In this document: piece by piece, positions 1 through 64,000 of the stretch
How positions within the stretch are numbered: position 1 is the stretch's first letter
Layout of the letters: every line of letters starts with the position of its first letter
Assembly: GCA_017535315.1 (NCBI GenBank)
Contig: JAFXUD010000062.1
Span: 62,001-126,000 of the forward strand
DNA length: 64,000 nt
From: Victivallales bacterium
GTDB lineage: Bacteria > Verrucomicrobiota > Lentisphaeria > Oligosphaerales > Oligosphaeraceae
Direction of reading: 5' to 3'
Notes under the pieces: generated by a model
The model's database searches: none
Told to the model about the DNA's origin: nothing
The model's input: the letters and a program-made list of their open reading frames with translations, nothing else
Program-made: the position numbers and the translations under genes

Positions 1-125
1 GCTTGCAGCGCAGGTATTTCCGCATTTTTGAGAGGAAAATTTTAGATTATTGCGGATAATGCGCGGCAAGTTGCCAGTTGCCTGCAAAAAAGAGGCAAGT
101 CAAATATTGCCTCAAAGGGTAAACA

Positions 126-1736
126 ATGTCTGGATTCATAACCATGTTGCCGTTGGCATCACTGGATGCCTTATCCTTCTCTTTAATAGGGATTATTATT
201 TTATTAGTTGTTGCGTTCCTCGTGATGTTCGCGAGCAAGAAAGCACGCCAGGACACGGACAAGGCGCTTCTCGCGAAGGCCAATGAAGAGGCCGAACTCA
301 TCAGGCAGAAGGCAAATCTTGAAGCGGAAAACATCGTCAAGGAATCCAAAATCCGCGCCAAGGAAGAACTCATCAGAACACGCGACCAGTTCGAAAAAGA
401 CACTGCCGAACGCCGAAAGGAAATCCAGAAGGCCGAAAACAGAATCTCCGCCAAAGAGGAAAACCTGGACAAAAAACAGAACCAGCTGGACGCAAAAGTC
501 GCCGAAATGGACATTCGTGAAAAGGAGGTCAAGGCGCAGGCTGAGCACCTGAAAACCAAAGAGGCGCAACTGGACGAGAAACTCTCCATACAGCTGGTGG
601 AACTGGAACGCATTGCAGGGTTGTCACGTGAAGAGGCGCAGGCACAACTCCTCGCAAAACTGGAGGAGACGTTGGAAAGCGAACGGGGAGTCCTCATCAG
701 GCGTTTTCAGGAGGAAAACCGCCAGAAGCTGATTCAGGACGGCCAGGAAATCATGATAAACGCCATGCAGCGGTATGCAGGCGATTGCGCATACGAACGC
801 ACCACCTCCACCATCCCGCTTCCCAATGACGAAATGAAGGGGCGTATCATCGGGCGCGAAGGACGCAACATTCGTACCATTGAGGCTGCCACAGGCGTCA
901 ACATTCTGATTGACGACACGCCAGAGGCGGTCGTCATTTCCTGCTTTGACCCTGTACGTCGCGAAATCGCGCGCCTCACGATGGAGCGACTGGTTTCCGA
1001 CGGGCGAATCCATCCCTCACGCGTGGAGGAGATTGTCGCCAAGATGAAGAAGGACGTGGAGGCGGAAATCCAGAAAACGGGGCAGGAAACCGTCCAGCAG
1101 CTGGGAGTTGCTCGTTTGCGTCCCAATCTGATCACGCTCATTGGCCGCTTGAAATACCGCTACAGCTTCTCGCAGAATGTGCTGATGCATTCCATTGAAG
1201 TCGCCAACATGATGGGTGCGATTGCCGCCTCGGTCGGGCTGGATGAACGGAAGGCGCGTCGCGCTGGTCTGCTCCATGACATCGGTAAGGCGGTTGACCA
1301 TGAAGTGGAAGGCACCCATGCCCTGATAGGCGCCGACTTGCTTAAGCGTGCTGGCGAGGACGAAGAGATTGTCAACGCTGTCGCCGCTCACCATGAAGAG
1401 GTCGAGAAGACCAGCCTGATGGCAATTCTCGTGCAGATTTGCGATACTCTCAGCGCAAGCAGACCTGGCGCCCGTTCAGAGACAACGGAACTCTACCTCA
1501 AGCGACTGGAGCAGCTGGAGACCATCGGCAACTCCTTTGAAGGCGTGGAGAACTGCTTTGCCATCCAGGCGGGGCGTGAGCTTCGCGTCATCGTGCAGCC
1601 TGAGAAAATCTCTGAAGACCGTGCCGCCATTCTGGCGCACGACATGGCCGAGCGCATTGAAAAGGAGATGCGTTACCCTGGGCAGGTCCGTGTTTCTATC
1701 ATCCGCGAAACACGCGCCGTTGATTACGCGAAGTAA
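126..1736 (+). CDS. rny: Ribonuclease Y (RNase Y)
   Basis: This is a membrane-anchored endoribonuclease that starts mRNA decay. A hydrophobic N-terminal segment (about residues 14-36) is followed by a long Lys/Glu-rich coiled coil (about 40-200). A KH domain follows (about 226-290, with GRIIGREGRNIR), then an HD phosphohydrolase domain (about 350-445, with HSIEVAN, the HDIGKA metal-binding motif and AAHHEE). The length of 536 aa is near the family norm of about 520, so the gene is complete. The ATG at 126 places the membrane anchor at the terminus. The weak AAAGGG at 114-119 is the only ribosome-binding-site-like sequence. The next gene starts 18 bp downstream, so co-transcription is likely. 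Confidence 0.97.
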   Translation: MSGFITMLPLASLDALSFSLIGIIILLVVAFLVMFASKKARQDTDKALLAKANEEAELIRQKANLEAENIVKESKIRAKEELIRTRDQFEKDTAERRKEIQKAENRISAKEENLDKKQNQLDAKVAEMDIREKEVKAQAEHLKTKEAQLDEKLSIQLVELERIAGLSREEAQAQLLAKLEETLESERGVLIRRFQEENRQKLIQDGQEIMINAMQRYAGDCAYERTTSTIPLPNDEMKGRIIGREGRNIRTIEAATGVNILIDDTPEAVVISCFDPVRREIARLTMERLVSDGRIHPSRVEEIVAKMKKDVEAEIQKTGQETVQQLGVARLRPNLITLIGRLKYRYSFSQNVLMHSIEVANMMGAIAASVGLDERKARRAGLLHDIGKAVDHEVEGTHALIGADLLKRAGEDEEIVNAVAAHHEEVEKTSLMAILVQICDTLSASRPGARSETTELYLKRLEQLETIGNSFEGVENCFAIQAGRELRVIVQPEKISEDRAAILAHDMAERIEKEMRYPGQVRVSIIRETRAVDYAK

Positions 1737-1754
1737 CAAAGAGCAAACGTAACC

Positions 1755-3089
1755 ATGACACCATCTGAAATACTGGAGCATATTGACGAACAGCTGGAGG
1801 AGCAGGCAGACTACGCCTCCCTCTGGACCGAAGGTTCCAGTGCCATGCCGACGGGCATCCCCGATTTTCTTCAGGATAGCCAATGGCAGGATAGCATGAA
1901 ATATGCGGGATTCGATGAAACCCATGCGGCGGAGGCTGCAATCGTCGCGGAGACCATCCGCCGCGATCCCTGCCTTCTGCGACTCGCTTGGCAGGCCTAT
2001 TGGCGCACCTATTGTTCGAACAGTCATACCTTGAAGCACTGGCCGACACTTGAAAAATACCTCGGCGACCTTTCTGGCCTGTTCTATTTTCTGGTTGGGC
2101 TTGGGGGCATCCCGCTGGTAAGGGCGCATCATCGCCGCCTTGGGATACCAGAAAATATAACGCATGACACCTGCCAGCAGATACGTGTCGAATCCATCCC
2201 CTATTATGCGGGACAATATGACAACAAGTTCGGCGTGGATTATCCGCAACTGGAGTGGCTGTCGCACTACACGCATGAACCCTATTTCAGGTTGGGACGA
2301 CTGGAGTTCTGGCTGGAGCCGAACAAAGTCTGCAAGGCTCGTGCGTTCCGTCATCGTCGCACAGGACGAACCGTCGCACTTGCCTTGGACCAAACCCCAT
2401 TTTCCTGCGATGGCTCTATATTCGCGGAAGAAAAGCAGGTGCAATGGTTCTCCCATTACCGCGAGACGGCCGAATCTTTCATCGGCAATGTCATCACCCC
2501 CTTTGGCATAGGCACACGATGGGTTGTGGAGCTTCCGAAAAATGAATGGGAACTAGTTCTCCAGCCCGATGACCTCTGTCTAACTACCCATATTCCAAAT
2601 GGCGGCCATTTGACTCCTGAAGCCTGTGCGGCATCCGTTCGCCTTGCACTTGAGTTTTTCCCGAAGCACTTTCCAGATGCTCATCCCAAGGCGATGGTCA
2701 GCCAATCGTGGCTCTTCAACAACCAGCTCCACCAGGTGTTTCCACCTGACAGCAATGTGGTGCAATTCCAAAGGCAATTCTATGCCGTCCCCCTTTCATC
2801 GGGACCATGGAACGGCCTCTGGTTTATTTTCCTGCGTAGAGGGGCACCTGATTTCCAGGATTGGCCCCGCAACACCACGCCGCAGCGCCTCATCCTTGAT
2901 TTTCTGGCAAAAGGGCATCATTGGCGTGAAGCCTCCATGTTCCTCCTTTGGGAGGACATGAAACACTACGGTACCAGCCACTACCTCTCCCAGTGGCCAT
3001 ACGCCGAACTCGGCGGCTTAACGTCCTGTTCTGTACCCGACGCTTCAGCGACAGGGTCTTCCACGGGACTTAATTTCAATAGCAAATAA
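1755..3089 (+). CDS. GNAT-like acyltransferase-domain protein (NAT_N/GNAT_C, DUF5596-like)
   Basis: This 444-aa soluble protein resembles the two-domain 'acyltransferase domain-containing' family found mainly in gut Firmicutes and PVC bacteria. The N-terminal helical part (about 1-130) is followed by a GNAT-like C-terminal part. The most recognisable stretch is around residues 275-325: HIPNGGHLTPEAC, an FFPKHFP segment and SQSWLFNNQL. This matches the family pattern 'HIPxGxxLTPEAC...FF...HSWLL'. No substrate is established for the family. Its last 20 or so residues (TSCSVPDASATGS...) are encoded by a hairpin repeat at 3025-3057, so the native C-terminus may have been replaced. It lies 22 bp before the nucleotidyltransferase gene. 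The family assignment is from memory of motifs. Confidence 0.7.
   Translation: MTPSEILEHIDEQLEEQADYASLWTEGSSAMPTGIPDFLQDSQWQDSMKYAGFDETHAAEAAIVAETIRRDPCLLRLAWQAYWRTYCSNSHTLKHWPTLEKYLGDLSGLFYFLVGLGGIPLVRAHHRRLGIPENITHDTCQQIRVESIPYYAGQYDNKFGVDYPQLEWLSHYTHEPYFRLGRLEFWLEPNKVCKARAFRHRRTGRTVALALDQTPFSCDGSIFAEEKQVQWFSHYRETAESFIGNVITPFGIGTRWVVELPKNEWELVLQPDDLCLTTHIPNGGHLTPEACAASVRLALEFFPKHFPDAHPKAMVSQSWLFNNQLHQVFPPDSNVVQFQRQFYAVPLSSGPWNGLWFIFLRRGAPDFQDWPRNTTPQRLILDFLAKGHHWREASMFLLWEDMKHYGTSHYLSQWPYAELGGLTSCSVPDASATGSSTGLNFNSK
3025..3057 (+). repeat. Head-plus-hairpin repeat, copy a (inside a CDS end)
   Basis: Head CCTGTTCTGT is followed by an imperfect hairpin with ACCC/GGGT and CGC/GCG pairings around TTCA. 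It matches other copies at 5256, 27358, 39188, 46170 and 63326. Unlike those, it lies in the 3' end of an open reading frame and is translated. Confidence 0.55.
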
Positions 3090-3111
3090 CAATAACGACA
3101 AGGAAACAACT

Positions 3112-4017
3112 ATGGCAAAAGCGACTTTGTTGGTACTGGCTGCAGGCCTGGGCAGCAGATATGGTGGCATCAAGCAGATGGATCCCGTCGGTGCATATGG
3201 TGAGTTTGTGCTGGACTATTCCATGTACGACGCCGTCCGCGCAGGCTTTGACAAGGTGGTCCTGGTCATCCGCGACGAGCTGGAAGAGCCCCTGAAAGAG
3301 CATTTCAAGGCACTTGACGGCAAACTGGAAATCGCATACGTAAAACAGCATCTAGACGACCTGCCAGGTGGATTCACCGTTCCAGCAGAGCGCAAGAAGC
3401 CCTGGGGAACAGGCCATGCCATCTGGACTGCCAGAAATGTCATCGACACCCCCTTCGCCGCCATCAATGCGGATGACTTTTACGGTGCAAAGACCTTCAA
3501 GGCTTTGGCCGACTTCCTGCTCAGCCCCGAATGCGATGCTAACACCTACGCGATGGTCGCCTTCCAGTTGAACAACACCCTCTCTGAAAACGGCTCTGTC
3601 TCCAGAGGAATCTGCACGGACGATGGACATGGCTTCCTGGCAAGCGTCGTTGAGCGCACAAGCATTGAAGGCACGGAAAACGGCGCACGATTCAAGGACG
3701 ACGACGGCTCCTGGAAGCCGCTTACGGGACTAGAACCCGCCTCCATGAACTTCTGGGGTTTCACTCCCAGCCTCTTCCCACGGCTGGAAACCCTGTTTGT
3801 GGAGTTCCTCAAGGCGAAAGGGCAGGAACTCAAGTCGGAATACTACATTCCATCTGTGGTCGATACGCTCATCAAGCGCGGTGAAGTGCGCGCCAAGATG
3901 CTCCAGACCCCCGAGCGTTGGTTCGGCATGACATACGCCGAAGACCGCGCGCAGGTTGTTGCCAAGGTCAAAGAGCTGACAGCGTCAGGCCTCTACCCTG
4001 AAAAACTTTGGAATTAG
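3112..4017 (+). CDS. Sugar-1-phosphate nucleotidyltransferase
   Basis: This is a 301-aa nucleotidyltransferase of the GT-A/NTP_transferase fold. It has the N-terminal nucleotide-binding signature LAAGLGSRYGGIKQ (residues 9-22), PWGTGHA for the nucleotide base, and NADDFYG for the metal-binding Asp. The family makes NDP-sugars from NTP and a sugar 1-phosphate. The next gene is an N-acetylhexosamine 1-kinase, so the likely substrate is GlcNAc-1-P or GalNAc-1-P, giving a UDP-sugar. That substrate is an inference. The GSRYGG form differs from the usual GxGTRL of GalU and GlmU. The stop codon (TAG, 4015-4017) lies inside a 7-bp repeat array. The start ATG has GGAAAC 6-12 nt upstream. Confidence 0.85.
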   Translation: MAKATLLVLAAGLGSRYGGIKQMDPVGAYGEFVLDYSMYDAVRAGFDKVVLVIRDELEEPLKEHFKALDGKLEIAYVKQHLDDLPGGFTVPAERKKPWGTGHAIWTARNVIDTPFAAINADDFYGAKTFKALADFLLSPECDANTYAMVAFQLNNTLSENGSVSRGICTDDGHGFLASVVERTSIEGTENGARFKDDDGSWKPLTGLEPASMNFWGFTPSLFPRLETLFVEFLKAKGQELKSEYYIPSVVDTLIKRGEVRAKMLQTPERWFGMTYAEDRAQVVAKVKELTASGLYPEKLWN

Positions 4018-4156
4018 CAATTAGCAATTAGATAAGGTGTTTAGTCATGCTAGCCATTACCTAACTTCTAATTTCAAATTGCTAATTGCTAATTGCTAAT
4101 TGCTTATTTCAAATTGCTAATTGCTAATTACTCCTAACCATTAATCACTAACCACA
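4013..4156. repeat. Degenerate heptamer array in inverted arrangement (locus 1)
   Basis: TTAGCAA units at 4013-4030 are mirrored by CTAATTG units at about 4077-4130, with a run of CTAACCA/TTAATCA-type units up to 4156. The period is 7 bp. The two arms can pair as a long AT-rich hairpin. It fills the whole gap between the nucleotidyltransferase and the kinase, and its first units supply the upstream stop codon. Related arrays lie at 7641, 28731 and 44419. Confidence 0.8.
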
Positions 4157-4159
4157 AAA

Positions 4160-5251
4160 ATGACAGTGAACATGAAAGCAATCGCGGCAGCGTTCGACCT
4201 GCGCGGCAACATGATATCGGCTGAGCCCTACGGCTCTGGGCACATCAACGACACCTACAAGGTTGTAATTGACCAGGGTGGGCTGAGTGTCAACTACATC
4301 CTCCAGAGGGTCAACCAGAACGTCTTCCCCAATGTGGAGAAGTTGATGGAGAACATCCAGCGCGTCACGGCGCATCTGGGCAAAAAAATCATCGAGCGAG
4401 GCGGCAATCCCACTCGTGAAACATTGACGCTCATCCCGACGAAGGAAGGAAAAACCTTCTACCGCGATGCGGAAGGCGGCTGCTGGCGCGCCTATATCTT
4501 CATCTATGGTGCGCGCACCTATGACTTTGTTTCAGACACCAAGCAGGCGTTCGAGGCGGCAAGTGCCTTCGGCAATTTTCAGAAACAGTTGGCAGACCTC
4601 CCTGGCGGACCTGTATTTGAGTCCATCCCAAACTTCCACAATACCCCCAAGCGTTTTGAGAACTTCCTCAACTCTCTCAAGGCGGACAAGCTGAACCGCG
4701 CCGCCTCCGCTAAAAAGGAGATTGATTTCTGCCTGGCCAGGCAGGATAAAATCGGCGCCGTGGTCAAGGGGCTCGCCGATGGCTCCATCCCTACACGCGT
4801 CACCCACAATGACACCAAAATCAACAATGTCCTTTTGGACGACACGACAGGCGCTGGCATTTGCGTCATCGACCTGGACACCGTAATGCCTGGCTCCGTC
4901 CTCTATGACTTCGGTGACGAGGTGAGAACCACCACAGCTACAGCAGCCGAAGACGAGCGCGACCTCTCCAAGGTCAATTTCAGACTGGACCTCTTTGAGG
5001 CTTTAGTGAAAGGCTACCTGCAGGCCACCGAAGGTATGCTGGTTCCTGCAGAACGTAACTACCTGGCCGAATCTGGTGCGCTTATCACCTTTGAAATCGG
5101 TTTGCGCTTCCTCACCGACTATCTTGACGGCGACATCTACTTCAAGGTACACCGCGACGGCCATAACCTGGACCGCTGCCGCACCCAGTTCGAGATGACA
5201 CGCCAAATGGACGAACAACTGGACAAAATGCAGGCCATCGTCAACGGCTAG
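4160..5251 (+). CDS. nahK: N-acetylhexosamine 1-kinase (NahK-like)
   Basis: This 363-aa phosphotransferase of the APH fold closely resembles Bifidobacterium NahK, which phosphorylates GlcNAc or GalNAc at C1. Shared features are EPYGSGHINDTY near the N-terminus (the ATP-binding loop), YILQRVNQNVFPN, FHNTPKRFENF, the catalytic loop RVTHNDTKINNVLLD (about 212-226) with its Asp, and the metal-binding IDLDTVMPGSVLYDFGD. The catalytic Asp and metal ligands are intact, and length matches the family (about 359 aa). ATG 4160 is used here; ATG 4172 is an alternative. It forms a salvage pair with the preceding nucleotidyltransferase (free amino sugar to 1-phosphate to NDP-sugar). Confidence 0.9.
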   Translation: MTVNMKAIAAAFDLRGNMISAEPYGSGHINDTYKVVIDQGGLSVNYILQRVNQNVFPNVEKLMENIQRVTAHLGKKIIERGGNPTRETLTLIPTKEGKTFYRDAEGGCWRAYIFIYGARTYDFVSDTKQAFEAASAFGNFQKQLADLPGGPVFESIPNFHNTPKRFENFLNSLKADKLNRAASAKKEIDFCLARQDKIGAVVKGLADGSIPTRVTHNDTKINNVLLDDTTGAGICVIDLDTVMPGSVLYDFGDEVRTTTATAAEDERDLSKVNFRLDLFEALVKGYLQATEGMLVPAERNYLAESGALITFEIGLRFLTDYLDGDIYFKVHRDGHNLDRCRTQFEMTRQMDEQLDKMQAIVNG

Positions 5252-5255
5252 GGCG

Positions 5256-5294
5256 CCTGTCCTGTGCCCCGCGCTTTAGCGCCAGGGCTTTTGC
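5256..5294 (+). repeat. Head-plus-hairpin repeat, copy b
   Basis: CCTGTCCTGTG head followed by GCCC-c-GCGC-TTTA-GCGC-ca-GGGC and a TTTTGC tail, immediately after the kinase stop codon. A tail of CAGGGCTTTTGC is shared with the copy at 39188-39227 read on the other strand. It could also act as a weak terminator or processing hairpin. Confidence 0.65.
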
Positions 5295-5347
5295 ACAGCA
5301 CACTGAACAACCAAAAAAATACATATTCAACCTAAGGAGAAGCAATC

Positions 5348-6802
5348 ATGAAGACCCAGTTCAAGCTCATCACGCCGAAAAGCATTCCCGTTTTGGACCC
5401 TGATTTCAAGCCGCCAGTGCTGGCGAACCGTGCGTTCATCAAGGAAGTGCAGGCCTCTGGCGCGGCAATCCCGTTGCTCATCGCCGTGGAACGTGATCAG
5501 CACAGGGTTTCCCGCTTCGACACCCAGGTCTTTGACATGAACCACCCACGCGCCGCTGCCAACTTCTTCTATGTCGAGCGCGTCGTGAAATTCCTGCTAT
5601 GGCAGTTCGGCGGCTGGAAGGTCACCATCCACGGGCCGAAGGAAATCGTGCAGTATCTGCAGGCCTGCTACTCCGATACAGGCATCCGCTCTTTCGACGC
5701 GGAATTCTGGGGCGACCAGACATACGAGCACGAGATGGAAATCGTTCATGCCCCGACACCCGCCGATGTCCCTGCCGCATACGACGGCGACAGCGCTGCT
5801 GTCAAACTGGACTGGACTGGCTGGCGCATCGGTTTTGACCTGGGAGCCAGTGACCGCAAGGTTGCCATCGCAAAGGACGGCAAGTTGGCTCTCAAGGAAA
5901 ACGGCGAGCCTTTGCTCTCAGAAGAATACGTCTGGGATCCCAAGCCCCAGACCGACATCAAGTACCACTTTGATCAGATCATGTGGATTCTGAAGGAAGC
6001 GGAGCGCGTCATCAAGTCCGTTGACCCCAATGCAGTTGTCAAAGGCATCGGCGGCAGCTCCGCTGGTGTCTATGTGGATGGCCGTGTGCGTGTGGCCTCC
6101 CTGTTCCGCGGCATCACTCCGCGCAGCCGCTTTGACGCGGAGGCAGCCCCCATCTTCAAAGAAATTCAGAAAGCGTGGGGTATTCCGCTCCGCCTGGAGA
6201 ACGACGGTGACGTAACCGCCTTGGCGGGCGCAATCTCCCTGAACGACGGTGCTGTTCTGGGGCTTGCCATGGGTTCTTCGCTGGCTGGTGGCTATGTTGA
6301 TGAAAACAAGGCCATTAAGGGCTGGATGAACGAACTCGCGTTCGCGCCTGTTGACTACAACCCGAGAGCCGCTGTGGACGAATGGTCCCGCGACTTCGGC
6401 GTCGGCGCAAATTACTTCTCGCAGCAGGCTGTAGCACGGCTTATTCCTGCAGCGGGCATCGAGATGCCTGACATCGCCCCCGACGCCTTCCCGCTGCGCC
6501 TCAAACGCGTGCAGGAACTCATGGCGGCTGGCGACGAGCGCGCCCGCAAAATCTACGAGACCATCGGCACCTACTTCGGCTACAGTGTCGCGCATTACTG
6601 CGACTTCTACAAGAATGTCCGCCACATTGAGGTTCTTGGCCGTGTCATGACTGGCGAAGGCGGTTCCATCATCCTTCGCAACGCACGCCAGATACTCGAC
6701 ACCGAATTCCCCGAATACAAGGACGTCAAGTTCTTCGAACCCGATGAACGCGAAAAGAGGCATGGCCAGGCTGCCGCAGCCGCTTCCCTGCCGTTGGCAT
6801 AA
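5348..6802 (+). CDS. ROK-family sugar kinase-like protein with N-terminal extension
   Basis: This 484-aa protein has a ROK (repressor/ORF/kinase) actin-like ATPase core beginning with the phosphate-1 motif GFDLGASDRKVA at about residue 161. It continues with GGSSAGVYVDGR, LENDGDVTALAGA (the catalytic Asp in the family's ENDxN position) and LGLAMGSSLAGG. The first 155 or so residues are an extra domain with FWGDQTYEHEMEI that I cannot assign. The zinc motif CxCGxxGCxE typical of ROK kinases is absent; in its place is VDYNPRAAVDEW. Kinase activity is therefore plausible but not certain. A strong GGAGAAG lies 8-14 nt before the ATG. It follows the amino-sugar genes, which suggests a hexosamine or hexose substrate. 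Confidence 0.8.
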   Translation: MKTQFKLITPKSIPVLDPDFKPPVLANRAFIKEVQASGAAIPLLIAVERDQHRVSRFDTQVFDMNHPRAAANFFYVERVVKFLLWQFGGWKVTIHGPKEIVQYLQACYSDTGIRSFDAEFWGDQTYEHEMEIVHAPTPADVPAAYDGDSAAVKLDWTGWRIGFDLGASDRKVAIAKDGKLALKENGEPLLSEEYVWDPKPQTDIKYHFDQIMWILKEAERVIKSVDPNAVVKGIGGSSAGVYVDGRVRVASLFRGITPRSRFDAEAAPIFKEIQKAWGIPLRLENDGDVTALAGAISLNDGAVLGLAMGSSLAGGYVDENKAIKGWMNELAFAPVDYNPRAAVDEWSRDFGVGANYFSQQAVARLIPAAGIEMPDIAPDAFPLRLKRVQELMAAGDERARKIYETIGTYFGYSVAHYCDFYKNVRHIEVLGRVMTGEGGSIILRNARQILDTEFPEYKDVKFFEPDEREKRHGQAAAAASLPLA

Positions 6803-6812
6803 AACCCACAAA

Positions 6813-6842
6813 CCCTCAGCAAAGCCATGGTTTTGCTGAGGG
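6813..6842. other. Intergenic stem-loop
   Basis: CCCTCAGCAAA and TTTGCTGAGGG form a perfect 11-bp stem with an 8-nt loop in the 64-bp gap after the ROK gene. It lacks a following T-tract, so it is more likely a stabilising or attenuating hairpin than a classic terminator. Confidence 0.6.
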
Positions 6843-6866
6843 CATAGAATAATCAGGATTCTGACC

Positions 6867-7634
6867 ATGACAAACCAGGAACGTGACAATTTAATCAGGG
6901 AAAAACTGAATGAAGGTCTTTCGCTGTCGGATGTCCAGAAAATGCTCGACTCGGAATATGGCATGAAGATGACATACTTTGAGTTGCGCATGATTGTAAG
7001 CACCTTGGATATCAACTGGAGTAACCAGGAAAAGAAACACACTCCTGTCATCACCCCATCATCTGTCCCAGAGCCACCCAAGCAGGCTCCGCCGCAACAG
7101 GAAGCCCCCAAGGCTGTCGCCGATCCTGGACCTCTTGATGACAACGATGAGGACGAGGAAGACGAGTCGAACGAAGATGGCGGAACTCAGGTCACGATGG
7201 ACGATGTGCCCATCCCTGGTGCCGTCATGTCAGGCCATGTCGTCTTTGCTTCTGGTGCATCGGGAAAGTGGGTTTTCAACCGCATGGGACAACTTGGCCT
7301 CGCAGAGCTGGACGAGGGCTCCGAAAAGCCCTCTCAGGAGGATCTGATGCTTTTCCAGCAGGAACTTCAGGCCATGATGCAGGCCAAACGTGACGCACTC
7401 CAGATGCAGGCTTTCGATGGCCGCACGAAGGTGGAGATCAATCCGCTGGTCAAGCCTGGATGCGACCTGAATGGAACCGTCACCTTTGCCTCTGGCGCAA
7501 CAGGCGAATGGTTTATCGCGGGCGGTCAACTGGATTACGAACTAGCAGAGGGGTCCCCTGAACCCACCAAGGATGACATCTCACTTTTCCAGATTGTGCT
7601 TTCAAAAAAACTCAAGGAAAAGGGAATGGCATAA
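6867..7634 (+). CDS. Uncharacterised protein with HTH-like N-terminus and duplicated module
   Basis: I do not recognise a named family. Residues 1-55 (MTNQERDNLIREKL, then SLSDVQKMLDSEYG) look like a short helical, helix-turn-helix-like unit. Residues about 65-115 are a Pro/Asp/Glu-rich linker with a strongly acidic patch (DDNDEDEEDE). Two copies of one module follow, at about 117-170 and 197-250. Each starts (S/N)GxVxFASGA(S/T)GxW and contains Gly-Gln-Leu, a Glu-Gly-Ser and a helix LFQ. The module is probably a small beta-rich domain plus a helix. There is no signal peptide or membrane segment. It is the last gene before a repeat and the rpsP promoter. A DNA- or RNA-binding role is only a guess. 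Confidence 0.75.
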   Translation: MTNQERDNLIREKLNEGLSLSDVQKMLDSEYGMKMTYFELRMIVSTLDINWSNQEKKHTPVITPSSVPEPPKQAPPQQEAPKAVADPGPLDDNDEDEEDESNEDGGTQVTMDDVPIPGAVMSGHVVFASGASGKWVFNRMGQLGLAELDEGSEKPSQEDLMLFQQELQAMMQAKRDALQMQAFDGRTKVEINPLVKPGCDLNGTVTFASGATGEWFIAGGQLDYELAEGSPEPTKDDISLFQIVLSKKLKEKGMA

Positions 7635-7640
7635 CACAGA

Positions 7641-7693
7641 AATTAGCAATTAGCAATTATAAATTCGAAATTAGAAATTGCTAATAGCTAATT
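7641..7693. repeat. Degenerate heptamer array in inverted arrangement (locus 2)
   Basis: AATTAGCAATTAGCAATTA is mirrored by AGAAATTGCTAATAGCTAATT, again with a 7-bp period. It sits just downstream of a stop codon and directly upstream of the rpsP promoter. It is a shorter version of the array at 4013-4156. Confidence 0.7.
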
Positions 7694-7706
7694 TTGACAG
7701 GCTGAT

Positions 7707-7734
7707 TTGCATAAATCATTTTTGGATATATATT
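7707..7734 (+). promoter_or_regulatory. Putative sigma70-type promoter of the rpsP operon
   Basis: -35 TTGCAT (7707-7712), 16-bp spacer, -10 TATATT (7729-7734) followed by AG. The same TTG/16/TATATTA layout is seen before rpsA, the aldo/keto reductase, the PSP1 gene and the XylA-like gene. Confidence 0.5.
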
Positions 7735-7797
7735 AGACACTTCAATTTTACAGCAGCCATCAACAAATGGCATAGTGTCGAATCTAAGGAAATACTC

Positions 7798-8067
7798 ATG
7801 TCGGTAAAAATCAGACTTCGCAGCACTGGTAAGCTGAACGCAGTTTGCCATCGTATCGTTGTTGCAGACGCACGCAGTCCGCGTGACGGCCGCTTCATTG
7901 AGAATATTGGCTACTACGATCCACGCCACAATGATGAAAAAATTGACCTGGAAAGGGCAAATTACTGGATTAGCCAGGGCGCACAGCCCAGCGATACCGT
8001 TAAGAGCATCATCAAGCGCGCTGAAAAAGCAGCCGCTGCACCTGCTGCCCCCGCAACAGAAGCATAA
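7798..8067 (+). CDS. rpsP: 30S ribosomal protein S16
   Basis: S16 is a small-subunit protein needed for 30S assembly. The 89-aa product starts MSVKIRLRSTGK, with the family signatures RIVVADARSPRDGRFIE and YDP. The ATG at 7798 is chosen because the S16 homology begins there and TAAGGAAA precedes it by 7 nt; upstream in-frame codons would fall before the promoter. The C-terminus is an Ala/Pro-rich tail. It is the first gene of the rpsP-KH-trmD-rplS operon. Confidence 0.97.
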   Translation: MSVKIRLRSTGKLNAVCHRIVVADARSPRDGRFIENIGYYDPRHNDEKIDLERANYWISQGAQPSDTVKSIIKRAEKAAAAPAAPATEA

Positions 8068-8081
8068 TTCGGATTGATGTA

Positions 8082-8579
8082 ATGGATTTTTCTTTCTTCA
8101 AGAATCTCTTTTCCAACCCTCCGAAAGCTGGTGACGAAAAGGTCAAGGAGAAGCCTGAACAGGAAAAGATACCTGCACAGGAGCTCATTGATGAACAGTC
8201 TGAAGGCATCCAGGACGAAGTCCAGGTAAAGCCTGCCAGGCAGTCTCGGCACGCCTCTCAAAAGGGTGGCAAGCGAAAAGAAAGAGAATCACGCAGCAAA
8301 GAGCAGCCTGAACCACAGCCTGAAGAGGTCGAAAGACTGATGGCGAAACTTGAGGAGTTCGTGCTCTTTACTGCCAAATCCCTTGTTGACTCACCAGAAG
8401 AAGTTGCCACTCAAATTGTCCACAGGGACAATGGAAGTGCCATCATCATCTCGTGCGCCAAGAAGGACACTGGCAAAATCATCGGCAAAAGCGGCAAGAT
8501 CATTGCGGCAATACGCATCCTTGTCAGCGGCGCGGCTAGCAAAATTGGCTTGAAGGCGACAGCTGACATCGATGAATAA
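8082..8579 (+). CDS. khpA: KH-domain RNA-binding protein (KhpA-like) with charged N-terminal extension
   Basis: Residues about 85-165 match KhpA/YlqC. They have LEEFVLFTAKSLVDSPEEV, then the KH GxxG loop GKIIGKSGKIIAAIR, which binds single-stranded RNA. KhpA is normally about 75-80 aa. Here an 85-residue extension, very rich in Lys, Glu, Gln and Arg and probably disordered, precedes it. The position between rpsP and trmD is the conserved position of khpA, which supports the call. In many genomes rimM follows khpA; it is absent here. No alternative start inside the extension has a clear ribosome-binding site, and the ATG at 8082 lies only 14 bp after rpsP. Confidence 0.85.
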   Translation: MDFSFFKNLFSNPPKAGDEKVKEKPEQEKIPAQELIDEQSEGIQDEVQVKPARQSRHASQKGGKRKERESRSKEQPEPQPEEVERLMAKLEEFVLFTAKSLVDSPEEVATQIVHRDNGSAIIISCAKKDTGKIIGKSGKIIAAIRILVSGAASKIGLKATADIDE

Positions 8580-8594
8580 GAGGTTCGGCAACGC

Positions 8595-9284
8595 ATGAAG
8601 CTGGACATCGTCAGCCTTTTCCCGCATATCAGTAGCGCGGTTCTGGGTGAATCCATCATCGGACGCGCGCAACGGAGAAAGCTGGTTGAAATCAACCATG
8701 TTAATCTTCGCGACTATGCGCAGGATGAGCGGTTGACAGTCGATGATTCTCCATTCGGGGGAGGTGCAGGAATGCTCCTCATGCCTGAAGTCATATTCAG
8801 GTGCCTCGAAGATCTACGAACTCCCGCCTGCAAGACGGTGCTTATGTGCCCCCAAGGCAGACGGTTCAACCAGACCATCGCCTCGCAATACGCAGAATGC
8901 GACCATCTCATCATGTTCTGCGGCCATTACGAGGGGGTTGACGAAAGGGCACGGCAAACCCTTTTTGACGACGAATTATCACTGGGTGACTTCGTCCTGA
9001 CCAATGGCGTCATCGCTGCCTCTGTCATGGCAGACGCCATCATCCGACTCCTGCCAGGAGTCTTGGGAAAAGACGAATCATCGGTCGATGAGTCCTTTGG
9101 GCGCGAGCCCTTGTTGGAATATCCGCACTACACTCGCCCTGCCCTTTACAAAGGCATGGCGACACCCGACACGCTCCTGTCAGGTGACCATGGTGAGGTG
9201 GAAAACTGGCGAAGGGAGCAACGCCTCATCAGAACTGCGGCGCGACGCCCCGACATTCTGCGCCAATATATGGAAAACAGGTGA
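8595..9284 (+). CDS. trmD: tRNA (guanine-N1-)-methyltransferase TrmD
   Basis: TrmD methylates G37 of tRNAs using S-adenosylmethionine through a deep trefoil knot. The 229-aa protein has the N-terminal [18 protein letters not shown], the knot motifs [11 protein letters not shown] and LGDFVLTNG, and EYPHYTRP. The family commonly reads GDYVLTGGE at the second knot motif, so the Asn is a small variation. Length is slightly under the usual 240-250 aa. It lies 15 bp after the KH gene, and its stop overlaps the possible GTG of rplS, so the two are probably translationally coupled. Confidence 0.97.
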
Positions 9285-9289
9285 CAACG

Positions 9290-9685
9290 ATGGAAAACAC
9301 TGAAAACAAAGAATCCAAAAAGAACACTCCCGTTATCGAAATCTTGCGTCAGGAAAATCTGCGTAACAACGTTCCTGAAGGCCAAAAGATTGAAATCGGT
9401 GACACGGTCCAGGCCAATGTGAAGATTATCGAAGGCGACAAAGAGCGCGTGCAGGCTTTCCAAGGCGTTGTCATTGCCAAGGCTGGCGTTGGCATTGCCG
9501 AAACAGTCACCATTCGCCGCGTCTCACATGGACAGGGCGTTGAGCGTATCTTCCCCGTTCACTCCCCCAGGATTGACGGATTCAAAATCATCCGCAAGGG
9601 CTCTGTCAGGCGTGCCAAACTCTACTACATCCGTGAGGCCGTCGGTAACGCTGCCAAGATCAAAGAAAAGCGCGAAAAGAAATAA
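9290..9685 (+). CDS. rplS: 50S ribosomal protein L19
   Basis: L19 lies at the 30S-50S interface. The 131-aa product has the family core [23 protein letters not shown] cut into recognisable parts ([14 protein letters not shown]), then RIFPVHSP and [10 protein letters not shown]. The ATG at 9290 is preferred. A GTG at 9281 overlaps the trmD stop and is in frame, adding three residues. The start is therefore ambiguous by 9 nt. It is the last gene of the operon and is followed by a strong intrinsic terminator. Confidence 0.97.
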
Positions 9686-9798
9686 CTCCCTCGCAAATGG
9701 CTTTCCTGCGTTGACATTCACATCGTCGCAGGTCTCCTGACTGCCAGGAATAATTTGTGGCGATTTGATATTGCCAGACCATAATAAATCTCTGATGA

Positions 9799-9829
9799 AA
9801 GGGAGACACTTCAAGTGGCTCCCTTTTTT
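9799..9829 (+). terminator. Rho-independent terminator after rplS
   Basis: AAGGGAGACAC pairs with GTGGCTCCCTT (one A-G mismatch) around a 5-nt loop, and the stem runs into six Ts. It ends the rpsP-rplS transcript. No clear promoter for rnhB was identified between it and 9859. Confidence 0.85.
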
Positions 9830-9858
9830 CTTATACGTGAGCGCACACATAAAAAACG

Positions 9859-10512
9859 ATGCACCCCGTGGAACCACTATACGAATATGACCGCACCGCA
9901 AAAAGAGAGACAGGTGCGACCGCTCTTGTCGGCATAGACGAGGCGGGCCGCGGACCACTGGCTGGTCCTGTCGTGGTTGCGGGCGTGATTCTGCCATTGG
10001 AAACCTCGGAACCATTCCAGGTTTTCGATTCAAAGGCTCTCACGGAAGCCCGCCGTGATGAGCTTGCCGCACAGTTGAAGGCGTGTTCGGAGGTGCAAAT
10101 CGCCGTTGCCGTCATATCCGCGCAGCGCATCGATGAAATCAACATTCTTCAAGCGACCCATGAGGGAATGCGCCGTGTCGCAAGGGAGCTTAATGCCTCC
10201 TTTGCGCTGGTCGATGGTCTGAAAGTGCCGCGTTTCCCCATACCCGCACGGTTTGTGGTCAAAGGAGACGCCACCTCCGCCTCCATCGCCGCTGCCAGCA
10301 TCATTGCCAAGACAACCAGAGACAGCATCTTAAACGAACTGGATGAAAAATATCCACAATACGGTTTTGCATCCCACAAAGGCTACGGGACGCGTGAACA
10401 CCTTGAGGCACTGCGCAAATATGGCCCTTGCCCCGACCACAGGCAGACGTTTGCACCCGTGAGGGCTATTTTGAATCCTACTCCAACACAGCTTGAGTTG
10501 CCAATATACTAA
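9859..10512 (+). CDS. rnhB: Ribonuclease HII
   Basis: RNase HII removes RNA from RNA-DNA hybrids, including single ribonucleotides. The 217-aa product has the signature VGIDEAGRGPLAGP (residues about 24-37, with the catalytic Asp and Glu), DSKAL, a later Asp in FALVDG, and KGDATSASIAAASIIAK, which completes the acidic active site. The gene often follows rplS, as it does here. Its stop is 3 bp from the pcnB start, so the two are co-transcribed. Confidence 0.97.
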   Translation: MHPVEPLYEYDRTAKRETGATALVGIDEAGRGPLAGPVVVAGVILPLETSEPFQVFDSKALTEARRDELAAQLKACSEVQIAVAVISAQRIDEINILQATHEGMRRVARELNASFALVDGLKVPRFPIPARFVVKGDATSASIAAASIIAKTTRDSILNELDEKYPQYGFASHKGYGTREHLEALRKYGPCPDHRQTFAPVRAILNPTPTQLELPIY

Positions 10513-10515
10513 ACG

Positions 10516-11823
10516 ATGAGATTCCATGATGCCCCTGTTGCCATCGTGCAGCAGCTTGTACATAACGGCTATGAAGCCTACATAGTCGGTGGAGCTGTCC
10601 GTGACATGATGCTGGACAAGCAACCCAAGGACTATGACATCACGACGAATGCCACGCCTGAGGAGATTAGGCGTGTTTTCGGCAGGCGCAGATGCCGTCT
10701 GATAGGCAGGCGTTTCCGCCTGGCATTGGTTTTCCAGGCAGGGGAGACATACGAGGTCAGTACCTTTCGCAAGGAACCCAATCACCTTGAACGACGCGGA
10801 AGACCCACCGACAGGGGGGAAATGATCTGGAACGACAACGTGTTCGGCACCTTGGAAGATGATGTTCGCAGACGCGATTTCACCGTCAATGCCCTTTACT
10901 ACGATGTGAACACCGATGAAATCATCGATATGGTCAATGGGTTAGATGACATTAAGGCGCATGTCGTCCGCAGTATCGGCGTTCCTTCCAAGCGTTTCAT
11001 GGAAGATCCCGTCCGTATGCTCCGAGCTTTGAAGCTAGTTGGTCAGCACCAGTTCACCATGCGGGAAAATGTCTGCAAGGCCATTGCGGAGAAGGCTTCC
11101 TTGATTCAGGAGGCCTCTCCTGCCAGGCTCTTTGAAGAACTTCAGAAAATATTAAACACGGATGCCAAGCTGCCTATCTTTTCAGCTTGCCAGAAATATG
11201 GTTTTTTGAAGTATTTCTGTCCCATGCTTTCTTCGCTTTGGGAGACGCAAGGCGGCAGTCTGATCCGCGCACTGCTCAAGCAGCATGATGACTGTATTGA
11301 CCATGAGACAAGCTACTTCAAGGAAAAGTCCCTCCCCATGTCGCTTATGTCCCTGCCATATCTGCTCAGTGAAATCAATCTGGACGATGCCAGCCGCCAT
11401 GTGAATGTTGCTGCCAACCAGGCGCTATGTCTTGATGCCATCCACAGGTTTTTCTCTACGTTTGGCATGCCTCGGGAGTTGACATATGACATCAGGGACA
11501 TTGTCATGATGCTTCCAGAAATGGCTGCTCTCCATAATCTTGACAAGCTCTGCAATACCTCCCTATATCCCATTGCATACGAGGTATTCAGGATTCTGAC
11601 CATGGCAAATGGCTGGATGGCGGGCTCTTTCGCGGAACTCCCTTTGCCCAGTGAGGTTTCACAATGGCAGGAACAGGCCACACAGGAAATTGAACAGTCC
11701 ATGCCAAAGTCACCGCCGCGTAAGCAAAGCCGCAGGCGAACCAGGAAAAGAAAGCAATCTGCTCCTGACGACAACACCCAGCACGATTCTGGTAATCCCC
11801 ATATTTCCACAAGCAACGAATAG
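10516..11823 (+). CDS. pcnB: Poly(A) polymerase / CCA-adding-type class II nucleotidyltransferase (PcnB-like)
   Basis: The 435-aa protein has the class II nucleotidyltransferase head: GGAVRDMMLD (from about residue 25) and the metal-binding KDYDITT. FRKEPN and DVRRRDFTVNALYYD are followed by the neck RFMEDPVRMLRALKL. RRRCRLIGRRFRLALV resembles PcnB more than CCA-adding enzymes. The C-terminal tail is very basic (KQSRRRTRKRKQ), also typical of bacterial poly(A) polymerase. Poly(A) tailing of RNA fits its place among RNA-metabolism genes (rny, rnhB, rpsA). A CCA-adding role cannot be excluded from sequence alone. Confidence 0.87.
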   Translation: MRFHDAPVAIVQQLVHNGYEAYIVGGAVRDMMLDKQPKDYDITTNATPEEIRRVFGRRRCRLIGRRFRLALVFQAGETYEVSTFRKEPNHLERRGRPTDRGEMIWNDNVFGTLEDDVRRRDFTVNALYYDVNTDEIIDMVNGLDDIKAHVVRSIGVPSKRFMEDPVRMLRALKLVGQHQFTMRENVCKAIAEKASLIQEASPARLFEELQKILNTDAKLPIFSACQKYGFLKYFCPMLSSLWETQGGSLIRALLKQHDDCIDHETSYFKEKSLPMSLMSLPYLLSEINLDDASRHVNVAANQALCLDAIHRFFSTFGMPRELTYDIRDIVMMLPEMAALHNLDKLCNTSLYPIAYEVFRILTMANGWMAGSFAELPLPSEVSQWQEQATQEIEQSMPKSPPRKQSRRRTRKRKQSAPDDNTQHDSGNPHISTSNE

Positions 11824-11834
11824 AACATCTCTCC

Positions 11835-12920
11835 ATGAACATCAAATCCCTTCTTACAGGTGCCGCCGCAGTCACCCTCATCTACTTGATCCTCTTCCTC
11901 TGCTTCTTTAAATCCTGCGACAAAAAGGAACGCTCATCTGAAGAACCTGTCATACAGCAGACGACAGAACCGAGTGAAGAAACAACGGTACAAGATGAGA
12001 AGACGCAGGTCCCCGACCAAAAAACCGTTGAAGAACTCTCCTCTGACCCCTTGGATGGGGTCGAACCCTATTCTGACGAATATTTCACCTATCAAGGTAA
12101 AACAGTTCCTGCCGATATCCAAAAGCTGGTAGCCTCCTCCAAGGTAAAGGCGGGAATCGCCGTCAACCTCGACTCCCGCGAAGTCTATTGGTCATTGAAC
12201 CCGAATACCGCCTATCCGATGGCCTCTGTCACGAAGATGATGACGGCTCTGGTTGCCGTCCGCAAGATGCTTTGCTCTAAGGGGAGCATCACACTTGAAA
12301 CCCCCATCAAGGTCACACGCGAGTCATCCCAGATAGGCGGACGCCAGGTCTGGCTGGATCCAAAGGAAACATTTACCTTTGATGAAATCCTCAAGTGTGT
12401 CCTCGTCCACAGCGCCAATGACTGCGCCTATCTGTTGGCCGAATTCATGGGCAATGGGGATGTCAATTCCTTTATACAGGACATGAACAGACAAGGAAAG
12501 GAGCTGGGATGCTCTAAATTCCACTTCATCAATTCACATGGTCTGACCGACAAGGTCAACAAGGACGAAAACAAAGGCTCCCCAGCAGAACTCGCCTATC
12601 TTGCCTCCATTCTCCTCCATATTCCGCAAATCATGAAATGGACGGGAGTCCGTACTGAATACCTCCGTGAAAACGACGAGGCATTCAAGCAGCGGAACAA
12701 GGGACAGGCCACCATGCTCTCAACCAGCAACTCTTTGCTGGGCGTTGTCCAAGGTGTCAATGGAATGAAGACTGGTTATACTGACAACGCAGGCTTCTGC
12801 ATTGTCATCACCTGTGAACGAAATGAAAAGCACACCTGCGTCGTCCTTATGGGTTGCATCGACCGAAAGCAGCGCGACGCCCTCGGCAAGGCAATTCTCA
12901 ACTGGCTGTATCGCGAGTAG
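11835..12920 (+). CDS. Serine-type D-Ala-D-Ala carboxypeptidase (peptidase S11, DacA-like)
   Basis: This is a penicillin-binding protein of the DacA class that trims the terminal D-Ala of peptidoglycan stem peptides. The three active-site motifs are present: SVTK (SxxK, about residue 131), SAND (SxN, about 193) and KTGYT (KTG, about 312). The N-terminus has one hydrophobic segment (about 8-28) ending in FFKSCDKK, followed by an acidic Thr/Glu-rich linker. It is therefore probably periplasmic with a signal anchor, or possibly a lipoprotein on that Cys. The core is shorter than E. coli DacA and may lack the C-terminal beta domain and amphipathic helix. Confidence 0.9.
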   Translation: MNIKSLLTGAAAVTLIYLILFLCFFKSCDKKERSSEEPVIQQTTEPSEETTVQDEKTQVPDQKTVEELSSDPLDGVEPYSDEYFTYQGKTVPADIQKLVASSKVKAGIAVNLDSREVYWSLNPNTAYPMASVTKMMTALVAVRKMLCSKGSITLETPIKVTRESSQIGGRQVWLDPKETFTFDEILKCVLVHSANDCAYLLAEFMGNGDVNSFIQDMNRQGKELGCSKFHFINSHGLTDKVNKDENKGSPAELAYLASILLHIPQIMKWTGVRTEYLRENDEAFKQRNKGQATMLSTSNSLLGVVQGVNGMKTGYTDNAGFCIVITCERNEKHTCVVLMGCIDRKQRDALGKAILNWLYRE

Positions 12921-13005
12921 GCAATCGGCCAGTCCTGCCCTTGTCATTGGCCCTATCTCTCACGTCCCATTACGTGAGTCATTCAACGAATTACGCATAA
13001 TGAAC

Positions 13006-13033
13006 TTGAGTTAGCATAATTTCATATTATATT
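13006..13033 (+). promoter_or_regulatory. Putative promoter of rpsA
   Basis: -35 TTGAGT (13006-13011), 16-bp spacer, -10 TATATT (13028-13033) followed by AG, as in the rpsP promoter. It lies about 70 bp before the rpsA ATG, leaving a leader that could host regulation. The gap 12921-13102 holds no gene. Confidence 0.5.
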
Positions 13034-13102
13034 AGTGACAATAGTCTTGGGCATGTTTGAATGTCCATTCATCACATCACAACATAAGGTATTTAACGGG
13101 TT

Positions 13103-14572
13103 ATGACAGAGTCCAGCGATTTCGCGAAAATGTTTGAGGCTTCGGCAAACAACCTCAACACCCAACTCTATGAGGGCAAGAAGGTCACAGGCACCATCAT
13201 CAGCATCACGCGCGACAACGTATTCGTTGATCTGGGTGGTCGCAGTGAGGGCATCATAGACAAAAAAGATCTTCTCAACTCCAAAGGCGAGCTGAAATAC
13301 AAGGAAGGCGACCAGGTCAAGGCTACCTGCATGGGATTGCAGGACGGCTACACCAAGCTGGCTGTCAAAATCAATTCCATCGATGTCGATAGCTCGGTTT
13401 CGGACGCATACGAGGCGAAGATTCCAATTGAGGGGAAGGTTCTTGAAGAGCGCAAAGGCGGCTTTGGCGTCCAGGTCGGTTCATCCAAAGGCTTCTGCCC
13501 TTTCTCGCAGATGGATTTGCGCGGCGTGAAGAAGGAGCCCGCCGAATACATTGGCCAGACCTACCAGTTCCTCATCACCGAGTTTTCGGAAGAGGAGGGG
13601 AATATCGTCCTCTCACGCAGACGCGTCCTCGAAGAGGAAGTGCAGAAGATGCGTGAATACCTCAAGGGAATGTTGAATGTCGGCGACATCCGCGATGCGA
13701 CTGTCGTAAGGCTGATGCCCTTTGGCGCATTTGTCGATTTGGGCGGCATTGAAGGTCTCGTGCCTGCCAGCGAAATCAGCTGGACGCGTGGCATCAAGGT
13801 TGAAGAGGCTCTCACGGAAGGCCAGCAAGTTCAGGTGAAAATCATCGCGCTGGACTGGGGCGATGGCACCAGCAAGGAGCGCGTCACCCTGAGCATCAAG
13901 CAGGCCACCAAGAGCCCATGGGAGCGCATCGCCGCAGGGGAATCCCAATACGTTGTTGGCGCAAAGCTGAATGGCAAGGTTGTGCGTCTGGCTACATACG
14001 GTGTATTTGTGGAGTTGGAGTCTGGGCTGGATGGTCTAGCGCACATCTCCCAGCTGGGTCAGGACCACCGTATTGAAGACCCATCCGAAGTCTGCAAAAT
14101 CGGTGATATGGTTGAAGTCACCATCCTTGGCATTGACCTGGACAACAAGCGAATCAGTCTCTGCTTCGGCGACCCCAAGGTGAAGGACGAGAAACCCGCC
14201 GAGTTGAGCCATGAGCAGGAGGTCGAAATTGTCGCGGCAACCATGGGCGAGCGCCTGACAGGCGAAGTCGAAAGCCTGAAGCCCTTCGGTGCCTTCATCA
14301 AACTGCCGAATGGCCAGACAGGATTGCTTCACATTTCCCAGTGTGGCTTCGACGAAAACGTTCGTGACCGCACGCATGAGCTTTACAAGCGGTTCCAGCC
14401 CCACACCAAGGTTGATGTCATCGTCAAGGAAATCAATGGAAACAAAATATCCTTGACACTTCCTGAAGTTCTTGAGCAGGAGATGGAGAAGAATACCATC
14501 AACGACTACAAGGACAAGGACAGCGAGAGTTTCGGCAACATGGGCGAAATTTTCGGAAACATCAAGCTTTGA
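13103..14572 (+). CDS. rpsA: 30S ribosomal protein S1
   Basis: S1 binds mRNA upstream of the start codon and helps initiation. The 489-aa protein contains five S1 (OB-fold) repeats at about residues 25-93, 108-172, 192-262, 282-350 and 376-448. They are recognised by phrases such as VDLGGRSEGII, GAFVDLGGIEGLVP, GVFVELESGLDGLAHISQL and GAFIKLPNGQTGLLHIS. E. coli S1 has six repeats and 557 aa, so this is a shorter form. The C-terminal 40 residues are charged and probably disordered. It has its own predicted promoter and is followed by a long repeat element. Confidence 0.95.
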   Translation: MTESSDFAKMFEASANNLNTQLYEGKKVTGTIISITRDNVFVDLGGRSEGIIDKKDLLNSKGELKYKEGDQVKATCMGLQDGYTKLAVKINSIDVDSSVSDAYEAKIPIEGKVLEERKGGFGVQVGSSKGFCPFSQMDLRGVKKEPAEYIGQTYQFLITEFSEEEGNIVLSRRRVLEEEVQKMREYLKGMLNVGDIRDATVVRLMPFGAFVDLGGIEGLVPASEISWTRGIKVEEALTEGQQVQVKIIALDWGDGTSKERVTLSIKQATKSPWERIAAGESQYVVGAKLNGKVVRLATYGVFVELESGLDGLAHISQLGQDHRIEDPSEVCKIGDMVEVTILGIDLDNKRISLCFGDPKVKDEKPAELSHEQEVEIVAATMGERLTGEVESLKPFGAFIKLPNGQTGLLHISQCGFDENVRDRTHELYKRFQPHTKVDVIVKEINGNKISLTLPEVLEQEMEKNTINDYKDKDSESFGNMGEIFGNIKL

Positions 14573-14673
14573 CGCCCCTTTGGTTATTATCTCATAAGCT
14601 GCTTTTCCGCTTTTTCAATAGGTAAAAGTCTTGTGGAACAAAACGGGAAAGCAGCTGTCTGTTTTTAACGCGA

Positions 14674-14835
14674 GAGGTAATTTCAAAACTAGCGCGAAAT
14701 GCGCTAGGAGATGGGCGCAGTGGCTAAGCAACGGCTTGAAGCCGCACCACTTTCGTGCGGCGAGAGGCGTTGCCAATGCCAATGCCAATGTGTTCTTGTT
14801 GACGCGCATTTCGATGATAGTTTTGAAATTTCCTC
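14674..14835. repeat. MITE-like repeat, long form (copy 1)
   Basis: The ends GAGGTAATTTC (14674-14684) and GAAATTTCCTC (14825-14835) are inverted. The next internal words, CAAAACTAGCGCGAAAT on the left and ATTTCGATGATAGTTTTG on the right, also match the long copy at 62355-62466 read on the opposite strand, as do GCAGTGGCTAAG, GCGTTGCC and AATGTGTTC. Compared with that copy it carries an extra insert of about 35-45 bp containing the hairpin GCCGCAC/GTGCGGC. The 336-bp gap between rpsA and grpE holds this element and no gene. CCTCTCGCG and ACTATCATC just downstream (14849-14867) look like further fragments. Confidence 0.8.
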
Positions 14836-14908
14836 GCGAGAATTATACCCTCTCGCGGACTATCATCAGATGCTAAAAGCTATCAAGAGAATGTTTGGAG
14901 GAAAGAAA

Positions 14909-15571
14909 ATGCCCGATGAAGAAAACAAGGAAATAAACGAGGCAAAAACAAACGAAACCACCTCAGCGCAAGAGACTGCTGAAAAAGAGGAAGAACAAGC
15001 AGATGTCAAGCAGGCGGAGCAAGCTGCCGAAGAAAAAGCCAAGCAAGAGGAGCCCAAGCAGCCCACGCCTGAGGAAATCATCGCGGAACTGAATGACAAG
15101 CTTCTTAGGCTACACGCAGATTTCGACAACTACCGCAAACGCATGGCCAGGGAGGCGAATGAGACGCGCGAACGCTCCAAAATCGCCGTCGTCACGGAAT
15201 TTCTACCTGTCTATGACTTCTATAATATGGCGATGAAACATGCGGCGACATCCGATGACCTTAACGCCATCAAGCAGGGAATGCAGATGATTCTCAATGA
15301 ATTCAAACGCGCCCTGGATAATCTCTCCATCAAGGAAATCGCTACGGAAGGCAAACCCTTTGACCCAAGATTCCACGAGGCCGCCAAAACAGAGGCAAGC
15401 GATACCATCCCCGAGGGAGCTATTATCTCCCAATGGAAGCCTGGCTATACCATGGGTGAGCGGCTTATCCGTCCAGCAATGGTTGTGGTCAGTTCTGGTC
15501 CAGCCAAGTCCATCAAGGTAGATGAGCAGAAACTAGAAGAGCAGCCTGCCAAAGAAAACAAAGAGAATTGA
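14909..15571 (+). CDS. grpE: Nucleotide exchange factor GrpE
   Basis: GrpE releases ADP from DnaK. The 220-aa product has an N-terminal Glu/Lys/Ala-rich coiled coil, then LLRLHADFDNYRKRMARE, VVTEFLPVYD, GKPFDPRFHEA and the beta-domain residues GYTMGERLIRPAMVVVS, typical of the family. ATG 14909 is chosen because GGAGG lies 7 nt upstream; in-frame ATGs at 14870 and 14891 lack a comparable site. The reading frame is open further upstream into the repeat element, but that part is not conserved. dnaJ follows 59 bp downstream; dnaK is not in this window. No CIRCE operator was seen. Confidence 0.95.
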   Translation: MPDEENKEINEAKTNETTSAQETAEKEEEQADVKQAEQAAEEKAKQEEPKQPTPEEIIAELNDKLLRLHADFDNYRKRMAREANETRERSKIAVVTEFLPVYDFYNMAMKHAATSDDLNAIKQGMQMILNEFKRALDNLSIKEIATEGKPFDPRFHEAAKTEASDTIPEGAIISQWKPGYTMGERLIRPAMVVVSSGPAKSIKVDEQKLEEQPAKENKEN

Positions 15572-15630
15572 TCTCTCCTGCAAGTAACACCCCTGTAATT
15601 ACCTCTTAATACAAACTACTAGAAGATATT

Positions 15631-16776
15631 ATGGCAGAAGACTATTATTCGATATTGGAAGTTGACCGCAACGCCAGTCAGGACGACATCAAACGGGCCT
15701 ATAGAAGGCTCGCCATGAAATACCATCCAGACCGAAACCAGGGTGACAAGGCCGCTGAAGAGAAATTCAAACAGATCGGCACCGCCTACGAGGTGTTGGG
15801 TGACGAGGAGAAAAAGCGTATCTATGACCAGGTCGGTCATGAACGCTATACCCAGGCGGGCGGAGCCGCTGGCGGCCCTGGTGGTCCTGGTGGAATCCAC
15901 TTTGATTTCGGGGACATGGGGGACATCGGTGACATCTTCGGTGACTTCTTCGGCGGCGGACGCAGGCAGCGCCAGCGCGATCCAAACGCCCCCGTCAAAG
16001 GCGAAGACCTGCAATATACACTGACTATTACTTTTGAAGAGGCTGTTTACGGGAAAGAGGCAAACATCTCGTTTACCGTTGACGATACCTGCCCGCGCTG
16101 CCAGGGGTCTGGCGGCGAGCCAGGCTCCAAGCGCCAGACCTGCCCCACCTGCCATGGCAGAGGCCAGGTGATGACATCAAGAGGCTTTTTCCAGATGTCC
16201 ACGACTTGCCCCACCTGCCATGGAACGGGATATACCCTTGACCATGTCTGCACGGAGTGCCATGGTTCAACCCAAAAGCGCACCTCCAAAAAGGTCTCTT
16301 TCCACATTCCTGCGGGTGTTGACAACGGTTCGCGCATCCGCGTCCCAGGCAAAGGTCTTTCTGGACGCATGGGTGGCCCCGCTGGCGACCTGTACATCGA
16401 GATACAGGTTCGGGAACACAACATCTTCAAGCGAAACGACTTGAACCTGTATTGCCAGGTTCCTATATCATTTACCACAGCCGCGCTTGGCGGAGAGATC
16501 ACGGTGCCCACCATCTATGGCCCAACCACCTTCAAGGTTCCCGCAGGAACGCAGAACGGCAAGGAGTTCAGGGTTGCGGGCAAAGGTGTCCAATCGCCCC
16601 GAGGCAACCGCAAAGGCGACCTCTATGTCAGTGTCCAGATTGAGGTTCCCGTGAATCTTACCAATGAACAGAAGGAACTGTTAACCAAGTTCGCAGCCTC
16701 CTGCAACGAAACCTCCCATCCTTTCTGGCGTTCATTCATGGACAAGGCAAAAGCTTTCTTCACTAAACACTCCTGA
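15631..16776 (+). CDS. dnaJ: Chaperone protein DnaJ
   Basis: This is the Hsp40 co-chaperone that delivers substrates to DnaK and stimulates its ATPase. The 381-aa protein has the complete type I layout: a J domain (1-70) with HPD at about residues 32-34, a Gly/Phe-rich linker (about 75-115), four CxxCxGxG-type zinc-binding repeats from about residue 154 ([25 protein letters not shown], then CTECHGS, in which the final Gly is replaced) and a C-terminal substrate-binding region. It sits directly after grpE. The downstream HEAT-repeat gene starts 5 bp after its stop. Confidence 0.97.
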
Positions 16777-16781
16777 AAAAT

Positions 16782-18461
16782 ATGCTCCTCCTCCTGACAA
16801 TATGTGCACTTGTGGCTGTCACCTCATCTGTGGTAGTCGCACAGGCCGCACGTATGCAGGATAAAGAGACTATTGTAATACCAAACGAGCTTCAAGTCAA
16901 TCGACTGAATTCCCCTACATCTCAGCGTACCGTGCAACCTGGGCATGACACGGAGGAGGAAACTATCGCAAAATGCCTGGATGACTTGAAAAGCCAGGAT
17001 GTCGCCCACAGACGCCGCGCCGCCATGCTTATCGGAAAATACGACACGCCTGCGGCGACGGAGGCGGTCATACGCTGTCTGATGGATACCGATGCGCAAG
17101 TGCGCCAAAGCGCACTTGTCTCCTTGAGCGAGCAGAACTATCTGCCAAGCGAGGCGAGGATGTATGTATTCCGGTTGCTGGAGGATGAGAATGTCCACAT
17201 ACGCCGTCTGGCCTCGTCCATGTTGCCTGAAGCGCTGGGGGGTGCGTATTCACGTTTTTCCAATGTGAATCCCAGCGTGCAGGTGCATGCGAGGGGAAAT
17301 CGCACAGACGTTGAAAACGAACAGGTATTGACGGCCATGAACAAGGCCCTCTACGACAGCGACCCCTCTGTGCGCCGCAACGTCCTTGCTGCCGCCAGAT
17401 ATTTTCCCGTGCCCCTCTCGCAGAAGGGGCTGGAGCGGTTTCTGCGAGATGATGACAAAGAGGTGCGCAGTCTGGCTCTGCTGGCCTATACGCGTACCAT
17501 CGGGCACGAGGCCGAACGCGCAGCGGCAATTATGCACTTGGTTGATGACCCTGTTCCCCAGGTACGCACGATTCTTGTGACAACTGCCGCCTCGCTTGGC
17601 GAGTACGGGGCTCCTATTCTGAAAAAACTCTTTGCGGACACGGATTCAAACGTGCGCTTCGAGGCGCTTAACAAATACACCCTGCAATTTCAGCCCGACT
17701 CCTACAGCGTGCTCAAGGCGGCCATCCTGGATGACACGCTTCCAATGGCGCAACGTGCCAAGCTATGCAGCAACCTACGCTACTTCCGCCAGCAGGCTGC
17801 CGAGTTTGCAAAATCTCTGCTGGATAGTCCTCATAACGCCATTCGCGCGGCAGTTTTGCCGCTTTTCTCCTCCAACGCCTTTGGCGAATTGCCGATAGAC
17901 TATTTTCTCTCCTTGGCGGACGAGAAGAATGAGGAGATACGTAGTCAAGCTTTGAGGATTCTCCAGGCGAGGTTGCGGAATCCGCCACCTGCGAAGGCGA
18001 CTATCGAAAAGCTTTTTGCTTCACGACACGCCAATGTCCGCCTGCTGGCCGTCAACCTGATGAGTCTGCCAACCGTGCAGAGGTCCTGCGTAGATTTGAT
18101 TCAAGATGCCGTGCTGGACGATGACGCCGCCATCCGCAAGGCCGCCATTCGCCTCCTCGCCACCGTGCGGCCCCTGGGATGGGAGGAACTGATTGCCGCT
18201 TCGCTGGAGGACGAGGACTTGGATATACGCGAGGCCGCCGCCACTGCTGTCTGCCAGCCACCGTTGGTCTTTCATGCCAAAATCATCGAACCGCTGAAGA
18301 AGGCTCTGCCCTCGCTGAAAAACCAGCTAACCATCAATCGTGTCAACAACTATCTCCGACAATACGAAAGGACAGGAGGCCAGGGAAACCGACGCGCGCC
18401 GATTCCCCCGCGCCCTCTGCGTCCTCTCCCCAACAGGGCAAGGCCTGTCCCTGCGCCATAA
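16782..18461 (+). CDS. Secreted HEAT-repeat protein
   Basis: This 559-aa protein has an N-terminal signal peptide (residues 1-20, very hydrophobic, ending near VVVAQA). It is otherwise made almost entirely of HEAT/PBS-lyase-type helical repeats, each about 30-37 residues. Examples are KSQDVAHRRRAAMLIGKYD, DTDAQVRQSALVSLSEQN, DDDKEVRSLALLAY and DDDAAIRKAAIRLLATV. HEAT solenoids are protein-binding scaffolds and no enzyme motif is visible. The C-terminal tail is Pro/Arg-rich. The 5-bp gap to dnaJ suggests one transcript, yet the signal peptide places it outside the cytoplasm, so a shared role with DnaJ is doubtful. Confidence 0.85.
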   Translation: MLLLLTICALVAVTSSVVVAQAARMQDKETIVIPNELQVNRLNSPTSQRTVQPGHDTEEETIAKCLDDLKSQDVAHRRRAAMLIGKYDTPAATEAVIRCLMDTDAQVRQSALVSLSEQNYLPSEARMYVFRLLEDENVHIRRLASSMLPEALGGAYSRFSNVNPSVQVHARGNRTDVENEQVLTAMNKALYDSDPSVRRNVLAAARYFPVPLSQKGLERFLRDDDKEVRSLALLAYTRTIGHEAERAAAIMHLVDDPVPQVRTILVTTAASLGEYGAPILKKLFADTDSNVRFEALNKYTLQFQPDSYSVLKAAILDDTLPMAQRAKLCSNLRYFRQQAAEFAKSLLDSPHNAIRAAVLPLFSSNAFGELPIDYFLSLADEKNEEIRSQALRILQARLRNPPPAKATIEKLFASRHANVRLLAVNLMSLPTVQRSCVDLIQDAVLDDDAAIRKAAIRLLATVRPLGWEELIAASLEDEDLDIREAAATAVCQPPLVFHAKIIEPLKKALPSLKNQLTINRVNNYLRQYERTGGQGNRRAPIPPRPLRPLPNRARPVPAP

Positions 18462-18501
18462 TAGCTTTTCATACCAAAAATCATAACTCCAAAGGAACAC
18501 C

Positions 18502-19731
18502 ATGTCTGACATCATCTCAATGGGGCCCAATGGCCTGAACGTTAGCGACACACCCATCATCCCCTACATCGAAGGCGACGGCACAGGCCCCGACATCTGG
18601 CGAGCCACGCAGATTGCCGTGGATGCGGCCGTGGAAAAATCCTACGGTGGCAAGCGCAGAATCCAGTGGATGGAAGTACTTGCGGGCGAAAAGGCCTTCA
18701 ACAAGACGGGCGAGTGGCTTCCCGAGGCCACGCTTGAGGCTTTTAAAAAATACCTCGTCGGTATCAAGGGACCGCTGACCACCCCCATTGGCGGCGGCAT
18801 GCGCAGCCTGAACGTAACCATTCGCCAGCAGTGCGACCTCTATGTCTGCCTGCGTCCCGTGCGCTGGTTCACGGGCGTGCCTTCTCCTGTCAAGAAGCCC
18901 GAGCTGGTCGATATGGTCATTTTCCGCGAAAACACGGAGGACATCTACGCGGGCATTGAGTTCGCGGCAGGCACCCCCGAGGTTGCCGCACTGGAGGAGT
19001 ACCTGAAAACCACCTTCCCGAAGCAGTTCGCGAAGATACGCTTCCCGCAGGATTGCGGCATCGGCATCAAGCCCGTCTCCAAGGAGGGAACCCAGCGCCT
19101 TGTCCGCTCCGCCATCCAATACGCCATTGACAACGACAAGCCCAATGTGACACTCGTCCACAAGGGAAACATCATGAAATACACAGAAGGTGCATTCCGT
19201 GATTGGGGTTATGCCCTCGCCAAGGAGGAGTTCGGAGCAACCGTTATTGATAAAGGTCCCTGGATGACGATGAAAAATCCGAAGAACGGCAAGGAAATCA
19301 TCGTCAAGGACTGCATCGCCGATGCGTTCCTGCAGCAGATTCTCACTCGCCCCGCCGAGTACAGCGTCATCGCGACGCTGAACTTGAACGGCGATTACAT
19401 CTCCGATGCGTTGGCGGCCTGCGTCGGTGGCATCGGTATCGCCCCTGGAGGAAACATCAACTACACGACGGGCTGCGCCGTCTTCGAGGCTACCCACGGC
19501 ACCGCTCCAAAATATGCCAACAAGGACATGGTGAACCCAGGTTCCCTCATCCTCTCCGCCGAGATGATGCTGCGCTACCTGGGCTGGAACGAAGCAGCCG
19601 ACGCCATCCTCCGCGGCATCGACCGTACCATCGCCAATAAGACCGTCACGTATGACTTCGAGCGGTTGATGCCTGGTGCGACAAAGGTTGCGTGCTCCGA
19701 ATTCGGCAAACTGATAGCACAGAACATGTAA
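18502..19731 (+). CDS. icd: NADP-dependent isocitrate dehydrogenase
   Basis: This TCA-cycle enzyme converts isocitrate to 2-oxoglutarate. The 409-aa protein aligns along its length with E. coli Icd (416 aa). [29 protein letters not shown] (whose Ser is the residue regulated by phosphorylation in E. coli), [44 protein letters not shown], the metal-binding [10 protein letters not shown] and [11 protein letters not shown] are all present. AAAGGAAC precedes the ATG. UDP-xylose synthase follows 16 bp later. The open frame on the opposite strand is a shadow. Confidence 0.97.
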
Positions 19732-19747
19732 AAATAGGAGAACTCCA

Positions 19748-20713
19748 ATGAGCGGAAAGCGAATACTTGTCACGGGCGGAAGCGGCTTCCTGGGCTCCCA
19801 TCTCTGCGAACGGCTGCTGGCAAATGGCGACGAAGTCATCTGCGTCGATAACTTTTTCACAGGCAGCAAGCGTAACATCTACCACCTGCTTTCCAACCCG
19901 CGTTTCGAACTGATGCGCCATGATGTCACCTTCCCGCTTTACGTGGAAGTGGATGAAATCTACAACCTTGCCTGTCCCGCCTCCCCTATCCACTACCAGA
20001 AGGATCCCGTGCAGACGGTGAAAACCTGCGTGCATGGTGCCATCAACATGCTGGGCCTGGCCAAGCGCATTGGCGCCAAAATCCTACAGACCTCTACCTC
20101 CGAGGTCTATGGTGACCCGCTCGTCCATCCCCAGGTTGAGGAGTACTGGGGACATGTCAATCCCATCGGACTCCGCTCATGCTATGACGAGGGAAAACGC
20201 TGTGCGGAAACCCTCTTCCACGCCTACTGGCTTCAGAGCAAGCTCCCCATCAAAATCGTCCGCATCTTCAATACGTATGGTCCTCGGATGCACCCGAACG
20301 ACGGGCGTGTCGTCAGCAACTTCATCCTGCAGGCCCTGCAGAACAAGGACATTACCATCTACGGTGAGGGCAGCCAGACCCGTAGTTTCTGCTATTGCGA
20401 CGACCTCATCGAGGCCATTATCCGCATGATGGCCACAGGCCCTGAAGTGACGGGACCCATCAACATCGGCAATCCAGGCGAATTCACTATCCTGCAACTG
20501 GCGGAGATGGTCATCGAACTGACCAACTCCAACTCCAAAATCATCAAGATGCCGTTGCCAGCGGACGACCCCAAGCAACGCCGTCCCGACATCACAAAGG
20601 CTCGCGAAATCCTCAAATGGCAGCCCACCACGCAGCTCCGTGAAGGCCTTGCCAAGACTATCGACTACTTCAGCAACCTCCTAAAGACCGACCCCGAATT
20701 CTGCGCCCGCTAA
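19748..20713 (+). CDS. uxs: UDP-glucuronate decarboxylase (UDP-xylose synthase)
   Basis: This extended short-chain dehydrogenase/reductase makes UDP-xylose from UDP-glucuronate. The 321-aa protein has the NAD-binding [12 protein letters not shown] (about residues 10-21). The UXS-specific words [21 protein letters not shown] (read as [12 protein letters not shown] then KDPVQTVKT), [10 protein letters not shown] and [10 protein letters not shown] are present. YDEGK supplies the catalytic Tyr and Lys, and [16 protein letters not shown] follows. There is no N-terminal membrane anchor. It supplies a nucleotide pentose, probably for cell-surface polysaccharide. AGGAGA sits 6-11 nt before the ATG. 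Confidence 0.92.
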
Positions 20714-20717
20714 CCTG

Positions 20718-20736
20718 GTGCGCACGAAGTGCGCAC
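20718..20736. repeat. 19-bp palindrome GTGCNCAC type, copy 1
   Basis: GTGCGCAC-GAA-GTGCGCAC right after the decarboxylase stop. A near twin, GTGCACAC-GGA-GTGTGCAC, lies at 61618-61636. Both are preceded by TG. It may serve as a 3' hairpin, but there is no T-run. Confidence 0.6.
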
Positions 20737-20818
20737 ACTTACTCAAACAGCGCATCCATCGTAATGATGTTTTGAATGAGATTGATGAATTGTCTAGGCG
20801 CGCGAGGCCGAATAAATC

Positions 20819-20846
20819 TTGACAAAGCAAAAAGACTGGTTACATT
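20819..20846 (+). promoter_or_regulatory. Putative promoter of the aldo/keto reductase gene
   Basis: -35 TTGACA (20819-20824), 16-bp spacer, -10 TACATT (20841-20846) followed by AG. This is the best -35 match among the five similar promoters in the window. Confidence 0.55.
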
Positions 20847-20898
20847 AGAGGATGGGGAGAACCTAATCCACATTATACCAACACATAAGGAAAAGAGT

Positions 20899-22137
20899 AT
20901 GGACAGAAGGCAATTCATCAAAGACCTCGTGGCGCTGGCCGCGCTTGCTCCTGTGACGCGCATTGCCGCCAAGGCAGGTGCCGATGGCGACAAGAGTTCC
21001 GACATCACCGAGGGGCTGCAAGTCACCCGCAGGCCCTTCCGCAATACGGCGCAGACCGTTCCCTTGTTGGGCTTCGGCTGCATGAGGCTCCCCACTTTGG
21101 ATGGCGGCAAAATCGACATCGAAACTGTCCGCAAGATGGTGGAACGCGCGATGAAGGCGGGTTGCAACTACTTCGATACAGCCTATATGTACCATGGTGG
21201 CGAGAGCGAGCGATGCATGGGCGAGGTGCTGAAGGCCTACCCACGCGATTCCTTCTACCTGACCGACAAGATGCCTGTCTGGTTTGCAAAAGAAGCCGAT
21301 GACATCGAGAGAATCTTCAAGGAGCAACTGGAGCGCTGCCAGACCGAATACTTTGATTTCTACCTGGTTCACTCCCTCAACAAGTCCAACTGGGAACTTG
21401 CCCAGAAATACAAGGCGTACGAGTTTCTTTCCCGCATGAAGAAAGAGGGGAAAATTCGCCGTTTGGGTTTCTCCTTCCATGACACGCCTGAAGTCCTGAA
21501 GACCATCATACAAAGTCACGAGTGGGACTTCTGCCAGATTCAGTTGAACTACCTGGACTGGGAACTGTACCGTTCCCGCGAACAGTACGAAGTTGCCGCC
21601 GAGGCGGGCGTACCGCTGGTCATCATGGAACCGCTACGCGGCGGTGTATTGGCCTCGCTGTCACCTGACGCCACCGAAATCCTGAAGAAGGCCGCGCCCG
21701 ATGCCAGCGCAGCCTCCTGGGCCTTCCGCTTCGTGGGAAGCTTGCCCAATGTGATGTGCATCCTGTCTGGCATGACGCGCCCAGAGCATCTGGAGGACAA
21801 TATCAAGACCTTCTCGCCCCTTAAGCCCCTTACCGACGACGAACGCAAGGTACTGGACGAAGCCTTGCTGGCGTATAGGAAAAAGCTTGCGGTACCTTGT
21901 ACCGCCTGCCGCTATTGCATGCCATGCCCGTTTGGCGTGCAGATTCCTCGCATCTTCGGCATCTACAACCAGTACAAGGCCTCTGGCAACAGGTGGCAGT
22001 TCAACAGCCACTACAACTCCCTACCGAAGAGCGGACGTGCCGACTCATGTGTGGGCTGCCGCCGCTGCGTCCAGCACTGCCCACAGAAAATACAGATTCC
22101 CGAGATGCTGGCGAAAATCGCTGAAGAGGTGAAGTAA
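20899..22137 (+). CDS. Tat-exported aldo/keto reductase with C-terminal [4Fe-4S] domain
   Basis: The 412-aa protein begins MDRRQFIKDLVALAALAP, a twin-arginine signal (RRxFIK followed by a hydrophobic stretch). The AKR (beta/alpha)8 barrel follows: GFGCMRLP, the catalytic Asp and Tyr in YFDTAYMYHGGESE, a catalytic-type Lys in YLTDKMP, and QIQLNYLDW. The C-terminus carries Cys clusters CTACRYCMPCPFG and CVGCRRCVQHCPQ, as in ferredoxin-type [4Fe-4S] sites. Such proteins are common in anaerobes and are annotated as oxidoreductases of unknown substrate. ATG 20899 is chosen because the Tat motif starts there and AAGGAAAAG precedes it; earlier in-frame codons overlap the promoter. Confidence 0.9.
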   Translation: MDRRQFIKDLVALAALAPVTRIAAKAGADGDKSSDITEGLQVTRRPFRNTAQTVPLLGFGCMRLPTLDGGKIDIETVRKMVERAMKAGCNYFDTAYMYHGGESERCMGEVLKAYPRDSFYLTDKMPVWFAKEADDIERIFKEQLERCQTEYFDFYLVHSLNKSNWELAQKYKAYEFLSRMKKEGKIRRLGFSFHDTPEVLKTIIQSHEWDFCQIQLNYLDWELYRSREQYEVAAEAGVPLVIMEPLRGGVLASLSPDATEILKKAAPDASAASWAFRFVGSLPNVMCILSGMTRPEHLEDNIKTFSPLKPLTDDERKVLDEALLAYRKKLAVPCTACRYCMPCPFGVQIPRIFGIYNQYKASGNRWQFNSHYNSLPKSGRADSCVGCRRCVQHCPQKIQIPEMLAKIAEEVK

Positions 22138-22212
22138 CTCCTATTTGTCTAGCTCTTCACGTCAGGCATTGGCTTGAAACACTTTTTTAGAGGTCATTGT
22201 TAAGTGACGTAA

Positions 22213-22245
22213 GAGGTAATTTCGTGCTAGCTTTGAAATTACCTC
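22213..22245. repeat. MITE-like repeat, short palindromic form (copy 2)
   Basis: GAGGTAATTTC (22213-22223) and GAAATTACCTC (22235-22245) form a perfect 11-bp inverted repeat around GTGCTAGCTTT. It is nearly identical to the short copy at 57964-57996, and its arms match the ends of the long copies. Confidence 0.8.
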
Positions 22246-22263
22246 GTAAAACACGCCATTTTT

Positions 22264-22358
22264 CAATGGCCTTTTCAGTATATCATACTGGAGATATTGA
22301 GTTAAATGGCCATTGTTTTATAGTACGAATGGTAAATCAATATATCAATGATATATTG
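22264..22358. repeat. Nested inverted repeats in the ATPase leader
   Basis: CAATGGCC (22264-22271) pairs with GGCCATTG (22308-22315) and encloses the hairpin CAGTAT-ATC-ATACTG (22276-22290). A separate perfect 9-bp hairpin, CAATATATC-AAT-GATATATTG, covers 22338-22358. The 331-bp gap 22138-22468 holds only such structures. Confidence 0.7.
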
Positions 22359-22363
22359 TTATT

Positions 22364-22429
22364 TTGGAAAAATCACCGAATTTTTCTTGGAAAAATCACC
22401 GAATTTTTCTTGGAAAAATCACCGAAAAG
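22364..22429. repeat. 23-bp tandem repeat, about 2.7 copies
   Basis: The unit starts TTGGAAAAATCACCGAA and ends TTTTTC. Copies are 22364-22386 and 22387-22409, with a partial third from 22410. There are no spacers between copies, so it is not a CRISPR array. GAAATTACGTC at 22437-22447, resembling the right end of the MITE-like element, follows directly. Confidence 0.85.
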
Positions 22430-22468
22430 TTGTTTTGAAATTACGTCTTATAAAAGGATTTCAAGTCA

Positions 22469-23755
22469 ATGGCCCAGAATAGACTCAAATATCGTCCAAG
22501 AATAGCAGATGAGTTACTAAAACTCAAATTGTCTGCAATGGGAGCAGTACTAGTAGAAGGTGCTAAATGGTGTGGAAAGACGACCACATGTGAACAGCAG
22601 GCCAAAAGTGTACTGTATATGGCAGCACCAGATAAACGCAAGGAGTATTTACAACTGGCGGAGATGGATATTGGGCGTTTGCTGACAGGTGCAAAGCCAA
22701 GACTAATCGATGAATGGCAGGATGTACCGCAGTTTTGGGACGCAATAAGGTTTTTTGTTGATCATGGAGGTGGTGACGGACAGTTCATTCTTACAGGAAG
22801 TGCGGTTCCACCTGATGCCGATAAGATTTCACACTCGGGAACTGGACGTTTTGCACGAATCAAGATGCGCCCGATGAGTCTTTGGGAATCAGGTGAATCC
22901 ACTGGAGAAATATCGTTGTCATCATTATTCTCAGGCAAGGCATTGACCTCTGCCTCTGCACGGGGGGTGTCCTTAGATGAAATGGCGTTCATTATTTGTC
23001 GTGGCGGATGGCCGCAAACCATAGGACGTATAGGTGAACGTGCTCTCGTTACAGCACAGGAATATGTAGAGGGCGTTATCGAAAGTGACATTTCACGAGC
23101 AGACAATGTTTCACGCAATCCTGACCGCGTACGTCGTATTCTTCGTTCGTGTGCTCGTTTGCAGGGAACGCAGGCAAATATTGCCGCAATTCGCAAGGAC
23201 TTGTCAACAAATGATATAAGCTTGATTGACGAGGAAACCATCAATTCATATATAAATGCTCTTAAGAAGATATTTGTCATAGAGGATTTATCCTCATGGT
23301 GTCCAAGTTTGCGTGCAAAAGGAGCAATACGGACGACAGATACCCGTTATTTCGTGGATCCATCCATTGCTGCAGCCGTAATGGGTATTGGTCCAGGCAA
23401 TCTTGTCAATGACCTAAGAACTTTTGGTTTTTTCTTCGAGGCTTTGGCCATCCGTGACTTAAGGATTTTTATGGACGCACTTCGTGGACAAGTTGAAAAA
23501 TACCATGACAAAACAGGCTTGGAGTGTGACGCGGTTCTTCATACGCCCGATGGTAAATACGCACTTGTTGAAATCAAATTGGGAGGTGAGACGCTGATTA
23601 GTGAGGGGATTAGAACGATTGGAAAACTGGAGACGCTAATAAAGGGCAAAGGTGTTCCCATGCCGTCGTTCAAGATGGTGCTGACGGCAACAGGCAGTTT
23701 TGCCTATTATGATAACGAAGTCTTAATCTGTCCAATCAGTTGTTTAAAACCTTAA
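22469..23755 (+). CDS. AAA-type ATPase with DUF4143-like nuclease-fold C-terminus
   Basis: This 428-aa protein belongs to the ATP-binding families with AAA_14 and DUF4143 domains. Residues 31-40 (GAKWCGKTTT) are the Walker A motif, and RLIDEWQDVP (Asp81-Glu82) is Walker B. FILTGSAVP resembles the sensor segment. The C-terminal part contains GLECDAVLHTPDGKYALVEIKLG split as LECDAVL and LVEIKLG, a D...EIK pattern of the PD-(D/E)XK fold. No cellular role is established for this class, which is patchily distributed and often strain-specific. Base composition is more AT-rich than in neighbouring genes, and repeat fragments flank it, which suggests acquisition by transfer. AAAGGAT lies 10 nt before the ATG. 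Confidence 0.85.
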   Translation: MAQNRLKYRPRIADELLKLKLSAMGAVLVEGAKWCGKTTTCEQQAKSVLYMAAPDKRKEYLQLAEMDIGRLLTGAKPRLIDEWQDVPQFWDAIRFFVDHGGGDGQFILTGSAVPPDADKISHSGTGRFARIKMRPMSLWESGESTGEISLSSLFSGKALTSASARGVSLDEMAFIICRGGWPQTIGRIGERALVTAQEYVEGVIESDISRADNVSRNPDRVRRILRSCARLQGTQANIAAIRKDLSTNDISLIDEETINSYINALKKIFVIEDLSSWCPSLRAKGAIRTTDTRYFVDPSIAAAVMGIGPGNLVNDLRTFGFFFEALAIRDLRIFMDALRGQVEKYHDKTGLECDAVLHTPDGKYALVEIKLGGETLISEGIRTIGKLETLIKGKGVPMPSFKMVLTATGSFAYYDNEVLICPISCLKP

Positions 23756-23802
23756 TTTTCTGTTCCATGGGAATTACCTTATGGAAATGTGGTAACAGAA
23801 AA
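23756..23802. terminator. Possible bidirectional terminator after the ATPase gene
   Basis: TTTTCTGTT (23756-23764) pairs with AACAGAAAA (23794-23802), with an inner CCAT/ATGG. The left arm begins within 2 bp of the stop codon. It lies between convergent genes. GAATTACCTTAT inside the loop resembles the end of the MITE-like element. Confidence 0.5.
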
Positions 23803-23845
23803 GATAAAAACACGGGTTTTGCGAGTAGTTTGGCCATCACCAATT

Positions 23846-26041
23846 TTAGCACACATCCAGCCCCAGTTGGGTGGCAGGCTGGTCGAGCGTAGTTTCACTG
23901 TTCTGCGTCTGGATGACGGTGCCCTTGGGGATGGGGAGTTCGGTGTGGAGCGTGATGGTGCCGTCGCGGTAGGACAAGTCCGTCTTGCCATAGCGTGTAT
24001 AGACGCCGTGCATGGAGGGATTGCGCTCCAGTTCGAAGGGGGCGTAGGCACCGAAGAGAATCACCTTGCCAGGCACGCAATGGAACATGCGGCAAATCTG
24101 AAGTTCTAGGTAGCGTCCGTCGTTGCTGGCATTGGGCTGCCAGGCAGTAAAGCCCGCGTCTGTCGCAGAGAAGCGCTCCTGCGTGAGGAAAAGGTCTGGC
24201 GTGATGGCGAAGCGCCTGAAGACCTTGGAGGCCGCCCAGGCACGCTTCCATTTTCCAAGTTCCAAGTACATCCGTGTAATCGCCAGCTCGTTGTTGCCAA
24301 TGTAATAGATGCCGTGTGTCACCTCGGAGCAGAAGAGTCCGCGGAAGGCACGCTCTTCCATCCAGTGCAGGAAACCCGTCATGCGCGGTTCGGTCGCCGT
24401 GGAGACATTTGCCGTGCAGCAGTCAAACGGTGTGTCCGTGAAGCGGAATTCGTGGCAGACATGCGCGTTGTCGCCATACGAGCGGTTAAGGAAGCCGTCT
24501 GGCTGACGGTGGCTGTCGAGGGCCTTGTCAAGGCATTGCTTGTAGATGTTGCATTCCTGCTTGAAGGTCTCATATTCGGGGTGTCTGATGGCCTGGAGAG
24601 CGTCGCGGAGTGCCATAAGACCCGCGAGCGACCAGGCATCGGTGAAGACGAGCTGCCCAAAGTCGCCATCGGAGGCACAGGCGGGTGGCATCACGCCGTA
24701 GTTGGGGGCATCGGGACGCCGTGTTGCACGAATCTCCCCTAAAATCCAATGGCCTGCTTGCAGCATTTTCTCTAGGAAACACTCCTTGAAGGTTTCGTCC
24801 TGTGCACATCTCAGATATTCGCCCGCCAGAATCAGGGCGGCTCCTGTGGTGTTCGCCCACTTGGGACCGCTGGTGCCGACGGCGCCGCTGGTGGTGGTGA
24901 ACTCTCCTGACGGCGGGCAGCCACCATCCTGTAGGGAGAAGATGAACTCGATGACGCGCCGCGCCTCCTCGAAATGGCCTAGCCAGATGAGGGGCCTGAC
25001 GGCGCACATCGCTTCCCACACCCACACGTAGAAGCGTTCGGAACTGCCGCCCTGGCAGGGGCGCAGCGTACCGTCAGGCATCTGCATAAGCAACTGCAGA
25101 TCGTTCAGGCGAATCGCCTCGATGGTGGCTTCCTCACGCTTATCGCCAGTTTGTAAGACAGGCTTGCCTTTCAGGAGGGCATACCATTTCTTCACGGCGG
25201 CCTTTTCCACTTTTTCGTATGGAGTGCGCGACTCTTTCTGGTTGGCGGGGGATTTGTTGAAATCAAAGGCCAGCTCAAAGGACTCCTCCTGCTGGGGTTT
25301 CAGTTGTATTTTCAGCTTCAGTGCATGGCTGACGTGCTCCAGCTGGTATTCGGGGAAGACACGGTAAGGCGTGCCCCAAAGAAAACTTGCATTGGGATTC
25401 TGCCCCGTGAAATCGGCCTCCTCGACCCATTCAGGTGTGAAGCGGTTGGGTGTCAGGAGACCGCAAAGACCTTGCGCCGTGTGAAAGGCATTGTTGCGGA
25501 AGGTGAAGGCATCGTCGGGCAACCAGCGTCGCGCGTCCCAGGTGAAACTGATGTAATGGTAGTCGAAAACCTTCGATTCAAGCGGCTTCGTGGGACGCAC
25601 CCACACGGTGGCTTTCTTCGCCGCAAAACTCTCGTTGCGGACAGTCATCTTGACGTGCAGCGTGCCATCTGTCCCCATGCAGTAGTCCGTGAGATAGACG
25701 AGGTCCCAGGCGGTGAAGTCCGCCCGCATAATGGGCAGTCCGCCGAATTTTCGGGACATCTGGACCTGGCGGAACTCAGGCACGAAGGGTACGTCTCCAA
25801 ATGCAAACGAAAGCAGGTCAACGTGCAGGTTTGCAGCGATGGCGTGGTCCGCCTCGACCGAAGTATTCAATGAGGGAGTTTCCAGGCTGTAAACATTCAT
25901 CGCGCAATCGCAAAAGGTCAGTTTTTCGGAGCCAGGGAAGTTGATGGGTGCGTGGACGGAATATGGCAGGTGTGCTTCAAATTCCGTAGCGGAAACGACT
26001 GCGTTCCAGCTTTTATCGTCTAATTGCGGGTAGGTTGGCAT
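23846..26041 (-). CDS. Six-hairpin (alpha/alpha)6-barrel glycosidase-like protein
   Basis: This 731-aa soluble protein has no signal peptide. The N-terminal 280 residues are beta-rich (PLESKVFDYHYISFTWDARRW region). The C-terminal part looks like an (alpha/alpha)6 barrel: AIRLNDLQLLMQ, FYVWVWEAMCAVRPLIWLG, ARRVIEFIFSLQDGG, NTTGAALILAGEYL, FTDAWSLAGLMALRDAL, ending in a small beta domain. This layout is typical of GH families with a glucoamylase-like catalytic domain. I cannot name the family or pick the catalytic acid with confidence. Substrate is unknown. A terminator at 26075-26115 separates it from pta, so it probably has its own promoter. Confidence 0.7.
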   Translation of the reverse strand: MPTYPQLDDKSWNAVVSATEFEAHLPYSVHAPINFPGSEKLTFCDCAMNVYSLETPSLNTSVEADHAIAANLHVDLLSFAFGDVPFVPEFRQVQMSRKFGGLPIMRADFTAWDLVYLTDYCMGTDGTLHVKMTVRNESFAAKKATVWVRPTKPLESKVFDYHYISFTWDARRWLPDDAFTFRNNAFHTAQGLCGLLTPNRFTPEWVEEADFTGQNPNASFLWGTPYRVFPEYQLEHVSHALKLKIQLKPQQEESFELAFDFNKSPANQKESRTPYEKVEKAAVKKWYALLKGKPVLQTGDKREEATIEAIRLNDLQLLMQMPDGTLRPCQGGSSERFYVWVWEAMCAVRPLIWLGHFEEARRVIEFIFSLQDGGCPPSGEFTTTSGAVGTSGPKWANTTGAALILAGEYLRCAQDETFKECFLEKMLQAGHWILGEIRATRRPDAPNYGVMPPACASDGDFGQLVFTDAWSLAGLMALRDALQAIRHPEYETFKQECNIYKQCLDKALDSHRQPDGFLNRSYGDNAHVCHEFRFTDTPFDCCTANVSTATEPRMTGFLHWMEERAFRGLFCSEVTHGIYYIGNNELAITRMYLELGKWKRAWAASKVFRRFAITPDLFLTQERFSATDAGFTAWQPNASNDGRYLELQICRMFHCVPGKVILFGAYAPFELERNPSMHGVYTRYGKTDLSYRDGTITLHTELPIPKGTVIQTQNSETTLDQPATQLGLDVC

Positions 26042-26074
26042 AGGAAGCTATTTTTGGTGAATCTAGAATGGTAT

Positions 26075-26115
26075 AAGAAAGAGGGCTGTCGAATTTTGCG
26101 ACAGCCCTCTTTCTT
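26075..26115 (-). terminator. Intrinsic terminator after pta
   Basis: AAGAAAGAGGGCTGTCG (26075-26091) and CGACAGCCCTCTTTCTT (26099-26115) form a perfect 17-bp stem with a 7-nt loop. It works as a terminator for leftward ackA-pta transcription, ending in TTTCTT on that strand. Confidence 0.75.
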
Positions 26116-26130
26116 GCTAGGCCATGGTCA

Positions 26131-26171
26131 CCTGTCCTGTTCCCTGCGATTTGCGCAGGGAACAGGACAGG
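26131..26171. repeat. Head-plus-hairpin repeat, copy c (fully palindromic)
   Basis: The CCTGTCCTGT head here continues into TCCCTGCG, and the whole 18-nt arm is repeated as a perfect inverse ending AACAGGACAGG, with a 5-nt loop. It is the only copy in which the head itself is mirrored. Confidence 0.7.
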
Positions 26172-26191
26172 GCTAATAATTCTAACTTAAA

Positions 26192-26293
26192 AGGGACAGG
26201 AGCGACGGGAGGGACGGGAGCGACAGCAAAATATCGCTAGATATTCTTTTTTGTCGTTCCCGTCCCTCCCGTCGCTCCTGTCCCTCCCGTCCC
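26192..26293. repeat. Nonamer tandem repeats arranged as an inverted repeat
   Basis: On the left (26192-26226) are 9-bp units GAGCGACGG, GAGGGACGG and GAGCGACAG. On the right (26252-26293) are their complements, such as GTCCCTCCC and GTCGCTCCT. The centre (ATATCGCTAGATAT) is itself palindromic. The element lies just downstream of the pta stop. Confidence 0.8.
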
Positions 26294-26304
26294 ATGAAGC
26301 GTTT

Positions 26305-27318
26305 TTACGCGAGAATTGCCTGGCAGGCAGTGATGGCCGCCACGCCAGCGATGTCTTCGGCGGAGCATCCGCGGGAGAGGTCGTTGACGGGTTTTGCAAC
26401 GCCCTGGAGGATGGGGCCGTAGGCCTCTGCGTGTGCGAGACGCTGCGTCATCTTGTAGCAGATGTTGCCGCAGTTCAGGTCAGGGAAGATAAGGATGTTG
26501 GCCTTGCCAGCAACGGGGCTGCCTGGAGCCTTGGAGGCGCCAACCGAGGGAACCAGGGCTGCATCAGCCTGGAGTTCGCCATCAACGATGGCGTCGATGC
26601 CCAGTTCAGCTATGCGGGCCTTTGTCTTTTCGGTGGCCTGGACCATCTTGTCAACCATATCACCAGCGGCGCTGCCCTTGGTGGAGTAGCAGAGGAACGC
26701 CAGGCGGGGCTGCGTGCCAATTAGGGCCTGATGGGTCTTGATGGTGGCGATGGCGATATCGACAAGACCGTCGGAATCGGGGTTGGGGTTGACGCCGCAG
26801 TCTGCGAAGATGAGCGTCTCATCGCCAGCGGGCGAGGGTGAAGCAAGGTCCATCAGGAAGCAGGAAGAGGCCATCTTGATGCCTTTGGCGGTGCCGATGC
26901 AGTTGAAGGCGGAGCGGAGCATGTCGCCCGTGGAGGCAATGGAGCCGGCGACCATGCCGTCGGCACGGCCAGAATTGACCATCAAATTGCCGAAGAAGAG
27001 GCGGTTTGCAACCTTCTTTTGAGCCTCTTCTTCTGTCATGCCCTTGGCCTTGCGGCGCTCATAAAGGATGCCAGCCAGTTCATTGTAGTAGGGTGTCTTG
27101 GTCCAGTCGATGATTTCCACATCCTGTCCGCAGAAGCAGATACCTTCAGCGGCCTTTGCGGCCTCTTCGGGAGTCGCGAGAATCTTCAGCGCGGCCATTT
27201 TCTTGTCGGCGATGATTTTGGCAGCCTTCATCACGCGGGGGTCGTTGCCTTCGGGGAGGACGAGCGTCTTATATGCTGCGGTTGCCTTGGGGAAGAGTTT
27301 CTGCATCAGATTAGCCAT
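26305..27318 (-). CDS. pta: Phosphate acetyltransferase
   Basis: Pta converts acetyl-CoA and phosphate to acetyl phosphate. The 337-aa product is the short, single-domain class. It has TLVLPEGNDPRVMKAA at the N-terminus, NSGRADGMVAGSIASTGDMLRSA, FADCGVNPNPDSDGLVDIA, STKGSAAGDMVDKM, DGELQADAALVP, and the CoA/phosphate-site word ILIFPDLNCGNICYKM. It lies 81 bp downstream of ackA on the same strand. Together the two generate ATP by acetate fermentation. A hairpin repeat occupies part of the gap between them. Confidence 0.96.
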   Translation of the reverse strand: MANLMQKLFPKATAAYKTLVLPEGNDPRVMKAAKIIADKKMAALKILATPEEAAKAAEGICFCGQDVEIIDWTKTPYYNELAGILYERRKAKGMTEEEAQKKVANRLFFGNLMVNSGRADGMVAGSIASTGDMLRSAFNCIGTAKGIKMASSCFLMDLASPSPAGDETLIFADCGVNPNPDSDGLVDIAIATIKTHQALIGTQPRLAFLCYSTKGSAAGDMVDKMVQATEKTKARIAELGIDAIVDGELQADAALVPSVGASKAPGSPVAGKANILIFPDLNCGNICYKMTQRLAHAEAYGPILQGVAKPVNDLSRGCSAEDIAGVAAITACQAILA

Positions 27319-27357
27319 TGTACTTTTTCCTTAGTTTTTTGGGGAATATTTTTGTTT

Positions 27358-27390
27358 CACCGCGCTATAAGCGCGGCGCACAGGACAGGA
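27358..27390 (-). repeat. Head-plus-hairpin repeat, copy d
   Basis: Read on the minus strand: CCTGTCCTGTGC followed by GCCGCGCTTATAGCGCGG. The head and TAGCGC core match copy b at 5256. It lies between ackA and pta. Confidence 0.65.
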
Positions 27391-27399
27391 GTCGGGAGA

Positions 27400-28605
27400 C
27401 TATGCCTTGCAGCTCGGAACAAGTGCGACGGTCTCCATGGCAATCATCAGTTCCTCGTTGGTGGGGGTCACGCAGACCGTCACCTTGGAACCAGGCTTGC
27501 TGATGATGACCTGTTTGCCACGGCAGTTGTTGGCCTCGGCATCCAGTTCGCATCCGTAGAGCTTGAGGTAGTCCATCACTTTGGCGCGTGTAGAGATGCC
27601 ATTTTCACCAATGCCGCCAGTGAAGGCGATGGCATCGCATCCCTTGAGCAGCAGGAAGTAGCCGCCGATGTAGTGGATGAGGCGGTGCAAGAACATCTTG
27701 TAGGCGATTGCAGCATCCTTGTTGCCTGCATCGCGGGCGGCCTCGATGTCGCGCATGTCGCTGGAAAGGCCAGAGACGCCCAGGAGGCCGCTCTTCTTGT
27801 TCATGATGGTGTCGATTTCATCGGCGGTGCAGCCAGTCTGCTTCATGATAAAGGGGACGACGGCGGGATCCATGTCACCGCAGCGCGTGCCCATGACCAG
27901 TCCCATCAGCGGGGTGAGGCCCATGCTGGTGTCCAGCACCTTGCCGCCGTTTACGGCAGCCAGGCTGCTGCCGTTGCCTAGATGGCAGGTGATGACCTTC
28001 GCGCTCTTGGGGTCGAGTCCTAGGAATTCGCAGGTTTTGAAATAGACATATTTGTGGCTAGTTCCGTGGAAGCCGTACTTGCGGATGTCATATTTCTTGT
28101 AGTATTCCTGCGGAATGGCATAGAGGTAGGCCTCGGGCTCCATGGTCTGATGGAAAGCCGTGTCGAAGACGGCCACGTTGGGAACGCCAGGAAACACCTC
28201 TTCGCAGGCTTCAATGCCGCCCAGATTGGCAGGGTTGTGCAGAGGTCCAAGAACGATGCACTTGCGGATGCCTTCTTTCACGGCAGCATCAACAATGATG
28301 GGCTGCGTGTAGGTGGAGCCACCATGGAGAACGCGATGACCAATGGCATCCACTTCCGACAGGCTCTTCAAAACGCCGACTTTTGCGTCAACCAGTTTCT
28401 CGCAGACGGCGCGCAGTGCCTCGGCGTGCTTGGTGATGGTGAGCATCTCCTCCAGCTTGCCCTCGCTACCACGCTGGTAGATCAGCTTTGGATTGTCCAT
28501 ACCGATACGTTCCACCAGACCCTTGCAAAGGGATTCCTTGGTGTCCATATCGAACAATGTGAACTTTAACGATGAGCTGCCCGAATTGATGACCAGAACT
28601 TTCAC
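27400..28605 (-). CDS. ackA: Acetate kinase
   Basis: AckA transfers phosphate from acetyl phosphate to ADP. The 401-aa protein has the two ASKHA signatures, VLVINSGSSSLKFTLFD at the N-terminus and GIGENG near the C-terminus. It also has GHRVLHGG, FDTAFHQTM, YGFHGTSHKYV, HLGNGSSLAAV and DTSMGLTPLMGLVMGTRCGD. All the catalytic features I can recall are intact. The start codon is GTG (28605), with AGGAAG 7 nt upstream. It is the first gene of the ackA-pta pair, with a predicted promoter at 28665-28693. Confidence 0.96.
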   Translation of the reverse strand: MKVLVINSGSSSLKFTLFDMDTKESLCKGLVERIGMDNPKLIYQRGSEGKLEEMLTITKHAEALRAVCEKLVDAKVGVLKSLSEVDAIGHRVLHGGSTYTQPIIVDAAVKEGIRKCIVLGPLHNPANLGGIEACEEVFPGVPNVAVFDTAFHQTMEPEAYLYAIPQEYYKKYDIRKYGFHGTSHKYVYFKTCEFLGLDPKSAKVITCHLGNGSSLAAVNGGKVLDTSMGLTPLMGLVMGTRCGDMDPAVVPFIMKQTGCTADEIDTIMNKKSGLLGVSGLSSDMRDIEAARDAGNKDAAIAYKMFLHRLIHYIGGYFLLLKGCDAIAFTGGIGENGISTRAKVMDYLKLYGCELDAEANNCRGKQVIISKPGSKVTVCVTPTNEELMIAMETVALVPSCKA

Positions 28606-28664
28606 GGTAATCTTCCTGTTGTTGAGTTACATTTATGGATAAGAGGAAAAACTACAAGCACTTT

Positions 28665-28693
28665 AATATAATACCCCAAATAGGGTAAAGCAA
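28665..28693 (-). promoter_or_regulatory. Putative ackA promoter with palindromic spacer
   Basis: On the minus strand: -35 TTGCTT (28688-28693), 17-bp spacer, -10 TATATT (28665-28670). Between them lies the palindrome TACCC-TATTTG-GGGTA, which could be a repressor site. Confidence 0.4.
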
Positions 28694-28730
28694 GAGACGA
28701 CAACAAAACGGACAGAATCTTGCAATTTGA

Positions 28731-28836
28731 ATTAGCAATTAGCAATTAGCAATTGAGCAGAAACAAGGGAGTGAATGCTGTTCTCCATAGGTGAATAATT
28801 CCAATTGTAAATTGCTAATTGCTAATTGCTTATTTT
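28731..28836. repeat. Degenerate heptamer array in inverted arrangement (locus 3)
   Basis: ATTAGCAATTAGCAATTAGC (28731-28750) is mirrored by AATTGCTAATTGCTAATTGC near 28811-28830. The right arm encodes the last residues (Ser-Asn) and the TAG stop of the leftward nucleosidase gene. Confidence 0.8.
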
Positions 28837-29499
28837 AAGATATTCCAACAAACGAGGCAATCGGGCATTCATCTGCGCAAACAGCTTTAGGAATGTCGTG
28901 AAATCATCACAGGCAAGCGAGGAATCCGAGGTAGCTGCGTTGTTGGAGATGACGCGAATCGTGCCGAAGCGCACGGCAATGCCGCTTTTTTCACGCAGCC
29001 TATAGCAGAATTCCGCTACGGCGGATGTTTCCATATCCACAGCGTATGCCTGCGCCTCAATGGGATTTCCGCGTGCTTGTGCAGGGTCGAAGATATCCCC
29101 TGAGCAGACAGGACCGATGACAGCACGATGCTCGGGAAACACAGTTTGAACTGCCTGCAAAAGCAACTCCGCCAGGGAGCTGTCCAGCGTATGCCAGAAA
29201 TCTGCCTCTGAAAAATCGGGGACGTCGCCCAGGCCCCGTGCGCCAGGAAGCGGCGTCAGACTGAAGTCCTTGTGTGCAGTTCGCCCCGCCACAACGATAT
29301 CCCCTGCGTGGAGTTCAGGCGAAAGGCTGCCAGCCGTGCCCCAGATGACCACTGTATCGCAGTGCTTTTTGAAGATGAGATCGGCTGCCGCCGCGCAGGA
29401 GGAGGATTTGCCTGGACCGAATCCCGCTGCAACCATGCAGCATTCTGGTACACCGACAGCCTCCATGTCCGTGGGAATGAGTAACCCTATTTTTGCCAT
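28822..29499 (-). CDS. Nucleoside phosphorylase / MTA-SAH nucleosidase-like protein
   Basis: This 225-aa protein of the PNP_UDP_1 family has the start MAKIGLLIPTDMEAV, GFGPGKSSS, WGTAGSLSPELHAGDIVVA, PVCSGDIF and the purine-site word AVDMETSAVAEFCY, in which Met-Glu binds the ribose. FGTIRVISNNA follows, with an Asn at the catalytic-type Asp position (family pattern RxISD), which is worth noting. The start at 29499 is preferred because GAGG lies 5 nt upstream and homology begins there; a longer frame to 29616 has no support. It probably cleaves 5'-methylthioadenosine, S-adenosylhomocysteine or a related nucleoside, for example futalosine. Confidence 0.85.
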   Translation of the reverse strand: MAKIGLLIPTDMEAVGVPECCMVAAGFGPGKSSSCAAAADLIFKKHCDTVVIWGTAGSLSPELHAGDIVVAGRTAHKDFSLTPLPGARGLGDVPDFSEADFWHTLDSSLAELLLQAVQTVFPEHRAVIGPVCSGDIFDPAQARGNPIEAQAYAVDMETSAVAEFCYRLREKSGIAVRFGTIRVISNNAATSDSSLACDDFTTFLKLFAQMNARLPRLLEYLKISN

Positions 29500-29545
29500 A
29501 CCATCCTCAACACTAATCAACCTGCCAGTAAATCTAAAAAACGCT

Positions 29546-29642
29546 CTGTTCCCTAAGAGGGTAGTTTTTGGAAGCCGCGGAGCGGCAACGCTCGTTAGGG
29601 CGCAACAAAAAAACATTGCCGTAATCTACCCTTGGGGAACAG
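29546..29642. repeat. GGGTAG/CTACCC-framed structured element, copy A
   Basis: The outer pair CTGTTCC (29546-29552) with GGAACAG (29636-29642) and the inner pair GGGTAG (29559-29564) with CTACCC (29626-29631) enclose the hairpin GCCGC-GGA-GCGGC. CGGCAA near 29583 can alternatively pair with TTGCCG near 29615. A second copy with the same frame lies at 50314-50409. The element lies in the divergent gap 29500-29770. Confidence 0.65.
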
Positions 29643-29725
29643 ATCAAAAAAATATAATGCTTTTGCCGAACCATGTCAAGTTTATCATCTCAAACCTTGC
29701 ATGATGATTGCTGACTTAAAGAACG

Positions 29726-29753
29726 TTGGATTGTATTTTTCAGTTATTATATT
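29726..29753 (+). promoter_or_regulatory. Putative promoter of the PSP1-domain gene
   Basis: -35 TTGGAT (29726-29731), 16-bp spacer, -10 TATATT (29748-29753) followed by ATTTT. It implies a start near 29760, which excludes the in-frame TTG at 29726 as the translation start. Confidence 0.5.
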
Positions 29754-29770
29754 ATTTTAAAGGGAAAAAC

Positions 29771-30976
29771 GTGGACTATATTGGAACATGCAACATGAAG
29801 CAATTATATACAGCACTAATCATCAATGGCATATCATACGAATGCCTGGGCGATGAGGAATTGGGCCTCAAAGACGGCGACATGGTCGTGGTCAAGTGCG
29901 AGCATTACTCGGACTGCGCAACCATCACTGGAAAAGTCGGAGAACCCATTGTGGATGTGGCGGAATTCGAGCGCCAGCGAAGCTTGAACAGCAAGGGACG
30001 CCATGTGGAAGGTTCTCTCACCCCTTTAATTATCCGAAAAGTCACCCCAGAGGATCTGGCGAAGGCGGAAGCGAACAAGCAGCGCGCCGAAACCTCCCAT
30101 CGGCAAACCAGGGAGCGCATCCAGGCCCATGGTTTGGAGATGAAACTCATCCACACGCACATTTCGTTAGATAACAAGCTCATTCTCTTTCAGTTCTCTG
30201 CTGACGGACGAATCGATTTCCGTGAACTGCTACGCGATTTGACAACCCTGTTCAGGATGCGCGTGGAACTCCGCCAAATCGGCGTGCGCGATGAGGCAGC
30301 CGTGCTGGGCGGAATCGGCATCTGTGGACGGCCATTCTGCTGCTCGCGCTTCCTGCATACCTTCAACAGCATCAATGTCAAAATGGCGAAACAACAGGGA
30401 ATCTCCCTCAACCCCCAAAACATCTCAGGTTGCTGCGGACGGCTGAAATGCTGCCTCTACTATGAGGCGGATGCCTACAAGGACGTGCCCATTACCGCCA
30501 AGGACAAGCACCTGAAGGTCGATGATGAAATGGACGAGAAGGAGCTTGAGAAGATGGATGAGCGCGAATCTGCCGATTCCGCTTCCAATGAGGAGCGCCA
30601 GCGTCCACGCCGTGATAATCGGGACGGTCGAAACAACCGCGACGGCGGGAAAGCAGACCGCCCACGCAGGGAGATACCCCAGCGCGACGTACAGCCCCGC
30701 GATAACAAACCACGGGATGTACAGCCACGCGAAAACAGGTCACGGGACGGCATGCCACGCAATCCGCAGCAAGGACTGCGTCCCCCTCATAGCAATGACA
30801 GCAATCTCCCATTGGGCGAGGAGGAGCAGCGTCGCCGCCAAAATTGGCAGCAAAGGAATGCCCAGGGGCACGGCGACAATCAGCAAAGACGCTCCAACAA
30901 GGGGAATCCGAACTCCCAAGCACCGAAACCGCCACGCATCATCAAGCAGCCACCCCAGCCTGGAAATGACAAATAG
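29771..30976 (+). CDS. PSP1-domain protein (RicT-like) with long basic tail
   Basis: The PSP1 C-terminal conserved region is clear: DGDMVVVKCEHYSD, FQFSADGRIDFRELLRDL, RMRVELRQIGVRDEAAVLGGIGICGRPFCCSRFL split as ELRQIGVRDEAAVLGG and CGRPFCC, then GCCGRLKCCLYYE. The paired Cys motifs bind an Fe-S cluster in the RicT homologue of B. subtilis, which acts in RNA processing. Beyond about residue 255 is a 145-residue low-complexity tail rich in Arg, Asp, Asn, Gln and Pro (RDxxPRD repeats), probably disordered and RNA-binding. The GTG at 29771 has AGGG 6 nt upstream; ATG 29795 is an equally possible start. Upstream codons precede the predicted promoter. Confidence 0.85.
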   Translation: MDYIGTCNMKQLYTALIINGISYECLGDEELGLKDGDMVVVKCEHYSDCATITGKVGEPIVDVAEFERQRSLNSKGRHVEGSLTPLIIRKVTPEDLAKAEANKQRAETSHRQTRERIQAHGLEMKLIHTHISLDNKLILFQFSADGRIDFRELLRDLTTLFRMRVELRQIGVRDEAAVLGGIGICGRPFCCSRFLHTFNSINVKMAKQQGISLNPQNISGCCGRLKCCLYYEADAYKDVPITAKDKHLKVDDEMDEKELEKMDERESADSASNEERQRPRRDNRDGRNNRDGGKADRPRREIPQRDVQPRDNKPRDVQPRENRSRDGMPRNPQQGLRPPHSNDSNLPLGEEEQRRRQNWQQRNAQGHGDNQQRRSNKGNPNSQAPKPPRIIKQPPQPGNDK

Positions 30977-30995
30977 TCCTGCTTGAAATCCTGCC

Positions 30996-32936
30996 ATGAA
31001 CCGACAGAAGGTTATTCGCATATTCGCCTGCCTCGCAGTCGCCCTGCTGGCGTTGAAATTCGGCTGCTACATCGGCAACGGCGAGCAGGCCAACTTCCCA
31101 ATGGACGGCTGGGAGTGGTTTTTTTTCACTGGCTGGCCCACTTACCTTGCATCCGCGATTGGTGGTTTCGTGCTCCTGATGGCGGCGGTTGCCTACCCGA
31201 AGCCCCGTGGCGGTTCAAGCACTATTCCCCCGCTTCTGTGGTGCCTTCCACTCGTCATCGGTTTCATTGGATGCATCAACACCACAGAAACAGATTATGC
31301 AGGCCAGTGGATGCTTCATTTCCTAGGTGCATTTGCGCTTAGCACTGGCATTTGGTGGATTTCCTGCAATGACGACAGAATGCTGCCAGCTCTCTCCCAC
31401 ATCATTGCCATCGTGGGGCTTCTACTGGTCTGCCACGGCTGGTATCAACATTTCATCGGGCTGGAGGCCAGCAGAGAATATGCCCTGCAACACGCCGCTG
31501 AACAGGGGCTGAACATGACGGGTGTCGTATTGGCGAAGATGGAGCAGACACGCATCTACAGTTTCTTCATCGACCCTAATGTTTATGCCTCCTTTCTTGT
31601 ATTGACAATGCCTTTTGCCCTCTATGGCCTATACCAATTTGGGTGCTGCTATGAGGGCAATCCAAAGGCAGGAGCCATCACAGCAACCTCCATTGGTGCA
31701 ATCCTCTATCTCTGCGCGATTGTCTGGACGGGCAGCCGCGGAGGTATTTTAGCCCTGGCCGCCGCCATTGCTGCCAGTATCTGGGCGCTTCCGCAACTCC
31801 AGCAATGGAAATGGAGATGGGCGCTACCCGTGGTGGCCATTCTGCTTTTCACCGCCCTACTGACTGCCATATGTTTCATAAAGTCCCGCGATGGACTCGC
31901 CTCCGCTTCTGCGCGTCTGATATACTATCAGACATCTCTGGAAATATTCAAGGAGCATCCTGTGGCAGGTGCAGGACTGGGTGAGTTTCTTTCAGCCTAT
32001 ATGCGGTTGAAGCCAGTGGAAGCAGAGATTGCTCGTGACCCCCATAACATCTTTTTCTCCTTCCTCGTGCAGGCAGGCCTCCTAGGCGGTTTGGTTGCAC
32101 TGGCGCTCTTTCTGTTTCCATGGTGTGTTGCCACCTTTGCCAAAACACGTCGCACGCCGCTATTCATTGCGGCTGTTGCAGCCACTGCAGGCTGGTTTTT
32201 CCACTGCATGATGCAGTTCAACGAAATCATTCCTGCTTGCGCCTATACGGCTTCCGCCAGTTGCCTGTTTCTTCTACCCTCTAGCCAGGAGGAAAAAACA
32301 GCCTCCCCGAAGTGGAGAATCGTTGCAGTGGTAGTCTCCGTGCTATGCTTTGCATCGCTGCTGCGGGTGCCAGGCGAACACCTTCTGCGCCAGGCAGAAT
32401 TGGTGGCGGCAAAAAGTCCATCGGATGCCATTCCCCTCTATAGGCAATGCAGTGCAAAACTTCCTGCATACGCAGCCCCCCAAAAAATGCTCTACGACAT
32501 CATCGCCGCCTCGGGCAACTGGGAAGGCGCCTATCAGGAGGCGATGCATTTGCAGAAAACCATCCCTACCCGTTCCACATCCTATTTGTATGCAACCGCC
32601 GCTGCCTTGGCGACAGGAAAGTTGGATGACGCAGAGGCACAACTGGTCGCCGCTGAAAGCCGCTCACCAACTGCCCCAGAAGTGTTTATTTACAAAGCCG
32701 TCCTTGCATACAGGCGCATTCATTCCCTTGGCTATATGGAAAACGCCATCCTTGCACGGCAAACCAAATGGTGCCACGCAGACATCGGAGACAAGGGCGA
32801 CCATCTGGAGATTCTCTTCGACCTTGCGAACCACGAGATGCTTGCCAACGCTGTAACAAGCGTGGCTGTCACTGTCGCCGATGGCAGACCTGTCCACTTC
32901 ATCCCACGAAGCAACGCCCAGGAACCAGCAAAATGA
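30996..32936 (+). CDS. O-antigen ligase/polymerase-like membrane protein with C-terminal helical domain
   Basis: This 646-aa protein has about ten to twelve hydrophobic segments in the first 470 residues and the Wzy/WaaL family hallmarks: FFIDPNVYASFLVL, WTGSRGGILALAAA and, around residue 348, RDPHNIFFSFLVQAGLLGG with its conserved His. After the last membrane segment, about residues 480-646 form soluble TPR-like helices (LRQAELVAAKSPSDAIPLY, ATGKLDDAEAQLVAAESR). Family members polymerise or ligate surface glycans on an undecaprenyl carrier. The next gene, a lysophospholipid-type acyltransferase, overlaps its stop by ATGA, suggesting a joint role in the cell envelope. Confidence 0.82.
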   Translation: MNRQKVIRIFACLAVALLALKFGCYIGNGEQANFPMDGWEWFFFTGWPTYLASAIGGFVLLMAAVAYPKPRGGSSTIPPLLWCLPLVIGFIGCINTTETDYAGQWMLHFLGAFALSTGIWWISCNDDRMLPALSHIIAIVGLLLVCHGWYQHFIGLEASREYALQHAAEQGLNMTGVVLAKMEQTRIYSFFIDPNVYASFLVLTMPFALYGLYQFGCCYEGNPKAGAITATSIGAILYLCAIVWTGSRGGILALAAAIAASIWALPQLQQWKWRWALPVVAILLFTALLTAICFIKSRDGLASASARLIYYQTSLEIFKEHPVAGAGLGEFLSAYMRLKPVEAEIARDPHNIFFSFLVQAGLLGGLVALALFLFPWCVATFAKTRRTPLFIAAVAATAGWFFHCMMQFNEIIPACAYTASASCLFLLPSSQEEKTASPKWRIVAVVVSVLCFASLLRVPGEHLLRQAELVAAKSPSDAIPLYRQCSAKLPAYAAPQKMLYDIIAASGNWEGAYQEAMHLQKTIPTRSTSYLYATAAALATGKLDDAEAQLVAAESRSPTAPEVFIYKAVLAYRRIHSLGYMENAILARQTKWCHADIGDKGDHLEILFDLANHEMLANAVTSVAVTVADGRPVHFIPRSNAQEPAK

Positions 32937-33610
32937 CGGACCAGGCATCAGAGCACAAAAAAAAGCGGCGTTTCTTCACGCTGAAGAACAAGCGCCACAT
33001 GCCGACCTGGCTGGCAGGTATTCTTGCGTTTTTCGTAAAACTCATCTCCCTAACCTATCGTGTCAAGGTTGTGGATAAAGAAGGGTGGTATGAACAACAG
33101 GACGCTTGGCCTGTTGTCGTATCCCTTTGGCACAACCGCATTCTCTTCATCGCTTGCCTGGTCAGGCGAAGTCTTTTGGAAAGAATGTCTGTGCTCATCA
33201 GTGCCTCACGAGATGGCGAGTATGTCTCTGCCTTCATCCGCTTTTTTGGGCTAGGCGTAGTGCGCGGCTCCTCCAGTCGAGGTGGTGTTCATGCGCTGCT
33301 GGAGCTGAACCATGAAATCAAGGATGAACGTTCCGTCATTCTGACGGTCGATGGTCCGCGCGGCCCAAAATATACAGTGCATCCTGGTGCCGTGATTCTT
33401 GCGCAGAAAAACGGCCTTGCCATCATTCCTGTCTCCGTGAACGCAAAACACTACTGGCAGGCGAAAAGCTGGGACAACACGCAGATTCCCGTTCCTTTTT
33501 CCACTGTTTCTCTTGTATTCGGTTCTCCCTTCAGCATTCCAAAGGAGATGAGCCTTGAAGATGCGCAGCAGCTCATTCACGACAAGATGATGGAGATTAC
33601 CGAAGACTAG
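32933..33610 (+). CDS. DUF374 lysophospholipid acyltransferase-family protein
   Basis: This 225-aa protein has a short basic N-terminus, one hydrophobic segment (about 20-40) and DUF374 signatures: VVSLWHNRILF, SASRDGEYVSAFIRFFGLGVVRGSSSRGG split as SRDGEYVSAF and VVRGSSSRGG, VDGPRGPKY and GLAIIPVSV. This family is related to LpxL-type acyltransferases and is thought to act on lipid A or similar envelope lipids. The ATG at 32933 overlaps the previous stop (ATGA), giving translational coupling. A longer frame to 32768 runs through the upstream gene and is not real. Confidence 0.87.
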   Translation: MTDQASEHKKKRRFFTLKNKRHMPTWLAGILAFFVKLISLTYRVKVVDKEGWYEQQDAWPVVVSLWHNRILFIACLVRRSLLERMSVLISASRDGEYVSAFIRFFGLGVVRGSSSRGGVHALLELNHEIKDERSVILTVDGPRGPKYTVHPGAVILAQKNGLAIIPVSVNAKHYWQAKSWDNTQIPVPFSTVSLVFGSPFSIPKEMSLEDAQQLIHDKMMEITED

Positions 33611-33627
33611 CAGGGGGTTCGGGGGCG

Positions 33628-37733
<4,106 letters not shown>

Positions 37734-37808
37734 TTACGTCAACGGTTTTCAAGAATAATATAACCCCAGAAAAACAAACTCTCCACCCAATCTCTTTATT
37801 TCATCCAC

Positions 37809-37836
37809 TTGCGAAATGGCTCAATGATATTATAAT
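37809..37836 (+). promoter_or_regulatory. Putative promoter of the XylA-like gene
   Basis: -35 TTGCGA (37809-37814), 16-bp spacer, -10 TATAAT (37831-37836). It fixes the start of the gene at 37881 rather than the in-frame ATG at 37839. Confidence 0.55.
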
Positions 37837-37880
37837 TAATGGCAACGCTTCAATTGACAAAAAAGCAAAAAGATACCACG

Positions 37881-39158
37881 ATGAACAAGCAGACAAGGCG
37901 CAGAAAAACAGAAGAAAACGAGGTATCGGCTCCGATTGTATGCCGATGCATCCCCTTTGGTGCGCTGAACAAACGAATGAGCGATGCCTATGGTGAGGCT
38001 ATCTACCCCGTTGAATCCATCCACGACACGCTTAATACCCTCGGCTGGGCCGCCAACGAACATCTCATAGAGGGCTTTTCCGCGTGGGATGACGACATCA
38101 TGCCCTGGTCAGCCGATTCCAGAGGACGCGTCGTGGATCAGCAGGACCAATTGCTGATCTCTGAAATACAAGACTTCATGGAGGACAACGACATCCGTCT
38201 GACCTCCTTCGGCTGTGACCTTGCCCGAGAGGCTGTCTTCGCCAACGGAGCCCTTACCAACCCTTCTGAAAACATTCGTATGCTTGCATGGCGCAAACTT
38301 GAGCGGGCTGTCTTCATCGCCAGTGCACTCAACGCGGAATCCTTCAGAATCTTCATCGGGCGGGAGGGTTTCGAGGAACCACTGAATGTCGCATGGGGAA
38401 CCTCTTTTACGCACCTTATTGAAGGCTTGAAGAGCGTCAATGCCGCCCTGCGAAATCGTTCCATCAAAAACATCGAGCTGCTTCTTGGATACACACGCAA
38501 GCTCCGTCGTCATCTTTTTCTCTCCACTCCTGCACAGGCCCTGCTTGTCCTAAGTCAAATCGACGCCTGCAAGTCCTGGAGAATCTGTCTGGAAAACGAC
38601 AACCTGGATGACATTTCCACGTTTGCGGTCATTGCCCAATGCGATGCACTTTCATATGTACCCTTTGGAGCGATCGGCAGCCAGGGATGGACTGAAAACA
38701 TCGCCAATACCGTCCAGCTTCTGGCCACTCTGCAAAAACTGGGATGGCAGGGCATCGCGGAATGTGTCGGTCATCCATCCAGAACCGAGGCGACTCCCGA
38801 TGACCGCGAATTGCTGAAACGGCAGTTCATCACCAACTCCATCACAGCCTTGACCATTGCCATCCAGCAGTCGGAGCAACTGGTCAAAGACTGGGACAAG
38901 GGGCTTTCACCGTCCGAGGTCGGCATTATGGCCGCCCTGATTTCCTCCAACCTCAATCCCGATGCAATTTTGATGAAGGCTGTCTCCTCCGAGTCCTCTT
39001 CCGATGCGGAGTCGTCTGAAGAGGAAATACCGCCTCCACCGCCGCCGATGGAGCCCCCCGCCCCACCTTTGGAATCGCTTGCTGAAGCTCCAAGGCCAAA
39101 AGCCAGAAGCACTGCCAGCAAACGCTGCCCACGATACAAGAACAATCGGCGCAAATAG
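37881..39158 (+). CDS. Xylose-isomerase-like protein, probable pseudoenzyme
   Basis: This 425-aa protein follows XylA topology. FANGALTNPSENIRMLAW corresponds to the XylA stretch F-H-G-A-A-T-S-P-N-A-D-V-F, RIFIGREGFEE to VFWGGREGYE, and GWTENIANTVQLLATL to GWDTDQFPTNVYDTTLAM. Key active-site words are altered: the catalytic FHDRD reads AWDDD (His lost), IEPKP reads IELLL (Lys lost), IEANHATLAGH reads LENDNLDDIS (His lost), and the SIDAN metal site reads AIGS. Two Glu ligands seem to remain. The C-terminal 60 residues are Ser/Glu-, then Pro-, then Lys/Arg-rich. It probably binds a ligand or protein rather than isomerising sugar. No strong ribosome-binding site is visible. Confidence 0.78.
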   Translation: MNKQTRRRKTEENEVSAPIVCRCIPFGALNKRMSDAYGEAIYPVESIHDTLNTLGWAANEHLIEGFSAWDDDIMPWSADSRGRVVDQQDQLLISEIQDFMEDNDIRLTSFGCDLAREAVFANGALTNPSENIRMLAWRKLERAVFIASALNAESFRIFIGREGFEEPLNVAWGTSFTHLIEGLKSVNAALRNRSIKNIELLLGYTRKLRRHLFLSTPAQALLVLSQIDACKSWRICLENDNLDDISTFAVIAQCDALSYVPFGAIGSQGWTENIANTVQLLATLQKLGWQGIAECVGHPSRTEATPDDRELLKRQFITNSITALTIAIQQSEQLVKDWDKGLSPSEVGIMAALISSNLNPDAILMKAVSSESSSDAESSEEEIPPPPPPMEPPAPPLESLAEAPRPKARSTASKRCPRYKNNRRK

Positions 39159-39187
39159 CTGGTGTTGTGCATTGCGTTTTTAACGTG

Positions 39188-39227
39188 GCAAAAGCCCTGC
39201 AGACTTGAGTCTGCAACACAGAACAGG
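39188..39227 (-). repeat. Head-plus-hairpin repeat, copy e
   Basis: Read on the minus strand: CCTGTTCTGTG, then TTGCAGACT-CA-AGTCTGCAG and the tail GGCTTTTGC. Head and tail match copy b at 5256 while the stem sequence is entirely different. It lies in the 133-bp gap before rsmI. Confidence 0.65.
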
Positions 39228-39291
39228 TCCTGCAGTTTGCCACTAGCCTCTGCGTCGCGCTTAATAATGCGATGGAACCCACCGTTTAGCC

Positions 39292-40017
39292 ATGTCAGAA
39301 CTCTACATCATCGCGACCCCCATCGGCAATCTCTCCGATGTTAGCCAGCGGGTCATTGAAACCATCAAGTCCCTGGATGCCCTTGCCTGCGAGGATACGC
39401 GGCACACGGGCAACCTGCTACATCTGCTGGGAATCGAGCGCCCACCGCTGGTCTTCTCCAACCACGAGTTCAATGAAAAGCAGACAGCGTCAAGAATCGT
39501 CGGTCTGCTGAACGAGGGCAAAAAGGTGGGCATCTGCAGCGATGCAGGCTATCCATTGATAAGCGACCCAGGCTACCCAGCCGTGCGCGCCGCAATAGAG
39601 GCGGGACACACCATTGTGCCCATACCAGGAGCCAGCGCCGTACCATTGGCGCTCATCATCTCGGGGCTTCCCACCAGCAGCTACACCTTCAAGGGCTTCG
39701 CACCGCGCAAACCAGGTGCCAGACGCGCCTTTCTGGAGATGGAAACGGAGATGCCCCACACGCTGGTCTTCTATGAATCCCCTTTCCGTATCGGCAAACT
39801 TTTGGAAGAGGCAGCCGAGGTTTATGGCAACAGACAGGCGGCAGTCTGTCTGGAACTAACCAAGCAGTTCGAGCGATGCGACCGCGCACCACTCCTTGAA
39901 CTTGCCGCAGCCTACAAAGATAGAAAGGTCAAGGGGGAAGCCGTCATCGTCATAGCAGGCAACAACCCCAAGTTCATTGAAGAACCAGAGGATGATCTGG
40001 TGTCTCAAGAGGTCTGA
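39292..40017 (+). CDS. rsmI: 16S rRNA (cytidine(1402)-2'-O)-methyltransferase RsmI
   Basis: RsmI 2'-O-methylates C1402 in the decoding centre of 16S rRNA. The 241-aa protein is a tetrapyrrole-methylase-fold enzyme with IIATPIGNLSDVSQRVIETI, CEDTRHTGNLL, GKKVGICSDAGYPLISDPGY, IPGASAVPLAL and FKGFAPRKPGARRAFLE. It is shorter than E. coli RsmI (286 aa) because the C-terminal extension is missing, as in many bacteria. It lies just before the convergent mutarotase-like gene and a 21-bp tandem array. Confidence 0.95.
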   Translation: MSELYIIATPIGNLSDVSQRVIETIKSLDALACEDTRHTGNLLHLLGIERPPLVFSNHEFNEKQTASRIVGLLNEGKKVGICSDAGYPLISDPGYPAVRAAIEAGHTIVPIPGASAVPLALIISGLPTSSYTFKGFAPRKPGARRAFLEMETEMPHTLVFYESPFRIGKLLEEAAEVYGNRQAAVCLELTKQFERCDRAPLLELAAAYKDRKVKGEAVIVIAGNNPKFIEEPEDDLVSQEV

Positions 40018-40063
40018 CGAACTTGGGACGGAGGACAATAGAGGGGGACGGGGGACATGAATT

Positions 40064-40147
40064 GTCGTCCCAAGTCCCGCGTCCGTCGTCCCAAGTCCCG
40101 CGTCCGTCGTCCCAAGTCCCGCGTCCGTCGTCCCAAGTCCCGCGTTC
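40064..40147. repeat. 21-bp tandem repeat, four copies
   Basis: Four adjacent 21-bp units (40064, 40085, 40106, 40127) each consist of GTCGTCC-CAAGTCC-CGCGTCC, themselves three 7-bp words ending GTCC. The last unit differs at one base. A partial inverse copy, GAACTTGGGACGGAGGAC, lies at 40019-40036. The array fills the gap between convergent genes. There are no unique spacers, so it is not CRISPR. Confidence 0.95.
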
Positions 40148-40148
40148 T

Positions 40149-41048
40149 TTAGGCCTTGATTTTCGGTAGAACGTATTTGTCGAAATCAGCGCCTGTTTTG
40201 ATATCAGGGATGCCATTGATGGCCTGCCAGATTTCGACGTGCTCGCATGATTCCTGCGGTGCAAGCTGGAATAAGGGCGCCAGCGTTTCGATTTCGCAGA
40301 ATTCTTTGCAGGAGTAGCTTTCAAGATTGCAGCCATTGTCGGGGTAGTTGACCTCGTTTTGGTCATAGAACTCGATGATCTTCACGAAGGCGGTGCCGTT
40401 CAGAACGTAGGCAATCCATCCGTCGCTGGCGTAGAAGCCGATTTTGATGGGGGATTTTGCCTTGGTATCCTGCTTCAGGAAAATGTAGTCGTCCTCATAT
40501 TGCAAACGATAGTCGTTGAACTTGGAATAGGGCCACAGGGTGAGCGCACGGTCCATGGCGTAGGGGTTGCGGGTGGTATCCCGTCCCTGCGGGATGACGG
40601 CCATTCCGCCAGGTGCCATCATGGAGAGCGCCCACGGCGCCAGTGTCACATCCCAAAGGCCGCAATTGGTGAGCTTGTGGTTCAGCACAAAGCAGTTTTC
40701 ATCCCCCTGGCTGATGGTGATGGTCTTCTTGATGCCTGTGAGGGCTTCGGGCTCGCAGTCGAAGACGATGCCCTCATCGGTGCTGGTTACCTTGACTGGC
40801 ACGTTGTCGGGTGCATAACTGCGCGGAGCCGCCTCGGGGGAATGCCACAGGCGGTGTCCACCCCGCAGCTTGAAGCCCGTGTCGATGTTTTTCATCGGCT
40901 TATTTGGCATAACCACAAAGATATTCTTCCCCCCACCAATGAACCCGCCTATCACGCGAGGACCAAAGTCCTGCGTAACTGCAATGCGGAAATCGCCGCT
41001 GACCAGCTCCACACAGTTGTCGTACTCGCCTACCTTGCATGTATTCAT
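40149..41048 (-). CDS. Galactose-mutarotase-like beta-sandwich protein (DUF4380-like)
   Basis: This 299-aa soluble protein starts MNTCKVGEYDNCVELVSGDF and is predicted to be almost all beta. GDFRIAVTQDFGPRVIGG, GGHRLWHSPEA, LTNCGLWDVTLAPWALSMMAPGG and DGWIAYVLNG resemble proteins of the aldose-1-epimerase/DUF4380 superfamily, which bind or process sugars. No catalytic His/Glu pair can be assigned with certainty. ATG 41048 is chosen because GGAG lies about 9 nt upstream; a longer frame runs into a 25-bp duplicated stretch. Its stop adjoins the 21-bp repeat array. Its role is unknown; sugar or uronate metabolism is likely. Confidence 0.72.
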   Translation of the reverse strand: MNTCKVGEYDNCVELVSGDFRIAVTQDFGPRVIGGFIGGGKNIFVVMPNKPMKNIDTGFKLRGGHRLWHSPEAAPRSYAPDNVPVKVTSTDEGIVFDCEPEALTGIKKTITISQGDENCFVLNHKLTNCGLWDVTLAPWALSMMAPGGMAVIPQGRDTTRNPYAMDRALTLWPYSKFNDYRLQYEDDYIFLKQDTKAKSPIKIGFYASDGWIAYVLNGTAFVKIIEFYDQNEVNYPDNGCNLESYSCKEFCEIETLAPLFQLAPQESCEHVEIWQAINGIPDIKTGADFDKYVLPKIKA

Positions 41049-41060
41049 CTGTTCTTTCTC

Positions 41061-41110
41061 CTGATTATGGGTTATGAAGTGTTTCCTGTTATGGGGTATG
41101 AAGTGTTTAC
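41061..41110. repeat. 25-bp tandem duplication
   Basis: Two near-identical copies of about 25 bp sharing TATGAAGTGTTT (41061-41085 and 41086-41110), directly upstream of the mutarotase-like gene. An IS-end-like sequence follows immediately at 41111. Confidence 0.75.
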
Positions 41111-41303
41111 TGCCAGCCCCCAAAAAAGTGGGACCCGCCCTTTAAGCTTGGGGTCTAATGTAGCCAGTTTTAGGGAGCTTGTCAAGTCGGCTTTTTTGAA
41201 TTCAAAACTCACCTAAGCCAAATCGCCTCTACTAGATGCGGAAGACATGAAAGACCTCAAGCAGCTGGAGGAAAGCTTAAAAACAGAAAACTGTAAGTTA
41301 TAA
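41111..41303 (+). mobile_element. Probable IS3-family remnant (left end and OrfA fragment)
   Basis: TGCCAGCCCCCAAAAAAGTG at 41111-41130 resembles the C-rich ends of IS407-like elements. About 110 bp later, the frame 41223-41303 reads DAEDMKDLKQLEESLKTEN then CKL and a stop. That matches the C-terminal leucine-rich part of IS3-family OrfA (pattern D-L-K-R-L-K-E-L-E-A-E-N). No OrfB remains. The element appears decayed by internal deletion. The identification rests on motif memory. Confidence 0.4.
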
Positions 41304-41349
41304 CTGACAAGAATAAACAAAATGCGATTTGTGTCAGTTATATCTGACA
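41292..41349 (+). promoter_or_regulatory. Paired 18-bp palindromic operators
   Basis: Site 1 TGTAAG-TTATAA-CTGACA (41292-41309) and site 2 TGTCAG-TTATAT-CTGACA (41332-41349) share the same core and lie exactly 40 bp apart, close to four helical turns. They precede the E1 alpha gene by 107-164 bp. They probably bind one dimeric repressor or activator at two sites. A TATATT at 41373-41378 may be the -10, but no good -35 was found. The gap 41049-41455 otherwise holds the duplication and IS remnant. Confidence 0.55.
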
Positions 41350-41455
41350 AAACACACTGCTCCTTTCTCAACTATATTTGCTATCAGTGCAATTATCCCT
41401 TGATACGTGAACGTTTTTTACAATGAAAACACTTATTAAACCAAAGGAAGATATT

Positions 41456-42415
41456 ATGCAGATACCGAACGAGCAATTGCTTGAGATGTACCAGCGGATG
41501 GTGCTGATACGCACATTCGAGGAAACGTTGGGCGAGCTTTTCGCCAAGGGTGCGCTGGGGGGAACCTCCCACTTGTGCATCGGCGAGGAGGCCAGCGCCG
41601 TGGGCGTCATCTCCGCTGCTCGCGACACCGACTGGCTCATCTCAAACCACCGCGGGCACGGACATCTTCTGGCGCGTGGTCTGGAACCTCGCCGCGTAAT
41701 GGGCGAGCTCATGGGCAAGCTCACGGGCTATTGTCGCGGGCGTGGCGGCTCGCAGCACCTCTCCGCCATGGACCGCCATTTCCTCGGCACGAATGGCATC
41801 ACGGGCGGCGGGATTCCCATTGCCGCAGGAGCTGCCTTTGCACTCAAGTATCAGCACAAGGATGAGATAGCTATTTGCTTCTTCGGCGATGGCGCCAGCA
41901 ACCAGGGCACCTTCCATGAGACGCTGAACATGGCCTCCCTCTGGAAGCTGCCCATCCTCTTCCTCTGCGAAAACAACCTTTATGGCATGAGTACGCCCAT
42001 CGCACACTCCTGCGCCAGCGGCTCCATCGCACCGCGCGCCGCCGCCTACAACATGCACGGAAGTGCCTGCGACGGGCTTGATTTGGAGACGGTATATTTC
42101 ACCGCGCAAGCGGCAATTGAGCGCGTCCGTGCGGGAAATGGCCCCGAACTGTTGGAAGTGATGACCTACCGCCAATGCGGTCACTCCAAGAACGATCCGC
42201 GCGTCTATCGCACGCGCGAAGAAGAGGCAGAGATGGCGAAGCGGGACAGCATCGCCTGCACCGCAGCGCTGCTTGTGCAGCGGGGACTTGCGCCAGAGGC
42301 GGTGGAGGCCGCCGCCAATGCTGCCAGAGCCACCATCGCGGCAGCCGCCGAAGAGGCGATGAACGCACCGACAGGCGGCCTGCAGGACGCCACATCCGAC
42401 CTCTTTGCAAACTGA
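41456..42415 (+). CDS. pdhA: 2-oxoacid dehydrogenase E1 component, alpha subunit (pyruvate/acetoin type)
   Basis: This 319-aa thiamine-diphosphate-dependent subunit decarboxylates a 2-oxoacid (pyruvate) or acetoin together with the beta subunit. The E1 alpha landmarks are MVLIRTFEETLGELFAKG, HLCIGEEASAVG, NHRGHGHLLARG, GRGGSQHLS, and the TPP-Mg motif GDGASNQGTFHETLNMASLW ending in ENNLYGMS. CGHSKNDPRVYRTREEEA is also typical. ATG 41456 is chosen because AAGGAAG lies 5 nt upstream; ATG 41423 lacks one. Genes for E2 and E3 are not in this window. The paired operators upstream suggest specific control. Confidence 0.92.
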   Translation: MQIPNEQLLEMYQRMVLIRTFEETLGELFAKGALGGTSHLCIGEEASAVGVISAARDTDWLISNHRGHGHLLARGLEPRRVMGELMGKLTGYCRGRGGSQHLSAMDRHFLGTNGITGGGIPIAAGAAFALKYQHKDEIAICFFGDGASNQGTFHETLNMASLWKLPILFLCENNLYGMSTPIAHSCASGSIAPRAAAYNMHGSACDGLDLETVYFTAQAAIERVRAGNGPELLEVMTYRQCGHSKNDPRVYRTREEEAEMAKRDSIACTAALLVQRGLAPEAVEAAANAARATIAAAAEEAMNAPTGGLQDATSDLFAN

Positions 42416-42433
42416 TTCCACAGGAGAAGCACC

Positions 42434-43417
42434 ATGCCAGAACTATACTACTCAAAAGCAGTCAACGAGGCTCTTGACGAAGAGCTTGCGCGTGATAAAA
42501 ACGTGATTCTCATGGGCGAGGACATCGGCATCTATGGCGGCGCCTTCGGAGCAACGCGCGGCCTCTTTGAAAAATTCGGCGCAGAGCGGCTCTGGGAGAC
42601 CCCCATCTCCGAAAACAGCTTCACGGGGCTGGCGGTCGGAGCCGCCATGATGGGGCTTCGCCCTGTCGTGGAAATAATGTTCATGGACTTCATCGCGCTG
42701 GCGTTGGACCAGCTCCTCAATAGCGCAGGCAAGCTGCACTACATGTACGGTGGGCAAGTCAACGTTCCGCTGGTCATGCGCACCCCTGGCGGCGCCAAGG
42801 GCGGATATGGCCCCAGCCACTCGCAGATGCTGAGCAACCTGCTGGTAGGTGTGCCTGGCATTAAAGTGGTAGCCCCCTCTAATGCCATGCAGGTCAAGGG
42901 TATCCTGAAGGCTGCCATACGCGATGACAACCCCGTGGTTGTTATTGAGAACAAGCGCCTTTACCCCCAGAAGGGCATCGTGCCTGACGGTGACTACACG
43001 CTGCCCTTGGACAAGGCGGTGGTCTTTTCCAGCAAGCTGGCGCCGACGCTGACGCTAGCGAGCTATTCCTCCATGACACCTGTTTGCCTGGCAGTGCAGC
43101 AGGCTTTCGAGAAGGCTGGCATTGGCATCGAGGTGGTGGATTTGGTCAGCTTGCAGCCACTGGACACGGCGACCGTCTTTGCGAGTCTGCGCAAGACGGG
43201 ACGCATCGTCATCGCCGAGGAAGCCTGTCTGACAGGCGGCGTTGGCGCCGAGCTTTCCGCATTGATCGCAGAGCATTGCCTGGATGCACTGGAGGCACCA
43301 ATTGCCCGCGTTGCCGCAAAGGACCTGCCCATACCCTCCTCGCTTGCGATGGAGAAGATGATATTGCCGCAGCCTGACGATGTTGTCAAAGCCGTCAAAA
43401 AGACTCTGGACTACTGA
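42434..43417 (+). CDS. pdhB: 2-oxoacid dehydrogenase E1 component, beta subunit
   Basis: This 327-aa transketolase-like subunit pairs with the alpha subunit. It has ALDEELARDKNVILMGEDIG, FGAERLWETPISENSFTG, RPVVEIMFMDFIALALDQL, GGAKGGYGPSHSQ, VPGIKVVAPSNAMQVKG and, in the C-terminal domain, VVDLVSLQPLDTATVFASLRKTGR. The order alpha-beta with an 18-bp gap and a good GGAGAAG site indicates co-translation. It lacks any lipoyl domain, so the complex needs an E2 encoded elsewhere. The next gene overlaps its stop by TGATG. Confidence 0.93.
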   Translation: MPELYYSKAVNEALDEELARDKNVILMGEDIGIYGGAFGATRGLFEKFGAERLWETPISENSFTGLAVGAAMMGLRPVVEIMFMDFIALALDQLLNSAGKLHYMYGGQVNVPLVMRTPGGAKGGYGPSHSQMLSNLLVGVPGIKVVAPSNAMQVKGILKAAIRDDNPVVVIENKRLYPQKGIVPDGDYTLPLDKAVVFSSKLAPTLTLASYSSMTPVCLAVQQAFEKAGIGIEVVDLVSLQPLDTATVFASLRKTGRIVIAEEACLTGGVGAELSALIAEHCLDALEAPIARVAAKDLPIPSSLAMEKMILPQPDDVVKAVKKTLDY

Positions 43418-44436
43418 TGAAACTGAACACCGAACCAAAACCAGTTCTCGCAATCTGCCTGAACCCCGCCTGGCAGAAGACGCTTCTCTTCAAAAAGGTG
43501 ACTCACGGACAGGTAAACCGTGCTTATCTGGTGAAGCAGTGCGGCGGGGGCAAGGGCGTGAATGTCGTGCGCGTCTTCCGCATGCTAGGCCTGCCCATCG
43601 CGCTGGCGGGCTTTGCTGGCGGCGACACAGGTGAAAAACTCAAAGGCGAAATCGTCGGTTCTGGCGCGTTCTCCCTTATCGTTGATACAGCCTCTGCGAC
43701 CCGTTGCTGCACGACGGTCATTAGCGAAGAGAACGCGGAGGTCACGGAACTCATCGAGCCTTCGGGAAACGTCAGCGACGCAGAGCAGGAAGCTCTGCTT
43801 ACGCTGATTAAAAGCCGCATCTCGGAATTTGGGGCGGTGGTCTGTTCGGGCACCGTCCCGCCAGGTGTTCCGTCCTCCTTCTACGCAAGCGTTGCAGAAG
43901 CGGCCATCCGACAGGGGATTCCCTTTGTGCTGGATGCCGTCAACAACATAGAACCAACCTTGGAAGCAGGCACAGGGGTAACGACGGCATCCTCGCCGTC
44001 GAACGTGCCAACTACTACAGGCACGTGGGGTGCGGGTGTCATTCTGCTGAAAATCAACGCCTCCGAGCTTCGCCAGATTGCAGGGATTGAAGCCTTGTCA
44101 GAGGCGGCGAATGCCCTGCTTACCCGCTATCCGCGCCTTGGGGCGCTTGCGGTAACCGACGGTGCCGCGCCCGCTTGGCTCTTTACGCGTGGCTCATCCC
44201 ACAAAATCACTATACCGCCTCTGCCACATGTCGTCAGTGCCATCGGCGGAGGAGACTGCACCGCTGCCATTCTCACCCGCCGCCTCGCAGAGGGGCTCAA
44301 GAAGAACGACCTGGCTGATGCTTTTGCTGAGGCCCTTTCCTGCGCATCCGCCTCCTGTCTGACCGACACCCCCTCCCTCTTTGAGCCAAGCGTGGCTGAG
44401 GATATCCGCAAGAAAATTGTAGTGGTTAGTTATTAG
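43417..44436 (+). CDS. PfkB-family carbohydrate kinase (phosphofructokinase/tagatose-6-P kinase-like)
   Basis: This 339-aa ribokinase-fold enzyme resembles the LacC/FruK/PfkB branch. CLNPAWQKTLLFKKVTHGQVNRA near the N-terminus (read as CLNPAWQKTLLF) corresponds to the N-P-A-x-D substrate strand, GGGKGVNVVRVFRMLG is the first PfkB signature, and VSAIGGGDCTAAIL is the second. The catalytic Asp is kept in GGGD where most members have GAGD. The Asp usually found in N-P-A-x-D reads Gln here, so sugar specificity may differ. It is translationally coupled to pdhB (TGATG). The stop codon comes from the heptamer array at 44419. Confidence 0.85.
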   Translation: MKLNTEPKPVLAICLNPAWQKTLLFKKVTHGQVNRAYLVKQCGGGKGVNVVRVFRMLGLPIALAGFAGGDTGEKLKGEIVGSGAFSLIVDTASATRCCTTVISEENAEVTELIEPSGNVSDAEQEALLTLIKSRISEFGAVVCSGTVPPGVPSSFYASVAEAAIRQGIPFVLDAVNNIEPTLEAGTGVTTASSPSNVPTTTGTWGAGVILLKINASELRQIAGIEALSEAANALLTRYPRLGALAVTDGAAPAWLFTRGSSHKITIPPLPHVVSAIGGGDCTAAILTRRLAEGLKKNDLADAFAEALSCASASCLTDTPSLFEPSVAEDIRKKIVVVSY

Positions 44437-44556
44437 TGGTTAGTATCATGTGCATGATGGAGAGTGCTAATCATTAGTTCCTAGCCCCTAAGCCATATTT
44501 TCCGCCCCATCTCCTAATCACTTATCACTAACCACTAATCGCTAATCACTAACCAC
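44419..44556. repeat. Degenerate heptamer array in inverted arrangement (locus 4)
   Basis: Left-arm units TGGTTAG, TTATTAG, TGGTTAG (44419-44447) face right-arm units CTAATCA, CTTATCA, CTAACCA, CTAATCG, CTAATCA, CTAACCA (44513-44556), all with a 7-bp period. The left arm encodes the Val-Val-Val-Ser-Tyr end and TAG stop of the kinase. The right arm ends 4 bp before the next start codon. Confidence 0.8.
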
Positions 44557-44560
44557 ACCC

Positions 44561-46117
44561 ATGTCCCCTGAAGCCAACAATCCTCTCCAGGAGCTGCAAA
44601 AACGGCTGTCCAAGCTGGAGAATCTGAATCCAGACATCACCGCCAACGAGATGCACGAGCTGCTTTCGCTTGCCTCGCAGGCGGGCGAGGATGCTTTTGC
44701 CTCTGTTGCGGAGCAGACTGCACGCTTGGGGAAGATGTATCTGAAGTCCGATGTCAAGGTGATTGGGGAGACTATCATGCGGGATTACTTCAATGAGCTG
44801 GACAAAGGCGCCAAGCTCCTTCAGGACGCAGGCGAAATCATGCTCCCTTCCGCAGGGTTTCATCCCACTACCTTCAGCATGGCGTTGGTACCCGTTGAGC
44901 AAACTGAAGCCCTGGATTTCTGTAAGATTCTCAACCGCACCAGCGTTCCAAAGCCGCTTGTCAAGGCGGCGGATGCGTTCCGCCGCCGTAATCAGGTTGT
45001 CTCAACCGTCTTTGAAATTGCGTTGAAAGCACTATGGAAAATCAGTCCTGAACGCACAGAAAGTTGGATAATCGAGCTCTACAAAAAGCACGACGGTAAC
45101 TTGGACCCTGACATTGTTCGGGATACCCTATCCACCGCCCTCGCCTCCGACTATCATCTCTCCAAGGAGTTCATGGAATGGGTGATACGCTTTGCATCGG
45201 ACAACAATCTTCTGGAGTACTGGCCGAATGTCGTCCGCTTTGCAGACCGCGTCATCTGCCGCAACTCCCTCGTCAACTGGTTTGAAGTCAATAAGCCGCG
45301 CAATGCCCTGCTTTCACAATTGCGGCTCTACTCGCGTATCGGACAGCATGACGACGATACGATGATGGCGTGGAACAAGCGTGCCTTGGAGGAGATTGGT
45401 GGCTGTGTTCAGCGATTCATGTCCCTGGAGAAATCGGGTCTGGAAGCCAAATGGCGGAGCGCCGCGCTGGTTTCCGAACTGCGGCGCATTGCCGCCCTCT
45501 ATGTTCCTGTTCTTCTGACTTCCGATCAAATACTGGACTTGCCAGACGGCACGGACCAGCTGGCCATGGCCTTCATGGGACTTGCGGGGGAGACGCGCGA
45601 AAAATGGGAGGAAGCCCTCCAGAAATATGCCTATCGAGCCGTCCATCTCTCCTTCTTGCTTGATTTGAAGAGTGGACGCAAGCCTGTCGATACCATTCGC
45701 CGACTCACCTTCGGCGACAACGAGGCTTACCGAAAGGCATACGCTGAATTGGATTTGCTGACGGAAAAATTCGATTCCACCTGGCAGCGGGACAAGGTGT
45801 GCGAAATGCTCTCCGTCTTCTACGCCAGCTACCGCCGGCCGCAGATTCTTAGCTATGAAATAGCCAAGCGCTACAAGCAGCTGATGAGGCTCATCCACGA
45901 CGACTTTCTTTCCCAAAACCTGGATGTCACACAACTGGCCGAACTCCATGCTTTGGACATTCTCCCTGAGATCTCCTCCATCGCCGCCGAGGCGCGCAAA
46001 TATCTTGCCAAGCGGCGTGCCGAGGAAAATACCCTTGAACAACTGCTGGCCGCTAAAATCTCCTTCGAGCGATTTGTCCGCCAAAAGCGTGCGCAAGTCG
46101 CTATGCGCTGCCTGTAA
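44561..46117 (+). CDS. Uncharacterised alpha-helical protein
   Basis: I do not recognise this 518-aa protein. It has no signal peptide and no membrane segment. Predicted structure is helical throughout, starting with a coiled-coil-like N-terminus (LQELQKRLSKLENL), a helical solenoid (FEIALKALWKISPERTESW, DTLSTALASDYHLSKEFMEW) and a charged C-terminal helix (EARKYLAKRRAEENTLEQLL). Trp and Arg content is moderately high. There is no nucleotide-binding or catalytic motif. The start ATG lies just after a repeat array with no obvious ribosome-binding site. It follows the E1/PfkB operon but probably does not belong to that pathway. Confidence 0.75.
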   Translation: MSPEANNPLQELQKRLSKLENLNPDITANEMHELLSLASQAGEDAFASVAEQTARLGKMYLKSDVKVIGETIMRDYFNELDKGAKLLQDAGEIMLPSAGFHPTTFSMALVPVEQTEALDFCKILNRTSVPKPLVKAADAFRRRNQVVSTVFEIALKALWKISPERTESWIIELYKKHDGNLDPDIVRDTLSTALASDYHLSKEFMEWVIRFASDNNLLEYWPNVVRFADRVICRNSLVNWFEVNKPRNALLSQLRLYSRIGQHDDDTMMAWNKRALEEIGGCVQRFMSLEKSGLEAKWRSAALVSELRRIAALYVPVLLTSDQILDLPDGTDQLAMAFMGLAGETREKWEEALQKYAYRAVHLSFLLDLKSGRKPVDTIRRLTFGDNEAYRKAYAELDLLTEKFDSTWQRDKVCEMLSVFYASYRRPQILSYEIAKRYKQLMRLIHDDFLSQNLDVTQLAELHALDILPEISSIAAEARKYLAKRRAEENTLEQLLAAKISFERFVRQKRAQVAMRCL

Positions 46118-46169
46118 CTGCCACGTTGAAGCGCGCCGCCCAGGATCGGCGCTCCCGCCACGCTTGTTT

Positions 46170-46202
46170 CCTGTTCTGTCCCTGGCGCTTAAGCGCCAGG
46201 GA
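46170..46202 (+). repeat. Head-plus-hairpin repeat, copy f
   Basis: CCTGTTCTGT followed by a perfect 11-bp stem, CCCTGGCGCTTAAGCGCCAGGG. It lies between two convergent genes and may terminate both. Confidence 0.7.
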
Positions 46203-46208
46203 AGTGGG

Positions 46209-49200
46209 CTATTTCACCACCACTTTCTGGGTAATTTGAGAGCCATCCGCCAAGTTTGTAACGGTGAAGCTCCAATTGCCAGTGGGGGCGTTGGTAGGAA
46301 TATGGATTTCACGGGTGAAAACCCCATCCTCGGCCACCGCATAGCCTGATTCATCGGCTACATAATCATCGGCTCCCTGAATGGCAATCTTCACGGGGAT
46401 CAGCACATCTTTGTCAGGGGATGTTACAGCCAACTGGAAACGGGAGCCGCGCTTGGCGGAATCAGGCAGCCGCATGGCAAGCGCTGAAAGCGGCTTCTCC
46501 GTCACCAGAAATACCCTGCCGTCGTTGGTTTCGTATTGAACAGGGATGGTGGTCTTGTTGCCATCGCAGGTGTACGGCACGCTTTTGTGCTCAACTAGGT
46601 CATAGACGGCACCCGCCTTGCGGCGCAGAATGGCGTTGCCCTGGTTTGGTATTCCCTTTTCAAACACCAGACCATACTGCCCCACGTAATCCCCCGCTTG
46701 ACGCCTGTCGTTTATCACGAAAAGGTAGTCCGCCTGCTTCCACGAACGCACCAGCGTGAAGATGTCCGCCTTGTCTGAATCAGAGTAGGGCTGATAATAG
46801 CCAGCAAGGTCGTTGTGAAGTTTCTGCGCCGCTTTGCGGATGGCAGCATCGTCATCCACCGCCAAGTTCTTCCGATTGAATTCGGGCAACTGGAAATCGG
46901 CCAAGATGCCAGGCACCAGGTTCGCGTCACCTACAATCAGCCCGCCGCGCCTGTCAAACTCGCGCAGGGCAGCAAAACTCTCCTCGGTCAGTACGTCGCA
47001 TTCAGGCATGAGAATCACTTTGGTTTCAGGTGGAACGCCCTTTTCGATATCCTCCTCATACAGGACTTTGGGGTTCAGGTTTGCCAGCGTGGCCAGCGTA
47101 CCGTAGTCGTAGATTTTGCCATGCCATCCCCAGGTACCGCGTCCCGCGAATATCGTGGCAGCAAAGCTTTCCAGGACGGCGACTTCTGGCACACGTTCAG
47201 GCACGCGCCTGAAGAGCGGACCCAGCGGAACGGCAACCCTCTGGTACAAATTGCGTATCACCTCAATGGTACTTCCATTCGTAAACTGGTAGCCCTCGCC
47301 CAGCTTGCTCTGACCCATCTTTGCATTGTCGTAGAGAGTGCGGAGCGGATAGACGTCGATGCCGTCCAGACGGCGTGCAAAGCAGGTCCAAAGCGCTTCA
47401 CGCACCAGGTCAGGCGGCGTGGTGAAATAGGCCGTGTTGGGGCGGTCGGAAACCCAGGCGGGCGGGTTCGGCACCTCCTTGCCGATGGGGGCCAGTTTGC
47501 TGCGGTAGCTGATGCACTGGATGCTCGTGATGATGCCCTCCTGCCCCTTGGTGCCTGCAGCCATGTTCTGCTGCTCGGAGATGACGTAGTTGATGTTGTA
47601 GGGCTCTGGATAGACGTATGTCCATTGGCGGTTTAGGGTGACGGGGCCGCCGCTGCCGAACAGGGGCGGAACGCGCACGGCGGGCGCAAAGAAGGAACGG
47701 ACGGAATGCCCTGCGCCCTTGCAGAACGCCTCCGCCACATAACCTTGCAGGGGGTTCCAGCCGTCGCCGTCCCGCCAGAACCAGCGGTAGTACTCGAGAA
47801 TTGGATGATTGGAGGGAACCACGCGGCTGACAGGGAAATGCGGCAGGGTGTTGTAGTGCGGCCCCGTGCGCGAATCATCCACCTCAGGTGGAATCTCCTT
47901 GCCCGTATCCCGCCTGTATGCCTCGCGTGCGAGTGCGGAGAAGTTGGGATAGGAGCCATCGCGCACCTCGGAGGTAGTGGAGACAAGGTTGCAGGCAGGA
48001 TGCCTGCCGACCACGGAACCGTAGTTCATCGCGCCAGGCACGAGTTCTTCCTTGAGTTGCGGGTTTGAGGCCTCCAGTATTTTAACGTTCTTGGTCCCGT
48101 TCTTCTGCTCAACGGGGAATTTGGAGTAGAGTTTTCTGAAGGAACTGCCCTGCATGCACCAGGCGGTGCCGCGGAGACCATCCCGCAGATACTGGTCCAG
48201 CCGCTCATAGAGGGGCTGAGTAACGGTTTCTGGGGGCACCTGCTGCTGCATGTAGTAGCCATACCAACTGTTGATGGAGAGGTTTGTGAAGCCGACAGTC
48301 TTGATGTCATCGTAGAACAACTTGTCCTCAGACATGCCGCGAATCTGGTCGTTGTCGTATTTTTTGGGGCAGATGTCCAGCGTGAACCCATATTCATACG
48401 CCTCCTCTTGGCCGCCCGACAGCCTAAGCTTGCAAGAGTATTGTCCACAACGCAGGGAGGTGTTCACGGGCAAGGTGACGAGCATCTCTTGCGTTCCTGG
48501 CTCGGTGGCAAAGGGGAATTGACCACTGGTGATTTCCGACGACGGGGATGTTGTCGTTACCACTGCGCCAGCATATTTTTCGGGATTCCACACCCAGACC
48601 CGCAGGGTGGCGACGGCCTTCTCCTCATCGCGCACGAAGGCCATGCGGCCTTTGGGGATGACGCGCACCTTGACGGGTTCCAGTGCCTCCAGGGCGACCT
48701 TCTGGATGCTGCCCTCAAAGGGCTTGTGCAGCGAGGTGCCGCGGTCACCGATGACCAGCGTGTGCGTGGCGGGCGCAACAGGCAGTGTATCCGTGGATTC
48801 GTGGACGCTTGGCACACCATCCATCTCGAACTTCATAATTCCCGCGCCATCATATTCGGCAACCAATGTATGTGCTTTTCCAGCCTCCAGCTTATAGGCC
48901 TTAGACGAGTAGAGGCCAGTTTTGTCGCCATAGCCCAGGTGTGCTTTCACCGTGAAGGCATTGTTTTTGCCGCGTTCCAGCAGAATGAAGATGCCCTTGT
49001 GGCTCGCCGTCGGGGAAGGGGTTGGATTGTAGAAGGAGAGTTTGTTGTCGTAGAGCGCAAAACTGCGGTTTTCACGGGAGAAGGCCTTCTCCGAAAACTT
49101 GAAATCGACCGTCAAACGGAACGCCTGTGGCGAAAGCTCGGGGTAAATCATCTTTTTCGTGACGGCGCCTTCGGGCTTGTCGAACAGCGTTTCTGTGACG

Positions 49201-49361
49201 ACAAGGCCATCGGAGCCAATCTGGCTGGTGCCCTGCATGGTGAGCGGGAAGCGTCCATCCGTGGTAGTTGCCTGACTAGTCGTGAAGTCCCAGACGATAG
49301 GAGCGCTCTGCAGTGAAAGGCAGAAGATGAATCCAAACAGTATGCAAAGTTCCTTTTTCAT
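46209..49361 (-). CDS. Large secreted glycoside-hydrolase-like protein with LamG-like domain
   Basis: This 1050-aa protein has a signal peptide (MKKELCILFGFIFCLSLQSA). Residues about 20-210 look like a concanavalin/LamG-type beta-sandwich (LTVDFKFSEKAFSRENRSFALYDNKLS region and MKFEMDGVPSVHES). Residues about 320-760 resemble a glycosidase TIM barrel (FTNLSINSWYGYYMQQQ; FWRDGDGWNPLQGYVAEAF), followed by a GATase-like segment (ILMPECDVLTEESFAALREF, GGLIVGDANLVPG), as in family GH42-type proteins. The C-terminal 100 residues are an Ig-like/Big domain. The exact GH family and catalytic residues cannot be named. It is translationally coupled (ATGA) to the upstream HEAT/jelly-roll gene. Confidence 0.75.
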   Translation of the reverse strand: MKKELCILFGFIFCLSLQSAPIVWDFTTSQATTTDGRFPLTMQGTSQIGSDGLVVTETLFDKPEGAVTKKMIYPELSPQAFRLTVDFKFSEKAFSRENRSFALYDNKLSFYNPTPSPTASHKGIFILLERGKNNAFTVKAHLGYGDKTGLYSSKAYKLEAGKAHTLVAEYDGAGIMKFEMDGVPSVHESTDTLPVAPATHTLVIGDRGTSLHKPFEGSIQKVALEALEPVKVRVIPKGRMAFVRDEEKAVATLRVWVWNPEKYAGAVVTTTSPSSEITSGQFPFATEPGTQEMLVTLPVNTSLRCGQYSCKLRLSGGQEEAYEYGFTLDICPKKYDNDQIRGMSEDKLFYDDIKTVGFTNLSINSWYGYYMQQQVPPETVTQPLYERLDQYLRDGLRGTAWCMQGSSFRKLYSKFPVEQKNGTKNVKILEASNPQLKEELVPGAMNYGSVVGRHPACNLVSTTSEVRDGSYPNFSALAREAYRRDTGKEIPPEVDDSRTGPHYNTLPHFPVSRVVPSNHPILEYYRWFWRDGDGWNPLQGYVAEAFCKGAGHSVRSFFAPAVRVPPLFGSGGPVTLNRQWTYVYPEPYNINYVISEQQNMAAGTKGQEGIITSIQCISYRSKLAPIGKEVPNPPAWVSDRPNTAYFTTPPDLVREALWTCFARRLDGIDVYPLRTLYDNAKMGQSKLGEGYQFTNGSTIEVIRNLYQRVAVPLGPLFRRVPERVPEVAVLESFAATIFAGRGTWGWHGKIYDYGTLATLANLNPKVLYEEDIEKGVPPETKVILMPECDVLTEESFAALREFDRRGGLIVGDANLVPGILADFQLPEFNRKNLAVDDDAAIRKAAQKLHNDLAGYYQPYSDSDKADIFTLVRSWKQADYLFVINDRRQAGDYVGQYGLVFEKGIPNQGNAILRRKAGAVYDLVEHKSVPYTCDGNKTTIPVQYETNDGRVFLVTEKPLSALAMRLPDSAKRGSRFQLAVTSPDKDVLIPVKIAIQGADDYVADESGYAVAEDGVFTREIHIPTNAPTGNWSFTVTNLADGSQITQKVVVK

Positions 49362-50281
49362 TTCAGCACCTCCAATATGATACCCTTGTAGATACCGCCG
49401 GCCTGTTCAGCATCCTCGACCCGCACGACAATGCTGTTTTCTGCGCCCCAACGAAGCTCTTTTGTACAATCCACCTTGAACGGGATGTTCCACCCCCTGG
49501 TTCCCAAGTTGTGTTGTCCAACAAAGGTGCCGTTGACCCAGACCCAAGCCGCCTCGTCAACTCCAAGGAAATGGAGTTCGGAAGCCTGTGCGCCCTCTGG
49601 TTTTTCAGGCAGTTTTAGTTTCAGGCGATACCAGGCAATGCCATCGTAGGGAATGCCCTGCCGCTCCCAGGAGAGTCCGATGGAGATGGGGCGCCACTCC
49701 GAATCGTCTAATGTCTCCAAGAAGAAGGGCTTTTCGCCCCGATGTCCCATCTCGCTCTCGTCTGTCTTGAAGAGCCAGCCGTTCTTTGGCAATTCGATAG
49801 CCTTTAAAGTAACCACCTCATGGTCATTGGCGGGGTTGCTGGAGTAGAGCGTGACCTCTCTGAAAAAGTCAAAACCAAGAGCTCTGGAAGCCGCCTTGCG
49901 CACCTCGGATACCTTCGATGCCGCAAGCACCTTTTCTGCAATGGCTTCCCTTTCTCCCTTGTCCTCCAGGGCACGTGCCAATTCCACCACCATGATGCAG
50001 ACCTCGGGGGAATCATCTGCCACCATTTTGTGCATGACAGGAAGCGCACGCTTCCTGTCATGCATAAACAGCTCGTAAATGGCTATTCTGCGAATCTGGG
50101 CATCCCTGTCCTTTAGACCAAAAGCGACGGCCTTCTCGAATGTCTCCGCTGAATAAAGCAGTTTCTTGAAGGCCTTTCGGCGCAGCACTACATCCGAATT
50201 CTCTTGAAGGGTTGTCCAGCTCTCGTGACCAAACAAGCCAAACGCCCAAAAAAGGGCAAGAAACAGAATCGTTTTCTTCAT
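49358..50281 (-). CDS. Secreted HEAT-repeat plus galactose-binding-like protein
   Basis: This 307-aa protein has a signal peptide (MKKTILFLALFWAFGLFG), then HEAT-like helices (about 25-150: DAQIRRIAIYELFM, DDSPEVCIMVVELARALEDKGER), then a jelly-roll domain (about 165-305). In that domain, IAWYRLKLKLPEKPEGAQAS, FLGVDEAAWVWVNGTFVG and WNIPFKVDCT are typical of the GH2 N-terminal sugar-binding fold. No catalytic domain is present. It probably binds carbohydrate and assists the large secreted protein encoded immediately downstream, with which it overlaps by 4 bp. An element of the GGGTAG family lies in its leader. Confidence 0.78.
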   Translation of the reverse strand: MKKTILFLALFWAFGLFGHESWTTLQENSDVVLRRKAFKKLLYSAETFEKAVAFGLKDRDAQIRRIAIYELFMHDRKRALPVMHKMVADDSPEVCIMVVELARALEDKGEREAIAEKVLAASKVSEVRKAASRALGFDFFREVTLYSSNPANDHEVVTLKAIELPKNGWLFKTDESEMGHRGEKPFFLETLDDSEWRPISIGLSWERQGIPYDGIAWYRLKLKLPEKPEGAQASELHFLGVDEAAWVWVNGTFVGQHNLGTRGWNIPFKVDCTKELRWGAENSIVVRVEDAEQAGGIYKGIILEVLK

Positions 50282-50313
50282 AATGCTTTCCTGATTGAGT
50301 TTTCTTTAACGCT

Positions 50314-50409
50314 ATGTTCTGCAAAAGGGTAGGTTGTGTCTAGGTAAACTAGACAATCTAAAAAAACTAGAGTTTTTAGAAGAAACTACCCTCATGGCAA
50401 ATAGAACAT
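50314..50409. repeat. GGGTAG/CTACCC-framed structured element, copy B
   Basis: ATGTTCT (50314-50320) pairs with AGAACAT (50403-50409), and GGGTAG (50327-50332) with CTACCC (50386-50391). Inside are two hairpins, TGTCTAG-GTAAA-CTAGACA and CTAAAAA...TTTTTAG, so the whole can fold as a three-way junction. The frame matches copy A at 29546-29642; on the minus strand both read GAGGGTAGTTT and CTACCCTT. Confidence 0.7.
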
Positions 50410-50455
50410 TCATTGAAAAATTAAATATATATCAAATCAATGTTTTTTCAATGAA
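50409..50455. repeat. 12-bp inverted repeat
   Basis: TTCATTGAAAAA (50409-50420) and TTTTTCAATGAA (50444-50455) are perfect inverse copies around an AT-rich 23-nt spacer. It adjoins element B in the 413-bp divergent gap 50282-50694, which contains no gene. It may be an operator or transcript hairpin. Confidence 0.6.
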
Positions 50456-50694
50456 GTTTTTATGTTGATGAGCCTCTATGGCTCTCTGATAAAAACAGTC
50501 AGTTCTCCTTGTGTTTTGCCGATCCAATTTGTTGCACGGTATGGCACAAAAGAATAGGTTGTTTGCGGTGTAGTTTTCCCCTTCTAGAGGCACAAAAAAG
50601 CAATATATTCCCTTGATTCCTAAAAAACACAGCACATATTATTTCAATTATTATTTCAATATAGTATTTATCACGTCAACTATCGGAGAAAAAA

Positions 50695-53118
50695 ATGTTC
50701 CGTTCAACCATTCTTTTGGCTTTGGTCTGCTTCGCCACGCTGTCGGCAGGAGAACTCGTGCTGGTGGAAGGGGGAAAATCAGCCTATCAGATTGTCATCC
50801 CAGAACCTGAACTCCGCAAGGACGGTTCCAGGCAGCGCCAAACCGCCATGAGTGCCGCCTTCCTGCAGACAGGCGATCTTCTGCACGAGGCCTTCCAGCA
50901 GACCGCCGATGTGACGCTGGAGGTCGTCCCCGTTTCCAAACGCACGCCTGGCAGACCTGCCATCGTGGTTGGTGGCGTACAGGGCGATTTCGCCCACTGG
51001 GAACACCATGTCGAAGTGCGCGGAACCGACATTCTCCTCTATGGACGCGACTGCGACACCTACCCCAATGCCAAGCAATACACCAGCTACTGCGAACTTG
51101 GCTCCGTCAAGGCTGCTCTTTTCTTTCTGGAGGAGTTCCTGGGCGCGCACTTTGTCTTTCCTGGCAAGGATGGCAGGATTTGGAAAAAGAATGCCCGCAT
51201 AACCATCCCAATGGAAACGCATTTGATTCGCAAGCCCTTTGTCACTGGGTGTTCCAGCCGCTCGCAAGAGCTTTTCTTCGACCTGGCTACAAACAACTAC
51301 TACTGTCACTGGTATGGCACATACGGGGGCCATTCACATGACAAGGCGATTCCACTATCCATGCTGAAGGAGCACCCTGAATATGCGGCACTGAAGCAGG
51401 GAAAACGACCCATCCGCACCAGCTGCCAGCAATACTGCCTCTCCAATCCCGAGGTGCAGGAGATTATCTATCAGGAGCTGCTGTCGCATGTCGATAAGGG
51501 CTTTGAGATTGTGCAGCTCGGTCAGAGCGACGGCTACAATCCCTGCGAGTGTGAGGCGTGTGCTGCCATGTTCGGCATTGATGACCCAGGAGAGAAGCTA
51601 TGGATACTCCACAGGGGATATGCGGAACGCTTCCTGAAGGACCGTCCAGGCAAAAAACTGCAGATTCTTGCATACGGGCCGACACTTCATCCACCCAAGA
51701 CCTTCCAGGAGTTCCCTCCGAATGTCATCATCGAGCTGGCCCCCTATTCGCCTGCGCTTTTCCAGGAGTGGAAAAACATCCAGGTTCAATGCGGCTACGC
51801 CGCCTACCTCTATAATTGGGGTTGGTACCACGCAGAAGGCTTCACGCCCGTCAGCGACTCCGCCAAGCTGGCTATCCAGGCGCGTGACTTTTGGCGCGAC
51901 GGTTTCCACAGCCTCTACAAATGCGGCTATGGTACGCTTCATGCCCTTGAAGGCCCCTACTATTACCAGTGGGGACGGCAGCTGGAAGATGCCACGCGAG
52001 ACACAGCTGCACTCCGCCGTGAGTACTGCCTCGCCTACGGCAATGCACAGGAAACCATGTTAAAATTCCACGATTTGCTTGATTCGCGCCTTGCTCTAGG
52101 CAAATACGGGCAGGACGACTGGAATGAGGCGGTGATGAAGACCGATGCGGACGACCGCTTTGCTCGCCCTTCCGCCCTGATGGCTCTCCGTTATCCAACC
52201 GAGGTACTGGAACAGGTAGAAACCCTGCTGAAACAAGCGGAAGCTGAGAACGGGACAAAAACCGCGCCGATGGTTTTTGCGCGCTATGAATTCGACTATC
52301 TGAAGTTGACTGCCAGCGCCTGCAACGCCCTCTGGAAGTATCGTGCAGTCATGACCCAGGAGAATTATGCAACGCTAATGGATGCCGTAGTGGCGCGAAG
52401 CCAGTTTCTGGACAGCCTTCCCCTTGTCAAATCTGGAACGCCGCACTGCGCGGATGTTATGGGGATAAGCCTGTTTGGCTCTGCGGAGATGTCCGTGCTG
52501 CGCGAAGGCGGGCGTCTTCGCGGTCCGCTTGGCTGGCCCTTCAATGCCGATGCCGTCTGGATGCAGAAGGTCGGCATTGAGAACGCCTGTTCGCGCACTA
52601 TCCGACCAGGTCAGCCGCCACAGAATTTGCAGTGGAAACTGCTTTATGCACCCCAGCCTCCAGAGTTTATGGAGTTCCCCTGCAAACTTTCCGTGCAGGA
52701 TGACGATACAAATCTGACGGTCGTTTTTGAACTTCCTGACAGCCAGCAGGAGGAGGTGAAAAACACCTCTCTTTCCATCTTCATCGGCTCTGAACAAGAG
52801 TTTTACCGCATCAATCTACGGGCAAAAAACGGCTCATGCGCCCGATACAAGCGCGAAAAAACCAACGAGGAGAATGATGGCAACGGCGATCTCTTCAAGC
52901 AGGACGGTGCCTGCGGTTCCGCTCAGTGGGATGGAAAAAAGGTTACTGTCACCATCCCCTGGCATGCAATTGGCGGGAAAACACCCAGCAAACTGTTCAA
53001 CGCTTCCTGGACCTTCCCCCTCAAGTCAGGCAGTAACCTCCACTATATCTGGAACTACAATATTCGCCAGCGCGGCTGGCGAAACCTTACCGATGCCCAT
53101 GGCACACTTTTGTTGTAA
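50695..53118 (+). CDS. Secreted DUF4838-domain protein (glycoside hydrolase-like)
   Basis: This 807-aa protein has a signal peptide (MFRSTILLALVCFATLSAG) and the DUF4838 pattern. An alpha-glucuronidase-like N-terminal domain (about 20-190, with AALFFLEEFLGAHFVFPG) is followed by a central TIM-barrel-like part (about 210-450) containing LSNPEVQEIIYQELLSHV, QLGQSDGYNPCECEACAAM and LQILAYGPTLHPPKTF. A C-terminal beta domain (about 690-807) follows. Conserved Cys pairs (CECEAC) are typical. Family members are common in Lentisphaerota and Verrucomicrobiota polysaccharide loci; activity is not established. GGAG lies 9 nt before the ATG. Confidence 0.82.
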   Translation: MFRSTILLALVCFATLSAGELVLVEGGKSAYQIVIPEPELRKDGSRQRQTAMSAAFLQTGDLLHEAFQQTADVTLEVVPVSKRTPGRPAIVVGGVQGDFAHWEHHVEVRGTDILLYGRDCDTYPNAKQYTSYCELGSVKAALFFLEEFLGAHFVFPGKDGRIWKKNARITIPMETHLIRKPFVTGCSSRSQELFFDLATNNYYCHWYGTYGGHSHDKAIPLSMLKEHPEYAALKQGKRPIRTSCQQYCLSNPEVQEIIYQELLSHVDKGFEIVQLGQSDGYNPCECEACAAMFGIDDPGEKLWILHRGYAERFLKDRPGKKLQILAYGPTLHPPKTFQEFPPNVIIELAPYSPALFQEWKNIQVQCGYAAYLYNWGWYHAEGFTPVSDSAKLAIQARDFWRDGFHSLYKCGYGTLHALEGPYYYQWGRQLEDATRDTAALRREYCLAYGNAQETMLKFHDLLDSRLALGKYGQDDWNEAVMKTDADDRFARPSALMALRYPTEVLEQVETLLKQAEAENGTKTAPMVFARYEFDYLKLTASACNALWKYRAVMTQENYATLMDAVVARSQFLDSLPLVKSGTPHCADVMGISLFGSAEMSVLREGGRLRGPLGWPFNADAVWMQKVGIENACSRTIRPGQPPQNLQWKLLYAPQPPEFMEFPCKLSVQDDDTNLTVVFELPDSQQEEVKNTSLSIFIGSEQEFYRINLRAKNGSCARYKREKTNEENDGNGDLFKQDGACGSAQWDGKKVTVTIPWHAIGGKTPSKLFNASWTFPLKSGSNLHYIWNYNIRQRGWRNLTDAHGTLLL

Positions 53119-53175
53119 AAAAGACCGCCTCCGTTGTGCACCAGCTTATTCCAAATAAGTAAAAGATTGAAAAGG

Positions 53176-56034
53176 CTATAACCTGAATTTCAGAATCAAC
53201 TCGGCGGTCTCCTCGCGGACGATGTCTGGCATAGTATGGTCATGGGGGAAATCAATGACCACCCGCTGTACTGCCTTCTTAAGGAATTCCGCCACCTCGG
53301 GATGGGTCGGTGCGAGCTCCCGCAGCACCGCAAGGTATTTCATATCCATGACTCCCTGCCGCACCGCCATCGACCGAAGCGACGGAATGGCGTTATGGAA
53401 ACTCATGTAGAACAGAGTCCCATATTGCGCGATCTTGAAATCCCTTCCGCATTGTTCATAGTTATAGCGGAATCCCTGATAAAGGTGATGCGAGGGAAGA
53501 TTCTCGAACTCCGTGAACCAGGCGGTGCGGCGGTAGTTCTCCGCCAGCGAGGAATCCATCTCCACATCACACGTATAATGCCCCACATTGATGCCTGACT
53601 TGCGTGTCTTTTGGATGAATTCAAACCATTCCTGGCCCGCATTGAAATCCCCCCGATGAAAAATCCAGGTGGAAATATAGGGAAAGACCGTTTCCAGGTC
53701 TTTGGGCGAAGTGAGCCGACCCGCCACCGTGGTCATTGCCAGAGGGAAATCAGGCACGGCCTCTCTTGCGGCTTTGGCGTAGATGTTCACCTTCTCCATT
53801 TCCTTTGCCCAGGGTTCATCCAGCAACTCAATCCACCATTCGCCCTTTTTCACATTCATTTTTGCCATAAAGGCATCCACTGTCCGAACCCATTCCTTCC
53901 AGAGCTCAAGGTGGTTTTCGCCATACATCCTCTCGAAGAAGCTTATGGCGGAGTAGGTGATGGGAAAATGGGGGCGGTACCCACGACGGTCGCATTCACG
54001 CTGAATGAAGGTTATCATCTCTTCAGCCTTTTTCGCCTCCAACTTGAAATGCCCATTGTCGTCCTTCGGAAAGATTAAATACCAGATGCTGATGTTGAAG
54101 GAGTGGCATCCCATTGCCTCAAATTGCTCCAAGGCCGACAGCTCCAGTGGAATGCCACTATACAGGCTCATTTCATAAGGGGGATTTTTGGGCAAGGTGA
54201 TGTCCTGAACCGTCAATTCGACGGGAACAGCCACAATATCCCCCTTGTAAGGATTGTTGAGCATCGTTCCTGGCTTAAAGCGGCCCTCGCCCGCCAAGGG
54301 AATGGCAAGGATGCGCCCCGTGTAGTTTCCAGGCGCAACATCGCTGGTGTCGAAGTCAATCCATACCACTCCCGTCTGGCGAGGCGGCACCAGGATGCTG
54401 TGCAGTTCATTCATCTTGGGCAGGGGGTCCAGAATGGTCCTTCCCCCGTTTTGGTCCAAACGAAATGGGATGGCTTCCCTCATGGTCACCTTGGGAAAGT
54501 CCACCAGGCCCTCTGCAAGCTGATGGGAGAGCCAGCGCGTGTCACCCGCCTCCACCACGACACGGTACTCCTGGGGCTTGTCCGTGTTGTTGAATATGGC
54601 CAATGGCAAGGCCTTCCATTCATTTATCGCCGCCTTGAGCGCAATCATTTTAGGCGGAGACAAAAGCTCTTTCGGAAAATAGGGCAGATGGAAATCATCC
54701 GTGGCGCTAACAGGCGCTAACAGGACCTTTTTCCCAAAACTATCCAGTGTGGCTCTTGTCAAAGCCTCTTCCTCCCGCTTCGCCTCCTGTTCGAATACCT
54801 CCCGACTCTCAGCAGACAATGGCCTATGGTATTTCAACTGGAAGGCCTCGCCATAACTGCCCAGCACCAATCTCCCGAAATGAGTTGTCTCGTTGAACTT
54901 CCGCATGATGCGGCGCGACCAGGTCACCACCTCTTTGCCAGTGACCCGCTGACGACAGACGTTAAAGGGAATTGCCGCCCCTATGCCATGTGTCTGCCAT
55001 CCCAGAGTCTCAAAGGGGATACGCACCTCCGCGAACCAGTAACCCTCTTTTTGGGAAACCTTTGCCTTCCATGGGCCCAAGTTGTTTATATGCTTCCTGC
55101 CGTTTAGCGTCGTGGCAGTATCCTTGCCATCCCCTGTGTAGGTGCATTCATTCACCCCGACGACGAATTGAGAATGGCGTCTTTCGGGGCTTTTGGCTCC
55201 AAAGAAGATCTCCACCAGGTCGGCTTTCCAGACTTTTGAACCTTCGGTTTCGCCAGGGTCACAAATCGAATCAGGCTCATGGCAGGAGATGCCCAGGTAA
55301 ATGGCGTTGGCATCGGAGAGAAGCTTCACCTCCGTCTTCGCAACAGGTGCTTTTCCCGTTTTAAACACTGCGAAATCGTCCATGGAAAAAGCCTTTTGCC
55401 AGACTTCATCATCAAGCACACCGTCCAGCACGGGAGGCGTATCGACAATAGTCGTGTGCGCAACCTGAATCATTGGAATGAAATCAAGAGAGACGGGGGT
55501 ATTCAAGGCTTGCTGCTCGGCCTTTGCCCGCTCGGATTCAGGAATCAAAAACGGCGATGCAATCTCCAGTGTCCCCTCCCAAGCCGACGAATGAAAGCCA
55601 AACTCGTAGTGTTTATTGCGCGACCAGGGTGCCTTTACCACGGCCTCGATTTTCATCCATTCCCCATGGGTATCCGTTAGGACAGGCGTGTAGGCGGCCT
55701 TTGTCCACCCATAGTTCCAAAAACCAAACACAGCCCATTCTGAATTAAAATCGGTTGTTCGAATCCAGGCGCCAATTCTATATTCCTCCCCTTCCAGCAG
55801 GCGAATCGAACTCTGGCGGAATGTTCCTTTGCGTTCCTCCAGTCGAAGGACGTTTTCACCATCGGGCCCCGCCTTTGGCAGCACACTGAATTTCCCACTG
55901 CCGCTCCAGCCATCCACCTTTTCACCGTAAGGACCAGGCAAAAAACTGGGATTATTCAGCATATTCAGTTCCTGGGCATTCAATCCGATGAAGCCGAAAA
56001 AGGCAAAAAACACAAGGACAAGCGTTGTTTTCAT
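53176..56034 (-). CDS. Secreted multidomain glycoside-hydrolase-like protein (CBM9-like plus DUF4091-like)
   Basis: The 952-aa protein has a signal peptide (MKTTLVLVFFAFFGFIGLNA). It also has a carbohydrate-binding jelly roll (about 22-170, MLNNPSFLPGPYGEKVDGW), a CBM9/DOMON-like domain (about 190-400: PPVLDGVLDDEVWQKAF, LSDANAIYLGISCHEPD) and a large C-terminal part (about 440-952). That last part matches the following gene across its whole length (INEWKALPLAIFNNTDKPQEY; WIFHRGDFNAGQEWFEFIQKT split). The C-terminal region is DUF4091-like with a TIM-barrel core. It is probably extracellular or periplasmic and acts on a complex glycan. The substrate is unknown. Confidence 0.8.
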   Translation of the reverse strand: MKTTLVLVFFAFFGFIGLNAQELNMLNNPSFLPGPYGEKVDGWSGSGKFSVLPKAGPDGENVLRLEERKGTFRQSSIRLLEGEEYRIGAWIRTTDFNSEWAVFGFWNYGWTKAAYTPVLTDTHGEWMKIEAVVKAPWSRNKHYEFGFHSSAWEGTLEIASPFLIPESERAKAEQQALNTPVSLDFIPMIQVAHTTIVDTPPVLDGVLDDEVWQKAFSMDDFAVFKTGKAPVAKTEVKLLSDANAIYLGISCHEPDSICDPGETEGSKVWKADLVEIFFGAKSPERRHSQFVVGVNECTYTGDGKDTATTLNGRKHINNLGPWKAKVSQKEGYWFAEVRIPFETLGWQTHGIGAAIPFNVCRQRVTGKEVVTWSRRIMRKFNETTHFGRLVLGSYGEAFQLKYHRPLSAESREVFEQEAKREEEALTRATLDSFGKKVLLAPVSATDDFHLPYFPKELLSPPKMIALKAAINEWKALPLAIFNNTDKPQEYRVVVEAGDTRWLSHQLAEGLVDFPKVTMREAIPFRLDQNGGRTILDPLPKMNELHSILVPPRQTGVVWIDFDTSDVAPGNYTGRILAIPLAGEGRFKPGTMLNNPYKGDIVAVPVELTVQDITLPKNPPYEMSLYSGIPLELSALEQFEAMGCHSFNISIWYLIFPKDDNGHFKLEAKKAEEMITFIQRECDRRGYRPHFPITYSAISFFERMYGENHLELWKEWVRTVDAFMAKMNVKKGEWWIELLDEPWAKEMEKVNIYAKAAREAVPDFPLAMTTVAGRLTSPKDLETVFPYISTWIFHRGDFNAGQEWFEFIQKTRKSGINVGHYTCDVEMDSSLAENYRRTAWFTEFENLPSHHLYQGFRYNYEQCGRDFKIAQYGTLFYMSFHNAIPSLRSMAVRQGVMDMKYLAVLRELAPTHPEVAEFLKKAVQRVVIDFPHDHTMPDIVREETAELILKFRL

Positions 56035-56055
56035 TTTCCGTACCTCCTTTGCCGA

Positions 56056-57819
56056 CTACTCTTCCTGTTTCAACCGCAATATCAGGCTGGCAGCCTCCTC
56101 GCGGACTTTGTCAGGCATATTGCGGTCCTCCAGGTTCTGGATGACGCGCGATGCCGCCGTCTCCAAAAACTCCCGCGCCTTTGGATGACGAGGCGACATT
56201 TGTTTCAGGACGGCCAGATATTTCAAGTCCGTCATGCCCTGTCGAACCGCCATGCCACGCAAGGTGGGGATGGCATCCTGAAAACTGACCAGGTTCAACG
56301 TGCCGTTTGTTCCGCCTTTGAAGTCATATTGACACTGATTATAAGTATAACGGAAGCCCTGATAAACGGAAACCGCAGGGAAATCCTGACATTCCACAAA
56401 CCAGGGAAGCGTCCGATAGTTTTGATGAAGGAGGGAGAACATCTCTGTCTCGCAGGTATAGATGTTGTTGTCAGGACTGGCATGTTTGACGCGCTCGATG
56501 AACGCCAGCCATTCCTTTCCCTTTTGCCAGTCTGTGCGATGGAAAGTCCAGACATCAATGTAGGGAACAAAATCCTCCAGAAGCGAGGCATCCTTTATGC
56601 GCCCTGCCACGACGGTCAGCAGAAGACGGACTTCGGGAGCCGCCGCCTTGGCAAGTTTGGCGTATTCAAGCACAGCAGGCAGTTCATTCGCCCAAGGCTC
56701 GTCCTGTATTTCCAGATACCACTCGTCAGGCCTCACATCATGCGCCTGCATAAATGCTGAAAGAGCTTTCAGCCATTTCTGAAAGTCCTCCTTATTGTCC
56801 TTTAGCATTCTGGTGGCAAAGGACCAGGCACTGTACATGACTTGGAATTTGGGACGAAAACCATATTTTGCGGCTTCCTGCTGGTAAAAGCGTATGTCCC
56901 TCTCCGCAACAGGCGCCTTGAAGGCAAAGTCCCCTTGGTCGTTTTTCGCCTCGGCAAAGCACCAGATACTGATGCAATACCAACGGCACCCCAGCTCATT
57001 ATAGAGTCTGACGGCATTCGGCAATGGCACGGAACTATCCATAATCAGCCCCTTGACGGGTTCCCTTGGTAGTTCAATGTCGTCAATCACAAATTCAATA
57101 GGCAAAACGCAGGCATCCCCTGTGTATTCAAGATTATTTCCCTTGCCTTTGAACTCGCCAGCTCCACAGAGAGGTATCGCCAGAAGACGGCCAGTATATT
57201 TCCCTGGTTTCATCCCCTCCGTGTTAAAATCAATCCAGACCAGAGAGGATTGGTGAGGCGGAATCAAAATGGAATGGCTCTCATTCATGCAGGGCAGAGA
57301 ATCAATCAACGCATAGCGTCCATCGGATGTCTCCCGCATCATGCTTCCTTGCCGCATAACAATGGTGGTGAAATTTTCCAGGCCCAATACGGGGGCATGG
57401 GAAAGCCAACGCGGCCCTTCAGCCTCAATGACCACGCGGGTTTCCTGGTATTCGTCCGTGTTGTTGGTAACGGCCAAAGCCAATGGCTTCCACTCGTTAA
57501 CTGCTGCCCTGATGGACAGCCTGTTCACTGGAGTCAAGGCCTCATCAGGCAACCAGGGAAGCGCAAAGTCTGAGGTGATTCCTACGGGGGAGATGAGAAT
57601 CTTTTGGGCAGACAAGGCGGCATTTCCTCTCAAGATGGCCTGCTTTTCAAGCACGGTCAGGGCTTTTGGCGCTGAATTTCTCTCCTGTCCAACGGGCTGG
57701 GTGGCGGCATTCTGCGCCCTGGTGTTCCCACCATGGATGGCGGCAGCCATCAGCAGAGTAAAAAACAGGGTTCTTGCTCCGTTAGGCCTTTTCGCGGCAT
57801 GAATGAGCTTTGTTTCCAT
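56056..57819 (-). CDS. Secreted DUF4091-like glycoside-hydrolase-like protein, paralogue of the neighbour
   Basis: This 587-aa protein has an N-terminal basic region and signal peptide (hydrophobic about residues 17-30, ending near GNTRAQ). It then has the same DUF4091-like architecture as the C-terminal half of the 952-aa protein: AAVNEWKPLALAVTNNTDEY, CMNESHSILIPPHQSSLVWI, KPGKYTGRLLAIPLCGAGEF, VWTFHRTDWQKGKEWLAFIE and YQGFRYTYNQCQYDFKGG. It lacks the two binding domains. It was presumably formed by duplication; 21 bp separate it from its partner, so the two are co-transcribed with this gene first. AAAGGAA precedes the ATG. Confidence 0.8.
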   Translation of the reverse strand: METKLIHAAKRPNGARTLFFTLLMAAAIHGGNTRAQNAATQPVGQERNSAPKALTVLEKQAILRGNAALSAQKILISPVGITSDFALPWLPDEALTPVNRLSIRAAVNEWKPLALAVTNNTDEYQETRVVIEAEGPRWLSHAPVLGLENFTTIVMRQGSMMRETSDGRYALIDSLPCMNESHSILIPPHQSSLVWIDFNTEGMKPGKYTGRLLAIPLCGAGEFKGKGNNLEYTGDACVLPIEFVIDDIELPREPVKGLIMDSSVPLPNAVRLYNELGCRWYCISIWCFAEAKNDQGDFAFKAPVAERDIRFYQQEAAKYGFRPKFQVMYSAWSFATRMLKDNKEDFQKWLKALSAFMQAHDVRPDEWYLEIQDEPWANELPAVLEYAKLAKAAAPEVRLLLTVVAGRIKDASLLEDFVPYIDVWTFHRTDWQKGKEWLAFIERVKHASPDNNIYTCETEMFSLLHQNYRTLPWFVECQDFPAVSVYQGFRYTYNQCQYDFKGGTNGTLNLVSFQDAIPTLRGMAVRQGMTDLKYLAVLKQMSPRHPKAREFLETAASRVIQNLEDRNMPDKVREEAASLILRLKQEE

Positions 57820-57838
57820 TTGATGCGATTCCTTTAGG

Positions 57839-57853
57839 GCCGCACATTGCGGC
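57839..57853. other. Small stem-loop upstream of the DUF4091-like gene
   Basis: GCCGCA-CAT-TGCGGC, about 20 bp upstream of the start at 57819. The gap 57820-58163 (344 bp) holds this, the short repeat at 57964 and AT-rich DNA, with no gene. Confidence 0.45.
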
Positions 57854-57963
57854 TCTGCTCACATTCTTCCCTTTTGAATAACCAAGCATACCCTTGAAAC
57901 CGCCTCCTTTTGAAGCATCCTGCTCTCCAAGCAATTCTAAGAAAGACCAGAGCCTTTTCATAT

Positions 57964-57996
57964 GAGGTAATTTCGCGCTAGCTTTGAAATTACCTC
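57964..57996. repeat. MITE-like repeat, short palindromic form (copy 3)
   Basis: GAGGTAATTTC (57964-57974) and GAAATTACCTC (57986-57996) around GCGCTAGCTTT. It differs from the copy at 22213 by one base in 33. TAT and ATA flank it symmetrically. Confidence 0.85.
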
Positions 57997-58163
57997 ATAA
58001 GAAAAAAGACAAATTCAAATGGCATTCTTTGTTTTTTCAATAAATTAATATAAAGTTTAACTATAAATTATACTAGCAAAAAAAGACAATTATTTATGTA
58101 AAATCAAGCCATAGAAGACTATTTCCCTAATTCCGATTTTCACCTAAAAGGATTAAGAAAACG

Positions 58164-59723
58164 ATGACCACCATTTGCCTCAATGAAGACAGCAACAATT
58201 TCGTGTGTTCATTCCCAACTTCTGAAATGACCGTGGAGGGACTGAAGAAACAAGCACAGGCCTATGCGACAGGACAGGTTTCGCGCGTGCTCTTCAATGT
58301 GAACGCGCAGCGCGCCTGCTTTCCGTCAACGACTATGGAGCCAATCTGGAAGGGCGCTGTGTTCCACGAGGATGGCACGGTCACCTATGAGGGCAAGCCT
58401 CTGGCTCCTGATTCCATGGTCTCAACGGTCAAACACCTAAAGCTGATGTTTGACCAGGGGATCGACCCCTATGCGATCTGTTTGGAGGAGACACGCCGCC
58501 TTAAGCGTGAAGCCTGGGTCTCTATTCGCATGAATGATATGCACGCTGCACGGGACGAGAACAGCATTATGCATGATAGCTTCTGGCGCTATCACAGGGA
58601 ATTCCGCATTTCGACATACGATATAACGTCGTGGCCTGGGCAGGGGTATGACTATGCGCATCCCGAGGTCCGCGAGTATCAGCTGGCAGTGCTCCAAGAG
58701 ATTCTTGAACGCTATGATTCGGACGGCGTTGAACTGGACTGGTCACGCTTCACCCAACATCTCCGCGCTGGATTTGAACTTCTGGACGCCCATTTCCTCA
58801 CCGATTTCATGCGCAAAGTCAAAGCATTGATTGGCGAAGCCGCCCGAAGGCGCGGTCATCCGATTCGAATCGGAGTACGTCTGCCGAGCCGTCCAGAACT
58901 GGCGAGACGCCATGGTTTTGAACTCGGCGTTTTGCGAGACGAACATCTGGCGGATGTCGTGGTCGTCACCAATTTCTTCCCCAATACAGACCACGACATG
59001 CCGATGGAATTGTGGCGGGAAATCCTCGGGAAAGAGATTGAACTGGATGCAGGGCTGGAATTGGGCTTGCGCACCAATAATCATTCGCCATTCATGCTTG
59101 GTACGCTTGAGACCTCCCTGGGATACGCCTGCGAATATCTTCATCGGGGAGCGGATGCAATCTACCTGTTTAATTTCATGCGTGGCTTGACGGGAATCCA
59201 GGACGATGCGGCGCTCCAGCAGCTTCTTTCAGTTGCAGGCGACACCCAAACCGCCTACTCCATGAAGCGCCGACATGTCGTCTCCTACTGCACGACCAAC
59301 TATGTGACCATAGACACCAAAGCCGTACTTCCGCTGGATATTGACGACTACTCATACGCTCAAATCCGCATCCACGTCGGTGGCGGAACCGCTGGACGCA
59401 ATGCCACAATCCTGCTGGGATTCCAGGAAAACGATGGCAAGCCCCCGCTTGACATCAGGCTTAACGGCGTGCCTTGTGAGGAGACCGAGCCGCCACCAAG
59501 AGTCGTGCGAGGAAAAGGAACTCTGGACATGGAAACCATGTCAAGAACTGACAAAACGGCTTCTCTGCAAGATAATCTCCTGGCCATGCCTGATTATGTT
59601 GTCGCTTGCAGGTGCTTCCAGATTCCAGCAGGGGTGCTGCATGATGGCGAAAATGCCATCCAACTCCTGGTGAAAAAAGCCCAAACCACCAAGGTGATTT
59701 GGGCTGAGATTGATCTGCTATAG
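58164..59723 (+). CDS. Cytoplasmic glycosidase-like TIM-barrel protein
   Basis: This 519-aa protein has no signal peptide. The first 370 residues look like a glycosidase barrel of the GHL10/COG1649-like type: RVLFNVNAQRACFPS, REAWVSIRMNDMHAARDEN, AHPEVREYQLAVLQEILERY directly followed by DSDGVELDW with a possible catalytic Glu-Asp pair, and FNFMRGLTG. A C-terminal beta domain (about 390-519; YAQIRIHVGGGTAGRNATILL) completes it. The exact family is not recognised. It stands divergently from the DUF4091-like operon, suggesting intracellular breakdown of the products of those secreted proteins. AAAGGAT lies about 10 nt before the ATG. Confidence 0.72.
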   Translation: MTTICLNEDSNNFVCSFPTSEMTVEGLKKQAQAYATGQVSRVLFNVNAQRACFPSTTMEPIWKGAVFHEDGTVTYEGKPLAPDSMVSTVKHLKLMFDQGIDPYAICLEETRRLKREAWVSIRMNDMHAARDENSIMHDSFWRYHREFRISTYDITSWPGQGYDYAHPEVREYQLAVLQEILERYDSDGVELDWSRFTQHLRAGFELLDAHFLTDFMRKVKALIGEAARRRGHPIRIGVRLPSRPELARRHGFELGVLRDEHLADVVVVTNFFPNTDHDMPMELWREILGKEIELDAGLELGLRTNNHSPFMLGTLETSLGYACEYLHRGADAIYLFNFMRGLTGIQDDAALQQLLSVAGDTQTAYSMKRRHVVSYCTTNYVTIDTKAVLPLDIDDYSYAQIRIHVGGGTAGRNATILLGFQENDGKPPLDIRLNGVPCEETEPPPRVVRGKGTLDMETMSRTDKTASLQDNLLAMPDYVVACRCFQIPAGVLHDGENAIQLLVKKAQTTKVIWAEIDLL

Positions 59724-59902
59724 CCTCATAGTCGTTGAGACGAAAGTGCACACGAGGCCAAGCTTCATCGGCAATCTTTTCAGAGGTCATTTGTATTCGG
59801 TCATCTGTCCTGCACACTAAAGATAGTGCGTTGGTCAGATGGCGGAATGCTACCTCTTCAAATATGACGGCAAGACCGCTGTTGTAGCCACACTTTGGGC
59901 CG

Positions 59903-61603
59903 TTATCCCCTCATCATGCGATTGAGGGAGGAGACAATGGCACTTACGGCGCCCTGTACAATATTGGCGCCGAAGCCAACGCCGTAGAAGGTCTTGCCTT
60001 CTGGAAGCTTTTCAAGGGATACGATGGTGATGGATTCGGCATCGACCGTCGAGCCGATGGAGCGTTCCTCGTAGTTCAATAACTTGAAGACGGGTAAGTT
60101 CAACTGACGCATCGCATTGGCAAAGGCCGACACAGGGCCGTCGCCCACATCGTGAAGGACAAACCCTTTGCCATGCATCTCCAAATGCACTTCGGAATAG
60201 ATTTTGGACGGATTGGTGACATCGGGGCGTGGCCAGTAGTTGATGAGCCGAAGAGGGGTATCCTGCCTGGCGAATTCATGCAGGAAAAGGTCCCAGATTT
60301 CATCGGGACGAAGTTCGCGTGCTGCTTCCTCTGTGCGCCTCTGGACATGGTTTGCAAGTTCGGTGAGCAGCTCCTTGGGGAGTTGGATGCCGTACGATTC
60401 GGCCAGAACGTGCGCGATGCCGCCCCTGCCCGACTGGCTGTTTATCCGTATTGCACCTGCGTAACTGCGTCCAATCGTGGCAGGATTGATATGAAGATAG
60501 GGTATCTTCCAGCCGTTGAAATGCTTGCGAATCTCCTCAACCCTGTCAAGCCCCTTGTGGATGGCATCCTGATGGGAGCCTGAAAAGGCCGTGAAGACCA
60601 GTTCGCCTGCGTATGGCTGACGCGGCGGAATGGGCATGGAGGTCAGTTCCGAGACCTTGGTTGCCAATTCCTCAAGTTCGCTGAAGTCCAATCCCGTGTC
60701 GATTCCGAGATATTGCAGGTTCATGGCAAAGGTGACAAGGTCCAAGTTGCCCGAGCGTTCGCCGTTGCCGAAAAGCGTGCCCTCAACTCGCTCGCCACCT
60801 GCCAGAAGCGCCAGTTCCGTCGAGGCGACGGCGCCGCCCATATCGTTGTGGGCGTGGAGTGAAATGATGCTTTTGGAGCGTTGTGAGCTTTTCTCTATGA
60901 AGGCTTCAATTCTGTCTGGGTAGAAGGTTGGCAGGGCACGCTCCACTGTGCAGGGAAGATTGATGATTACCTTTTCACCTGGCCTAGGCCCCCAGGCTTC
61001 GACAACGTCATCGCAAAGCTCCACGGCAAAGTCTAGGTCGGCATCGGTGAACTCCTCTGGGGAGAACTCCAAGCCGATTTTGCTGCCATTCAACTCATCA
61101 TCGGCCATTTTCCGCACAAGCCTTACGCTTTCAAGCGTACGTTGAACCAATTCCTTACGCGTTTCCCCCAGGACATAACGGTAGTGAAGCTCCGAGATGG
61201 GGATATAGACATGACAGACCGCTTTGTGAATCCCTTTCAGAGCGTTCATAGTGCGCTTGATGATATGTTCCCGTGCCTGCGTCAGCACGGAAACCGTTAC
61301 GTCAGTTGGAATCAACGAGCGCTCGATGAGATCGCGGCAGAAGGTCCACTCGTCCATGGATGCGGCGGGAAAGCCGATTTCGATCTCCTTGAAACCAACG
61401 TCGGTGAGAAGTTTGAAGTAGCTCTCCTTCTGATAGGGGTCCATCGGCTTTGGCAAGGCTTGGTTGCCATCCCGCAAATCAACGGCGCACCACGCGGGGG
61501 ATTTAGTCAGCCTTCGCGTGGGCCACTGCCTGTCTTTAGGCGAATAGTGCCGTGGATAGGCATAGCTTTCCATGGCTAAAAACGGTGCTTTTGTATCGTT
61601 CAT
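59903..61603 (-). CDS. leuA: 2-isopropylmalate synthase
   Basis: LeuA condenses acetyl-CoA with 2-oxoisovalerate in leucine synthesis. The 566-aa protein is the longer, LeuA type-2 form (as in Actinobacteria), starting SYAYPRHYSPKDRQWP. It has AVDLRDGNQAL with the metal-binding Asp, EIEIGFPAAS, SLHAHNDMGGAVASTELAL with the metal-binding His pair and catalytic surroundings, and GNGERSGNLDLVT. The C-terminal allosteric domain (about 430-566; GPVSAFANAMRQL) is present, so leucine feedback is likely. It is the last gene of a leftward set with the GT2 and EamA genes. The 179-bp gap downstream (59724-59902) holds no recognisable feature. Confidence 0.95.
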   Translation of the reverse strand: MNDTKAPFLAMESYAYPRHYSPKDRQWPTRRLTKSPAWCAVDLRDGNQALPKPMDPYQKESYFKLLTDVGFKEIEIGFPAASMDEWTFCRDLIERSLIPTDVTVSVLTQAREHIIKRTMNALKGIHKAVCHVYIPISELHYRYVLGETRKELVQRTLESVRLVRKMADDELNGSKIGLEFSPEEFTDADLDFAVELCDDVVEAWGPRPGEKVIINLPCTVERALPTFYPDRIEAFIEKSSQRSKSIISLHAHNDMGGAVASTELALLAGGERVEGTLFGNGERSGNLDLVTFAMNLQYLGIDTGLDFSELEELATKVSELTSMPIPPRQPYAGELVFTAFSGSHQDAIHKGLDRVEEIRKHFNGWKIPYLHINPATIGRSYAGAIRINSQSGRGGIAHVLAESYGIQLPKELLTELANHVQRRTEEAARELRPDEIWDLFLHEFARQDTPLRLINYWPRPDVTNPSKIYSEVHLEMHGKGFVLHDVGDGPVSAFANAMRQLNLPVFKLLNYEERSIGSTVDAESITIVSLEKLPEGKTFYGVGFGANIVQGAVSAIVSSLNRMMRG

Positions 61604-61617
61604 TTTTTATATTTATG

Positions 61618-61665
61618 GTGCACACGGAGTGTGCACTGCAAAACCTAGCAAAACCTAGCAAAACC
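61618..61665. repeat. 19-bp palindrome copy 2 plus 10-bp tandem repeat
   Basis: GTGCACAC-GGA-GTGTGCAC (61618-61636) is the near twin of the palindrome at 20718. It is followed by about 2.5 copies of a 10-bp unit AAAACCTAGC (61640-61665). The unit supplies the TAG stop of the leftward glycosyltransferase gene. Confidence 0.7.
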
Positions 61666-62341
61666 AATTGTACTTCAGGATATACCAGATGGCGGCCACG
61701 CCGTCCTTCCAGCCGATTTTCTTGCCACTGTCGAAGGAGCGTGCATGATAGGCGATGGGCATCTCGTAGATGCGGCAGCGCTTCTTGGAGAGCTTGGCGG
61801 TGATTTCAGGCTCGAAGCCGAATCGGTTGCATTCCAGTGTCATTTCCTTGAAGATATCTGCCCGAATCATCTTATAGCAGGTCTCCATATCCGTCAGATG
61901 CAGATTGGAGCAGATGTTTGAGATAGTGGTAAGAATTTTGTTGCCCGTGTAGTGCCAGAAGGTATCCACGAGGATTTCACGCCCTGAGTAACGGCTACCA
62001 TAGACGGCATCCGCCTCGCCTGCTTCCATTGGTCGAATCAGGTGTGGAAACTCCGTGGGCGAATACTCCAGGTCGGCATCCTGGATGATGACAGCATCCC
62101 CCGTCACATTGGCCTGCGCCGTGCGAATGGCGGCCCCTTTTCCCTTGTTCACCTCATGCTTGAGTATCTTCAAATCGGCGGCTGGCGGAAGGGTTGCCAA
62201 TTTCGCCTCGGTGCCGTCCGTGGAGCAGTCGTTCACCACGATGATTTCCAGATCCTTGACACCACAGTTCCGCACTTGGGAGATAATCTCCAGAACGGTC
62301 TCCTCTTCATTGTAAACAGGTATGATAACTGATAGTTTCAT
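61655..62341 (-). CDS. Glycosyltransferase family 2 (dolichol-phosphate-mannose-synthase-like)
   Basis: This 228-aa GT-A enzyme has the GT2 start MKLSVIIPVYNEEETVLEII, IVVNDCSTDGTEAKL, the metal-binding DADLEYSPTEFPHLI (DxD-type) and GSRYSGREI. It lacks C-terminal membrane helices. Close relatives transfer a sugar from a nucleotide donor to a polyprenyl phosphate carrier for cell-envelope glycans. It lies 52 bp before leuA and behind a MITE-like repeat that separates it from the transporter gene. The annotated start has no strong ribosome-binding site because the repeat lies directly upstream. Confidence 0.88.
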   Translation of the reverse strand: MKLSVIIPVYNEEETVLEIISQVRNCGVKDLEIIVVNDCSTDGTEAKLATLPPAADLKILKHEVNKGKGAAIRTAQANVTGDAVIIQDADLEYSPTEFPHLIRPMEAGEADAVYGSRYSGREILVDTFWHYTGNKILTTISNICSNLHLTDMETCYKMIRADIFKEMTLECNRFGFEPEITAKLSKKRCRIYEMPIAYHARSFDSGKKIGWKDGVAAIWYILKYNWFC

Positions 62342-62354
62342 CGTCTAATCTCTA

Positions 62355-62466
62355 GAGGTAATTTCAAAACTATCATCGAAATACGCGTCGATATGAACAC
62401 ATTGGCGTTGCCTTAGCCACTGCGTTTCTCTCTTAGTGTATTTCGCGCTAGTTTTGAAATTACCTC
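62355..62466. repeat. MITE-like repeat, long form (copy 4)
   Basis: GAGGTAATTTC (62355-62365) and GAAATTACCTC (62456-62466) bound a 112-bp element whose interior matches, in reverse orientation, the copy at 14674-14835. It sits between the stop of the EamA gene (2 bp away) and the start of the GT2 gene (14 bp away). Confidence 0.85.
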
Positions 62467-62467
62467 T

Positions 62468-63307
62468 CTAAAAAGCCAACAGCACGACAGCACCTACGCC
62501 GCTTGCCATCGCCAGAATCTTACGCATATCGCATTTTTCCTTCAGGAAGATGACACTCAGGATGAAAGTGAGAATGAAACTCATCTGGGCAATGGGAAGC
62601 ACACGGCTGGCGTTTCCCAACTTCAGGGAGCCCGCCATGCCAAAAACGATACCGCCGACCAACACCCCAGAGATGGCGCTGTACTTGTATATGGCAGGAT
62701 CTTTCAGCCATTTCAGACTACGCTCACGGAAAATGGAATACAAGAATCCCCCGACAATCCACATCATGCAGTTAATCATCACGACGGTGTTTTTGTCCGC
62801 CCCATGTTCAAAGCCATATCGATAGGAGAGGCCCATGATGGAGCGAAGCACTGCCGCCAGCACCGCAAGTCCAAAACCTAGGCGGCTGAAGCCCACAACT
62901 GATGAATGCGGCAGAAACGCTATGATGGCAAAAAGGGCCAGCACAATGCCGCACCAATGCATCGGAGAAATCTGCTCACCCAGCAAAAAGTAGCCTCCCA
63001 ACACCACAAACACCATATTCATGCGATAAATCGTGGAGCACAGCCCTGCGCTTTGTACCCCCATCGCCTCGATAAGGAGGATATTTCCAGCCACCGACAT
63101 GAAACCAGAAACAATCCCCCAGAAAAGCGTCGTCCGAAAATTTTCTGTTGTGCAGGGGAAAAATAGCTGAGCTATCAGCCAGAAAAGCCCGACTAGGGCG
63201 ACAAAGCCTCCTCTAGAGCGCATTTTGTCCGCAAACAGCTTGAAAACAAAATCATTCAGGGCGGTCAGGAAAAGACTGAGCAGAGCAAATAGAATCGCAG
63301 TGGTCAT
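62468..63307 (-). CDS. EamA/DMT-superfamily transporter
   Basis: This 279-aa protein has about ten membrane segments in two five-helix halves, as expected for EamA drug/metabolite transporters. Typical words are FWGIVSGFMSVAGNILLIEA, YRMNMVFVVLGGYFLLGEQI, then HWCGIVLALFAIIAF, and in the second half VLPIAQMSFILTFILSVIFLKEK (written here as two words SFILTFILSV and IFLKEK). The substrate is unknown; the neighbours suggest a sugar, lipid-linked intermediate or amino acid. Confidence 0.88.
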   Translation of the reverse strand: MTTAILFALLSLFLTALNDFVFKLFADKMRSRGGFVALVGLFWLIAQLFFPCTTENFRTTLFWGIVSGFMSVAGNILLIEAMGVQSAGLCSTIYRMNMVFVVLGGYFLLGEQISPMHWCGIVLALFAIIAFLPHSSVVGFSRLGFGLAVLAAVLRSIMGLSYRYGFEHGADKNTVVMINCMMWIVGGFLYSIFRERSLKWLKDPAIYKYSAISGVLVGGIVFGMAGSLKLGNASRVLPIAQMSFILTFILSVIFLKEKCDMRKILAMASGVGAVVLLAF

Positions 63308-63325
63308 TTTCGGGAAAGGGATTTA

Positions 63326-63355
63326 CACCGCGCTTGAACGCGGTGTACAAGACAG
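63326..63355 (-). repeat. Head-plus-hairpin repeat, copy g
   Basis: Read on the minus strand: CTGTCTTGTAC followed by ACCGCG-TTCAAG-CGCGGT. It lies in the short gap before the transporter gene, next to a second small palindrome, GGCGCGCTTCGCGCG. Confidence 0.55.
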
Positions 63356-63405
63356 TTTTGGCGCGCTTCGCGCGTCTTAGTGGCAGGTTGCTTAGAGGCA
63401 GCCTG

Positions 63406-64000
63406 TTATTTCCCAGGGTCGTATTGTGCCCAGAGGCGTGCGTTTTCAGCGTCTTTCTGGAACATGGCGGTAGGCTTGCGGGCCTCGACATGGCCATCCA
63501 GCATGATCAGGTTAGTATTGCCAGCATGGAGGTCGCCGACCCCGCCATAGACTTTCCTGGCGAAATCCCACTTCGGAGTAGCTTCGTATGCTGAATAGAC
63601 CCATTGCTTCCAAACCGATAGAGTATCATCCTGGCCTTCCATGCGGCATGCTGCGTAGAAGGTTTTGGACGGAGTGATGTGGGTGTGGATGGGGGCACGG
63701 TTGACGCTGCCCGCCAGTTTGGTCTGGTAAGGCATGGCGTATGTCCAGTTGTAGGAGAAGCCAAAGTGTGTAGCAAATGTATAGGATGGCTTTGAAGGGC
63801 ATTTGAAGGCTTTCACATCCCCTACCAGAGGATAAAGATAGCTATACCACAAGCTGTCTGTGAATCCAGAGGGATTTCCCCAGGCGGTGGGTACACTCAT
63901 GGCTGTAGTTGTGCCTGGCACATAGTATTGTCCATATACAAGTGAATCATCGTTTTCCTGGACATAGAGCAGCAGACCCAGCCCCATTTGTTTGGCGTTG
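63406..64000 (-). CDS. Type II secretion/pilin-like protein with H-X9-DG motif (partial)
   Basis: Only the C-terminal 198 or so residues lie in the window; the gene continues past base 64000. NAKQMGLGLLLYVQENDDSL and, near the end, GDLHAGNTNLIMLDGHVEA identify the H-X9-DG class (His, nine residues, Asp-Gly). This class carries an N-terminal prepilin cleavage/methylation helix and is extremely abundant in Lentisphaerota, Verrucomicrobiota and Planctomycetota. These pseudopilins are exported and assembled at the inner membrane; individual roles are unknown. The prepilin leader itself must lie outside the window. Confidence 0.88.
   Translation of the reverse strand, partial: NAKQMGLGLLLYVQENDDSLVYGQYYVPGTTTAMSVPTAWGNPSGFTDSLWYSYLYPLVGDVKAFKCPSKPSYTFATHFGFSYNWTYAMPYQTKLAGSVNRAPIHTHITPSKTFYAACRMEGQDDTLSVWKQWVYSAYEATPKWDFARKVYGGVGDLHAGNTNLIMLDGHVEARKPTAMFQKDAENARLWAQYDPGK

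Follow-up and report, generated by a model that had tools for sequence, protein, structure and literature searches.

Among prokaryotic MITEs, small mobile DNAs that carry no genes, QMITE2 of Coxiella burnetii is described (PMC10969869) as having direct repeats of 7–9 bp, TIRs of 23–29 bp, a core of 113–145 bp and strong folding. In these four respects its architecture is close to that of the Lentisphaeria family considered below; the likeness is one of description and is to elements of another organism, and the Lentisphaeria interiors vary while the ends are held in common. BrickBuilt of Porphyromonas gingivalis (PMC4596501) also has inverted-repeat ends, between which a minisatellite can be housed, and minisatellite-type repeats occur in Lentisphaeria elements (L095/L124 and L074). 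The duplications made by BrickBuilt are of variable length and sequence, whereas those of the Lentisphaeria family are of 8 bp. The NEMIS, or Correia, elements (CREE) of Neisseria are likewise short inverted-repeat elements adjoining genes, whose expression they can alter when transcribed (PMC2649163), an effect that in the Lentisphaeria family would be no more than possible.

The host of that family is a gut bacterium of the class Lentisphaeria, and the window, by which is meant the whole stretch of 64,000 nucleotides analysed, holds two copies, A and B. The ends of NEMIS/CREE differ from those of the Lentisphaeria family. Copies A and B are almost certainly worn members of a MITE family dispersed over dozens of intergenic sites. 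What was found is an undescribed family, not a new RNA, and its kind is well known: its architecture agrees with the account of prokaryotic MITEs in PMC10969869, and the limited set of literature searched held no previous report of a MITE family from Lentisphaeria.

Copies A and B within a dispersed family

The two structures that a preliminary description had picked out are present where it placed them: each has a GTTC/GAAC outer arm (TCTGTTCCCTAAG/CTTGGGGAACAGA in copy A), then an internal loop, then GGGTAG/CTACCC, with GGGTAG at 29559 and the CTACCC end at 29631 in copy A, and at 50327 and 50391, respectively, in copy B. Inside this common frame the interiors do differ, copy A being of type 1 with a deletion and copy B of a CTAG-rich type. 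The limits first given were right in position and slightly too tight in extent, the full terminal repeats making the units longer:

28822..29499, minus strand: neighbour gene, MTA/SAH-nucleosidase-like (PNP_UDP_1), start codon at 29499, 42 bp from copy A
about 29542..29646, no strand assigned: copy A, a 105-bp MITE of interior type 1 with an internal deletion, by end-to-end alignment with type 1
29542..29563, plus strand: copy A left TIR, CGCTCTGTTCCCTAAGAGGGTA, 1 mismatch to the family consensus
29625..29646, minus strand: copy A right TIR, degenerate, TGATCTGTTCCCCAAGGGTAG on the minus strand, with a 2-bp deletion
29651..29679, minus strand: promoter-like TTGACA-17-TATATT directed through copy A toward the nucleosidase gene, 11/12 consensus matches, called by consensus only
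29795..30976, plus strand: neighbour gene, RicT/YaaT (PSP1 domain)
start at 50281, minus strand: gene beside copy B, HEAT/glycosidase-domain protein, starting 28 bp beyond copy B
about 50310..50408, no strand assigned: copy B, a 99-bp MITE whose interior, with CTAG-rich hairpins, is of a minor type
50310..50331, plus strand: copy B left TIR, CGCTATGTTCTGCAAAAGGGTA
50387..50408, minus strand: copy B right TIR, degenerate, TGTTCTATTTGCCATGAGGGTAG on the minus strand
50424..50451, minus strand: promoter-like TTGAAA-16-TATATT directed through copy B toward the gene at 50281, 10/12 consensus matches, called by consensus only

Common to the two, around their differing interiors, is an imperfect terminal inverted repeat of ~22 bp, YGCTMTGTTCYCCAWGAGGGTAG, the TIRs of copy B having 2 and 4 mismatches. 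The pairing GGGTAG...CTACCC has an expectation of 0.00 in shuffled windows, and TGTTCCCCAAGAGGGTAG at up to 3 mismatches has 2 matches in the window against 0.05 expected. The repeats flanking the copies are imperfect (CTAAAAAA/AAAAAATA, 5/8, for copy A; TTCTTTAA/TTCATTGA, 6/8, for copy B) which, together with the degenerate right ends, is as expected for old insertions; since neither has a clean target duplication, their own mobility is argued from family membership.

The one-end pattern YGCTMTGTTCYCCAWGAGGGTAGNTWA matches the 4.9-Mb draft genome 49 times at up to 3 mismatches (reversed control, 0), so that copies A and B belong to a set of dozens and are not the 'two-locus' element first envisaged, and the search for further matches that had been proposed found many. 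Counts in the genome are from pattern searches and extracted stretches, about 40 sites being extracted; for target duplications the left and right ends were paired in all extracted loci and their flanks read, giving 42 paired-end elements. In 19 of the 42 the flanks carry an exact direct repeat whose length is exactly 8 bp, whereas shuffling of the right flanks among elements gave a mean of 0.47 and a maximum of 4 in 5000 shuffles; none of the 42 has direct repeats of 9 bp or more. Most of the duplications have a TTNNNNWW-like target preference, with T at positions 1–2 and A/T at positions 6–8. Going by the flanks as read, an exact 8-bp duplication is the signature of what would be DDE transposition with an 8-bp stagger.

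In keeping with MITEs, the family has TIRs (~22–27 bp, at both ends), target duplications in its younger copies and multiple dispersed intergenic copies, and its elements are short (<500 bp) and non-coding, those in the window being of 105 and 99 bp and the main type ~190 bp; no transposase lies inside the elements, and the few that exceed 500 bp do so via nested or tandem repeats. It is thus the 'uncatalogued mobile element', one of several options in the preliminary description, that the dispersed copies, TIRs, exact 8-bp target duplication and absence of coding capacity bear out. A DDE transposase, encoded by an autonomous insertion sequence and acting in trans, would recognise the ends, cut or copy the element and insert it with an 8-bp stagger. 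The two ends would then decay independently, as left and right ends of one element are seen to do, and recombination between repeated hairpins may shorten the interiors, the probable way in which copy A arose.

Some matches and arrangements stand apart. Those to the pattern at L003, L004 and L005 were set aside, as they lack the outer TIR and their GGGTAG/CTACCC pairs are due to chance. At L006 (G000:C78:225108-225200) the right outer arm is lost and GGGTAG/CTACCC kept, followed by a further hairpin, GCGCCCTTTCGGGCGC. At L088:4746-6617 two elements flank 1.7 kb with an AraC-like ORF, their outer flanks sharing TTCATAAA, as if a composite unit had moved, and their inner flanks being unmatched.

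RNA structure, DNA ends and neighbouring genes

Could the outer pair and GGGTAG/CTACCC instead have been kept as RNA structure, in a conserved non-coding or cis-regulatory RNA family? Predicted folding is strong in both copies (MFE z-scores for the plus strand against shuffled sequences of -4.9 for copy A and -3.9 for copy B), promoter-like sites precede both, and in the type-1 alignment five interior pairs have changed in both partners (at columns 148/155, for instance, A-U against C-G), changes that could be a few inherited events or quasi-palindrome correction. The TIR stem, however, has 0 double-sided changes among 13 aligned type-1 elements, and departures from the TIR consensus in 42 elements are uncompensated in 174 cases versus 9 compensated on the other arm, so that the frame is conserved as DNA ends and not as an RNA stem; the agreement of left and right arms shows no clear difference from shuffles (p 0.065; 42 elements). 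Exact 8-bp duplications flanking the units, the random orientation of neighbouring genes and the presence of a good promoter-like site outside the ends in only 2 of 28 own elements also tell against an RNA family, as does Rfam, whose covariance models had 0 matches in the window at the gathering threshold and 0 in both copies at E<=1. The reading is very improbable, and the conserved non-coding RNA once offered among the options lacks support. The elements, being short, palindromic, intergenic and in many copies, with GCGCCC...GGGCGC interior hairpins at many places in the genome, also recall REP/BIME-like palindromic repeats, which a RAYT (HUH) transposase and not a DDE enzyme would have spread. 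HUH transposition is not known to give a target duplication of such a kind, and sharp ~22-bp TIRs with an exact 8-bp target duplication argue so strongly against this origin that it deserves scarcely any credence.

A MITE origin having been preferred, it is possible, if somewhat doubtful, that copies A and B have in addition become structured 5' UTRs that change the expression of two minus-strand genes. The gap between promoter-like site and element is 5 bp for TTGACA-17-TATATT at copy A and 16 bp for TTGAAA-16-TATATT at copy B; the genes toward which the two sites read begin on the far side of the elements, at distances of 42 and 28 bp, and a transcript from either site might, incidentally, carry the element as a structured 5' UTR. 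Against this, both promoters are called by consensus match only, relatives have not kept the synteny, and folding of the copy A 5' leader, taken as far as the start codon, is no stronger than that of shuffled sequences (z -0.28), which also counts against an RNA family. The 'regulatory leader' of the preliminary description may be retained for these two loci, as a local accident; it is not a family-wide trait, since copies A and B are the only 2 of 28 own elements with such a promoter-like site, a number judged close to background.

Of the own elements, 20 had flanks long enough to place them among genes: none is inside an ORF, and by automatic ORF calling their neighbouring genes are tandem in 9 cases, divergent in 6 and convergent in 5. 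Copy A was counted as tandem through a spurious ORF and, when read by hand, has the nucleosidase and ricT genes on its two sides, in divergent orientation; copy B is likewise between divergent genes. A terminator role was considered and dismissed, there being no terminator-like site at copy A or B and no preference for convergent genes. Outside copy A, a 31-bp AT-rich stretch upstream of ricT (29728-29760), 94% conserved in a same-genus genome (G046), is probably the ricT promoter. Elsewhere in the window there are satellites of 7-bp units (GCAATTA, CTAATTG, CTAATCA, CGTCCCA) at 28722-28834, 4061-4129, 7638-7679, 40064-40145 and 44514-44556, with a pair of heptamer satellites arranged as an inverted repeat at 28730-28834, and heptamer or 21-mer units recur across it.

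Relatives and a putative autonomous partner

The TIR pattern at up to 2 mismatches is present in 14 of 198 genomes of the class Lentisphaeria, 10 of them in the host's own family, with 0 for every control and no match in viral contigs. The ends also occur in named relatives, which are MAGs of Lentisphaeria and Victivallales obtained from rumen and horse faeces. Outside the own family, matches in the four genomes are few and may in part be chance, though at L156 a 7/8 duplication is seen by eye.

IS6, IS1595 and ISL3 are families with 8-bp target duplications. The profile models of their transposases (PF13610 for IS6/IS240, PF12762 for IS1595, PF01610 for ISL3) have no match in the own genome, which does not bear out derivation of the MITE from any of the three. 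No recognisable transposase lies alongside unpaired single ends, no autonomous partner was found in interiors at contig ends, and no partner autonomous IS with the same ends was found, a weak absence in draft MAGs, which break at repeats. In relatives, many ends lie no more than ~150 bp from where a contig stops. It is therefore probable that the family interrupts these metagenome assemblies, and an IS in multiple copies could be missing from them. The recognisable ends are a handle for finding the missing transposase. An end at L157 beside the ORF MTTPFEILSLIQDLTE... resembled a transposon start and was discarded, a near-identical stretch, with no transposase match, occurring in G043 without the end. 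The short ORF MTTPFEILSLIQDLTEKQFDRLRQFI and its upstream region occur in two genomes (L157:1501-1700, L243:540-760), with a TIR in front in one case and none in the other. No clean empty site was found in relatives for copy A, sought via ricT orthologues, upstream genes being different there, or for copy B, whose context likewise differs.

Hairpin-rich interiors

The main interior, type 1, in a whole element of ~190 bp, consists of successive GC-rich hairpins: GTTGCGCCCTTGCGGGCGC, a long CCCCCACGCTGCGCGCCC... arm and its complement, TTGCGCACTCCGTGCGCT and GCCGCTTCGCGGC. Copy A, taken on the minus strand, aligns end to end with it but for one internal deletion, which is found also in L028, and is 94% identical to L010 over 65 bp. 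Through this deletion the first and third hairpins have come together; as these share sequence, recombination between them would be a simple origin. The CTAG-rich interior of copy B is related to an element at G000:C79:26901-27035. Other interiors hold GGACCTAAA minisatellites (L095, L124) or nested repeats (L092, L116, L123), and some are particular to other genera (L065, L067, L072, L081, L139). Folding z-scores of 36 interiors have a median of -3.1, with 67% below -2 versus 18% of adjacent flanks. Within GGGTAG elements at L123 (in the interior of the element at 147-584), L092 and L116 sit insertions of another repeat family, which has the ends GGGAATTATGTACTTTAGTTGCC...AACTCAAGTAAATAATTCCC and hairpins of GCCGCGACAGCGGC and occurs also near L113.

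The most unusual point, and it is a mildly unusual one, is that TIRs are shared across genera while hairpin-rich interiors are exchanged. In a bolder version, which we regard as unlikely, this would be a cargo-swapping MITE, its ends, a single set recognised by the transposase, conserved across Lentisphaeria genera and families and its interior giving way again and again to unrelated palindromic or minisatellite DNA peculiar to each lineage, with hairpins that keep their complementarity. If that were true, the foldback structure itself would be required or favoured for mobility. With its common ends and exchanged hairpin interiors, the family is a tractable case for the origin of MITE interiors.
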